From NCBI GenBank assembly GCA_012519845.1, contig JAAYPK010000036.1, positions 1 to 43,132 of the forward strand: 43,132 nt of DNA. Reading direction: 5' to 3'. The DNA comes from Clostridiales bacterium. Lineage in GTDB: Bacteria > Bacillota > Clostridia > Clostridiales > Clostridiaceae. Shown here in pieces: positions 1-43,132 of this stretch; within the stretch, counting starts at the first letter, position 1; each line of letters opens with the position of its first letter. The notes beneath the pieces are model-generated. The model did not search any database and was not told the DNA's origin. It was given only the letters and a program-made list of their open reading frames with translations. Made by a program: the position numbers and the translations under genes.

Positions 1-120
1 AAACATATATTATTAGTATGTTTACTATGATATTAGTATATTCTCATTATTTCTCATTGTCAATACTTTTTTATATATTTTTTACATTTTATTCAATAAT
101 AATATTATAAGTATAATAAA

Positions 121-154
121 AAAAGAACTTGAAATTATTTAATCAAGTTCTTTT
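121..154 (-). terminator. Rho-independent terminator after the chemoreceptor gene
   Basis: A 12-bp inverted repeat (121-132 and 143-154, core AAGAACTTGA/TCAAGTTCTT) has a 10-nt loop. Read on the minus strand it is followed by a run of T. It lies about 17 bp past the stop codon of the receptor gene. The remaining 1-120 is AT-rich with no gene seen. Confidence 0.8.
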
Positions 155-170
155 CAATGAAAAAATATTC

Positions 171-1208
171 TTATTCAGTTACATTAGATAACTTTTCCGC
201 TAAGTTTACTGCCACTTCTATGCTCTTTGTGACTTCCTCCATAGCTTTTGATTGGTCCATTGAAGTTTGCAGAGTTTTTTCTGAGCTCTTAACTGTATCC
301 TGTACTGATTGTTGAATTTGTTTTGTTAATTCCATAATTGAATTAGCAGTATCCTTTGAACTTTCAGATAACTTTTGGATTTCTTTTGCTACAACTGAAA
401 ATCCCTTTCCTGCTTCCCCTGCTCTTGCAGCTTCAATAGAAGCATTAAGTCCAAGCATCTTTGTTTGTGACGCTATTGATTTTATAGCATCTAGAATTTT
501 ATTAATTTCTTCTGCAATAACACCAACTTCACGAACTTCATTATTTAATCTTTCTTGTTCAGAAGTAATATTAATAGCTGATGCTGATAATTCTTCAATT
601 GTTGCAGATGTTTGCATAAAATTATTTGCTAGTTTCTTTGAATATATTCCAAGTTTTAAATTATTATATCCACTTTGAGCTAACTCATTTACTACTGTAT
701 GTAGTACATTAGCAGCTGCCTCTATATTCTCCATATGAGTTATTTCTACTTGATTAACTGCATCAACTAAATAATTTTTATCAATGTTCATGTCCTCTGC
801 TATATGAATATAGTCATCTTCTACAGGAGCATTTGATAATATTTGTCCACCCAACATTCCACCTAATACTTTTCCTTCTACAATTATTGGTGCAGAGAAA
901 TCAATTAATCCAGCATGACATTTCCCTATGTATGGTTTTTTAGTTCTAGCAGCCTCTTCAAGCATATATTTATGGGATTCGGCACACTTACTTTCTCCAA
1001 CTGCTGTATCTTGAATTATATTTTTACAGAATCTAGTGTATGAGCTTGAATTTGTAATAGCATTCCCATCTTTATCAACAGTTATACTTGCACAATTCAT
1101 TGATTTTGCAAAATTATCCTGAAACTCTTGTAATAAATTAATATCAATTAAATCTCCAATTTCCAAGCTTTCTAAATCTATTTCGTTATTATCAAGTATT
1201 TTTACCAT
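171..1208 (-). CDS. Soluble PocR-domain methyl-accepting chemotaxis protein
   Basis: A chemoreceptor-type protein of 345 aa. The N-terminal part (about 20-180) resembles the PocR ligand-binding domain, with conserved Cys residues in FCKNI, KCAESH and GKCHAG. The C-terminal half (about 195-345) is a coiled-coil MCP signalling domain with the hairpin-tip region around [20 protein letters not shown]. No membrane segment or signal peptide is visible, so a cytoplasmic sensor that talks to CheA/CheW is expected; the ligand is unknown. I chose ATG 1208 because AGAAGGTGA lies just upstream of it. An in-frame ATG at 1229 has no ribosome site. It has its own promoter and terminator. Family assignment is firm, ligand is not. 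Confidence 0.9.
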
Positions 1209-1244
1209 AAAATCACCTTCTACCACCATATTTTACATAAATAT

Positions 1245-1253
1245 ATTATATCA
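1245..1253 (-). promoter_or_regulatory. Extended -10 promoter of the chemoreceptor gene
   Basis: The minus strand reads TGATATAAT here, an extended -10 element, about 40 nt before the chosen start. No convincing -35 hexamer lies 16-18 nt upstream. It suggests the receptor is transcribed separately from the RNase G operon. Confidence 0.5.
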
Positions 1254-1306
1254 TCAAAATAATAGGGAAGGTTTATGTTCACTAAATGTTAAAAAAACAT
1301 ATACAT

Positions 1307-2743
1307 TTATAATCTAATTAAATATTCACTAATGTTTGCTTTTTGATTTTTAAAAATAATGGGTTCAATTCTATAGTTCTCCATACCTTCTATATAGTTT
1401 ATATATATTTCCTTATCTAATCCGTCTATATTTTTCAAGAAACTTAATATATCACCTTGTATTCTACTTTTATATACTTCTTCAATTTCTATTAGAAATT
1501 CTTTTATACCATTTTCATTGTAATATCTTGTTATTTCTTCTTTGATTAACTCTTCTAAATAAGAAAGTTTTAATAAACTACCACTTCCATTACATAAAGG
1601 ACATTTTTCTTCTAAATATTCATAAATACTCTTTCCTCTTCTTTTTCTTGAAATTTGAATTAAATCAAGATCTGTAAATGGAAAGATTTTTATATTTCCT
1701 ATATCCTCATTTAAAGCTTCTTTCAAAGCTTTTAACACTTTAGATTTTTGTGATTTATCTCTCATATCAATAAAATCTACAATTATTATTCCACTTAAAT
1801 TTCTTATTAGTATTTGTTTACCTATTTCTGTTGCTGCTTCTAAATTGGTTTTTAATATTGTTTCTTCAAAATTTCTCTCTTTGATATTCTTTCCTGAATT
1901 AACATCAATAACATACATTGCTTCTGTTTTTTCTATTATAATATTCCCACCACAAGGTAATACTACTTTATTATGTCTTAATTTAATTAATTCTTTTTCA
2001 ATATTATTTTTTTCAAAAATCCCTCTTAACTCTGTATATAGCTCTATTGTTACGTTGTTTTCTCCTTTAAGAAACCACTTAGCAAATTCATAATCTTTTT
2101 CATTATCTAAAATCACTTTTACTGGTTCTAAATCTATTTTATCTCTTAACACCTTGTTTAATGTAATGTTATTACCATATATTTTACCTAAATGAGTTGA
2201 ATATTTCATTTTCCTTAATATTTCTTCATACTCTCTATACAAAACATTTTTTTCATGATTAAGTTCCTCTATGCTAACATTGCTAGCTTCTGTCCTTATA
2301 ATAAGCTTACCTTTATCAGTTTCTTTAAGTTCCGCTTCAATTAGAGCCTTTTTGACCTCATCTTTGAATCTACTTGAAAATTCAACCCCATGTCCTTTAC
2401 TTTCTAAAACCATATATTTTGATGGCAATGCAAAATTAGTCGTTACTTTAGCACCTTTTCCACCTATTGGTTCCTTAATAATTTCTACTACAATGTCATC
2501 ACCTTTTTTTACACCTTGATGTTTTAATTCATTACTATAGTATAAATATGCTTCTTTTTTTAAACCAATATCAACAAATATAGAATTAGTTGCTCCTATT
2601 ATATTTTTAATTTTCCCTTTATAAATCTGTCCAATTACTGGTCCATTCTTTTCTTCTTCTACTATCATTTCTTGCAAATTTCCATTTTTCATTATTGCAA
2701 TTCTAAGATTCTTCTCTCTTCTCTCAACAAAAATCTCTTTCAT
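1307..2743 (-). CDS. rng: Ribonuclease G/E family endoribonuclease
   Basis: A single-strand endoribonuclease for rRNA and mRNA processing, 478 aa, the usual size of RNase G without the long RNase E tail. An S1 RNA-binding domain spans about 35-105 (GQIYKGKIKNI...FVDIG). Catalytic metal-binding aspartates are expected at D280 (VIDVNSG) and D323/D326 (VDFIDM). The Zn-link CPLC is at about 381-384. ATG 2743 is preferred because AGGGTG precedes it and the protein then begins MKEIFVERREKN, as in relatives; a GTG at 2752 is the alternative. It follows the DUF2344 gene with about 10 bp between them, so it is the last gene of that operon. Ribosomal protein L21, the usual next gene in clostridia, is absent. 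Confidence 0.95.
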   Translation of the reverse strand: MKEIFVERREKNLRIAIMKNGNLQEMIVEEEKNGPVIGQIYKGKIKNIIGATNSIFVDIGLKKEAYLYYSNELKHQGVKKGDDIVVEIIKEPIGGKGAKVTTNFALPSKYMVLESKGHGVEFSSRFKDEVKKALIEAELKETDKGKLIIRTEASNVSIEELNHEKNVLYREYEEILRKMKYSTHLGKIYGNNITLNKVLRDKIDLEPVKVILDNEKDYEFAKWFLKGENNVTIELYTELRGIFEKNNIEKELIKLRHNKVVLPCGGNIIIEKTEAMYVIDVNSGKNIKERNFEETILKTNLEAATEIGKQILIRNLSGIIIVDFIDMRDKSQKSKVLKALKEALNEDIGNIKIFPFTDLDLIQISRKRRGKSIYEYLEEKCPLCNGSGSLLKLSYLEELIKEEITRYYNENGIKEFLIEIEEVYKSRIQGDILSFLKNIDGLDKEIYINYIEGMENYRIEPIIFKNQKANISEYLIRL

Positions 2744-2753
2744 TTTATTCACC

Positions 2754-3461
2754 CTACCTACAATTATATAATGGTATTAACTTTCCTTCTTTTATAAAAT
2801 ACATCTCTTCTCTTTTAATATCAACAAATGCATTATTGTCAGGATTAGTTGTATTATTCTTTATATAACTTACTAATAGGTCTGCAGATAAATGTTCTCT
2901 ACTTCCAGATTTAAGAACTGTATTTATAACTAAATAATTTTCTTTAACCCAATACTTAAATTCAAGAATATAGGGTTTTATATCTACTTCTTTTTCTCCT
3001 TTTTTGCTCTTCTTTAATGTTACCCACTGTTCTTTTTCTAATAATTTTTTCATATTTATTTCTATATCTTCTATTGAAATATATTTTATTTTAATTACAT
3101 ATCTGCAAGCATCAATAAGTGCCATTCCCTGTGGAAGTTTTTTCTGATTTTCAACTTCTATTATTTTCTTTGCAGCTAAAAACCTTATTCCTGAAGCAGT
3201 TTTATCGTTTAGCTTTGTAATAACTTCATTTTCATCTGCCTCTTCATCTAATATTAAATCCATGTATTCACCACTTGAATATACTCCAACTGATAAAGGC
3301 TGTGCTATAGAAAGAGCCATATGTGGATTAAATCCCTTAGAATATTTAGGTTTTAAATCTGTTCTTCTAACTATTTTTTGTATTGTTCTCATTAAGTCTA
3401 AATGGGAAATAAATTTTATATTGCTTTCTTTTGTAAATTTAATTAAGTATCGCACCTTCAA
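2754..3461 (-). CDS. DUF2344 (TIGR03936) radical SAM-associated protein
   Basis: A 235-aa conserved protein of the DUF2344/TIGR03936 family, recognised by the N-terminal pattern KVRYLIKFTK...FISHLDLMR and by KYSKGFNPHMALSIAQPL. It carries no catalytic motif I can name. In this family the domain is either fused to, or encoded just after, a B12-binding-type radical SAM protein, as here. It overlaps the upstream radical SAM gene by 23 nt, which suggests translational coupling. The start is TTG 3461 after GGGAAGTG; GTG at 3455 is possible. The biochemical role is unknown; association with RNase G and ribosome genes suggests RNA or ribosome modification (inference). Confidence 0.85.
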   Translation of the reverse strand: MKVRYLIKFTKESNIKFISHLDLMRTIQKIVRRTDLKPKYSKGFNPHMALSIAQPLSVGVYSSGEYMDLILDEEADENEVITKLNDKTASGIRFLAAKKIIEVENQKKLPQGMALIDACRYVIKIKYISIEDIEINMKKLLEKEQWVTLKKSKKGEKEVDIKPYILEFKYWVKENYLVINTVLKSGSREHLSADLLVSYIKNNTTNPDNNAFVDIKREEMYFIKEGKLIPLYNCR

Positions 3462-5295
3462 AACACTTCCCTTCTTTGAAATTTACATTAATGCCACAAT
3501 TGGTGCATCCCTTCCTACAATTTTTAGTAAGTTCTGCTTTCTTGGCTTTTTCATTTTCATTTTCTAAATATTTTTTACTTACACCAATATCAATAAAGTC
3601 CCATGGTAATATTTCATCATAGCTTCTTTCCCTATATGCATAAAAATCTCCATCTAAACCACATTCCTTAATTGCTTCTTCCCAAATTTCAAAATTAAAA
3701 TATTCTGACCATCCATCAAATTTAGCACCTTTTTCAAATGCTTTTATTAAAACTTCTGATAACCTTCTATCTCCTCTTGCAAACAAGGCTTCCATATATG
3801 AAGTTTTTTGTTCATGATAATTATAGAATATACTTCTTGACTTTATTGATTCCCTAACAGCTTTTATTTTTTCTGTTACTTCTTCAACTCTATCCATTTT
3901 TGCCCATTGAAATGGTGTAAATGGCTTTGGAACCAATATAGAAGTACTTACTGTTATTCTTAATCCTTTATTTCTAATACCTTTTGGTACTCCAAAATAT
4001 TCATCAGCAATTTTCTGTGCTAATTCTCCAATAGCTGTGCAGTCCTCAATTTCTTCATAAGGCAATCCAATAATAAAATATAGCTTTATTCCAGTCCATC
4101 CAGCTTCAAATGCACTTCTAGCTGCTTCTAATATTCTTTCTTCTGTTAACCCCTTATTTATTATGTCTCTCATTCTTTGAGAACCTGCTTCTGGTGCAAA
4201 AGTTAATCCTGTTTTCTTAACCTTTTGTATCTCTTTAATTAAATCTACTGAAAATGCGTCTACTCTTATAGATGGCAATGCAATTGCAACCTTATCCTCA
4301 CTAAACTCTTCCATAAGATCATGAATTAACCCTTGAATATCTGAATAATCACATGTACTTAATGATGATAGTGATATTTCTTGGTATCCAGTACTTTTTA
4401 CTAATGCCTTAGCTTGCTTAATTAATGTTTCCTTTGTTTTTTCTCTTACAGGTCTATATATCATTCCAGCCTGACAAAATCTACAACCATTTGTACATCC
4501 TCTAAAAGTTTCAAGTACTATTCTGTCATGAACAATATCTGTATAAGGAACAATGATTTTTTCTGGGAAATCTACCTTATCAAAATTTGTTATAAATCTT
4601 TTTTTAACTACCTTTGGTACATCTTCGTATTTTGGCTTAAATTCTTTTATAGTTCCATCTTCATTATAAGATACACTATAAAGAGATGGTACATATATCC
4701 CTTGAATATGAGATACTTCTCTTAAAAATTCTTTTTTGTTCCAGTTATTCTGTTTATATTTTTTATAAACATCTAGAAATTCATTCATCATTTCTTCGCC
4801 TTCGCCAATTTGGAAGACATCTACAATAGAATGTAATGGTTCCGGGTTATACGCACAAGGTCCTCCAGCAATAACTAAAGGCTCATTATCTCCTCTTTCA
4901 TCAGCCCTAATTGTAATTCCAGAAAGATTAAGCATGTTTAATATGTTGGTATAACTCATTTCATACTGAAGGGTAAAACCAACAATATCAAAATTGGATA
5001 ATGGTTCTTTTGTTTCAAGACTATATAAAGGAATTTCATTTTTTCTAAGCAGCTCCTCCATATCTGGCCAAGGTGCAAAGACTCTTTCACAATATGTATC
5101 CTTTCTTTCATTTATTGTATGATAAAGAATTCTTGTTCCTAAATGTGACATTCCAACTTCATATACGTCTGGAAAGCAAAATGCAAATCTTATGTCAACT
5201 TCACTTACATCCTTGTTTATTTCATTTAATTCTCCCCCAATGTATCTTGAAGGTTTTTCTACTTTACATAATATATCATCAGTAATTTTATTCAT
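3439..5295 (-). CDS. B12-binding-type radical SAM protein (TIGR03960 family)
   Basis: A 618-aa protein. The N-terminal half resembles a cobalamin-binding Rossmann domain (about 30-180; FPDVYEVGMSHLG, GGPCAYNPEP). The radical SAM core carries the iron-sulfur motif CxxxCxxC at C267, C271 and C274 (RGCTNGCRFC). The C-terminus is rich in cysteines (CRKGCTNCG plus a later Cys), which may hold a second metal centre. The substrate is unknown. It is the first gene of the three-gene set with DUF2344 and RNase G and starts with ATG. Family assignment is firm; a role in modifying RNA or a ribosomal component is only inferred from neighbours. Confidence 0.9.
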   Translation of the reverse strand: MNKITDDILCKVEKPSRYIGGELNEINKDVSEVDIRFAFCFPDVYEVGMSHLGTRILYHTINERKDTYCERVFAPWPDMEELLRKNEIPLYSLETKEPLSNFDIVGFTLQYEMSYTNILNMLNLSGITIRADERGDNEPLVIAGGPCAYNPEPLHSIVDVFQIGEGEEMMNEFLDVYKKYKQNNWNKKEFLREVSHIQGIYVPSLYSVSYNEDGTIKEFKPKYEDVPKVVKKRFITNFDKVDFPEKIIVPYTDIVHDRIVLETFRGCTNGCRFCQAGMIYRPVREKTKETLIKQAKALVKSTGYQEISLSSLSTCDYSDIQGLIHDLMEEFSEDKVAIALPSIRVDAFSVDLIKEIQKVKKTGLTFAPEAGSQRMRDIINKGLTEERILEAARSAFEAGWTGIKLYFIIGLPYEEIEDCTAIGELAQKIADEYFGVPKGIRNKGLRITVSTSILVPKPFTPFQWAKMDRVEEVTEKIKAVRESIKSRSIFYNYHEQKTSYMEALFARGDRRLSEVLIKAFEKGAKFDGWSEYFNFEIWEEAIKECGLDGDFYAYRERSYDEILPWDFIDIGVSKKYLENENEKAKKAELTKNCRKGCTNCGINVNFKEGKCFEGAILN

Positions 5296-5376
5296 AACAT
5301 TCTCCTATTTTTCTATATATACTATACAGCTTTATATATTTTATCATATATTTTTCTTTTACAAAAATCTTTTATT

Positions 5377-5430
5377 TAACAATGTACAATAGGTGTCTAT
5401 TTAGATTTCCACCTATTTTGTACATTGTTA
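5377..5430 (-). terminator. Long inverted repeat, probable terminator after the 77-aa gene
   Basis: Arms at 5377-5395 and 5410-5430 pair over about 19 bp (TAACAATGTACAA then TAGGTG) with two extra bases in one arm. It starts 19 bp after the small gene's stop. No strong T-run follows on the minus strand, so termination may be weak; it could also be a remnant of a small palindromic repeat. Confidence 0.5.
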
Positions 5431-5448
5431 TTTATTATATATCATATG

Positions 5449-5682
5449 TCAACTATTTACTAATTTCATCATTTCCTCTACAGTAGATTTAACCCTTGAT
5501 GGTAGTTTATCAATAGCCTTTTGCCTCTTTTTAGGGTCTTCTATTCTTGCAATTCTCATTACTTCCTGTTGTAAACCTGGAATACTATTTAAATTTTGAA
5601 TAAGTGAATTGAATTTATTTGCAAAGTTTGGATCACTATTCATTCTTTGCTGAATCCTCATAATTAACTCATAGCCATTCAT
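5449..5682 (-). CDS. Conserved small helical protein of unknown function
   Basis: A 77-aa product I do not recognise. It has no signal peptide and no membrane segment. It is predominantly charged and amphipathic, with residues suited to helices (RIQQRMN, LQQEVMRIARIEDP, KKRQKAIDKLP). The start ATG has a GGAGG-type site. It sits between the spoIVFB gene and the radical SAM gene, on the same strand and with its own downstream hairpin. Its position could place it in the sporulation transcript, but nothing in the sequence proves a role. It is probably real because of its ribosome site and protein-like composition. Confidence 0.75.
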   Translation of the reverse strand: MNGYELIMRIQQRMNSDPNFANKFNSLIQNLNSIPGLQQEVMRIARIEDPKKRQKAIDKLPSRVKSTVEEMMKLVNS

Positions 5683-5745
5683 TATATCCTCCCATTATAA
5701 TCCTCATGTATTATACTTTATTTTATTCATATGACTATGATTTGT

Positions 5746-6603
5746 TCAAATTTTATTGTTTTTCTTTTCTAAATACTCATTTATCATAATATTTCCGTAT
5801 TTCTTTAATGCAGATATAAGTTCCTCTTCATATATAATACCTATTAATTCAAAACTATCATTTAAAACAAAAAAATAATTATATCTGTTCCTATCTAATA
5901 ATCCCATTGCTTTAACTAAACTACTTTTATAAAATACTGATATATTTTTATTTTCAACATATTCATTTTTAATTAACCCTTTTCGTTTTTTAAATAGATT
6001 TCTCATTAAAATATACATAGTTTTATTTTTTTCAACAATAGTGGAGTAAATTATACAAATAGCTGCTAGTAACAAACTTATATTGGTATTATGTATATAT
6101 ACTGTTAATAAAAATAAAAATATAAGAATACCAGAGGTTATAAAACTTAATTTTACCAATATGTTCTTTGCCCTTATATATAGTATTCTTTTTCCAATTA
6201 ACACTTCATAAATCCTATTTCCATCTAAGGGGTAGCATGGTAGCATGTTAAATATAAAAAGCCCTATATTAATTATTAAACTTTCATTTATCCAGGAATA
6301 ATAGTAATATTTATTAAGAACTAATAATATACCAAACGCTATTAAATTTACTAGAGGACCTGCAAGATATATCTTTATTTTTTTCTTATCCTCTAATTCT
6401 TCAATATTATCTACTTCTGCTTTCACTCCTGCTAGATGTAACATTATTCCATTAATTTTTACTTTATATTTTCTACAGATCAATAAATGACCAAATTCAT
6501 GAAGTATAACCCAAATAACTCCTATAACTATCCTTTTGTATAAACTACAAATTACTATTAAAATAACAATTTCTAATAGTAAAAGTTTAGTTTTTATCTT
6601 CAT
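5746..6603 (-). CDS. spoIVFB: SpoIVFB-like site-2 membrane metalloprotease with CBS domain
   Basis: An M50-family intramembrane zinc protease, 285 aa. The zinc motif HEFGH is at residues 35-39 in an early membrane segment, and the third ligand lies in NMLPCYPLDGNR (D127). Several hydrophobic segments fill residues 7-190, and a CBS domain occupies about 218-280. In Bacillus, SpoIVFB cuts pro-sigma-K in the mother cell, and the CBS domain senses ATP. It lies 24 bp after the SpoIVFA-like gene, the canonical pairing. Note that some clostridia do not use the same pro-sigma-K processing, so the substrate should not be assumed. Confidence 0.9.
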   Translation of the reverse strand: MKIKTKLLLLEIVILIVICSLYKRIVIGVIWVILHEFGHLLICRKYKVKINGIMLHLAGVKAEVDNIEELEDKKKIKIYLAGPLVNLIAFGILLVLNKYYYYSWINESLIINIGLFIFNMLPCYPLDGNRIYEVLIGKRILYIRAKNILVKLSFITSGILIFLFLLTVYIHNTNISLLLAAICIIYSTIVEKNKTMYILMRNLFKKRKGLIKNEYVENKNISVFYKSSLVKAMGLLDRNRYNYFFVLNDSFELIGIIYEEELISALKKYGNIMINEYLEKKNNKI

Positions 6604-6627
6604 TTTTAACTCCTAATACATTGATGA

Positions 6628-7371
6628 CTATACCCGTTCTAGCTTGGAAAAATCTAACAAATCCCAAGGATTTTTTTCTTTTCCAAAATAAATTATTTTA
6701 AATACTATTCCACTTTTTCCATTATTATTAACTTCACTTGATTTTCCTATAGACTGCCCTTTATTTATTTTCTCCCCTTTTTTTATATTTACCTCTGATA
6801 ATAAGCCATAATATGTTTCAATACCATTACCATTATCAACTATTACATGATACCCTTCTTCCTCTTCTTTTATTTCTGAGATTTTACCATTAAAGCTTGA
6901 AAGAACATCTTTAACTTCCAAATTTTCAATTATCACACCAACATCCTCCCCCTCAATTTCCCTATATTGACCTAATAGTGGTGGAATAAATTCTTCCTTA
7001 ATTTTTTCTTTTAAGGATTTTTGTCCTGTTATATCAACTTTAATACTATCAATAAAATCTAGTGTTTTCTCTTTGTAATCTTCAAATTCTGGAACATTTA
7101 TTGCCATAACAGCTTCATTAATATTAAAGTTTTCATCTAAAACTTCTTTTGAAATTATATATGCTTCTTTTGTTTCTTCTAAAGGAATGGCCTTTATTAT
7201 CATAATAAGACCAAGAAGGATCATAGCACCACAAGATTGAATTATTAATTTCCTTGTAAAATTTTTAAAATATTTTGTATTATTATTTTTCTTATTGTTT
7301 ACTATTTTTGCATTCTTTTGCGTCTTTATATTACTATAATATTTTTCATACTGACTCTTGTAATCCCCCAT
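6628..7371 (-). CDS. SpoIVFA-like membrane protein with degenerate M23/LytM domain
   Basis: A 247-aa protein with one membrane helix at about 45-65 and a C-terminal LytM/M23-like fold at about 145-245 (ETYYGLLSEVNIKKGEKINKG, GKSGIVFKI). The metal ligands of active M23 peptidases (HxxxD and HxH) are not visible, so it is likely a non-enzymatic regulator. SpoIVFA anchors and inhibits SpoIVFB in Bacillus, and the gene order supports the same pairing. ATG 7371 is chosen because GGAGGG precedes it by 4-5 nt; the TTG at 7383 lies in that ribosome site. The spoIVFA name is probable, not certain. Confidence 0.75.
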   Translation of the reverse strand: MGDYKSQYEKYYSNIKTQKNAKIVNNKKNNNTKYFKNFTRKLIIQSCGAMILLGLIMIIKAIPLEETKEAYIISKEVLDENFNINEAVMAINVPEFEDYKEKTLDFIDSIKVDITGQKSLKEKIKEEFIPPLLGQYREIEGEDVGVIIENLEVKDVLSSFNGKISEIKEEEEGYHVIVDNGNGIETYYGLLSEVNIKKGEKINKGQSIGKSSEVNNNGKSGIVFKIIYFGKEKNPWDLLDFSKLERV

Positions 7372-7459
7372 ATTTCCCTCCAATAATTTTATTTACATTT
7401 AATTATATTTTTTCCCCTTATTAAATATGTATCTATTTATTTTATGGTAAATAAAAAAA

Positions 7460-7489
7460 GTGAAATGATAAAAAAGTATATCATTCCAC
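7460..7489 (-). terminator. Terminator after rodA
   Basis: An 11-bp inverted repeat (7460-7470 and 7479-7489, one G-U pair) is followed on the minus strand by CTTTTTTTATTT. It separates rodA from the sporulation genes downstream. Confidence 0.8.
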
Positions 7490-7513
7490 CTTGTTATTAA
7501 GACTTGCTAAATT

Positions 7514-8680
7514 TTAAAAATGAATTTTTCTCTTTCTCATTCCAACACTCAACACAGCTGCAACACTAATAGTAGTAGTTACTAAAGATGTTCCACCATA
7601 ACTAATTAAAGGTAATGTTATTCCTGTAATAGGTAATAGTCCAATTGTCATTCCTATGTTTTGTGTTATAGCAAACAGAAAGTATGAAACAATTCCCACA
7701 CACATAATTGATCCAAACTTATCTCTTGCATTTCGTGCAATATTGACCATTTTTGTAATTAATATTCCATATAAAAGTAATAAAAACATTGCTCCAATTA
7801 ATCCCCATTGTTCAGATAAACCTGCAAATATAAAGTCTGTTTGTATTTCTGGAACATGAGTAGCTGCATATCCAGGTGATGTTTCAGGATCAAAATTTGT
7901 TTTTACACCACTTAAGCCTCCAGCGCCAATCCCTATTAATGATTGGTTTAGTTGATATCCTTGATCTGAATCATCTGTTTCTGGATTCATAAAGGCTACA
8001 ATTCTTGCTTTTTGATGATATAGAATTAACCCAGAATTCCAAAGAACAACAATTGCTACAAAAAGAATTAAAAATCCTCCACCAATTATCCTTCTATCTA
8101 ACCCACCTATATATAACATACCTAATACAATGAAAAAACAAACCATTGTCATACCCATATCTTTTTGAATTAAAATCAAAAAAACAGGGATTAAAACATA
8201 TATTGCAATTTTAAAAAGATTCTTAAATGTATTAATATCTCCCTCCATTTCTTCAATTAGCTTTGCTACCATTAATATTATCCCAAACTTTGCAATTTCT
8301 GCTGGCTGAAAGGTTGTTATTCCCAAATCAACCCATCCTCTTGCCCCATTAACAGTTTTCCCAAGCCCAGGAATCCAAACCATAATAAGCATTATAACAC
8401 TTATCCAATATATTATTGGAGCATACCTATACAAAGCTCTATAATCAGCAGAAACAAATAGAAATAGTAAAACTAACGCTACACCAAGAGATATTATTTG
8501 CTTTTTAGCAAAATAAAATGGTCCTACAGTATCAAAAACTCCACCCTTAGTCACAATATAAATATTTATTATTCCATATATAATTAATGCTATCATTGAA
8601 AATAATAGACCTTTATCAATTTCACGAATAAGTCTAAAATCTAATCTATTTTTATTTGAAAAACCATTGCTTCTTATCAC
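7514..8680 (-). CDS. rodA: RodA, SEDS-family peptidoglycan glycosyltransferase
   Basis: A polytopic membrane protein of 388 aa of the FtsW/RodA/SpoVE family, which polymerises lipid II into glycan strands. About ten hydrophobic helices are visible. Family motifs include LGKTVNGARGWVDLG, QPAEIAKFG, IQKDMG and the C-terminal PLISYGGTSL. RodA rather than FtsW or SpoVE is favoured by the company of mreBCD, pbp2 and min genes. It starts with GTG 8680, 9 nt after GGAGGTG. Strong terminators on both sides imply a single-gene transcript. RodA partners with the class B PBP encoded three genes upstream of it. Confidence 0.92.
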   Translation of the reverse strand: MIRSNGFSNKNRLDFRLIREIDKGLLFSMIALIIYGIINIYIVTKGGVFDTVGPFYFAKKQIISLGVALVLLFLFVSADYRALYRYAPIIYWISVIMLIMVWIPGLGKTVNGARGWVDLGITTFQPAEIAKFGIILMVAKLIEEMEGDINTFKNLFKIAIYVLIPVFLILIQKDMGMTMVCFFIVLGMLYIGGLDRRIIGGGFLILFVAIVVLWNSGLILYHQKARIVAFMNPETDDSDQGYQLNQSLIGIGAGGLSGVKTNFDPETSPGYAATHVPEIQTDFIFAGLSEQWGLIGAMFLLLLYGILITKMVNIARNARDKFGSIMCVGIVSYFLFAITQNIGMTIGLLPITGITLPLISYGGTSLVTTTISVAAVLSVGMRKRKIHF

Positions 8681-8774
8681 TGAAAGTTACACCTCCGTAG
8701 ATAATTATATAATATTATTATATTTTTCTCTACTATATATATTAATTCTAGATAATTATAAGAAATTCTTAATA

Positions 8775-8816
8775 AAAGGGTGTTTCAAAATGATTATTTC
8801 ATTTGAAACACCCTTT
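8775..8816 (-). terminator. Terminator after minE
   Basis: A 15-bp perfect stem (8775-8789 and 8802-8816, core GGGTGTTTCAAA) is followed on the minus strand by TTTTTATTAA. It ends the min operon. Confidence 0.9.
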
Positions 8817-8847
8817 AGCTCAAAGGATTTTTACAATATAAATTGTA

Positions 8848-9114
8848 TTATCTGCCTCTTACTCCCTTTATAGGTATATTACATGAAAGCGAAGATGAAA
8901 CATCTCCTTCAATCATATCACTTTTAGTTACTGCTATTTCCACATCTTCTGATTGAATTTCAATATATTTGGATAAAACTTCCAATATCTCTTCTCTTAT
9001 TTTTTCAACAGTTTCAGCTGGAATATCTCCCCTATCATGAATAAGTATTAATCTTAATCTATCTTTAGCAACATCCTTAGGCTTTTGTTTTGTGCTAAAT
9101 CCGAAAAATCCCAT
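8848..9114 (-). CDS. minE: MinE cell division topological specificity factor
   Basis: A protein of 88 aa, the family's normal size. The N-terminal membrane-targeting segment MGFFGFSTKQKP is followed by the MinD-contact region KDRLRLILIHDRGDIPAE and the dimerisation beta-sheet region. MinE stimulates the MinD ATPase and restricts MinC/MinD inhibition to keep the division site at mid-cell. It is the last gene of minC-minD-minE, 12 bp after minD. Its presence suggests an oscillating Min system rather than the DivIVA-only type. Confidence 0.95.
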   Translation of the reverse strand: MGFFGFSTKQKPKDVAKDRLRLILIHDRGDIPAETVEKIREEILEVLSKYIEIQSEDVEIAVTKSDMIEGDVSSSLSCNIPIKGVRGR

Positions 9115-9126
9115 AATATCCCCTCC

Positions 9127-9924
9127 TTATTTACGACTAAATAATTTCTTAAGTGATCCTAAAAATCCATTTGACCCAATGTTTAAATCCATTAATGGAA
9201 CTTCTTCTCCAATAATTCTTTTTGCAATATTTCTAAATGCTTGTCCAGCATATGCACCTTCTTCAAGAACAATTGGTTCACCTTTATTTGTACAAACTGT
9301 TACTTGCTTATCATCAGGTACAACTCCCATTAATTTAACTGACAATGTTTCTATTATGTCACTTACATCAAGCATATCTCCCTTTTTAGTCATATCATAA
9401 TTTAATCTATTTACTATTACACCATGATCATCTAATCCTTTAGCATCTAACTTTCCTATTACTCTATCAGCATCCCTAACAGAAGTAATTTCAGGATTAA
9501 CTACAACTAAAGCTCTATCAGCTCCAGCTACTGAATTTTCAAAACCTTGCTCAATACCAGCAGGACAATCAATAAGTACATAATCATATTCATTTTTCAA
9601 TTCTTGAACAACCTTCAACATATCTTGAGCACTTAAATCATCTTTATCTTTAGTTTGTGCAGTTGGTAGCAAACAAAGTGATGGAAACCTTTTATCTTTA
9701 ATTAATGCTTGCTTTAATCTACATCTTCCTTCTACTACATCAAATATTGTATATACTATCCTATTCTCTAAACCCATTAATACATCTAAGTTTCTAAGTC
9801 CAGTATCTCCATCTATTACTACTACTTTTTTACCTAATGCTGCAAGGGCAGTTCCTATATTAGCTGTTGTTGTTGTTTTTCCAACGCCACCTTTACCTGA
9901 TGTAATTACTATAGATTCTCCCAT
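9127..9924 (-). CDS. minD: MinD septum-site-determining ATPase
   Basis: A ParA/MinD-family P-loop ATPase of 265 aa. The deviant Walker A motif SGKGGVGKTTTTANIG is at about 9-24, VVIDGDTGLRNLD follows, and Walker B VLIDCPAGIEQG is near 117-128. The C-terminus (GFLGSLKKLFSRK) is an amphipathic membrane-targeting helix. ATP-bound MinD dimerises on the membrane and recruits MinC. It is the middle gene of minCDE, with short gaps on both sides. Confidence 0.97.
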   Translation of the reverse strand: MGESIVITSGKGGVGKTTTTANIGTALAALGKKVVVIDGDTGLRNLDVLMGLENRIVYTIFDVVEGRCRLKQALIKDKRFPSLCLLPTAQTKDKDDLSAQDMLKVVQELKNEYDYVLIDCPAGIEQGFENSVAGADRALVVVNPEITSVRDADRVIGKLDAKGLDDHGVIVNRLNYDMTKKGDMLDVSDIIETLSVKLMGVVPDDKQVTVCTNKGEPIVLEEGAYAGQAFRNIAKRIIGEEVPLMDLNIGSNGFLGSLKKLFSRK

Positions 9925-9944
9925 TTATAATACCTCCATAAATT

Positions 9945-10595
9945 TTATATATATTTATTATTTAAATATGGCTCTACAATGATAACATTGTCTTTTACCT
10001 TTGCCACTTCAGGATAAATCGGTTTCTCAGAATCAGGAGATATAGTTATTATATCTCCAATTTTTAGAATTTCTGGTTGAAGGGAAAATGCAGCTATTAT
10101 TGCATTTCTATTTCCTCCTTCTCCTGCGAATACATTTCCTTTTATACTTCCAAGTACTATTATGTTTCCACCTGCATGGACTTCGGCACCATTATTAACA
10201 TCCCCAATAATAACAATATTACCAGAAAAACTAATACTTTGACCACCCCTTACTGCTTTTCTAATAAATTTTGTTCTTCCTTCATAAACTCCACTAAATG
10301 TCTTTAGACCTTCTTTAGTCTCTTCAACTTCTTTTTCGTCAACATCTTGAAATATTATTTCTTTAACAAGTATTTCTTCAAATAATATTTCTTTTAATTT
10401 CTTTACTTCTTCCTCTGAAAAGTATGAAAGCTTTGCAGTGACGCAAATAGTAGAGTTATTGTAAAACTTTTTACCTTTTGATAGTTTTTCAACTAATTCC
10501 CCTAACATTTGTTCAAATCCACTAAATTTATCTATATCAATTAGTATATTTAAACCCTCTTTATTTCCTTTTATTACTATCCCCTTGTTACTCAT
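9945..10595 (-). CDS. minC: MinC septum-site inhibitor
   Basis: A 216-aa inhibitor of FtsZ polymerisation. The N-terminal domain (about 1-100) blocks FtsZ. The C-terminal beta-helix (about 110-210) binds MinD and is recognised by VRGGQSISFSGNIVIIGDVNNGAEVHAGGNI and ITISPDSEK. It is the first gene of minCDE, with an extended -10 promoter about 60 nt upstream and a GGAGG ribosome site. Confidence 0.95.
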   Translation of the reverse strand: MSNKGIVIKGNKEGLNILIDIDKFSGFEQMLGELVEKLSKGKKFYNNSTICVTAKLSYFSEEEVKKLKEILFEEILVKEIIFQDVDEKEVEETKEGLKTFSGVYEGRTKFIRKAVRGGQSISFSGNIVIIGDVNNGAEVHAGGNIIVLGSIKGNVFAGEGGNRNAIIAAFSLQPEILKIGDIITISPDSEKPIYPEVAKVKDNVIIVEPYLNNKYI

Positions 10596-10655
10596 TGGTT
10601 ACCTCCACCAACTCATTATTGCCATTTTTCTTAATAATAAGACCTTTTACTTACA

Positions 10656-10664
10656 ATTATATCA
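10656..10664 (-). promoter_or_regulatory. minC: Extended -10 promoter of minCDE
   Basis: The minus strand reads TGATATAAT, with only a weak TTCAAA at -35. It lies about 60 nt before minC and downstream of the hairpin that follows pbp2, so min genes may have their own promoter. Confidence 0.45.
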
Positions 10665-10702
10665 TTAATTTTAATATTTTGAAAACGAAAATTTAACTGT
10701 AT

Positions 10703-10753
10703 TAAGGCTCTATAGACTTTATTAACAAAGTATTAAAATCTATAGAGCCTTTT
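10703..10753 (-). terminator. Hairpin between pbp2 and minC, possible partial terminator
   Basis: The arms (TTAAGGCTCTATAGA side at 10703-10716, TCTATAGAGCCTT side at 10740-10753) form a perfect stem with a 23-nt loop. The T8 run lies on the plus-strand side. For leftward transcripts from pbp2 the hairpin is preceded by A8 and followed only by AATACAG, so leftward termination could be leaky. Confidence 0.6.
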
Positions 10754-10755
10754 TT

Positions 10756-13635
10756 TTATTTAGATTGCTTATTATCAGAAGGAATCCCTGATAAAATCTC
10801 ACTAAATTGATAATTGGGATTACTTTCTAATATTCTATTCTTAAAATATTGTTCATATATTGCTTTAGCCACTGGAGCTACACTTCCACCATGACCTCCA
10901 TCATAAACAACTCCTACAAAAACTATTTCAGGATCCTCTAAAGGTGCAAAACTAACGTAAGTAGCATAAGGTGCTCTACCATAATCTGTTTGATCTTCTC
11001 TAAAATCTGCTGTACCTGTTTTACCACCTGTTTTAATTGGGAAATTCATAAATGTGGCTGCTGCTGTACCTGTTTCATCTTCATTAACCTTACTCATACC
11101 TTCAATTATTGCATTTACAGTAGAGTCTTTTAATTGAATTTGATCTAGAATTTCAGGTCCATATTCTTTTATTACTTCTCCATCCGGATTTGTAACTTTA
11201 TCTACTAAATGTAATTTGTATCTTGTACCACGGTTAACAATAGTTGATACGTATTGAGCTAATTGTAATGGTGTAAAGTTATTCATACCTTGACCTATTG
11301 AAGCAAAAATTTCTTCTCCTGGTGAGATAATTTGTGTTCCTGCATCATGTATAACATATTGTGCAATAGCTATTGATACATATGTTGCTTGTTTTGAAAT
11401 ATCAAAGGTTCCTCCATTACTTTCATAGACAGCTACATTTTCTTTATATTTATCAGAAAGATTCATTATTTTTTCTATATCCTCACGAAGTATTTTAGCA
11501 AATTCATCAGCATTTGTTGAAGCACCATTTTCACCAAATTGCTTTAACCTTTCAGTTATTTTTGATTTTAAACTTGTCTTAGCCTCTTTTAATGCTTCAG
11601 AATCATCTTCCCTATCAGAATAATCAAAAGGAATAAAATTTTCTCCTCTAAAAGAACCTGATTCAACTCCATCTCTAATTGCAAATTTCGCATTTGCTAT
11701 AAAAATATTTCTATAGGATTGGAAATTATAGACTTGACCAAAATTTTCTGTAATTTCAATTCCTGTACTTGGATTTTGCTTTCCATTTGGATCTACTCCA
11801 AGTCCAAATCTCCAAGCATATTTTGCAATTCCATTTAAGCCATCAATTTTACTGCCATTTGCTAGCCCTTGCATATAAAGTCTATATCCAATTTCGTAGA
11901 AATAATAGTTACATGATACAGCCAATGCACTTTCAATATTAACGCTACCATGACTACCACCATAATTAGTATAAGCTAAACACTCTGGTGCAAAATCACC
12001 ACCAAATACTTCTGGATGAACATCATATTTACCTAAATCAGCAACTCTTTCTTCTGGTGTTATTACGCCACTTTCAAGACCAGCAATTCCTGTCATCGGC
12101 TTAAAAGTTGATCCAGGCGGAATTAGACCTTGCGTAGCATAATTATAAAAAGATCTAGGATATAAGTCATACATATCTTGTCTAATCCCATTGCTATCTT
12201 TTGGAAATAAATCATCTACTGTTTTAATTCCTGTTAAGCCTTTTTCTTTTATATATTTTTCACCAAAAGCTTCTAAGTCTGGACTGAAATAAGCTTTCAT
12301 TTCTTCATCAGATAATAATCCTGGCAATACAAATACATTAGGATCATAATTTGGAAGAGATACTAAAGCTAATATCCTTCCTGTTTTAGCCTCTACAGCA
12401 ACACATGCTCCTCTATTGGCAGATGAATATTTTCCTCCTTCTTCACTAGAAATTCTATTCATTGTATCTTGCATTGCAGTCTCAGCTACATATTGCAAAT
12501 TTTTATCAATAGATAAATGTACATCATTTCCTGGATAAGCTTCAAGTTTAAATAATTCTTCTGTAACTTGTCCTTTTGAATTAACTTTTACAGTTGTTCC
12601 CCCAGTTACTCCTTTTAATTGTTCCTCAAATGCAGACTCAATTCCAGAAACACCTATTAGATCTGAAGAAACATCATATCCTTTTAGTTCATACTTTTCT
12701 TCATTTGCAGTATTTATAGATGACAAATATCCAACAACTGATGAAGCTAAAGTTCCATAAGGATAACTTCTTGTTGGTTCTAATGATACATCTATTCCTG
12801 GTAAATCATTTTGTCTTTGTAGAATAATTGAAGCTGTATCCCATTTTAAATTACTTGTTATAGTTACTGACTTGTATCCTTGAAAACTTTTCATTTTAAT
12901 TTTATCTTTTATAAGAATATAATTTCTTAATTGACTATATGAATAACCCTTATCTAATAATATCTCTGTTATTTCTTTACCTGTCATCTTATTATATATC
13001 TTTTTTTGTTCATCTGATGGATCAGGATCTACTAAATCTATTAAGCTATAACTTTTTACCAAATAATAAAATACATCTTCTGGAGATATATTATATAATT
13101 CATCATTTACTTTTTCGATTTCTTTTTCTGTTAAATCTCGTTCTTCAGTGTTAAGTTTCAAATCCTTCTCTACTTGTTCATTTAACCCTCTATCTCTTTT
13201 AAATCTAATATCCTCTGCTCTTACAAGGTCAGCATCGGTATTTTCATAACTAATATACCATTCATTATTTTCATTTAATTTTAGTTTCAAATCATCTTGA
13301 ATTTTTTCCCCATTACTATTTAGTATATCTATAATACTATCCACTGTAGTATAAAATGCATCTTTAGATTCATTTGTTGAAGTATATGTCAATGCAAAAG
13401 TTTGTGTATTAGTTGCTAATATATTTCCATTTTGATCTATAATTTTACCTCTTGGAGCTTTTTCTGATACAAATCTAGTAGAGGTAGTATTAGCTTTATC
13501 TTGATAATCATCATGTTTATATATTTGAATGTATACTAATTTAATGGTAATTATTGAAAATACAATTGTCATTATAATTAACAAAATTGTATATCTGGAT
13601 ATTTTCTTTTTCTTTTTTGGTTTATTAACAATCAT
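10756..13635 (-). CDS. mrdA: Class B penicillin-binding protein 2 (elongasome transpeptidase)
   Basis: A D,D-transpeptidase of 959 aa that crosslinks side-wall peptidoglycan together with RodA. An N-terminal membrane anchor lies at about 15-37. A dimerisation/pedestal domain (about 55-370) contains RGKIIDQNG. The penicillin-binding domain has S509TFK512, S574CN576 and K872TGT. It is far longer than the roughly 630-700 aa of many PBP2 proteins. The extra length lies in the N-terminal domain (about 100-250) and in a charged insert between the SCN and KTG motifs (about 625-770). ATG 13635 overlaps the mreD stop by one base, so it belongs to the mre operon. Confidence 0.93.
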   Translation of the reverse strand: MIVNKPKKKKKISRYTILLIIMTIVFSIITIKLVYIQIYKHDDYQDKANTTSTRFVSEKAPRGKIIDQNGNILATNTQTFALTYTSTNESKDAFYTTVDSIIDILNSNGEKIQDDLKLKLNENNEWYISYENTDADLVRAEDIRFKRDRGLNEQVEKDLKLNTEERDLTEKEIEKVNDELYNISPEDVFYYLVKSYSLIDLVDPDPSDEQKKIYNKMTGKEITEILLDKGYSYSQLRNYILIKDKIKMKSFQGYKSVTITSNLKWDTASIILQRQNDLPGIDVSLEPTRSYPYGTLASSVVGYLSSINTANEEKYELKGYDVSSDLIGVSGIESAFEEQLKGVTGGTTVKVNSKGQVTEELFKLEAYPGNDVHLSIDKNLQYVAETAMQDTMNRISSEEGGKYSSANRGACVAVEAKTGRILALVSLPNYDPNVFVLPGLLSDEEMKAYFSPDLEAFGEKYIKEKGLTGIKTVDDLFPKDSNGIRQDMYDLYPRSFYNYATQGLIPPGSTFKPMTGIAGLESGVITPEERVADLGKYDVHPEVFGGDFAPECLAYTNYGGSHGSVNIESALAVSCNYYFYEIGYRLYMQGLANGSKIDGLNGIAKYAWRFGLGVDPNGKQNPSTGIEITENFGQVYNFQSYRNIFIANAKFAIRDGVESGSFRGENFIPFDYSDREDDSEALKEAKTSLKSKITERLKQFGENGASTNADEFAKILREDIEKIMNLSDKYKENVAVYESNGGTFDISKQATYVSIAIAQYVIHDAGTQIISPGEEIFASIGQGMNNFTPLQLAQYVSTIVNRGTRYKLHLVDKVTNPDGEVIKEYGPEILDQIQLKDSTVNAIIEGMSKVNEDETGTAAATFMNFPIKTGGKTGTADFREDQTDYGRAPYATYVSFAPLEDPEIVFVGVVYDGGHGGSVAPVAKAIYEQYFKNRILESNPNYQFSEILSGIPSDNKQSK

Positions 13636-14129
13636 TAATATTTAACCCTCCATGAAAATTCTTTTCCATCCTCATTGTAGAATTTATAAACTAATTTGTA
13701 AGTAATTAACGTTAAGATCGAATTATATATTGCTACATATACTCCCTTAATTAAATCTACATCTATTTTATATAAATACATAATTAAATAAGTAATAAGA
13801 AACTTTGCTATAGTTGATAGAAAAATTGATACAATGGGTATTAATCTTTTATCTTTCCATATTCCTTCCCCTATTATTCCAACAACATAACAAATCCACA
13901 TATTTACTAATGCGTTAACTCCAAATCCTTGAAAGAAAAAAATATCTTGCAACAATCCACTAATAACACCAATAATTAATCCTTCTTTTTTCCCTTTTAT
14001 TATAGAATAACTAGTGGCGAAAACTAATAGAAAGCTAGGATAATAACCATAAATAGCAATAAAAGGTGCAAAAGTATTATCAAGTATTAATAATGCAATA
14101 CATATTAAAATTAGTATTATTCTTTTCAT
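13635..14129 (-). CDS. mreD: MreD rod-shape-determining membrane protein
   Basis: A 164-aa membrane protein with about five or six hydrophobic helices, the normal size and layout for MreD. The motif GLLQDIFFFQGFGVNAL is typical. It is part of the elongasome with MreB, MreC, RodA and PBP2. It is 10 bp from mreC and its stop overlaps the pbp2 start. Sequence conservation in MreD is low, so position carries much of the call. Confidence 0.9.
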   Translation of the reverse strand: MKRIILILICIALLILDNTFAPFIAIYGYYPSFLLVFATSYSIIKGKKEGLIIGVISGLLQDIFFFQGFGVNALVNMWICYVVGIIGEGIWKDKRLIPIVSIFLSTIAKFLITYLIMYLYKIDVDLIKGVYVAIYNSILTLITYKLVYKFYNEDGKEFSWRVKY

Positions 14130-14139
14130 AATCCACCTC

Positions 14140-14982
14140 TTATTTGTAATTAATAACTCGTGTATCTTTTGGTGCTACTACTAACAGTTCTTCTAATTTA
14201 TCAAAATCAACATAAGGCTTTACTATTGCACTTTTCATTACTTTCACCTTATCTTCTTCTACTTTAATAACTTCTCCTATTCTAATTTCTTTTGGATAAA
14301 TTTCACCATATCCAGATGTTAAAACTACATCTCCTTCTTTAACTTCTGAATTCATTGGAAGATAAGATATTTTTGCTAGCTTTTCATTTTTTTCATTTGT
14401 ATATCCTTCTAATATTCCGCTATTTTCTCTTGTTTCCTCTAACATTACACTTACGGATATATTCTCATTAACAATAGTTTCAATAATTGCCCAATTATTA
14501 GCTACACTTGTTACTTTCCCAACTAAACCTTTTGATCCAATTACAATCATATTTTTTTCAATACCATCATCTTTTCCTTTATCAATAATTAATCCCTCTA
14601 AAATGCTTCCTTTAGTACCAATGATATTTGTTGCAATATAATTGTATTCATCTCTGGATTCCTTAAAATCTAATAAATCTTTAAGTCTCTCGTTTTCTTC
14701 TTCCAAATCCGAATTTTCTGCTAGCTCATCTTTTAGCTTTTCATTTTCTTTTACTAATTCCTTATTTTCTGCCTTTACATCTGAGAAATTCAAAAAGAAA
14801 TCTACAAAATCCTTAACACCTCTATTAATTCCATATGTAATTTTTTGTATAGGGCTTAAAGCACTTCCTGCACCGCCTTCAAGGCCCTTTACATCTCTAC
14901 TTGCTGAATAAATTATTAATCCTAAAAATGTAACTGACAGTACTATAATAGTAACTGCCAGCTTATTCTTTAGAAGCTTCAT
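14140..14982 (-). CDS. mreC: MreC rod-shape-determining protein
   Basis: A 280-aa protein. A single membrane helix at about 8-26 is followed by a coiled coil (about 65-110; ENKELVKENEKLKDELAENS) and a beta-barrel domain (GTKGSILEGLIIDKGKDDGI, GLVGKV, VLTSGYGEIYP). MreC is the extracellular scaffold of the elongasome and contacts PBP2. It starts 3 bp after mreB ends, so both are co-transcribed. Confidence 0.95.
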   Translation of the reverse strand: MKLLKNKLAVTIIVLSVTFLGLIIYSASRDVKGLEGGAGSALSPIQKITYGINRGVKDFVDFFLNFSDVKAENKELVKENEKLKDELAENSDLEEENERLKDLLDFKESRDEYNYIATNIIGTKGSILEGLIIDKGKDDGIEKNMIVIGSKGLVGKVTSVANNWAIIETIVNENISVSVMLEETRENSGILEGYTNEKNEKLAKISYLPMNSEVKEGDVVLTSGYGEIYPKEIRIGEVIKVEEDKVKVMKSAIVKPYVDFDKLEELLVVAPKDTRVINYK

Positions 14983-14985
14983 ATG

Positions 14986-15999
14986 CTATTCTCTCTCGTT
15001 TCTACTAATCTTATCAAAATCTTCAAGAGCTTTTCCAGCTCCTAGAACAACACAATCTAATGGTGCTTCAGCAATATGTACAGGCATATTGGTTTCTCTT
15101 GTAATTAATATATCTAATCCTTTTAATAATGCTCCGCCCCCTGCTAGCATTATTCCTTTATCCATTATATCTGCTGCTAATTCTGGTGGTGTTTTTTCTA
15201 ATGTTGTCTTAATTGCTTCAATTATTGAAAATATAGGTTCTCTTAATGCTTCCCTAATTTGAACTTCAGAAACTTCTATTATCTTAGGAAGACCTGTTAC
15301 TAAGTCCCTACCTTTAATTTCCATACTTTCTTCTTGTTCAACTTTATATGCTGATCCAATTTGCATTTTTATTTGTTCAGCTGTTCTTTCGCCAATCATT
15401 AAATTATACTCTCTTTTTATATATGCAATAATTGCCTGATCTAATTCATCACCAGCTATTCTTAAGGATTTGCTTGTTACTATTCCTCCAAGTGAAATAA
15501 TAGCTACTTCTGTAGTACCACCACCAATATCTACAATCATGCTTCCTGTTGGTTCACTTACTGGAAGTCCTGCTCCTATTGCAGCGGCCATTGGCTCTTC
15601 CATTAGAACAACATCTTTTGCTCCAGCAAGCTTTGTTGCTTCTTCAATAGCTCTTTTTTCTACTTCAGTAACTCCTGATGGATAACAAACAATAATCCTA
15701 GGACTTTTAAATGAACTCTTACTTGTTCCTTTTTCTATAAGAGATTTAATCATTGTATGTGCCACATCAAAATCAGCAATAACACCATCTTTTAATGGTC
15801 TAATTGCTACAATATTTCCTGGTGTTCTTCCTATCATTAATTTTGCTTCTGAACCTACTGCTAAAGGCTTTTTAGTTACATTATTTATTGCAACAACTGA
15901 AGGTTCCCTAAGTACAATTCCTTTTCCTTTTACAAAAACAAGAGTATTAGCAGTACCTAAATCTATTCCCATATCTCTATTTGTTCCAAATAATCCCAT
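14986..15999 (-). CDS. mreB: MreB actin-like cytoskeletal ATPase
   Basis: A protein of 337 aa. Actin-fold nucleotide motifs are [19 protein letters not shown] (phosphate 1), [20 protein letters not shown] (phosphate 2) and [13 protein letters not shown] (adenosine). Membrane-associated filaments of MreB steer side-wall synthesis. The FGTNRDMG start and the mreC-mreD-pbp2 neighbours mark it as the principal MreB rather than Mbl or MreBH. It lies 19 bp after radC. Confidence 0.97.
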
Positions 16000-16018
16000 T
16001 TACGTTTTCCCCTTTCGA

Positions 16019-16708
16019 TTATATAATTCCCTGTTCTTTTAAACTTATATATTTATTCTCTCCAATTATAATGTGATCAATTAATTCAATGCCAATTATT
16101 TTTCCACTTTCCTTTATTCTTCTGGTAATATTTATATCATCCTGACTTGGTGTTGGATCGCCTGAAGGATGATTATGACAAATAATTATTGAAGCACCAC
16201 TATGTTTAATTGCTTCTTTAAATATTTCTCGTGGATGAACTATTGAGGTATTCAACGTGCCTTTAAATACATCCCTAACCTTAATTATCTGTGATTTGCT
16301 ATTTAATACTAATAATTTAAGGATTTCTTGATTTAAAGAACTCATTTCTGCCATTAATAATTTAGATACATCTATTGGACTTTGTATTTTATATTTTTGA
16401 ATATTAGCTCTTAGGGCATTAAATCTTTTAAATAATTCACCTAATGCTATAATTTGAGATGCTTTTACTCTTTTTACTCCTTTTATAGAAGTTACATCAT
16501 TATAGTTTACATCTATAATATTATTTATTCCACCTAACTTACTTATTATCTTTTCACTTAAGGAAATAGCATTATCTCCTTTAGTGCCTTTTCCAAGTAT
16601 AATTGCTAATAATTCTGTATTGTTTAGACTTTCAGGTCCAAAAAGCAGCAATTTTTCTATAGGTCTTTCTTCAGAAGGAAAATCTAAAATATTGATATTT
16701 TCATGCAT
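16019..16708 (-). CDS. radC: RadC/JAB-domain protein
   Basis: A protein of 229 aa. A helix-hairpin-helix-like N-terminal part (SIKGVKRVKASQIIALGELFKR) is followed by the JAB/MPN metal site HNHPSGDPTPSQDD. Despite the old name there is little evidence that RadC repairs DNA; its enzymatic role is unknown. It sits between maf and mreB, a common arrangement in Firmicutes. Full length with all metal ligands present. Confidence 0.93.
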   Translation of the reverse strand: MHENINILDFPSEERPIEKLLLFGPESLNNTELLAIILGKGTKGDNAISLSEKIISKLGGINNIIDVNYNDVTSIKGVKRVKASQIIALGELFKRFNALRANIQKYKIQSPIDVSKLLMAEMSSLNQEILKLLVLNSKSQIIKVRDVFKGTLNTSIVHPREIFKEAIKHSGASIIICHNHPSGDPTPSQDDINITRRIKESGKIIGIELIDHIIIGENKYISLKEQGII

Positions 16709-16744
16709 TATTAAACTCCTTAATTTTAGATTCCATCCCCAATA

Positions 16745-17308
16745 TTATATTATCTCCTTTAACATACCTTTTACTTTATTTAAAGGAAAACCAACTACAT
16801 TATAATAGCATCCATTTATACCTTCTACAAATGTTCCTCCAATGCCTTGAATACCATATGCTCCTGCTTTATCCATGGGTTCATTGCTTTCTATGTAATC
16901 ATTAATATCATCTTCATCTAATTTCGAAAATTTAACAGAAGTATATACAGCTTCTTTTAATATTTTCCCTGTACGTGTGTTAATAACCACTACTCCTGTA
17001 TAAACTCCATGAGTGTTGCCACTTAATCTTTTTAAAATTCTGGCAGCATCCTTTTTATCTTTAGGCTTTCCTATAACTTCATTATCCAATGCAACTACAG
17101 TATCTGCTGCAATTATTATAGCATTATCATTTTTTTTTGCTACATCCTGTGCTTTACCTAATGCTATATCTTGAACATATTTTGATACATCACCTTGAAA
17201 TTCAACTATATTTTCATCAAATAAACTTACTTCAATGGTAAAACTACCAATTAATCTTTTTAACAATTCCTGTCTTCTTTCAGAAGCTGAAGCTAAAATT
17301 ACTTTCAA
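16745..17308 (-). CDS. maf: Maf nucleoside triphosphate pyrophosphatase
   Basis: A 187-aa house-cleaning enzyme that hydrolyses dTTP/UTP or modified nucleotides to monophosphates. Visible motifs are the N-terminal LASASERRQELLKR, AADTVVALD and KPKDKKDAARIL, plus the C-terminal DKAGAYGIQGIGGTFVEGI. It starts with TTG 17308 after AGGAAGTG. It is the first gene of the maf-radC-mreBCD-pbp2 run. The 164-bp gap upstream holds only weak promoter-like sequence. Confidence 0.93.
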   Translation of the reverse strand: MKVILASASERRQELLKRLIGSFTIEVSLFDENIVEFQGDVSKYVQDIALGKAQDVAKKNDNAIIIAADTVVALDNEVIGKPKDKKDAARILKRLSGNTHGVYTGVVVINTRTGKILKEAVYTSVKFSKLDEDDINDYIESNEPMDKAGAYGIQGIGGTFVEGINGCYYNVVGFPLNKVKGMLKEII

Positions 17309-17472
17309 ATAATCACTTCCTGGTTAACTTTAATATAGTATTTCCAATTTATTTATTTTTATACATTTAGCATTGTTAATTTTTTATTAATCCTTATATA
17401 GTTTATCATTTAATATAGCTTTAAACAAGTATGTTTCCTCATTTGTATATTATTTTAATTAATTCTTAAGAA

Positions 17473-18156
17473 TTATTTTCTATATTCTTCTATTATTCCA
17501 TAAAGAAATTTAAGACTCTCCTTACCATGTTCCCTTTCATATTCTTCTGGTAGATTATTTATGTGTTCTCCTAATAATTTTACCTTTTCATTACTATTTT
17601 CACTTTTATTAATTATTTCATTTGTCCACAATTTAAATTCATTAGTATTTATACTTTTTACATTCTCATCTGCAAGTTTATTAATAATTTGAATGTATCC
17701 TTTTATTAATTCCCATTCAACTTTACCATCTATACCATCTATAGTTAGATTATAAGTTGACTTAAAATTATTAATATTTAAACTTGATAATTCAGATTTT
17801 TCCTTTTCTAAATCATTATCTAAATATATTCCTGCTATTATTTTATATTTATCTCCTTCTTCATATATAAAAGATTGGTATGCTTTGGGGATTTGAGCTA
17901 ATGCAACATCTGCATTTTCTTTTTTCCCATATACTCCACATTGAATTACTGAAATACTGTATTCTGTGGTAACTTGATCTTCATTAACCTTATTATTGCT
18001 ATTTTCTATTTTAAAAAAGTTTTGAAATAAGCTATAACCAGTAAAAACTTTAAATACAGTTACACCAAGTAATACACTAAGTATTATTACAACAATAACA
18101 TAAATTGCTGTACCATCCTTTTTTTTCTTTCCATAATCGTATCTTGTATATTTCAT
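17473..18156 (-). CDS. SPOR-domain membrane protein
   Basis: A 227-aa protein. A membrane helix lies near residues 18-38 (YVIVVIILSVLLGVTVFKVF), followed by an outside SPOR-like domain (ISVIQCGVYGKKENADVALAQIP, YKIIAGIYL). SPOR domains bind denuded glycan strands, often at septa or around the engulfing membrane. ATG 18156 is chosen because AAGGAG precedes it; an in-frame start at 18183 lacks one. It lies between maf and the NlpC/P60 gene, consistent with an envelope role. The exact partner is unknown. Confidence 0.85.
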   Translation of the reverse strand: MKYTRYDYGKKKKDGTAIYVIVVIILSVLLGVTVFKVFTGYSLFQNFFKIENSNNKVNEDQVTTEYSISVIQCGVYGKKENADVALAQIPKAYQSFIYEEGDKYKIIAGIYLDNDLEKEKSELSSLNINNFKSTYNLTIDGIDGKVEWELIKGYIQIINKLADENVKSINTNEFKLWTNEIINKSENSNEKVKLLGEHINNLPEEYEREHGKESLKFLYGIIEEYRK

Positions 18157-18237
18157 AATCCCACTCCTTAATTTATCATTCAATGATATATATTAAGATT
18201 AGATAAACATAATTCATTATGTAACTAAAAAATAAAA

Positions 18238-18270
18238 AAAAACTTTGCCTCTTTAAAAGACAAAGTTTTT
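18238..18270 (-). terminator. Terminator after the NlpC/P60 gene
   Basis: The stem AAAAACTTTG/CAAAGTTTTT (18238-18247 and 18261-18270) has an inner TCTTT/AAAGA pairing and a long T-run on the minus strand. Confidence 0.85.
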
Positions 18271-18277
18271 TAATATA

Positions 18278-18865
18278 TTATTTTCTTACTGCTCCTGCAT
18301 ATCTTGCACTATAATATCCATCACTTAATGAACTTATAGTAACACCTCTACTTGAACTTGCATGAATAAAATCTCCACCGCCTATGTAAATTCCTACGTG
18401 ACCTAACTTAGTATATGTATTAAAGAAAACTAAATCACCTGGAATAAGTTGATTTTTTGAAATATGCGTTCCTGAATAATACTGCGATTGAGATGTTCTT
18501 GGTAATGATTTTCCATAATGTGAAAATACATAAGATGTAAATCCAGAACAATCAAAAGCATTTGGTCCTGTAGCTCCAAATACATATGGGGTTCCTATAA
18601 ATTTATATGCGTAACTAATTAAATTACTTGCTGTAGAATTACCCCTACTTAAATTGTTTGAAGAAGTATTAGTTTTTGGATCTTCAGTAGGTGACACTAT
18701 AACTTTATCAACTTTTACTTCTGCTGTTTTTAAAACAACTCCTTGAGTCGATTTAGCACTTGTATCTGCTTTTGTGATTTTTATATTATTTATAGTAAGC
18801 ATTACAGTAGCACATACCAATGCTATTGAAACAGTTTTTATGTAGCTTTTTCTGTTAAATTCCAT
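18278..18865 (-). CDS. Secreted NlpC/P60 cell-wall endopeptidase
   Basis: A 195-aa protein with a signal peptide or N-terminal anchor at 1-34 (SIALVCATVMLTINNIKITKA), a short linker, then a C40 cysteine peptidase domain. The catalytic residues are C106 in FDCSGFTSYVF, H156 in LGHVGIYIG and H168 in FIHAS. Such enzymes cut D-glutamyl-meso-diaminopimelate bonds in stem peptides. No SH3 or LysM binding domain is present. It is a single-gene unit with a clear sigma-A promoter 70-95 bp upstream and its own terminator. Confidence 0.9.
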   Translation of the reverse strand: MEFNRKSYIKTVSIALVCATVMLTINNIKITKADTSAKSTQGVVLKTAEVKVDKVIVSPTEDPKTNTSSNNLSRGNSTASNLISYAYKFIGTPYVFGATGPNAFDCSGFTSYVFSHYGKSLPRTSQSQYYSGTHISKNQLIPGDLVFFNTYTKLGHVGIYIGGGDFIHASSSRGVTISSLSDGYYSARYAGAVRK

Positions 18866-18932
18866 AATGAGCTCCCCTCGTATCTTATTGAAACGTTATC
18901 ATTCCCCTATCCCATTTAACATTTATTTGTTA

Positions 18933-18960
18933 ATTATATCATAATAATCTAGCAAGTCAA
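18933..18960 (-). promoter_or_regulatory. Sigma-A promoter of the NlpC/P60 gene
   Basis: The minus strand carries TTGACT (18955-18960), a 16-nt spacer and TATAAT (18933-18938), one mismatch from consensus. The leader to the ATG is about 60 nt. Confidence 0.8.
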
Positions 18961-19022
18961 GTAATTCGATTTTTTATACTAAATTTCCTATTTTTATCCA
19001 TTTTTTTATTCTCATATAATAA

Positions 19023-19065
19023 AAAAGGTATATGCAAAATAACAAATATTTTGCACATACCTTTT
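19023..19065 (-). terminator. Terminator after tpiA
   Basis: The arms at 19023-19040 and 19048-19065 pair over about 18 bp with one G-U pair. T-rich sequence follows on the minus strand. It closes the glycolytic operon after tpiA. Confidence 0.9.
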
Positions 19066-19079
19066 TATTTATCATCAAA

Positions 19080-19829
19080 TTAATAGTTTACTATTTTAGA
19101 AAAATCATCTGCAATTAAGCTTGCTCCACCAACTAAAGCACCATCTATGTCAGACATAGCCATTTGATCCTTTATTGTGTTTGGCTTAACAGATCCACCA
19201 TATTGAATTCTTACTTTGTCAGCAACTTCTTTACCAAACATTTCAGCTACAACAGCTCTTATAGCAGATATTGTTTCATTAGCTTGTTCATTAGTAGCAG
19301 TTTTACCAGTTCCAATTGCCCAAATTGGTTCGTAAGCAATAATTACTTTTTCAGCTAATTCTTTAGATAATCCTTCTAAATCTGCTTTTATTTGTGCTCC
19401 AACTATTTCATTAGTAGTTCCATTTTCTCTTTCTTCTAGCGATTCACCACAACAAAGAACTGGTACTAAATTATGTGCAAATGCTGCTTTAACTTTCTTA
19501 TTTAAAGCTTCATCTGTTTCATTAAAATATTGTCTTCTTTCACTGTGTCCTAGAATAACATATTCAACACCCATTGCTTCAAGCATTCCTGGAGCAACTT
19601 CTCCTGTAAATGCACCTTTTTCTTCAAAATGCATATTTTGAGCTCCAATTTTAACATTTGATCCTTTTGCAGCCTTTAAAGCAGCATCTAAGCAAACAAA
19701 AGTTGGAAAGATAACTACTTCACAAGTAGCATCCTTTACTAATGGTTTTAATTCATTTATTACTTTTACAGCTTCTTCTGGAGTATAATGCATCTTCCAG
19801 TTTCCAGCGATAACAGCTTTTCTTGTCAT
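19080..19829 (-). CDS. tpiA: Triosephosphate isomerase
   Basis: A TIM-barrel enzyme of 249 aa that interconverts dihydroxyacetone phosphate and glyceraldehyde 3-phosphate. Catalytic residues lie in GNWKMH (Lys13), GHSERR (His) and [14 protein letters not shown] (Glu plus phosphate loop); IQYGGSVKP and GALVGGASL close the site. It is the last gene of cggR-gap-pgk-tpiA, 27 bp after pgk, with a strong terminator behind it. gpm and eno, which often follow in related genomes, are not here. Confidence 0.98.
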
Positions 19830-19856
19830 AATAATTCACCTCAATATTATTTAAAA

Positions 19857-21035
19857 TTATTTATCATTTAATGCAGCGATTCCTGGAAGTTCTTTTCCTT
19901 CTAAGAATTCTAATGATGCTCCACCACCTGTTGAAATGTGAGTCATCTTATCACCAAATCCTAATATATTAACTGCTGCTGCTGAATCTCCTCCACCAAT
20001 AACAGTTGTTGCATCTGCTTCTGCCATAGCTTTTGCTACTGCAACAGTTCCTTTATTAAAGTTTTCAAATTCAAATACACCCATTGGTCCATTCCAAATT
20101 ACTGTCTTAGCATCTTTAATTGCATCTGCATATAATTTTTCTGTTTTTGGTCCAATATCTAATCCCATATTTCCTGCAGGAATGTTTTGATCTTCAGTTA
20201 CTACTGCTTCAACATCCTTAAATTCTGTAGCTACTCTATGATCAACTGGTAATAAGAATTTAACACCTTTAGCTTCTGCTTTTGCTATCATTTCTTTAGC
20301 GTATTCTAATCTATCTTCTTCAACTAAAGAAGTTCCAATATCATATCCTTGAGCTTTTAAGAATGTATATGCCATTCCTCCACCAATAATTATTGTATCA
20401 ACTTTTTCTAATAAATTATTGATAACAGCAATTTTATCAGAAACCTTTGCTCCACCTAAAATAGCAACAAATGGTCTAACAGGTGAATTAACAGCTTCTC
20501 CTAAGAATTTTAATTCTTTTTGTATTAAATATCCACATACAGCTGTATCTAAATAATCTGTAACACCAACTGTTGAGCAATGTGCTCTATGAGCAGTACC
20601 AAATGCATCATTAACAAAAATATCAGCTAAAGAAGCTAATTCTTTTGAGAATTCAGGAACATTTTTTGTTTCTTCCTTTCTGCATCTAGTGTTTTCTAAT
20701 AAGATAACATCTCCATCTTTCATATCAGCTACAGCAGCTTTTGCGTTTGGTCCAACTACTTCTTCATCTCTTGGGAATTTAACTTCTTGACCAAGCATTT
20801 CAGTTAATCTTGCAGCAACTGGTGCTAATGATTTAGAAGCATCCTTTCCTAAATGTGAGCATAAAATAACCTTAGCTCCATTCTTTACTAAATATTTTAT
20901 TGTTGGTAATGCACCATTTAATCTGTTTTCATCTGTTATAACTCCATCTTTTAAAGGAACATTAAAATCACATCTAACTAATACTCTTTTACCTTTAACT
21001 TGAATATCTTCAATAGTCTTCTTATTAAAGCTCAT
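19857..21035 (-). CDS. pgk: Phosphoglycerate kinase
   Basis: A 392-aa enzyme transferring phosphate from 1,3-bisphosphoglycerate to ADP. The substrate site is near [14 protein letters not shown] and [15 protein letters not shown]. The nucleotide site includes [14 protein letters not shown] and the C-terminal GGGDSAAAV and [17 protein letters not shown] 21035 is chosen because GAGGTG lies upstream; GTG at 21044 lies inside that site. A terminator-like hairpin lies between it and gap, so its level may differ from that of gap. Confidence 0.98.
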
Positions 21036-21069
21036 TCTTTTCACCTCATAATATTATTTTATATTTTAA

Positions 21070-21112
21070 AATAGTCTGGCTTTATAGCCATCTACTACAA
21101 AACCAGACTTAT
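21070..21112 (-). terminator. Hairpin between gap and pgk, possible attenuator
   Basis: The arms AGTCTGG (21073-21079) and CCAGACT (21103-21109) extend inward by further A-T and G-U pairs to about 13 bp. ATTTTAAAATAT follows on the minus strand. This may be a partial terminator or a processing/stability element inside the operon. Confidence 0.6.
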
Positions 21113-21149
21113 TTTTTAACTTACCTATCGCTTAAATTATAATATAAAA

Positions 21150-22163
21150 TTATTTTAAGTTAGCGAAGTACTTAATTGTTCTTACCATTTGGCTAGTGTA
21201 TGAATTTTCGTTGTCATACCAAGAAACAACTTGAACTTGATATAAATCTTCTCCAATTTTAGCTACCATAGTTTGAGTTGCATCAAATAATGATCCATAC
21301 TTAATTCCTACGATATCTGAAGAAACTAATTCTTCTTCAGTGTATCCGAAAGATTCATTTGAAGCAGCTTTCATTGCAGCATTTACACCTTCAACTGTAA
21401 TATCTTTTCCTTTAACAACTGCTACTAAAATTGTAGTTGAACCAGTTGGAACTGGAACTCTTTGTGCAGAACCGATTAATTTTCCGTTTAATTCTGGAAT
21501 AACTAATCCGATAGCTTTTGCAGCACCAGTAGAGTTTGGAACTATGTTAACAGCTGCAGCTCTAGCACGTCTGAAATCTCCTTTTCTGTGTGGTCCATCT
21601 AATACCATTTGATCTCCTGTATAAGCATGGATAGTCGACATTATACCACTTTGAATTGGTGCAAACTTGTTTAATGCATCAGCCATAGGAGCTAAGCAGT
21701 TAGTTGTACAAGATGCAGCAGATATTATCTTATCATCAGCAGTTAATACATCTTGGTTTACGTTAAATACAACTGTTGGAAGGTCGTTACCAGCTGGAGC
21801 TGAAATAACTACTTTCTTAGCACCTGCATCTATATGAGCTTGTGATTTAGCTTTTGATACATAGAATCCTGTACATTCAAGTACTACATCTACTCCAATT
21901 TCTCCCCAAGGAAGTTTAGAAGCATCTGCTTCTGCATAGATCTTTATTTCTTTTCCGTTAACTACTATTGAATTTTCTTTAGCTTCAACTGTTCCATCAT
22001 ATCTACCTTGAGATGAATCATATTTTAATAAGTGAGCTAACATCTTAGGATCTGTTAAGTCGTTGATTGCAACAACATCATATCCTTCTGCTCCGAACAT
22101 TTGTCTGAATGCAAGACGTCCAATACGTCCAAAACCATTAATTGCTACTTTAACATTTGACAT
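21150..22163 (-). CDS. gap: Glyceraldehyde-3-phosphate dehydrogenase (glycolytic)
   Basis: A 337-aa NAD-dependent enzyme. The Rossmann motif [15 protein letters not shown] is at the start, the active-site cysteine is in [13 protein letters not shown], and phosphate-binding segments include [25 protein letters not shown] and [10 protein letters not shown]. Its place directly after cggR marks it as the glycolytic GapA-type enzyme. A GGAGG site precedes the ATG. Confidence 0.98.
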
Positions 22164-22218
22164 TAAAAATTCCTCCTAAAAAACAAAATTATTTATAAAA
22201 AATATTTTTATAACATTA

Positions 22219-23253
22219 TTATTCAGCATTCTGAAATATCTTGATGATTTCTCTTCCTATACCTTCATCTGTAACTAGAATGCCATTTTTATTATTAAGT
22301 TGAGTAGAAATAACTGACTGTACTTTATTTTTCCCTCCTGCTACTGCAATATGCTTATTAATTTTTCTTGCTTCATTAATATTTATACCTATAGCAGTAG
22401 TCTGTGATACCACTTTTGAATTTTTATCAAAATAACATCCAAAAGCTTCTCCAACAGCTCCAAGTTCTTCAAGTCTGTCTATTTCTTCTTTTTCAGCTCC
22501 CCTTTTTTCTGCCATTTCAATTGCATTTCCTATTCCATAAATAAGGATATCTGCATTTCGAATATAATCTATTATTTCTTTGATTTCCTTTTCTTTTAGT
22601 AAAGTATCTAATACTTCCAAAGATAGATTTTCTGGAATATGAAGCATTTTATAAGTTCCTTTTAATTTCTTTGCAAAAGATGCTGCTAAAGTATTAGCTT
22701 GAGTTTCCACTTTTCTACCCATACCACCTCTAGCTGGAACAACTAAAATGTTTTGAAAATTATTGCTATTTGGGAAAGCCTCAACAACTTCTTTTAAAGT
22801 GCTACCTCCAGTTAAAGCTATTATATAATTATCCTTAATAATATCTTTTAGATAATTAGAACAAGCTTTACCAATATCTTTAAGCACTGTTGGATTCTCA
22901 TCAGAATCACCCGGAACAATTATTACCTTTTCTAAATTTAATAAAGTCTTTATTTGTTCCTCAATTTCTGATAATCCTTTAATTTCATGAATGAAATTCT
23001 TTAACTTATTTACTATTACTTCACCACTTTCTGTTACAGTCATTCCTGGTGCATTAATCTCAATAAGTCCTTGAGATTTTAGAAAATTAATTTCTGTTCG
23101 AACTATTCTTTCTCCAAGACCTAAATCATTTGCCAAAATTCGTCTTCCAATAGGTTGTTTATAGTAAATAGTTCTTAATATATTGTATCTTTTTTCAAGT
23201 ACTTCTACAAGTTCAGGAACTATTTTCATTTCTAATTTTAATATTTCCTGCAA
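22219..23253 (-). CDS. cggR: CggR central glycolytic genes repressor (SorC family)
   Basis: A protein of 344 aa. An N-terminal winged helix-turn-helix (IGRRILANDLGLGERIVRTEINFLKSQGLI) is followed by a SorC-type sugar-phosphate-binding domain (IVPGDSDENPTVLKDIGKA, ALTGGSTLKEVV, VVPARGGMGRKVETQANTLA, VTDEGIGREI). In Bacillus it represses the gapA operon and is released by fructose 1,6-bisphosphate. TTG 23253 is chosen because AAAGGAG lies 8 nt before it; the upstream TTG at 23274 would read through that site. It is the first gene of the operon it should control and sits next to a matching operator. Confidence 0.95.
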   Translation of the reverse strand: MQEILKLEMKIVPELVEVLEKRYNILRTIYYKQPIGRRILANDLGLGERIVRTEINFLKSQGLIEINAPGMTVTESGEVIVNKLKNFIHEIKGLSEIEEQIKTLLNLEKVIIVPGDSDENPTVLKDIGKACSNYLKDIIKDNYIIALTGGSTLKEVVEAFPNSNNFQNILVVPARGGMGRKVETQANTLAASFAKKLKGTYKMLHIPENLSLEVLDTLLKEKEIKEIIDYIRNADILIYGIGNAIEMAEKRGAEKEEIDRLEELGAVGEAFGCYFDKNSKVVSQTTAIGININEARKINKHIAVAGGKNKVQSVISTQLNNKNGILVTDEGIGREIIKIFQNAE

Positions 23254-23279
23254 CTCTAACACTCCTTTGGGCAAATTGT

Positions 23280-23305
23280 GTCCCGCATTTTTTAGAAACG
23301 TCCCA
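23280..23305 (-). promoter_or_regulatory. CggR operator
   Basis: The minus strand shows two direct GGGAC half-sites (TGGGAC at 23300-23305 and CGGGAC at 23280-23285) exactly 20 bp apart. As I recall it, the Bacillus operator has the same CGGGAC period of 20. The first site overlaps the expected transcription start, so bound CggR would block initiation or early elongation. Confidence 0.8.
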
Positions 23306-23313
23306 CATGTATT

Positions 23314-23342
23314 ATTATAAATCAGTTTATTAAATTTTTAAA
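23314..23342 (-). promoter_or_regulatory. Promoter of cggR-gap-pgk-tpiA
   Basis: The minus strand carries TTTAAA (23337-23342), a 17-nt spacer and TATAAT (23314-23319). It is placed directly upstream of the CggR operator. The rest of the gap to 23489 is AT-rich with nothing further seen. Confidence 0.65.
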
Positions 23343-23489
23343 GCCTTTATACGATTTTTTTTATTTTATTTTTCTTTAATACTACAATACTTTTTTATTT
23401 TACACTAAAAAAATAATCTTATTCATTTTTTGTTTTTATAAGTTAACTTTATAGATATATATTTATTATAAATAATCAAAATATAAAAA

Positions 23490-23518
23490 TGTGCAAAATG
23501 AAAAAATCATTTTGCACA
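23490..23518 (-). terminator. Terminator after the degV-family gene
   Basis: The perfect 12-bp arms TGTGCAAAATGA and TCATTTTGCACA (23490-23501, 23507-23518) are followed by TTTTTATATTTT on the minus strand. Confidence 0.9.
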
Positions 23519-23526
23519 TTCCTTTA

Positions 23527-24372
23527 CTACATATCGTCTTTTTCAAAGAAAAATACTCCTGTTGCATAATTACCAGAATGAATACCAACAGTACATCCCA
23601 CCTTAGTATTGATAAATTCAATATTATTCTCTATTAAATAATCACTAACAGGCTTGTTAACTTCATCCATATTTACATTTATCAACATAACAGGCATACC
23701 CTTTTCACAACCATACTTTTCTATATCATTAATTATTCTCTTAGAAGCTTTTTTACCACCTCTAACCTTATCTTTTACTGACATCAAACCATCTTTAACC
23801 TCTAAAATAAGCTTAATGCCAAGCATACCTGTTACCACTCCAACAGTTTTAGGTATTCTTCCACCTCTCACCAAATTATCAAGAGAATCAAAAGAAAGAG
23901 AAGATCTTATTTTGCTTTTCTTTTCTTCTAATTCATTAACAATTTCTTTTATGTCTTTTCCCATATCTCTTAAAATAGCAGCTCTATATACAAGTAATGC
24001 TAATCCAGATGTTACACTTTGGGAATCAATTACATAAATATCATCACTACCTATATTATTTTTTGCTAAACAAGCAGACTGGTAGGTCCCACTCATTCCT
24101 GATGATATATGAATTGATATTATTTTATATCCTTCTTTTAAATATTTTTCGTAGGTTTCTTGAAACCTAATAGGTGTTACTTGAGAAGTATTAGGGAAAG
24201 TATCGCCTTCATCTATCTTTCTAAATAATTCATCTAAAGTTATTTCAACACCATCTAAATAACTTTCTTCACCAAAATTAATCAATAAAGGCAATACCTC
24301 TATTTGTAATTTTTCAAATATTTCTTTTGGTAAATCTGCTGAACTATCCGTTATAATTTTAATTTTTTCCAT
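23527..24372 (-). CDS. DegV-family fatty-acid-binding protein
   Basis: A 281-aa protein of the DegV/FakB family. Motifs are KIITDSSADLPKEIFE at the start, TSQVTPIRFQETYEKYL and HISSGMSGTYQSACLA. The HSGNYATGVFFF C-terminus fits the lipid pocket. In Staphylococcus, FakB proteins present fatty acids to the kinase FakA for phosphorylation and phospholipid entry. No FakA partner is encoded in the window. It lies 14 bp after trmL and probably shares its promoter. Confidence 0.9.
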   Translation of the reverse strand: MEKIKIITDSSADLPKEIFEKLQIEVLPLLINFGEESYLDGVEITLDELFRKIDEGDTFPNTSQVTPIRFQETYEKYLKEGYKIISIHISSGMSGTYQSACLAKNNIGSDDIYVIDSQSVTSGLALLVYRAAILRDMGKDIKEIVNELEEKKSKIRSSLSFDSLDNLVRGGRIPKTVGVVTGMLGIKLILEVKDGLMSVKDKVRGGKKASKRIINDIEKYGCEKGMPVMLINVNMDEVNKPVSDYLIENNIEFINTKVGCTVGIHSGNYATGVFFFEKDDM

Positions 24373-24386
24373 TATTTCATTCCCCT

Positions 24387-24848
24387 CTATTTCATATTAG
24401 GAAATCCAATTTGTCTTAATCCTTCATATGCTATTATTGCAACAGTATTGGATAAATTTAAACTTCTAGTACTACTTTTTATCATAGGTACTCTAATATT
24501 TTCACATTTTTCATGTACCTCTTTAGGTACTCCAGAAGATTCTCTTCCAAACATAATAAAATCACCTTTTTTAAAGGATGTTTCATCATAATAATTATTC
24601 CCATGTGTTGAAGCAAGATATATTTTATTTTGTCCGTATTTTTCTAAAAAGTCATCATAACTTTCATGAACCTCAAGCTGTAAAAATTCCCAATAATCTA
24701 AACCTGCTCTTCTTAGGTGTTTTTCATCTAGCTCAAACCCTAAAGGTTTAATTAAATGTAATTTACAGTCTGTCAAAACGCATGTTCGAGCTATATTGCC
24801 TGTATTTTGCGGAATCTCAGGCTGATATAAGACTATATTAAAATTCAA
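24387..24848 (-). CDS. trmL: TrmL tRNA (cytidine/uridine-34-2'-O)-methyltransferase
   Basis: A SPOUT-class enzyme of 153 aa that 2'-O-methylates the wobble base of certain leucine tRNAs. It shows NIVLYQPEIPQNTGNIARTC, KPLGFELDEKHLRRAGLDYW, FGRESSGVP and a C-terminal trefoil-knot SAM site (RSLNLSNTVAIIAYE). TTG 24848 is chosen because GGAGG ends 8 nt upstream; the TTG at 24863 is part of that site. Confidence 0.95.
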   Translation of the reverse strand: MNFNIVLYQPEIPQNTGNIARTCVLTDCKLHLIKPLGFELDEKHLRRAGLDYWEFLQLEVHESYDDFLEKYGQNKIYLASTHGNNYYDETSFKKGDFIMFGRESSGVPKEVHEKCENIRVPMIKSSTRSLNLSNTVAIIAYEGLRQIGFPNMK

Positions 24849-24890
24849 AATAATAACCTCCAATATATTGGAATTAGTATATCATTAAAA

Positions 24891-24920
24891 ATAATACTAC
24901 ACTATTATGTGTTTAGTCAA
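24891..24920 (-). promoter_or_regulatory. Promoter of trmL-degV
   Basis: The minus strand has TTGACT (24915-24920), an 18-nt spacer and TATTAT (24891-24896). The spacer holds a small symmetric element, ACAC-N6-GTGT. It begins a few bases after the upstream VanW gene's stop. Confidence 0.6.
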
Positions 24921-24926
24921 AATATT

Positions 24927-26315
24927 TTAATTTAACTTACTTCCTTTTCTAATTACAGTAGGTTGAGATGCATACTTATCTGTTGCAACTTCTTCTCTTT
25001 TTACTTCAATCCCATTCTCATAGGTAATTTGATATGATTTAACCTTATATCCTGCTTGTCCTTCACTTTCAACTTCTTCTACTCCAACTTCCAATGTAGG
25101 ATCTTCCTTATACACTATTTCTCCAGGAATTGTTTCTATAATCTCACTTTCCATATTATATGTTTTATTACCTAAAGCATCAGGATCACCATATATATTA
25201 AAAATAACATTTTTATTTTGTGTAATTCCTTCAATGTAAATTGGGAAATCATAAGTATTCTTAAATTTATAATCTATACTTCCCCAAGCAACAGTTGCAT
25301 CCAATCCTTTTTCTGCATACCCTACAGGAAGAGAATGATTAAGTCTTTCTACTGACCTTATGTTAGCTTTCATTACAGCTCTATATAAAGTTGTTGATAC
25401 TTGGCAAATTCCTCCAGCTTCTGCTTGCTCTACTTTATTATTTATGTATACAGCTGCATCTTTATATTTTCCTCGTCCTTTTTGTGAAACAGCACTATAA
25501 CTAAAAGTTTCACCTGGCATTAATAATGTACCATTTACTAGAGAGGTAGCCAAGGCAACATTATAACTTCTGTCTTCTCCAGAAGATTGAAAACTTGTCT
25601 GAAAAGTTGACATTGGTTTATTTTTTATCTTTTTTAATTCTTCAGTTGTAATTGCTGCTTTCTTTTCTTCTAAATTTAAGGTAATTTGACTTTTTTCATC
25701 TAATTTACCATTAAGTACACCCTTTAGGTCTTCCTTAAGATTTTCACTATTTAATTCATAACCTACAACATCATCTACTATTTTAATATTTCCATTATTA
25801 ATAGTTATACTTGCATCTTTAGGAGATATATTAAAATCTGCAATTAATCTCTCTTCAAATTCTTGAAATTTATTTTCATCATATGTAAAATCTAAAGAAA
25901 CATTTATTTTCTCTTTTCCACTGATGATTTTATTTTTTTTTAATAGATTACTGCTTTTTCCATAAAGATATGCATCCTCTACGGCTTTTTCAACATCATA
26001 AGAAGGTGAAAATTCATTATAATAATATTTTTTTTCTTCAGATCCTACCTTAACTAATATTTCTTTATCACCTATTTTAGATGAAAATTCATCTTCTAAT
26101 ATTTTTAAAGCCTCTTCTTTTGTTTTCCCACTTACGTCAATATCTTCTATAGTAACTCCTGGATATATAACATTATCCCATTTGTTAACTTTTGAATTTA
26201 TTGAAAGTGAATATGCTAAAACTCCAGAAAAAATTATAACTAAAACTATAGAAATTTTAAAATAAATTGAAGAAAATATGTTTTTATTTTTTCTAATGTT
26301 TCTAGTTTCTTTCAT
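24927..26315 (-). CDS. VanW/YoaR-family cell-wall protein with G5 domain
   Basis: A 462-aa protein. An N-terminal membrane helix (about 16-36) is followed by a YoaR-type peptidoglycan-binding-like region (about 45-225) and a VanW domain (about 245-375; NGTLLMPGETFSYSAV, EAGGICQVSTTLYRAV, LNHSLPVGYAEKGLDATVAW). A G5-type C-terminus follows (about 385-460). Function is unknown; it is an exported, membrane-anchored protein of the wall. ATG 26315 is preferred because GGGAGATGG precedes it. The upstream in-frame start at 26372 would lie inside the preceding terminator. It is not evidence of vancomycin resistance. Confidence 0.88.
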   Translation of the reverse strand: MKETRNIRKNKNIFSSIYFKISIVLVIIFSGVLAYSLSINSKVNKWDNVIYPGVTIEDIDVSGKTKEEALKILEDEFSSKIGDKEILVKVGSEEKKYYYNEFSPSYDVEKAVEDAYLYGKSSNLLKKNKIISGKEKINVSLDFTYDENKFQEFEERLIADFNISPKDASITINNGNIKIVDDVVGYELNSENLKEDLKGVLNGKLDEKSQITLNLEEKKAAITTEELKKIKNKPMSTFQTSFQSSGEDRSYNVALATSLVNGTLLMPGETFSYSAVSQKGRGKYKDAAVYINNKVEQAEAGGICQVSTTLYRAVMKANIRSVERLNHSLPVGYAEKGLDATVAWGSIDYKFKNTYDFPIYIEGITQNKNVIFNIYGDPDALGNKTYNMESEIIETIPGEIVYKEDPTLEVGVEEVESEGQAGYKVKSYQITYENGIEVKREEVATDKYASQPTVIRKGSKLN

Positions 26316-26343
26316 TAATCCATCTCCCTTTCCCTTAAAGAAA

Positions 26344-26369
26344 GGACCGTATTTCTGTAAATACAGTCC
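26344..26369 (-). terminator. Terminator after the GH25 gene
   Basis: The stem GGACCGTATTT/AAATACAGTCC (26344-26354, 26359-26369) has one G-U pair and a 4-nt loop, and is followed on the minus strand by TTTCTTT. It lies just upstream of the VanW gene's ribosome site. Confidence 0.75.
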
Positions 26370-26387
26370 CATTATACTTAATTAAAA

Positions 26388-27329
26388 TTAAATAATAACT
26401 TTACTTCTAATTTTTGATGTTTCACCATCATGATCAAACGCTTCAATAGAAATTGTAACTTTTTTGTCTAAACTTACTGGTAATTCATTTTTGTTAATTA
26501 TAAATTCAGTATCATTTTCATTTACTGTTCCAATCCAATAATTATTAGCAAATATATTATACCCAAGTAAATCTATATCATCAACTCTATTCCATGTAAT
26601 TTTTATTTTATTTCCTTCAATAACCGCTCTTAATTTTTGAACTATGCTAGGCTGAGTTAATAATGCTATATTATTAGGTCCCCAATTACCATCAACTGGA
26701 TTTCCCACCCCTTGAACTTCTATATTTTCAGTAAACTGCCATATTCTCCATCTTGTCCATCCTCCTTGATCTTTGGGATATGGAGGATTTCCTGGAATAC
26801 TTGTATACATGGCAATCCAAAGAGGCATGTTCTTAAGTGGATATCCGTCATTAGGCATTTTAAAATTATTATAGAGTTCAATAAAATGATTTCCTGTATA
26901 TAGCATCAATCTTCTTCTTGTTTTTTTCTCAAATCTTTTTCTAAACCTATTAATCCAATTCAATAAAGTAGCTGTAGGTAATAAATTTTCAGTTGGAGTT
27001 TCAATATCCAATACAGGAAACAAATCTCCATAATCTTTGCTTCCAAAGCCTTTTTGTAAAATATCAATAAAATCATCACATTGTGAGTCTGCAGTTAATA
27101 AATCGTATCCTGGAACTCCATAATGATATGCACCAACTGGTATTCCTACATTTCTCGATGCATTGGCAAATTCTAAAAATTTCCTATCAACTCGAAATCT
27201 ACCACTTCCCGATCCTGATGATCTTAAGTACAAGAAATCAATTTTAGTTGCTAAAATGGTGAAATTTACATTTTGACTATACTCATTAATATCAATACCA
27301 AATAAGCTTTTAGGATTCTTATCTTGCAT
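26388..27329 (-). CDS. GH25 muramidase without signal peptide, with FN3-like tail
   Basis: A protein of 313 aa. The glycoside hydrolase family 25 barrel (about 8-215) shows FGIDINEYS, VGIPVGAYHYG, the catalytic DxE motif in FPVLDIETP and WRIWQFTENIEVQGVG. The tail (about 220-313) looks like a fibronectin type III domain (KIKITWNRVDDIDLLGYNIFAN). No signal peptide is visible. Signal-less GH25 enzymes include phage endolysins and the spore-cortex muramidase SleM of C. perfringens, which has a similar size. No phage genes are nearby, so a SleM-like spore enzyme is plausible but unproven. GAGGTAG precedes the ATG. Confidence 0.85.
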   Translation of the reverse strand: MQDKNPKSLFGIDINEYSQNVNFTILATKIDFLYLRSSGSGSGRFRVDRKFLEFANASRNVGIPVGAYHYGVPGYDLLTADSQCDDFIDILQKGFGSKDYGDLFPVLDIETPTENLLPTATLLNWINRFRKRFEKKTRRRLMLYTGNHFIELYNNFKMPNDGYPLKNMPLWIAMYTSIPGNPPYPKDQGGWTRWRIWQFTENIEVQGVGNPVDGNWGPNNIALLTQPSIVQKLRAVIEGNKIKITWNRVDDIDLLGYNIFANNYWIGTVNENDTEFIINKNELPVSLDKKVTISIEAFDHDGETSKIRSKVII

Positions 27330-27395
27330 AAATCTACCTCATAAAATTACTCTCCTTATTAAAATATTGATAATTCTTAAAAATGTTCTTATTTT

Positions 27396-28907
27396 CTATA
27401 TACTATGTAATTTTACATAAAAGCTTATGTTTTCCCCTATACATTCCGCCCATATTTCACCATGATGTAGCTTTACAATGCTTTTACATATAGCTAGACC
27501 TAATCCAGTTCCACCTGTTTGTTCATTTCTTGATCCTTCCACTCTATAAAATCTATCAAATAATTTTTCTACTTTTTCTTTGTCAATATGCTTCCCTCTA
27601 TTCCTTATAGCAACAATTGCATTATCCTTCTCCCTATATACTCCTACTATAATCTTTCCAGGTTTATATGAATACTTTATTGCATTAGATAATAAATTTT
27701 CAAATACTCTAAGCATTTTATCTACATCTACATTAACATATACTTTTTCTTCAACTATATTTTTAATTACAGATAATTCATTATCTGTAAATATAGGAAT
27801 TAATTCTTCAACTAATTGAGAAATAAATTCTGCTATATTAGTCTTTCTTTTGTTTATTTTAATTCCACCATTATTAACCTTTGTGTACTCAAATAAATCT
27901 TCAATTAAATATTTTAATTTTTCCGATTTATTAAATGCTATGTTTAAATACTCCATCATTTGAGTGTCATTTTCATATTTTCCTTCTTTAACAAGTCCAA
28001 TATATCCCATTATTGAGGTTAATGGTGTTCTTAAATCATGGGATACATTTGTTATTAATTCATTTTTAGTTTCTTCTGCTCGTCTTTCTGCAATTATTTT
28101 ATTATTAACTTCTTCTGCCATATTGTTTATATTAAAAGCTAAATTCCTTATTTCATCATTTCCTTCTTCAATTATTCTATACTCTAAATCTCCATTAGAA
28201 ATAATATGTAATCCTTTTGCAATTTCATCTAAATATTTCATTTTTTTATTAGTAATACTAATAAACACAATAATAAAAACAATTACTGTAAGAGCTAATG
28301 CTAAAAATGAATTTCCTTGAATATAAGAACGCTTCACTATTTCAACCTTTGGATAATCAGTATAAACAAAAATATACCTTTCTTCCTGTATTTTTATTGG
28401 AAAAATAATTGTTTTTTCTCCCCCTTGTTTGGCTCCTTCATTAATATTATTCATGTTAGAAATCACATTAAAAACATCCACATTTTCTTCGGGAACATTA
28501 TTAGTTTTGTAAATTATCTTTCCTTCTAATGTACATATATAAGCTTTAGCACCAATATTATTAATATTCATAATTATCTTATTAATTTTTGTTTCAGTAT
28601 CTTCATTTCCTTCATTATTCTGTAATTTGCTAAAATAATTATTTGCATTATTTTCTATGATATCGTAATTATATTTTAAGTCAGATACTTCCTTGTAATT
28701 TTTCAACATATCGGAAGAGAAGGCATAAAAAATTGCCGATATACCAAAGCATATTGCAATAACAATCATTAATTCAAATCGGATACTTTTTTCTACTTTC
28801 GTCTTAATTTTATTAACATATTTTCTTATAGGATTGAATAATCTTAGCTTATATATTCTTTTTATTAACCTAATAACAAAACTATTATTTGTCAATTTTG
28901 TATCCAA
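27396..28907 (-). CDS. Sensor histidine kinase of the two-component pair
   Basis: A protein of 503 aa. Membrane helices lie at about 44-63 and 198-217, with a roughly 130-aa extracellular sensor between them. A HAMP-like linker (about 218-272) and HisKA follow, with phospho-acceptor H290 in NVSHDLRTPLTSIMG. The HATPase domain has NLLSNAIKYSYKPG, DRFYRVEG and GGTGLGLAICKSIV. It overlaps the response-regulator gene by 23 nt. TTG 28907 directly follows GGGGAG; TTG 28895 is an alternative start. The signal is unknown; the neighbouring wall genes suggest envelope stress. Confidence 0.9.
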   Translation of the reverse strand: MDTKLTNNSFVIRLIKRIYKLRLFNPIRKYVNKIKTKVEKSIRFELMIVIAICFGISAIFYAFSSDMLKNYKEVSDLKYNYDIIENNANNYFSKLQNNEGNEDTETKINKIIMNINNIGAKAYICTLEGKIIYKTNNVPEENVDVFNVISNMNNINEGAKQGGEKTIIFPIKIQEERYIFVYTDYPKVEIVKRSYIQGNSFLALALTVIVFIIVFISITNKKMKYLDEIAKGLHIISNGDLEYRIIEEGNDEIRNLAFNINNMAEEVNNKIIAERRAEETKNELITNVSHDLRTPLTSIMGYIGLVKEGKYENDTQMMEYLNIAFNKSEKLKYLIEDLFEYTKVNNGGIKINKRKTNIAEFISQLVEELIPIFTDNELSVIKNIVEEKVYVNVDVDKMLRVFENLLSNAIKYSYKPGKIIVGVYREKDNAIVAIRNRGKHIDKEKVEKLFDRFYRVEGSRNEQTGGTGLGLAICKSIVKLHHGEIWAECIGENISFYVKLHSI

Positions 28908-29580
28908 CTCCCCACACTGTCTTTATAAATTTTGGATTTCTTGAATCCACTTCTATTTTTTCTCTTATTTTTCTTATATGAACCATTACAGTATTATCTG
29001 ATTCCATAAATTCTTGATTCCAAACACTTTCATATATATTAGTTATTGAAAAAACTTTCCCTCTATTTTTTGCAAGTAATACTAATATATCAAATTCAAT
29101 AGGAGTTAATCTTATATCTTTTCCCTCTAACTTTACTTCATGAGTATCTAAATATATCTCCAAATCATCTATTGTGATTCGTTTATCGTTATTTTCATTG
29201 CTACTTTTATTAAATTTATAAAATCTTCTTAATTGAGATTTTACCCTAGCCACAAGTTCTAATGGATTGAAAGGCTTTGTTAAATAATCATCCGCTCCCA
29301 TATTTAATCCTAAAATTTTATCAAGATCCTCTGATTTTGCTGACAACATAATTATTGGCAATTCTCTTTCTTCTCTTATTTTAAGACATGCTTCTATACC
29401 ATTTAATTTTGGCATCATTACATCCAAAATAATTAAATCTATACCACTATCCCTCTCTAACGTTTCTAATGCTTCCTCTCCATTACAAGCTTTTACAGTT
29501 TCATACCCTTCACCTTTTAAATATATTTCAACTAAATCTCTTATTTCCTTTTCATCATCAACTATAAGAATTTTCCCCAC
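28885..29580 (-). CDS. OmpR/VanR-like response regulator
   Basis: A 231-aa protein. The receiver domain has acidic residues in LIVDDE, phospho-acceptor D53 in LIILDVMMPKLNG and the conserved lysine in YLTKPFNPLE. The C-terminal winged helix (about 130-231) ends TVWGVGYKIDK. Overall similarity to the VanR group is strong, but no vanHAX genes are nearby. It starts with GTG 29580, 8 nt after GGAGG. It is co-transcribed with the kinase. Confidence 0.93.
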   Translation of the reverse strand: MGKILIVDDEKEIRDLVEIYLKGEGYETVKACNGEEALETLERDSGIDLIILDVMMPKLNGIEACLKIREERELPIIMLSAKSEDLDKILGLNMGADDYLTKPFNPLELVARVKSQLRRFYKFNKSSNENNDKRITIDDLEIYLDTHEVKLEGKDIRLTPIEFDILVLLAKNRGKVFSITNIYESVWNQEFMESDNTVMVHIRKIREKIEVDSRNPKFIKTVWGVGYKIDK

Positions 29581-29643
29581 CTATTTCTCCTCCTTATATG
29601 GTAATTTTATTGTATATTTCTTAAATTAATATTATTATATTTA

Positions 29644-30249
29644 TTAATTATTTCTTAATGTTTCTAGAAAGTTGTATAATATCTCCCCAGTAATTCCCCA
29701 AATTACATATTTATCATATTTATAAAAAAGTGCTTTATTCATTCCATCCTTAAATTTGTACTCTTTCCCCTTATTAATTAAATTATATGGAAAATTATCA
29801 TCTCTTAAAGCATGAACTTTACTTATTGTTTCAATAGGTTTAATTTTTAATAATTTTCCCACTGGAACACAAAATATTTCTTCCACTTCTTCTTTATTAA
29901 TAACCAATTCACTTATATCATTAATTATACATAAAAAGTTGTGAATGATAATATTGTTGTATTTTACTAAAACATCTAATTCTTTGATAATATTAATATC
30001 TTTCAGCCCTAATTCCTCTCTAGTTTCTCTTAAGGCTGTTTCAATAGGTTCTTCAGTTTCTTCTATTTTACCTCCTGGAAAGCAGATATCCCCCGGTTGA
30101 GTTTTTAATTTTTTAGCCCTAACCTCAAAAATAATATTAGGCTCATTATTTATTTCAACTATAGGTATAATAACTGAACTCCTATTCATTTCTTTCCACC
30201 CACTTATATAAGCTTTTCTTTTACTAAATCTTTCAATTATCTCTTCCAT
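29644..30249 (-). CDS. Nudix hydrolase, probable CoA pyrophosphatase
   Basis: A 201-aa protein. The Nudix box is complete at residues 60-82 (G-x5-E-x7-RE-x2-EE-x-G), preceded by PGDICFPGGK, the hallmark of the CoA/acyl-CoA pyrophosphatase branch (NudL type). That branch splits CoA into phosphopantetheine and 3',5'-ADP. A GGAGG site precedes the ATG. It lies after the gshF terminator, so it is probably transcribed on its own. Confidence 0.88.
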   Translation of the reverse strand: MEEIIERFSKRKAYISGWKEMNRSSVIIPIVEINNEPNIIFEVRAKKLKTQPGDICFPGGKIEETEEPIETALRETREELGLKDINIIKELDVLVKYNNIIIHNFLCIINDISELVINKEEVEEIFCVPVGKLLKIKPIETISKVHALRDDNFPYNLINKGKEYKFKDGMNKALFYKYDKYVIWGITGEILYNFLETLRNN

Positions 30250-30280
30250 ACTACTCCTCCAATACTAACCTTAAATAAAT

Positions 30281-30317
30281 AAGGCTTCCAAAATAATACT
30301 TATCCTTTGGAAGCCTT
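30281..30317 (-). terminator. Terminator after gshF
   Basis: The perfect 12-bp arms AAGGCTTCCAAA and TTTGGAAGCCTT (30281-30292, 30306-30317) have a 13-nt loop, then ATTTATTT on the minus strand. Confidence 0.85.
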
Positions 30318-30328
30318 TTAATGTTATG

Positions 30329-32626
30329 CTATATTAATTCTAATAATTTTAATACATGTTCTGCTATTTTTCTTTCCTTCCCTTTATAAGGATATGAATG
30401 AATATGAATAGCAGGATTAAAGTTTAGTTCAATTATTGCATAATCTGAATCTGCAGATTTATAATCTTCTATCATCATATCAACACCACATATTTTTGCA
30501 TTAACAGCTTTAGCAGCATCTACTGCAATTTTCTTATACTTATCATCAATTAAATCTGTATAATCAATGCTATCTCCGCCTGTACTTATATTAGAATTTT
30601 CTCTTAAAAATACAATTTCATCTTTCTTTGGAATATAATCAAAATCCTTATTTTGCTGTTTTAAGAAAAGGGCAGCATTTTCTTCTAATTTTATTTTTTC
30701 TAAAGGAGTTCTATAATGATATCCTCGTAATGGATCTTGATTTTTTATTTCAACTAATTCAGTTATAGATTTAACTCCATCTCCTACTACATTTGCAGGA
30801 ACTCTATGAAGTATACCAACAACTTTATTATCTATAACTAAAAACCTATATTCTTTTCCTTTTATAAATTCCTCAACTAACACAGTATTATCGTACTTAA
30901 ATGCAATTTCAAAGGCTTTTTTAATGTCTTCTTCTTTTGCACCTTCTTTAAAAATACTTATTCCTGTACCAAAATTTGTAGACTTTGGTTTAATAACTAT
31001 TGATCTATTTTCATATTCAATAGCATTTCTAAGCGCATCGTCTAAAGAATAAAATTCATCTCCATCTGGAACCTTAACCCCATTATCTTTAAGTACTTTT
31101 TTGGTAACTGTTTTATTCTCCATTATTAATACAGTAGTATAACTATCTTTAGAGGTTTTAGTTGCTTGAACAACATACTCTGTCTTATTATTTTTCTTTA
31201 ATGAAATAAAATTCTCATATCTATCAACAATTGAAATTTCTATTCCTCTTTTAATTGCTTCTTTCATTAAAATTTGAGTGGATAATTCCAAATCCTCATA
31301 TCCATATAGCTTAAATCTATTCTTATAGGCTTCTTCTTTGTATTTAGCAGCTAAGCTTATATGTGCATTAATAAATCCTTCTTCTTGTACTTTTTTATAT
31401 ATCCTATAAGAATATGTTTCTTCTGGATGTTTAATTTTCGAAATAGCTTTTTCTAACTGTTCTTCTCTTCCTAAATTAAGTTTCGAATTTATTTCTTTCA
31501 TTTCTTCTAAAATAGATATTGCAAAGCTACTTTTCAATACCTTTTCTCCATTATTTTCTAAAACTATATCATCAAGGCCATAATTAGCTATTAAAGTTTG
31601 ATTAGATAATCCTTCTTCTTGCCAGAAGTCATAATCCTTCTCATCTTTCAATAGTAGATAAATATTAAACATCTGTAAGAATTTTAAATCTTCTAAACTA
31701 ACTCCACCTTTTTCAAATGGATTTATATCCAAACTTCTATATTCTAAATATTCAATTCCATCCTCTTCTAGTGATTTTAGAAAGTTCTTATTATCTTTAG
31801 CCTTTAATCTTACAGGAGTATATAACTCTTTATGACTGTTAATTATTTTATCTTTAATATACTCTTCTATACTGTTTATATATTCTTTTACTGAAGTATA
31901 TTTAGGTACTAAATCAACAATGTTTTTATATCCACATTCACCATTTCTATACGAAGTTGCTTTTTCACCTGTAAAACCAGACTCCATAAATTTACACTTT
32001 TCTTTTGGACAATTTCCAATGAAACTTTCATGAACAACACCGCTAGCTCCCATTAAATATACTAAAAGCCATCTATATCTAATGTAATTTCTAGCCATTT
32101 TTAAATATAAATCATTTTTAAAATCTTTAAAATCTTTTTTATGTTCATAACTATCATATAATTTTTTTAAAAATTTATTACTAAAAGAAAAGTTATAATG
32201 TATTCCAGATATTAATTGCTTTTTCCCTCCATATTTATTTAAAAGATATTCTCTATAATGGCTAGCTTCCTTTTTTTCTCCATCAAATTGGGCAATTGGA
32301 ATATCTTCATCTTTTGGGACAACTCCAGGCATTGATTGTGGCCATATGTATTCATCAAAAACTTCTAGTGCTACAATATCATATAGTATATTTGAAAAAT
32401 TATATACTTTTTCAGCAGTGTCAAATATAGGAGTTATTACTTCAACTTGACTTTCAGAAAAATCAGTTGTTATATATGGATTTTCACCCTTGTTTCCGAA
32501 AGCCTCAGAATGCAAACTTTTGGATAGTATGCCATTAACATTTACTCTTAATCCTTCTCTTTCTATTCCACAATTACCCTCTAATATCTCCTCAGGTTTA
32601 AATAATTTTTTTATTCTATTTATCAT
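30329..32626 (-). CDS. gshF: Bifunctional glutamate-cysteine ligase / glutathione synthetase
   Basis: A fused enzyme of 765 aa (GshF, also called GshAB) that makes glutathione in two ATP-dependent steps. The N-terminal ligase domain (about 1-430) shows GNCGIEREGLRVN, TTDFSESQVEVITP and LEYRSLDINPF. The C-terminal ATP-grasp domain (about 470-765) shows IVIKPKSTNFGTGI, VLVEEFIKGKEYRFLVID and AIIELNFNPAIHIHSYP. Full length. ATG 32626 is preferred after GGAAAGGAA; TTG 32644 is inside that region. It has its own promoter and terminator. Cysteine supply genes cysK-cysE lie about 2.6 kb upstream of it. Confidence 0.95.
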   Translation of the reverse strand: MINRIKKLFKPEEILEGNCGIEREGLRVNVNGILSKSLHSEAFGNKGENPYITTDFSESQVEVITPIFDTAEKVYNFSNILYDIVALEVFDEYIWPQSMPGVVPKDEDIPIAQFDGEKKEASHYREYLLNKYGGKKQLISGIHYNFSFSNKFLKKLYDSYEHKKDFKDFKNDLYLKMARNYIRYRWLLVYLMGASGVVHESFIGNCPKEKCKFMESGFTGEKATSYRNGECGYKNIVDLVPKYTSVKEYINSIEEYIKDKIINSHKELYTPVRLKAKDNKNFLKSLEEDGIEYLEYRSLDINPFEKGGVSLEDLKFLQMFNIYLLLKDEKDYDFWQEEGLSNQTLIANYGLDDIVLENNGEKVLKSSFAISILEEMKEINSKLNLGREEQLEKAISKIKHPEETYSYRIYKKVQEEGFINAHISLAAKYKEEAYKNRFKLYGYEDLELSTQILMKEAIKRGIEISIVDRYENFISLKKNNKTEYVVQATKTSKDSYTTVLIMENKTVTKKVLKDNGVKVPDGDEFYSLDDALRNAIEYENRSIVIKPKSTNFGTGISIFKEGAKEEDIKKAFEIAFKYDNTVLVEEFIKGKEYRFLVIDNKVVGILHRVPANVVGDGVKSITELVEIKNQDPLRGYHYRTPLEKIKLEENAALFLKQQNKDFDYIPKKDEIVFLRENSNISTGGDSIDYTDLIDDKYKKIAVDAAKAVNAKICGVDMMIEDYKSADSDYAIIELNFNPAIHIHSYPYKGKERKIAEHVLKLLELI

Positions 32627-32706
32627 ATAAATATTCCTTTCCAATTGTACTATCTATATTTATTATGCATTTATAAGATTTTAAATACTATCTTTAATAT
32701 ATCTTT

Positions 32707-32734
32707 ATTATATTCTATCAATTTTTTTTGTAAA
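32707..32734 (-). promoter_or_regulatory. Promoter of gshF
   Basis: The minus strand carries TTTACA (32729-32734), a 16-nt A-rich spacer and TATAAT (32707-32712). It begins right after the ddl terminator. Confidence 0.7.
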
Positions 32735-32736
32735 TT

Positions 32737-32769
32737 AAAAAGGCTATTTCATTTAGAAATAGTCTTTTT
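32737..32769 (-). terminator. Terminator after ddl
   Basis: The arms at 32737-32750 and 32756-32769 pair over 14 bp with one G-U pair; the distal arm ends in a T-run on the minus strand. Confidence 0.8.
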
Positions 32770-32774
32770 AAAAT

Positions 32775-33680
32775 TTATCTATTTACTTTTAAAGAACCTT
32801 CAATTATTAGGTCCAACAATCTACTATAATTAATATTTTTTCCTGCTGCACTTTTAGGAAATAAACTGTTTTTTGTCATTCCAGGTAATGTATTCACTTC
32901 TAGAATATACGGAATTCCTTCATCTGTTATTATCATATCTACTCTTGCGTATACTTCACATTTTAATACATTATATGTCTCTAATGCCATTCTTTCAACT
33001 TCATTATGAAGATTACTTTCTAAATTAATAACAAATTCATCTGAGCCACCGTCTTCATATTTTGCTGTAAAATCAAAGAACTCTGCATTTGGTTTAATTG
33101 CAACTACAGGGAACATTTCTCCTTCATAAATAGGACAAGTTATTTCATCACCTTTAATGAATTTTTCAATCATTACTTCATTATCCCATTTAAAACCCTC
33201 TTCTACAGATTTTAATATATCTTTTTTTTCTTTTACAATGAAAGTTGCTACACTTGATCCACCGTGAGTTGGCTTTACAACAACAGGATATCCCATTTCT
33301 TCTATTTTGCTATAATCTATTTCATCTATTTTCTTTATATTTATCCAAGGTGCTGTCCTTATTCCTGCTGCTTTTAATAAATTTTTTGTCATATCTTTAT
33401 CCATACATGCAGCACTACTTAATGGACCACATCCAGAGTAAGGTATTCCCATAGTTTGTAGAACCGATTGAATTACTCCATCTTCTCCAAATTGTCCATG
33501 TAAAGCTAATAATGCAAAATCAATATCTTTTATTTTATTAATAACATCTTCCTTTTTATCTATTGATATTGGCACTACTTCATATTTATTTTTATCTAAA
33601 TTATTAATTATTTCTTTACCGCTTGCTAGGGATATTTCTCTTTCAGAAGAAATTCCACCCATTATTACTCCTACCTTCAT
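32775..33680 (-). CDS. ddl: D-alanine--D-alanine ligase
   Basis: An ATP-grasp enzyme of 301 aa that makes the D-Ala-D-Ala end of the wall stem peptide. Motifs are [17 protein letters not shown] at the N-terminus, [46 protein letters not shown] and [20 protein letters not shown]. The region usually used to tell Ddl from VanA-type ligases reads as an ordinary Ddl. GGAGG precedes the ATG. Single-gene unit with its own terminator. Confidence 0.95.
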
Positions 33681-33747
33681 TTTTTCCTCCAGATATTAAT
33701 AAGTTTATAATCATATTATATGTTAATTATTAATGCATATTAAGTGC

Positions 33748-33777
33748 CACTTCATACTTAAATATTTAGTAAAGTGG
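33748..33777 (-). terminator. Weak hairpin at the end of nth
   Basis: CCACTT and AAGTGG (33748 and 33777 ends) with an inner TAAATATTTA palindrome form an imperfect hairpin at the nth stop. No T-run follows, so terminator function is doubtful. Confidence 0.3.
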
Positions 33778-34404
33778 TTATGACTTATTTTTATACCTAC
33801 ATATTTTTTCAAGAGGGCATTCTCTGCATTTAGGTTTTCTTGCTATACAGCATCTTCTACCATGAAATATTAATAAATGATGAGTTAAGGACCATTCATT
33901 TTTCGGCAATTCTTTTTGTAATTGCTTTTCAACTTCTAGTACATTATCAGAAGAAGCTAAATCCAATCTATTAGCCACCCTAAATACATGAGTGTCAACT
34001 GCAATTGATGGTACATTAAAAGCATTTGATAAAACAACATTAGCTGTTTTTCTACCAACTCCTGCTAAAGACATTAAGTCTTCCATATTACTTGGCACTT
34101 CACCATTAAACTTTTCATTTAATTGATTGCACATAAGAATAATATTTTTCGCTTTATTCCTATATAATCCAATTTCCTTAATTTTCTCTTCTAATTCTTC
34201 GTTATTTATTTTCAAAAAAGATTTTAAATCTGGATAATCTTTAAATAATTTTTCTGTTACTTGATTTACTTTTTTATCAGTTGTTTGAGCCGATAAAATT
34301 GTAGCTACTAACAATTGGAAAGGAGTTTCGTGATTTAATTCACACTTTGCATCTGGATAAGTTTCTTTTAATATTTGAAGTATTTCTTTTGTTCTTTTTT
34401 TCAT
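33778..34404 (-). CDS. nth: Endonuclease III
   Basis: A DNA glycosylase/AP lyase of 208 aa for oxidised pyrimidines. The helix-hairpin-helix region is LMSLAGVGRKTANVVLSNAF, with the catalytic lysine in GRKTAN and the aspartate in VDTHVFRV. The iron-sulfur cluster ligands are CxxxxxxCxxCxxxxxC near the C-terminus (CIARKPKCRECPLEKIC). It starts immediately after the plsC stop, so both are translated from one message. Confidence 0.97.
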   Translation of the reverse strand: MKKRTKEILQILKETYPDAKCELNHETPFQLLVATILSAQTTDKKVNQVTEKLFKDYPDLKSFLKINNEELEEKIKEIGLYRNKAKNIILMCNQLNEKFNGEVPSNMEDLMSLAGVGRKTANVVLSNAFNVPSIAVDTHVFRVANRLDLASSDNVLEVEKQLQKELPKNEWSLTHHLLIFHGRRCCIARKPKCRECPLEKICRYKNKS

Positions 34405-35109
34405 TTATTTATATACTCCTCTATAGGATTCTGGTAATAATTTTGCTATAGAACCCATAATAACCCTCATACATCTATCATCATATTCATGCTTTTCTTC
34501 ATTTTCTTCTCTACCAGGAATTACTACTGGTTCTCCAAAATTAATTGTTACATTAGCATTATGCCAAGTTTCCCCGCCCATATCACCATCTTTACTAATT
34601 GGCAATAATATTTCTGTTCCAGCAATTCCTATTGGGACTATTTGTGCTTTTGTTAGTCTTGATAATAATAGTATTCCCTTTTTACCTTCTATCATACTGC
34701 CTGTCCTACTTCTTGTTCCCTCAGGAAATATAAAAAGATTATTACCTTCTTTTACAGACTTAACCATTCTTGTTATAGCATCCTTGTCTGCACTATTTGG
34801 CTTTATTTGTATTGTTTTTACAAGTTTACTGCCAATATTAGTTATAGGATCCTTAGATAATTTAACTCCTGCCACAAAATAAGGATCAAATCTTTCTTTT
34901 AATATTCTACTTAATAATAATCCATCGGCATTACTTAAGTGATTACATATAAATATTATTGGTTTTCCATTTCCATTAACATTTTCAAAGCCATTTATAT
35001 CTATATTGGCATATTTATTAAAATAATGATCAGCCATTTTATTTGATAATTTAATTAATATATTTTCTGGCAATTTACTAGCTATCTTAGCTACTATTGG
35101 TGATAACAT
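34405..35109 (-). CDS. plsC: 1-acyl-glycerol-3-phosphate acyltransferase
   Basis: A 234-aa protein of the PlsC family, which adds the second acyl chain to make phosphatidic acid at the membrane. It shows the catalytic HxxxxD motif in CNHLSNADGLL, the FPEGTRSRTG glycerophosphate motif and a later VPIGIAGTE block. It heads the plsC-nth pair. Together with pssA and the lipid kinase at the right end it contributes to phospholipid metabolism. Confidence 0.93.
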   Translation of the reverse strand: MLSPIVAKIASKLPENILIKLSNKMADHYFNKYANIDINGFENVNGNGKPIIFICNHLSNADGLLLSRILKERFDPYFVAGVKLSKDPITNIGSKLVKTIQIKPNSADKDAITRMVKSVKEGNNLFIFPEGTRSRTGSMIEGKKGILLLSRLTKAQIVPIGIAGTEILLPISKDGDMGGETWHNANVTINFGEPVVIPGREENEEKHEYDDRCMRVIMGSIAKLLPESYRGVYK

Positions 35110-35217
35110 GTTTTACAACACTCCCTTATAAATTTTACATTAATTATTATATCCTTGTTAATTATAAAAGTCTAATAGTTAAATTTGTTTTATATGTTAA
35201 CTTACTTTCAAATAAAT

Positions 35218-35258
35218 ATCTCCTATATTTTAAAAATTAATTTGAAAATATAGGAGAT
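35218..35258 (-). terminator. Terminator after cysE
   Basis: The perfect 14-bp arms ATCTCCTATATTTT and AAAATATAGGAGAT (35218-35231, 35245-35258) are followed on the minus strand by ATTTATTTG. Confidence 0.85.
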
Positions 35259-35262
35259 ACTA

Positions 35263-35856
35263 CTAAATTACCATATCATTAAAAATTTTTTTCTTTATTC
35301 CTTTAAAATTACTAATTTCAATTATAGTTGCATTGGTTCTTACAATGTTTCTTGCAGGTGAACCTACTGCTGTAGCCCCTTCAGGAACATCCCTTAATAC
35401 AACAGCATTAGCTCCGATTTTTGCATTTCTACCTATTTTTATTGGTCCTAATATCTTTGCACCGGAACCTATAACTACATTATCTCCTACAGTTGGATGT
35501 CTTTTCCCTTTATCTTTACCAGTTCCTCCTAAGGTTACACCATGATAAAGCATTACATCATCCCCTATCTCAGCTGTTTCACCAATTACAACTCCCATTC
35601 CATGATCAATAAAAAGTCCTTTTCCTATTGTTGCACCTGGGTGAATTTCAATTCCTGTAAAAAATCTTGATAGCTGTGATATTAATCTAGCAATAAAAAA
35701 TCTTTTATGTCTGTAAAAGAAATGAGCAATTCTATATGATATTAATGCATGAATACAAGGATATAGAATAAATACTTCAAGTTTACTTCTTGCTGCGGGA
35801 TCATTTTCTAATACTCTATCTAAATCATGCTTTAAATTGTTGAACAAGCTTCTCAA
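35263..35856 (-). CDS. cysE: Serine O-acetyltransferase
   Basis: A left-handed beta-helix enzyme of 197 aa that acetylates serine with acetyl-CoA, the first step of cysteine synthesis. It has the short N-terminal helical region of the Gram-positive form, then hexapeptide repeats ([61 protein letters not shown]), with the catalytic His in FIDHG. It lies 5 bp after cysK and under the same T-box. It is also named epsC in some genomes. Confidence 0.95.
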
Positions 35857-35861
35857 CTCCT

Positions 35862-36770
35862 TTAATCATAAATTCCCATTGAAATATACTTTTCCCCTCC
35901 ATCAGGTGCAATTACTAAAATCTTTTTACCTTTTCCAACTTTTTTAGCAAGTTCTAATGCTGCAAATATTGCAGCTCCTGATGATATTCCAACTAAAACA
36001 CTTTCTTTAGCCGCAAATTCCTTAGCAGTTTTAATTGCATCTTTATCATCAACTTTAATTATTTCATCAACTACTGTTTCATCATATACTTCTGGAATAA
36101 AACCAGCTCCAATTCCTTGTATCTTATGAGCTCCTGGTGTCCCACCGCTTAATACTGGAGATGATAATGGTTCAACAGCAATAGCTTTAATATTCGGATT
36201 TTTATTCTTTAAATTCTTAGCTACACCTATTAATGTTCCGCCTGTTCCTACTCCTGCAACGAAATAATCTAAATCTTCAATATCTTTATATATCTCTTCT
36301 GCAGTAGTTTCATAATGCTTTTCAGGGTTGGCATAATTTTCAAATTGCTGTGGTATAAAATATCCACCTTTTTTTTCATATTCTAATGCCTTATCTATAG
36401 CTCCTTTCATCCCTTTACTTCCATCAGTTAATACAAGCTCTGCTCCATAAGCCTTAATTAAATCTCTTCTCTCTTTGCTCATAGTTTCTGGCATAATAAT
36501 GATAACCTTATATCCCTTCATTCTGCCAATCATAGCCAAAGCAATACCTGTATTCCCACTGGTAGGTTCAACTATTGTTACACCTGGTCTTAGTTTTCCT
36601 TCTTTTTCTGCCTTTTCAATCATTCCTAAAGCTGCTCTGTCTTTTACACTTCCACCTGGATTATATTTTTCTAATTTCACATAAACATCTGCACTATTTT
36701 CATTATTTGATTTTGTTAATTTTAATATTGGTGTATTACCAACTAATTCTAAAATATTATTATAAATCAT
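35862..36770 (-). CDS. cysK: Cysteine synthase A (O-acetylserine sulfhydrylase)
   Basis: A 302-aa PLP enzyme joining O-acetylserine with sulfide. The PLP lysine is in [14 protein letters not shown], the substrate loop is [13 protein letters not shown], the phosphate loop is [10 protein letters not shown], and [15 protein letters not shown] closes the site. It is the first gene of cysK-cysE and follows a Cys T-box, so expression should rise when charged tRNA-Cys is low. Confidence 0.96.
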
Positions 36771-36828
36771 TTATATACCTCCAATTTCATAAATATATAT
36801 TCTTTTTATTAATACAAAGTAAAAAAAA

Positions 36829-37095
36829 CTCCATCTCTATAATTAATAGAGACGAAGTATATTCGCGGTTCCACTCTAATTGGATTTTTATTTAATCCCA
36901 CCTTAAGTTTCAGACACTTTGAATGTCTTATCACTATAACGGGTGATCCCGAAACACCATACTAACTTTCAAGTGTTAACTCCAAAGGGCACTTCACAAA
37001 ATCTTAGATGAAAATTTGCACCACCATTTTCTCTCTGTAATCCTTAATAATGCTACTTTCCTTTTTCACAGTTTTTAATTCATAGTAAAATACTA
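36829..37095 (-). promoter_or_regulatory. T-box leader, cysteine-specific, controlling cysK-cysE
   Basis: The minus strand shows the conserved T-box sequence AGAGTGGAACCGCG (36862-36875). An AGAGA-type element lies near 37032-37038, and a specifier region GTGAAGTGCCCTTTGGAG places codon TGC (Cys) in the usual position (about 36988-36990). The terminator hairpin (36829-36858; CTTCGTCTCTA with TAGAGATGGAG, then T8) follows. Uncharged tRNA-Cys should favour the antiterminator. The 407-bp gap before cysK is almost wholly filled by this element and its promoter. Confidence 0.93.
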
Positions 37096-37115
37096 AGATA
37101 TTCTTTTATACTTTT

Positions 37116-37143
37116 ATTATATTCTTTATCTAAATTTTGTCAA
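37116..37143 (-). promoter_or_regulatory. Consensus sigma-A promoter of the cysK T-box transcript
   Basis: The minus strand carries TTGACA (37138-37143), a 16-nt spacer and TATAAT (37116-37121), both hexamers perfect. Transcription should start near 37109, just before T-box stem I. Confidence 0.88.
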
Positions 37144-37178
37144 CATTTTTTTTATTATTACATTTATAAATATAAGAT

Positions 37179-38435
37179 TTATACACGCTTCTTCTTCTTC
37201 CATAAAGGATATAAATATTCATCTATAATATCATGTATTTGAACAATACCAACTAATTTGTCATTATCATCTACAACTGCAGTTAATAATAAATCATATT
37301 TTGCTGCTAATTCTATAGCTGAAGATATTGGATCATTATGCTTTACTGTAGATATATTATCTTCCATAATATCTTTTAATAAAGTTTCACCACTAGAAAA
37401 TAATAAATCCTTTAAAATCACAATACCCCTTACTTTATCCTCTTCATCAGTAGTATAAATATAATACATTACATCCTCATCAGGATCTAGTTCTTTTAAT
37501 ATTTCCCTAGTTTCTTCTACTGTAACATTAAGTCCTAAAGATATAAAATCTTTACTCATTATACTTCCTACTGTTTCATCCTCATATTTTAATAATTCTT
37601 CTACTTCTTCCGCATCATCTTTTTCAAGATTAATTAAGACTTTTTCTCGCTCTTCTCCATCAAGTTCATCTAGCAAATCTGCAATTTCATCATTATCCAT
37701 GTTTTCTAAAAGCTCAGCTGTCTTAGTTTCAGATAAATCCTTTATTATGCTCCCTTTGTATTCATCCTCTATTTCTTCAAAGGTGTCTGCTGCCAAATCT
37801 TCATCAAGAGATTCAAATAATTTTTTTCTGGAATCTTCATCTAAATCTTCTAAAATATCTGCAATATCAGCGGGATGTAGTGTTTTTAATTTCTTATAAG
37901 AATTTGATACCTTAGTATTATTATTTAATAATTCAAATGATTCAATATCATCCCACATTAATACTTTATCTTCACACTTTTTCCCTAACATTCTAAAAAT
38001 AAGCTTTCCAAAGGAAGGTATTCCCATCCTCCTAAATCTTGCCAAAGAGCCAACTTCAACCGCAACAACTCTATATTCTCCTGCAATTTCAGTAATTCTA
38101 AGATCATTAACTCTTACTACTTGCTTTCCATTTATATCTACAATTTTTTTGTCAAGCAAATTGTGAGAAAGTAAATAAGTATAAGTTCTAGGAAGAATTT
38201 CCCTACTACCTTTAGACCTAATTATTATTCTGCCGTTGTCATTAAATACATTTATTATTCTAAACTCATAATTAAAAATTACTCCACCTTTTTTAACTTG
38301 ATATCCAATAGCTCTTGGATATCCTTCATCAGTGGTTACATAAATATCCTTTAATTCTCCTAATACATCTCCAAATTCATCATATATTTTCTTTCCCAAA
38401 ATATCTGTATATAGGAATACTGATAGTCTTTTCAT
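37179..38435 (-). CDS. Soluble PRC-barrel / MgtE_N / CBS protein
   Basis: A 418-aa acidic protein. Two PRC-barrel-like segments are at about 8-80 and 92-170. An MgtE N-terminal superhelical domain (about 182-285; LHPADIADILEDLDEDSRKKLFESLDED) contains the repeated leucine/acidic pattern. Two CBS domains follow (about 290-345 and 355-410; GSIMSKDFISL, VGIVQIHDIIDE). No membrane segment is present, so it has the Mg-sensing half of MgtE without the channel. It could be a Mg- or nucleotide-responsive regulator; the target is unknown. ATG 38435 lies just after AAGGAGG, which a leader structure can hide. Confidence 0.88.
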   Translation of the reverse strand: MKRLSVFLYTDILGKKIYDEFGDVLGELKDIYVTTDEGYPRAIGYQVKKGGVIFNYEFRIINVFNDNGRIIIRSKGSREILPRTYTYLLSHNLLDKKIVDINGKQVVRVNDLRITEIAGEYRVVAVEVGSLARFRRMGIPSFGKLIFRMLGKKCEDKVLMWDDIESFELLNNNTKVSNSYKKLKTLHPADIADILEDLDEDSRKKLFESLDEDLAADTFEEIEDEYKGSIIKDLSETKTAELLENMDNDEIADLLDELDGEEREKVLINLEKDDAEEVEELLKYEDETVGSIMSKDFISLGLNVTVEETREILKELDPDEDVMYYIYTTDEEDKVRGIVILKDLLFSSGETLLKDIMEDNISTVKHNDPISSAIELAAKYDLLLTAVVDDNDKLVGIVQIHDIIDEYLYPLWKKKKRV

Positions 38436-38441
38436 ATTATG

Positions 38442-38520
38442 CTTCCTCCTTGCTCTTCTAAAGAGGAAATCTAATTATATATATCTATGATATAAATAAT
38501 GTTGAATTTCCTCTTAGAAG
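38442..38520 (-). promoter_or_regulatory. Two-way RNA switch before the MgtE_N/CBS gene
   Basis: On the minus strand, the segment ATTTCCTCTTTAGAAG (38455-38470) can pair with CTTCTAAGAGGAAAT (38506-38520) over 15 bp with one bulge. The same TTCCTCTTT (38460-38468) can instead pair with AAGGAGGAA (38443-38451), the ribosome site, over 9 bp with one G-U and an 8-nt loop. The two pairings exclude each other. The first leaves the ribosome site free and the second hides it. Confidence 0.65.
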
Positions 38521-38565
38521 ATTATTCAGTTTTGGTTTTTCCATATTATGAGGTCCTTCATCCAT
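38485..38565 (-). CDS. 26-aa leader peptide upstream of the MgtE_N/CBS gene
   Basis: A short frame begins with ATG 38565, 6 nt after AAGGTGGTG, a good ribosome site, and ends at TAG. The peptide starts MDEGPHNMEKPK and has acidic and proline residues near its N-terminus. Codons 16-20 form the upstream arm of the two-way hairpin, so translation would disrupt that pairing. It lies 49 bp before the main gene. Whether it is translated is not shown; the ribosome site and the overlap with the structure support it. In enteric bacteria the mgtA leader peptide also begins with acidic and proline residues; that comparison is an inference, not homology. Confidence 0.55.
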   Translation of the reverse strand: MDEGPHNMEKPKLNNLLRGNSTLFIS

Positions 38566-38635
38566 TACTTACACCACCTTTTTATTTTTTTCATTTTAAT
38601 TGGTTAATATTAATACAATAATATATTCTCATTAA

Positions 38636-38661
38636 AATAGCTGACCATTATGTCAGCTATT
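38636..38661 (-). promoter_or_regulatory. Stem-loop at the 5' end of the MgtE_N/CBS transcript
   Basis: The inverted repeat AATAGCTGAC/GTCAGCTATT (38636-38661) has a 6-nt loop and TTTT at the edge on the minus strand. It lies just past the predicted start of transcription, so it may be an early attenuator or an RNA stabiliser. A plus-strand terminator is unlikely because no plus gene precedes it. Confidence 0.55.
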
Positions 38662-38673
38662 ACTTCTATATAT

Positions 38674-38701
38674 ATTATAGTATATGAAAATGAAATGTGA
38701 A
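38674..38701 (-). promoter_or_regulatory. Promoter of the MgtE_N/CBS gene
   Basis: The minus strand has TTCACA (38696-38701), a 16-nt spacer and TATAAT (38674-38679). It would give a leader of about 230 nt carrying the stem-loop, the small frame and the switch. It is divergent from the YgiQ promoter. Confidence 0.65.
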
Positions 38702-38716
38702 ACTTTTTTTTGTTAT

Positions 38717-38745
38717 TTGTAAAGTATTTTTTACTGTGCTAAGAT
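38717..38745 (+). promoter_or_regulatory. Promoter of the YgiQ-family gene
   Basis: TTGTAA (38717-38722), a 17-nt spacer and TAAGAT (38740-38745) lie about 37 bp before the ATG. Confidence 0.65.
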
Positions 38746-38781
38746 TAATACACAATATTATTTTGAATTGGAGTTTATACA

Positions 38782-40644
38782 ATGAAATTAGCCAAAGACT
38801 TTTTACCTATTAGTAAAGATGATTTAAAAAAAAGAAATATTAATCAACTTGATTTTATTATTGTAACTGGGGATGCTTATGTAGACCATCCTTCTTTTGG
38901 TACTGCAATTATAGGAAGAACCTTAGAGTCTCAGGGTTTTACAGTTGGTATTATTCCTCAACCCAATTATAGAAGCAAAGATGACTTTATGAAATTAGGT
39001 GTTCCTAAATACGCCTTTCTTGTTAACTCTGGTAACATTGACTCAATGGTAAATCACTATACAGCTGCCAAAAAAAGAAGACATGATGATTTATACTCTC
39101 CAGGCGGAAAATCTGGATACAGACCTGATAGAGCTGTAATTGTATATTGTAATAGAATAAGAGAGGCCTTTAAAAATATTCCAATTGTAATTGGGGGAAT
39201 AGAAGCTAGTTTAAGACGTTTTGCTCACTACGATTATTGGGATAATAAAGTTAGACGAAGTATATTATTAGATTCAAAAGCAGATTTACTTATGTATGGA
39301 ATGGGAGAAAAGAGTATAATACAGCTTGCTGAACTATTTAAATATGGCTCTAAAATTGAAAACATCCAAAGTATTAGAGGCACTTGCTATATTACACATG
39401 ATATTTCAAAACTAAAGGATTATATTGAAGTTCCTTCCTTTGAAGAAGTTTCAACTAATAAAAAAGCTTACGGAGAAGCATATAAAATTGAATATTATGA
39501 GCAAGACCCTATTATTGGAAAAGGTATATATCAAAAACATAATGATAGATATTTAGTTCAAAATCCTCCTCAGTTACCACTTAGTAATGAAGAAATGGAT
39601 TTTACATATGATTTACCTTTTAAAAGAACTTATCATCCTATATATGAATCTCAAGGTGGAATTCCAGCTATAAAAGAAGTTAAGTTTTCTATTACAAGTC
39701 ATAGAGGGTGTTATGGATCATGTTCTTTCTGTGCACTTACTTTTCATCAAGGAAGAACCATTCAGACAAGAGATAGTGATTCAATTGTTGAAGAAGCAAA
39801 GCTTCTAACTACCTTACCAGATTTCAAAGGCTATATCCATGATATTGGAGGGCCTACTGCAAATTTTAGGCATCGTGCTTGTAATAAGCAAATTGAACAT
39901 GGTACATGTAAAACTAAGCAATGTATGTTCCCTAGTCCTTGTAAAAATCTTATTATAGATCATAAAGAATATTTATCAGTATTGAAAAGAGTTAGAAATA
40001 TTAAAGGAATAAAAAAAGTCTTTATTAGATCTGGAATAAGATATGATTATTTAATATATGACAAAGATGAAAGTTTCTTTAAAGAGCTTTGTGAACACCA
40101 TATAAGTGGTCAATTAAAAGTAGCGCCAGAACATGTTTCTCCTAAAGTCCTAATGCAGATGGGTAAACCTACAAGAAATGTTTATGATAAATTTGTAAAT
40201 AAATATTTTGAAATAAATAAAAAGATAGGAAAAAAACAATTTTTAGTTCCTTATCTTATGTCCTCCCATCCAGGTTCTGATTTAAATGCTGCAATAGAGC
40301 TTGCTTTATATGTAAAGAAAATGGGCTATACTCCTGAGCAGGTCCAAGATTTTTATCCAACACCTGGAAGCTTATCTACAACCATTTATTACATTGGGTT
40401 TAATCCATTAACTGGTGAAAAAGTATATACGCCAAAAACTCAAGAAGAAAAAAATATGCAAAGAGCTTTGATTCAATTTTCAGTACCTAAAAATTATGAT
40501 TTAGTTAAGAAAGCTTTAATTAAAGCTCACAGAGAAGATTTGATTGGTAATTCAAAAGATTGTTTAATTCCTTATAATAAACCTAATACAAATTATAATA
40601 ATAGGAAAAAAAATACTGCTAAAAAGAGCAAAAAGAAACATTAA
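38782..40644 (+). CDS. YgiQ-family radical SAM protein
   Basis: A protein of 620 aa. The N-terminal region (about 22-190; [54 protein letters not shown]) precedes the radical SAM core with CxxxCxxC at C310, C314 and C317 ([11 protein letters not shown]). The DUF3362-type C-terminus ([34 protein letters not shown]) ends in a lysine-rich tail. The reaction is unknown. ATG 38782 follows GGAG at 8 nt. It is one of only two plus-strand genes here and is divergent from the MgtE_N/CBS gene. Confidence 0.93.
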
Positions 40645-40646
40645 TC

Positions 40647-40696
40647 TGCTAGTTGTTTTATTGTTAGTTTTATTAATAACAATAAAACAACTAGCA
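40647..40696. terminator. Bidirectional terminator between convergent genes
   Basis: Perfect 20-bp arms (40647-40666 and 40677-40696, beginning TGCTAGTTGTTTTATTG) have a 10-nt loop. It lies 2 bp after the YgiQ stop and 23 bp before the stop of the opposing membrane-protein gene. No T-run flanks it. Confidence 0.7.
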
Positions 40697-40719
40697 TAAT
40701 TTTACCAAAATAAGAATTG

Positions 40720-41358
40720 TTATCTAAAGGTATTTAAACCTAAATTCATAAGAATAAGAAAAAAAGCATCTCCAATTATAGGATATGGGAATATTTTTAT
40801 TCCACCTAAAAACAATACATTTTCAATAATGACTATTGCTAAAGCTATTATAAGAGAGAACATTCCAAATCTATTACAATTAGGTTTATCAGAAAAATAT
40901 ATACAAAATATTAGTAGCATTCCAAGGGTGATAAAATAAAATAAAAATACTAATGTTTCATTTTTTAAAGTTATAATATATCCATAATCAACATTAAAAT
41001 GTACTTTTCCATCTGTAAAGTGCATTTCTATTATGTATAATAAACTTAAAACACTTGCAATAATATAATTTATCTTAAAGGATAATTTGCTCCATCTAAG
41101 GTATACATAAGATAAAGCAATTACTATTAAAGGGATTGCCAAATAATTTAAATATAACAAACCTTTTAAAGAATAAATGTATATACCATTTCGTATAATA
41201 CAAAGAAAAAATAAGGCTATATATCTAAGCAAAAGTAAACTTATTACCACATACATATATATCTTTATTTTTATTGGTGAATATCTTTTATTCTTTTTAA
41301 TTAGCATAATAAGTAAAAAAATAATAAGTAACAAAAAAAAGTAATAGGTTAAGTTCAA
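40720..41358 (-). CDS. Unknown integral membrane protein, about seven helices
   Basis: A 212-aa protein I do not recognise. Roughly seven hydrophobic segments run through almost its whole length, with short charged loops (KKNKRYSPIK, RWSKLSFK, SDKPNCNRFG). There is no obvious catalytic motif or attached domain. TTG 41358 is chosen because GGAGGGGG lies just upstream; an in-frame ATG at 41379 precedes that site. It lies 52 bp after the lipid kinase gene and may be co-transcribed with it. A membrane sensor or transporter cannot be told apart from sequence. Confidence 0.7.
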   Translation of the reverse strand: MNLTYYFFLLLIIFLLIMLIKKNKRYSPIKIKIYMYVVISLLLLRYIALFFLCIIRNGIYIYSLKGLLYLNYLAIPLIVIALSYVYLRWSKLSFKINYIIASVLSLLYIIEMHFTDGKVHFNVDYGYIITLKNETLVFLFYFITLGMLLIFCIYFSDKPNCNRFGMFSLIIALAIVIIENVLFLGGIKIFPYPIIGDAFFLILMNLGLNTFR

Positions 41359-41409
41359 ATAACCCCCTCCATAATACAATACTGTTACTTATTATTATTA
41401 TTTTATTTT

Positions 41410-42288
41410 TTACTTTATTCCTAGAACATTTATTCCACCTTTTATACACTTAATATGTAGTGGAAAATCTGGTCCTTTTTCACCATCTATATCTGTTGCA
41501 ATATCTTCAGGTGACTCGATTAATATATCTTCTGTTTTAAAATATATTACTTTATCAGAATCTAAATGCTCTCCTTTTAATATTTTAATAAACAAAGGTA
41601 ATATTTCAAATACTTGCACTGCCTTTATCATAATAACATCTAAATATCCATCAAATACATCAGCTCTAGTTGCTAACTTAAAGTTTCCAGCAGTTTGACC
41701 ATTAAATACTAATATTAAATACATATCTCCTTCATATTCTATTTCCTTTGAAGTAAGCTTCACTTTTAATTTTCTGAAATTAGGTAATTCTTCGAGTCCT
41801 TTCAAATAATAAGCAAGCTTTCCAATAGTATTTTTCAAATTAATATCTGTTTTTTGAGATACATCTGTAAAAAGCCCTGTACTAGCTACATTAATAAAAT
41901 ATTTATTATTTACCATACCTACATCTACAGGCGTTGGCTTAGATGAAAGAATTTGGTTCACTGCTTCTTTAACATTTGAAGGCATATTTATAAACTTTCC
42001 AAAATCATTTGCTGTTCCAACAGGCAATATAGCAATTGGTAAATGTATGTCCATTTTCATCATAGCATTAACTACAGAATCAACAGTTCCATCACCACCT
42101 GCAATTAATATGTATTCATAATCTTTATCTATATCTATTAAAGCCTCATTAATCCCTTTATCTTTTTCTATTCTATAGGGTATTATTTGCAATCCTTTTT
42201 CTTGATGTAATCTTGTTATAATATCTAACTCATTTATTATTATATTTTCTCCTGAATATGGATTATATATTAACCTAACTTTTTTCAT
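41410..42288 (-). CDS. Diacylglycerol kinase-family lipid kinase
   Basis: A 292-aa protein of the YegS/BmrU/DgkB-like group. The nucleotide motif AGGDGTVDSVVNAMM is followed by LPVGTANDFGKFIN and the substrate-side STGLFTDVSQKT. It phosphorylates a lipid such as diacylglycerol, returning it to phosphatidic acid, though the exact substrate is not certain. ATG 42288 follows GGAGGG; an upstream in-frame start at 42354 gives an unusual N-terminus. It is divergent from pssA. Confidence 0.92.
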   Translation of the reverse strand: MKKVRLIYNPYSGENIIINELDIITRLHQEKGLQIIPYRIEKDKGINEALIDIDKDYEYILIAGGDGTVDSVVNAMMKMDIHLPIAILPVGTANDFGKFINMPSNVKEAVNQILSSKPTPVDVGMVNNKYFINVASTGLFTDVSQKTDINLKNTIGKLAYYLKGLEELPNFRKLKVKLTSKEIEYEGDMYLILVFNGQTAGNFKLATRADVFDGYLDVIMIKAVQVFEILPLFIKILKGEHLDSDKVIYFKTEDILIESPEDIATDIDGEKGPDFPLHIKCIKGGINVLGIK

Positions 42289-42406
42289 AATTCCCTCCAG
42301 TAATCTATACAAAGGATTATAGCACCTATTCCAAATATTGTCGAGAAGTAACAATATTAAAATTTCCTTAAATCCATTATTAATAACTATATTATATTAA
42401 AATATG

Positions 42407-42415
42407 TGATATAAT
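42407..42415 (+). promoter_or_regulatory. pssA: Extended -10 promoter of pssA
   Basis: TGATATAAT lies 38 bp before the pssA start, with no clear -35 hexamer. The AGGAG ribosome site follows. Confidence 0.5.
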
Positions 42416-42452
42416 TATTCATTGAAAACTAAATGTTTTTAGGAGTGATAAT

Positions 42453-42974
42453 ATGAGAAAAAGCTGTATTCCTAATATATTTACCTTTATAAACTTGTCT
42501 TGTGGTATTATTTCGCTTTTATATGTATTTAATGAATATTATGTAGCCGCAAGTATTTTTATTTTAATAGCAGGTTTAGTAGATAGATATGATGGAAGAA
42601 TCGCTAGATATCTTCAAGTTTCAAGTGAATTAGGAAAAGAACTAGATTCATTAGCTGATTTAGTTTCATTCGGAGTTGCGCCTTCAATGTTAATATTTAT
42701 TTTATTCGAATTTAATGAGTTAGGGCCTTATGGTATCTTTGGAATTATTTTATTAATATTATTCCCTATCTGTGGTGCCTTTAGATTAGCAAGATATAAT
42801 GTTTCAACTTTTGATGGAGTATTTACTGGAGTTCCTATAACAATTGCTGGTTGTGCTTTAGCATTATTTGCATTAATAACTGTTTATACACGTCCTTTAT
42901 TAATATTAGCAGTTATTTTTGTTTTGGCTGGATCTTACTTAATGGTAAGTACATTTAAATTGAAAAAAATGTAG
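42453..42974 (+). CDS. pssA: CDP-diacylglycerol--serine O-phosphatidyltransferase
   Basis: A 173-aa membrane enzyme making phosphatidylserine. The CDP-alcohol phosphatidyltransferase motif (D-G-x2-A-R...G-x3-D-x3-D) is seen in DRYDGRIARYLQ and GKELDSLADLVSFG. About five hydrophobic helices surround it. The PssA substrate is favoured by NIFTFINLSCGI and by the short size. ATG 42453 follows AGGAGTGATAAT. psd often follows it in related genomes, but here an insertion sequence begins about 5 bp past the stop. Confidence 0.93.
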   Translation: MRKSCIPNIFTFINLSCGIISLLYVFNEYYVAASIFILIAGLVDRYDGRIARYLQVSSELGKELDSLADLVSFGVAPSMLIFILFEFNELGPYGIFGIILLILFPICGAFRLARYNVSTFDGVFTGVPITIAGCALALFALITVYTRPLLILAVIFVLAGSYLMVSTFKLKKM

Positions 42975-42979
42975 AAAAA

Positions 42980-43132
42980 TGAGCTGTCCAATTAGTTTTT
43001 ATAAAATAAAATGGACCCTATGTCAAGGACATTTTTAAAAAGGCTATGCAGCTAAAAGCTGGTTTCGGTATTGTACTGGAGCCAGCTTTTCCAATCCCCA
43101 TTGATATCGGTAGTTATTATAATAATACATAT
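42980..43132 (-). mobile_element. End of an IS3-family (IS150-like) insertion sequence, cut by the window
   Basis: The outer end appears to be TGAGCTGTCCAATTAG from 42980, consistent with a TG...CA-ended element. The adjacent minus-strand frame is the C-terminus of an IS3-type transposase. A small palindrome ATGTCAAGGACAT (43019-43031) lies between. The other end and any target duplication are outside the window, so the boundary is approximate. Confidence 0.75.
43044..43132 (-). CDS. Partial IS3-family transposase, C-terminal 29 residues
   Basis: The minus-strand frame ends in YYNNYRYQWGLEKLAPVQYR and then QLLAA before TAG at 43044. This is the typical C-terminus of the OrfB (DDE integrase) of IS150-group elements, including the YNxxRxQ...L..P..YR pattern. 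Only the end is inside the window, so it is partial and its integrity is unknown. Confidence 0.85.
   Translation of the reverse strand, partial: MYYYNNYRYQWGLEKLAPVQYRNQLLAA

Follow-up and report, generated by a model that had tools for sequence, protein, structure and literature searches.

A leader frame as a candidate magnesium switch

We consider it fairly likely that the short frame upstream of a MgtE_N/CBS gene in the window, i.e., the whole 43,132-nucleotide stretch of DNA analysed here, is a translation-aborting leader, working as a switch that is based on the ribosome and probably responds to low magnesium. Computation established the parts of the proposed switch and how they are conserved, its fold states, the peptide's acidic start, and the tie to M-box genes.

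The controlled gene lies on the minus strand at 37179..38435 and encodes a 418 aa protein with a PRC-barrel, a MgtE_N domain, and two CBS stretches (Pfam PF05239, PF03448, and PF00571, each above cut-off). The Pfam scan thus describes a MgtE_N/CBS protein with no MgtE transport domain, and its magnesium-sensor-type domain suggests a role in magnesium balance. A MgtE-cytoplasmic-domain gene of this general kind has been noted beside Nramp-related magnesium transporters, where the available text suggests regulation of transport or metal chaperoning (PMC4072509); by analogy, the controlled gene may share that role.

The 26-codon frame with a good ribosome site that the first-pass annotation placed ahead of this gene is indeed present at 38485..38565 on the minus strand (ATG start, MDEGPHNMEKPKLNNLLRGNSTLFIS; sequence and ortholog comparison). 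Its ribosome site, AAGGUGGUGU, occupies 38571..38580 (minus strand; SD-like letters also in ortholog leaders), its stop falls 49 nt upstream of the controlled gene's ATG (38435), and its peptide starts M-D-E-G-P, with acidic residues at Asp2-Glu3. Further upstream on the minus strand, a consensus scan found a promoter-like TTCACA-16-TATAAT at 38674..38701 (11/12 matches, which alone is no evidence of function). Just 3' of the likely transcript start, predicted to lie near 38667, an inverted repeat at 38636..38661 (minus strand) forms a short hairpin, AATAGCUGAC...GUCAGCUAUU, which could be an mRNA-end stabiliser or an early terminator. By eye, hairpins with U-rich tails stand at the same place in several ortholog leaders, their sequence differing between species. 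The upstream regions of many orthologs (L003, L006, L010, L025, and others) carry TTGCCTTTT ahead of TATAAT-like letters, perhaps as a shared promoter element. Downstream of the MgtE_N/CBS gene, a T-box leader (138 bits; 36845-37078, minus strand) precedes the cysK-like gene that comes next, which accordingly is under separate control.

A known Rfam element was dropped as a candidate, since no Rfam 15 family matched the leader at gathering score in the window or at 10 of the 64 ortholog loci described below, where the only matches were T-box and TPP elements, none over the leader, along with a few weak sub-threshold ones. The M-box aptamer (RF00380) likewise had no match in the window leader. 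An amino-acid attenuator of the trp/his type was also rejected: the window leader peptide has no one-amino-acid codon run, and no terminator-like site was found on the minus strand of 37000-39000.

Rival pairings within the leader

One segment of the leader had been proposed in the first-pass annotation to have two rival partners, the leader codons or the gene's own ribosome site, and folding recovered both pairings. The segment, arm 3, is a linker at 38454..38471 (minus strand). In the fold of 38530-38400 it (38471-38454) pairs with arm 2 (38521-38505, i.e., 38505..38521 on the minus strand, from the end of codon 15 to the start of codon 21), with a z of -3.81 and 0/200 shuffles as good. When 38580-38400 is folded to minimum energy (z -3.37; 1/200 shuffles as good), positions 38469-38460 of arm 3 instead form 10 pairs with AAGGAGGAAG (38451-38442), which is the controlled gene's ribosome site and is referred to here as arm 4 (38442..38451, minus strand; sequence, fold, and footprint model). 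The first pairing would leave the gene on, and the second would turn it off.

Two further helices go beyond the earlier description. In whole-leader folds, P1 joins the leader's ribosome site and AUG (38563..38577, minus strand) to the distal codons of the leader frame (38487..38501, minus strand), both strands being placed by folding and a 27-leader pairing count. P2 joins arm 1, the CCUC of codons 5-6 (38553-38550, i.e., 38550..38553, minus strand; from the fold, with weaker support), to GAGG at 38513-38510 inside arm 2, so that arm 2 can partner either arm 1 or arm 3. The arm-2:arm-3 helix and P1/P2 are mutually exclusive. Folding and pair swaps are thus consistent with mutually exclusive stems, 1:2 plus 3:4 against 2:3, that would control the gene's ribosome site.

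Conservation of the frame and its stems

The controlled protein was matched in 66/68 genomes of the genus, and the ortholog set comprised 64 proteins, one per genome, each the best match and at least 61% identical to the window protein. In the leaders of these homologous genes, the frame and the arm-2:arm-3 stem were each found in 64/64. The ATG is invariant, codon 2 is always acidic, and codon 5 is always Pro; SD-like letters precede the leader ATG in every case, as judged by eye and from column counts, though the letters themselves vary. Ortholog peptides begin with M[ED]x[GVA]P; their frames are 15-39 codons long, with stops lying 31-141 nt upstream of the gene. The start pattern was also matched in 57/57 named relatives, many of which are the same genomes again. 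At positions 2-7, two acidic residues are present in 28/64 ortholog peptides and one in 36/64 (e.g., MEGVPQ). Codon 2 is GAG in 59/64, which in an AT-rich genome argues for a constraint at the RNA level as well, and CC is invariant at nt 13-14. The distal peptide is out of frame between species (L024 versus L028); a distal frame that is not kept is compatible with a sensor that reads the frame's start.

In 64/64 ortholog folds, all of them cut upstream of the gene's ribosome site, a stem of at least 10 pairs joins the leader's distal half to the stretch preceding that site; in L056 and L063 the stem was absent when the folded fragment held the gene's own ribosome site. In these two and in L053, L058, and L060 the gene start had been set a few codons too far downstream, an earlier ATG being visible. 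Compensatory changes had been anticipated at both rival pairings, and they were borne out at one. The arm-2:arm-3 energy averaged -17.7 kcal/mol for a leader's own arms versus -10.8 when arms were swapped between species, and the own pairing was better than the median swap in 59/64. For arm 3 with the gene's SD, own (-10.1) and swapped (-9.7) energies were close and the own pairing exceeded the median swap in 34/64, i.e., there was no co-variation. This second pairing was nevertheless stronger than shuffled arms in 64/64, which may be a simple consequence of an anti-SD-like arm.

RNAalifold gave nothing useful on the 64-leader MAFFT alignment, where P1 was not found, and on a 27-leader alignment (A1) it returned only four pairs, joining the leader ribosome site to codon 5, again without P1. 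For this reason, P1 was taken from single-sequence folds and counted on A1 (27/64 leaders). P1 and P2 together formed standard pairs in 80.3% of cells versus 46-50% when slid, a comparison that favours P1 somewhat because P1 was drawn from the counted sequences themselves. Among these 27 leaders there were 39 double-change cells, P1 alone was paired in 84.3% of cells, and 0/500 shuffles reached the pairing score or the covariation score; by this count, P1 covaries. Of the five covariation measures, one does not stand out: the number of pairs altered on both sides was 6, versus a shuffle mean of 5.4, and was matched by 251/500 shuffles. Most P1 letters vary across the 27 leaders, and the G of the AUG is kept when its partner changes, G-C becoming G-U in 11/27. 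Over all 64 leaders, the own P1 strands scored above the median swap in 49. P2 was paired in 70.4% of cells of the 27 leaders, with rows out of register, and the putative stem 1:2 is the least supported of the leader stems.

Ribosome position and the gene's ribosome site

We modelled a ribosome as a 30-nt footprint blocked at successive codons of the leader, and computed the probability that the gene's ribosome site is unpaired. In the window leader this probability was 0.30 with no ribosome, 0.70 with a ribosome at codon 1, 0.87 at codon 5, and 0.83 at codon 8, falling to 0.28 at codon 11 and to 0.00 at codons 14-23. The mean over 64 leaders was 0.17 with no ribosome; 0.38, 0.38, and 0.33 at codons 1, 5, and 8; 0.20 at codon 11; and 0.11-0.13 at codons 14-23. 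A codon-5 ribosome gave higher opening than no ribosome in 61/64 leaders and higher opening than a codon-17 ribosome in 59/64. The opening was partial, with a codon-5 ribosome giving a probability above 0.5 in 23/64. The model performed poorly on low-scoring M-box leaders, those of mgtA type included, where codon 5 was above no ribosome in 11/24 and above codon 17 in 17/24.

These values bear on the first-pass annotation's claim that the ribosome's position in the leader controls the gene's site. The mutually exclusive hairpins stood, as did the hiding of the site once the ribosome is at codon 14 or beyond. The other half of the claim, that a leader left untranslated keeps the gene on, is not supported: without a ribosome the site is predicted to be mostly hidden (0.30 in the window, mean 0.17 over 64 leaders), because P1 and P2 hold arm 2, and it opens with a ribosome at codons 1-8. 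Under the footprint model, then, a ribosome that starts the leader and soon fails would switch the gene on, and the gene would be off if the leader were either left untranslated or read to its end.

The proposed switch would work as follows. In the resting RNA, P1 and P2 (arm 1 with arm 2) would form and arm 3 would lie on the gene's ribosome site, keeping the gene off. A ribosome starting the leader would open P1 and P2. Were it to slow or drop off early, over roughly codons 1-8 (M-D-E-G-P), arm 2 would be free for arm 3 and the gene's site would be exposed; were it to pass about codon 11-14, it would cover arm 2, arm 3 would return to the gene's site, and the gene would be off again. The acidic start would serve as the destabilising signal, one that would be stronger at low magnesium. 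Leader translation, ribosome drop-off, and magnesium as the signal are the parts of this scheme that we infer. Published destabilising starts, in the available text, have two or more acidic residues (PMC11282234), and drop-off may therefore be weak in the 36/64 orthologs with a single one.

Acidic frames behind M-box riboswitches

The first-pass annotation tied the acidic/proline start to magnesium, and this tie is backed by M-box leaders and by orthologs of the controlled gene in other genera. A covariance model of the leader (R1), built from 27 leaders, recovers all 64 orthologs; in whole genomes it also gave weaker matches directly before mgtE genes (E 5.7e-4, 0.0022, 0.0028, and up), and the MgtE transport domain is present in the gene behind the E 5.7e-4 match. 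No match to a strict text pattern for the leader's start was found in L073-L129, where the covariance model did match (several weakly, E up to 5). An M-box was found upstream of 10/20 mgtE loci and of 15/19 loci of 36%-identical paralogs of the controlled gene.

Across the genus, M-boxes are present in 45/68 genomes, with 58 matches listed. We parsed 49 of these 58, the others being L152 (gene off the contig), three paralog matches, four matches without a fetched locus, and one below the cut-off. When the upstream ORF (uORF) was chosen without bias, by best ribosome site, 48/49 leaders had a strong-site uORF between M-box and gene, and 44 of these were acidic at codon 2. The four strong, non-acidic picks (L138-L140 and L223) are nested ATGs that were preferred to a GTG frame with VDD or VES at its start. 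The one leader without a strong uORF, L236 (G001:C119:60670-60820), is a 70-bit M-box match with, by eye, a phosphoesterase-like frame downstream, and perhaps its M-box is false or decayed. The three unparsed paralog leaders have uORFs starting MDSDPY, MGGDPY, and MDGDPY, of which MGGDPY is not acidic at codon 2. As a control, TPP-riboswitch leaders of the same genus had a strong-site uORF in 1/30, not acidic; among the 22 control leaders with any uORF, one was acidic at codon 2, with a weak site.

Among the loci fetched, out of a longer list, from other genera of the family, 21/22 parsed M-box leaders had a strong uORF, 19 of them acidic. At the class level, where M-boxes were found in only 32/148 genomes, 29/30 leaders were parsed, with 17 strong uORFs, 12 acidic; outside the family but within the class, the counts were 14/26 strong and 9 acidic. 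Among these leaders, a strong acidic uORF is absent from those of f7, f53, f20, and f31 and from some in f21 and f23, and those of f18, f32, and f38 have strong uORFs without an acid at codon 2 (MSD, MVAD, and MNAG). The genes behind an M-box and uORF include mgtE, CorA, Mg P-type ATPase-type, and Nramp-type genes, kin of the PRC/MgtE_N/CBS gene, and an ABC-type permease, with one or two of each scanned.

Codon 2 was counted in 46 M-box uORFs that had been picked for being acidic there (46/49): it is GAT in 20, GAA in 16, GAC in 9, and GAG in 1, and the frames start with ATG, GTG, or TTG. The use of all four acidic codons and three start codons indicates that in this set conservation is of the amino acid and not of its codon. 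Lys and Arg are absent from residues 2-5 in 46 M-box and 63 ortholog peptides, all distinct. Among 381 gene starts, 38% lack Lys/Arg at residues 2-5 and 12% are acidic at codon 2; these starts are a better background than a 14-item short-ORF control, which contains nested pieces of leader frames. The uORF module lies downstream of the M-box, after a run of five or more T in 41/45.

Several other leaders deserve mention. An M-box leader of an ABC-type permease gene (L144 and L151; G064:C80 and G062:C40) has very short, very acidic uORFs, MDAEEGGSS and MDTEEGGSY, and genes similar to this permease in L283 and L285 have uORFs MSIEDGDNY and VVTDTEDGDNY; the permease is possibly an unrecognised magnesium-linked transporter. 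Five mgtE-like leaders without an M-box match (L087, L088, L089, L091, and L092) have uORFs starting MDDIPL or MDDVPL, and make up a second gene family that has the uORF with no M-box found. A low-scoring M-box group (L156, L158, L219, L226, L229, L231, L234, L235, and others), consisting of Mg P-type ATPase genes where scanned, has AGTAGT after the acidic start (ESSK, GSSR, ESSR), a common stretch that suggests a further RNA or peptide constraint.

As for the controlled gene itself, fifteen orthologs in other genera of the same family (49-58% identity) are preceded by an M-box together with an acidic uORF, e.g., MEAGPHSTKLKLNIRH (L267) and MESGPYGGRSNLKRKLN (L270). In the window's genus, none of the 58 M-box matches lies within 5 kb of the 64 ortholog places. 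There the uORF may have been kept and the M-box lost, or the M-box may never have been there. Overall, the link to magnesium is strong but indirect.

Alternative explanations

The layout of the leader, an aptamer-like P1-P2 followed by what could pass for an expression platform, would also suit a new riboswitch in which P1-P2 and the apical A-rich loop bind a ligand or metal and the small frame is incidental or secondary. Nucleotide conservation exceeds coding need in the manner such an aptamer would predict (GAG at codon 2 in 59/64, CC at nt 13-14 in all), and AAAAYUNAAU-like apical letters are kept despite frame shifts there in some species. We nonetheless regard an aptamer as unlikely, given that the start codon and SD-like letters are retained throughout the 64 orthologs while the SD letters drift, that M-box uORFs preserve the amino acid through four acidic codons and three start codons, that most P1 letters vary, and that no Rfam family falls on the leader. 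A stalling frame at the same place that senses something else, such as proline/EF-P supply through Pro5 or a ribosome-targeting drug as in ermC, seems a little less probable still. Pro5 is present in 64/64 orthologs and the layout of stems 1:2 plus 3:4 against 2:3 is also that of ermC, yet Pro occurs at residues 3-6 in only 12/46 M-box uORFs, the window peptide has no single-codon runs, and the M-box relatives are magnesium genes.

Plain translational coupling, in which passing leader ribosomes merely open the hairpins and no signal is involved, strikes us as very improbable and was dropped. With ortholog stops 31-141 nt before the gene, re-initiation is conceivable, but coupling would favour ribosomes near the stop, the footprint model hides the gene's site with a ribosome at codons 14-23, and coupling leaves the acidic start unexplained. 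The translation-aborting leader frame thus remains our preferred reading.

Wider reading and comparison with known systems

Taken more broadly, the same observations would describe a second, ribosome-based magnesium sensor across Clostridiaceae and parts of Clostridia, in which most magnesium genes (those of mgtE, Mg P-type ATPase, corA, Nramp, and MgtE_N/CBS type and the ABC-type permease) have an acidic-start uORF with a four-arm switch after their M-box, and the window's gene has one with no M-box. On this view, bacteria in general would use ribosome drop-off as a signal of magnesium, and Firmicutes would have evolved it separately and stacked it on a riboswitch; we give this broader reading an even chance. 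Magnesium sensing via ribosome instability has so far been described for a few enteric genes. Should the clostridial leaders behave as their sequences suggest, the device would be widespread in a phylum other than the enteric one and would act on top of the M-box riboswitch; finding such a uORF would then help to track down magnesium genes whose role is unknown, the ABC-type permease above being one example. The leaders also make it possible to test whether cell magnesium in Gram-positive bacteria is reported by the ribosome itself and not by a ligand-binding RNA.

In ermC-type attenuation, a four-arm layout is likewise used, and a ribosome held early in the leader by a drug frees the gene's site; unlike in ermC, nothing in the clostridial leader points to a drug. 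The M-box (ykoK) riboswitch (RF00380) is related to the window leader in that, in this genus, a uORF of the kind seen in the window separates its aptamer from the gene. The window leader has no aptamer, and the uORF module is a separate downstream layer.

The first-pass annotation knew of no described class that matches, which is wrong as regards mechanism, for mgtQ of the Salmonella mgtCBRU operon has the same layout and acidic codons (PMC8092293). As in mgtQ, a short frame with an acidic codon 2 precedes a magnesium gene under translational control, and stems 1:2 plus 3:4 alternate with 2:3, stem 3:4 hiding the gene's ribosome site. In the available text on mgtQ, leader translation is required, region 1 is covered, stem 2:3 forms, and Asp2 and Glu5 promote the effect (PMC8092293). 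In contrast with what is described there, the clostridial element belongs to a different phylum, is a 5' leader where mgtQ is intergenic, has ortholog frames of 15-39 codons versus 8 in mgtQ, covers the leader's own ribosome site with P1, has M-box relatives that carry the uORF behind a riboswitch, and in the window controls a MgtE_N/CBS protein with no MgtE transport domain. MgtL of enteric mgtA also opens a magnesium-gene leader frame with early acidic residues and proline (EPDP), and drop-off occurs there at low magnesium; as described in the available text, MgtL acts via Rho-dependent termination, whereas the clostridial leader would hide or free the gene's ribosome site (PMC11282234).

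The M-box of Mycobacterium tuberculosis with uORF2 (rv1805A) is similar in having a conserved small frame after the M-box, with a conserved N-terminal proline. That M-box, however, controls translation of uORF2 itself, and the available text describes the arrangement as mycobacteria-specific and mentions no acidic-start or drop-off role (PMC12810186). Among open PubMed Central full texts, where subscription papers are largely absent, we found no description of acidic-start leader frames of magnesium genes in Firmicutes; the literature on such leaders consists, as far as the available text covers it, of enteric mgtL, mgtQ, and corA and the mycobacterial M-box with its conserved uORF (PMC12810186). 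The kind of mechanism, a translation-aborting leader frame, is already known, and it is the breadth of its occurrence and its stacking on a riboswitch that are unusual.
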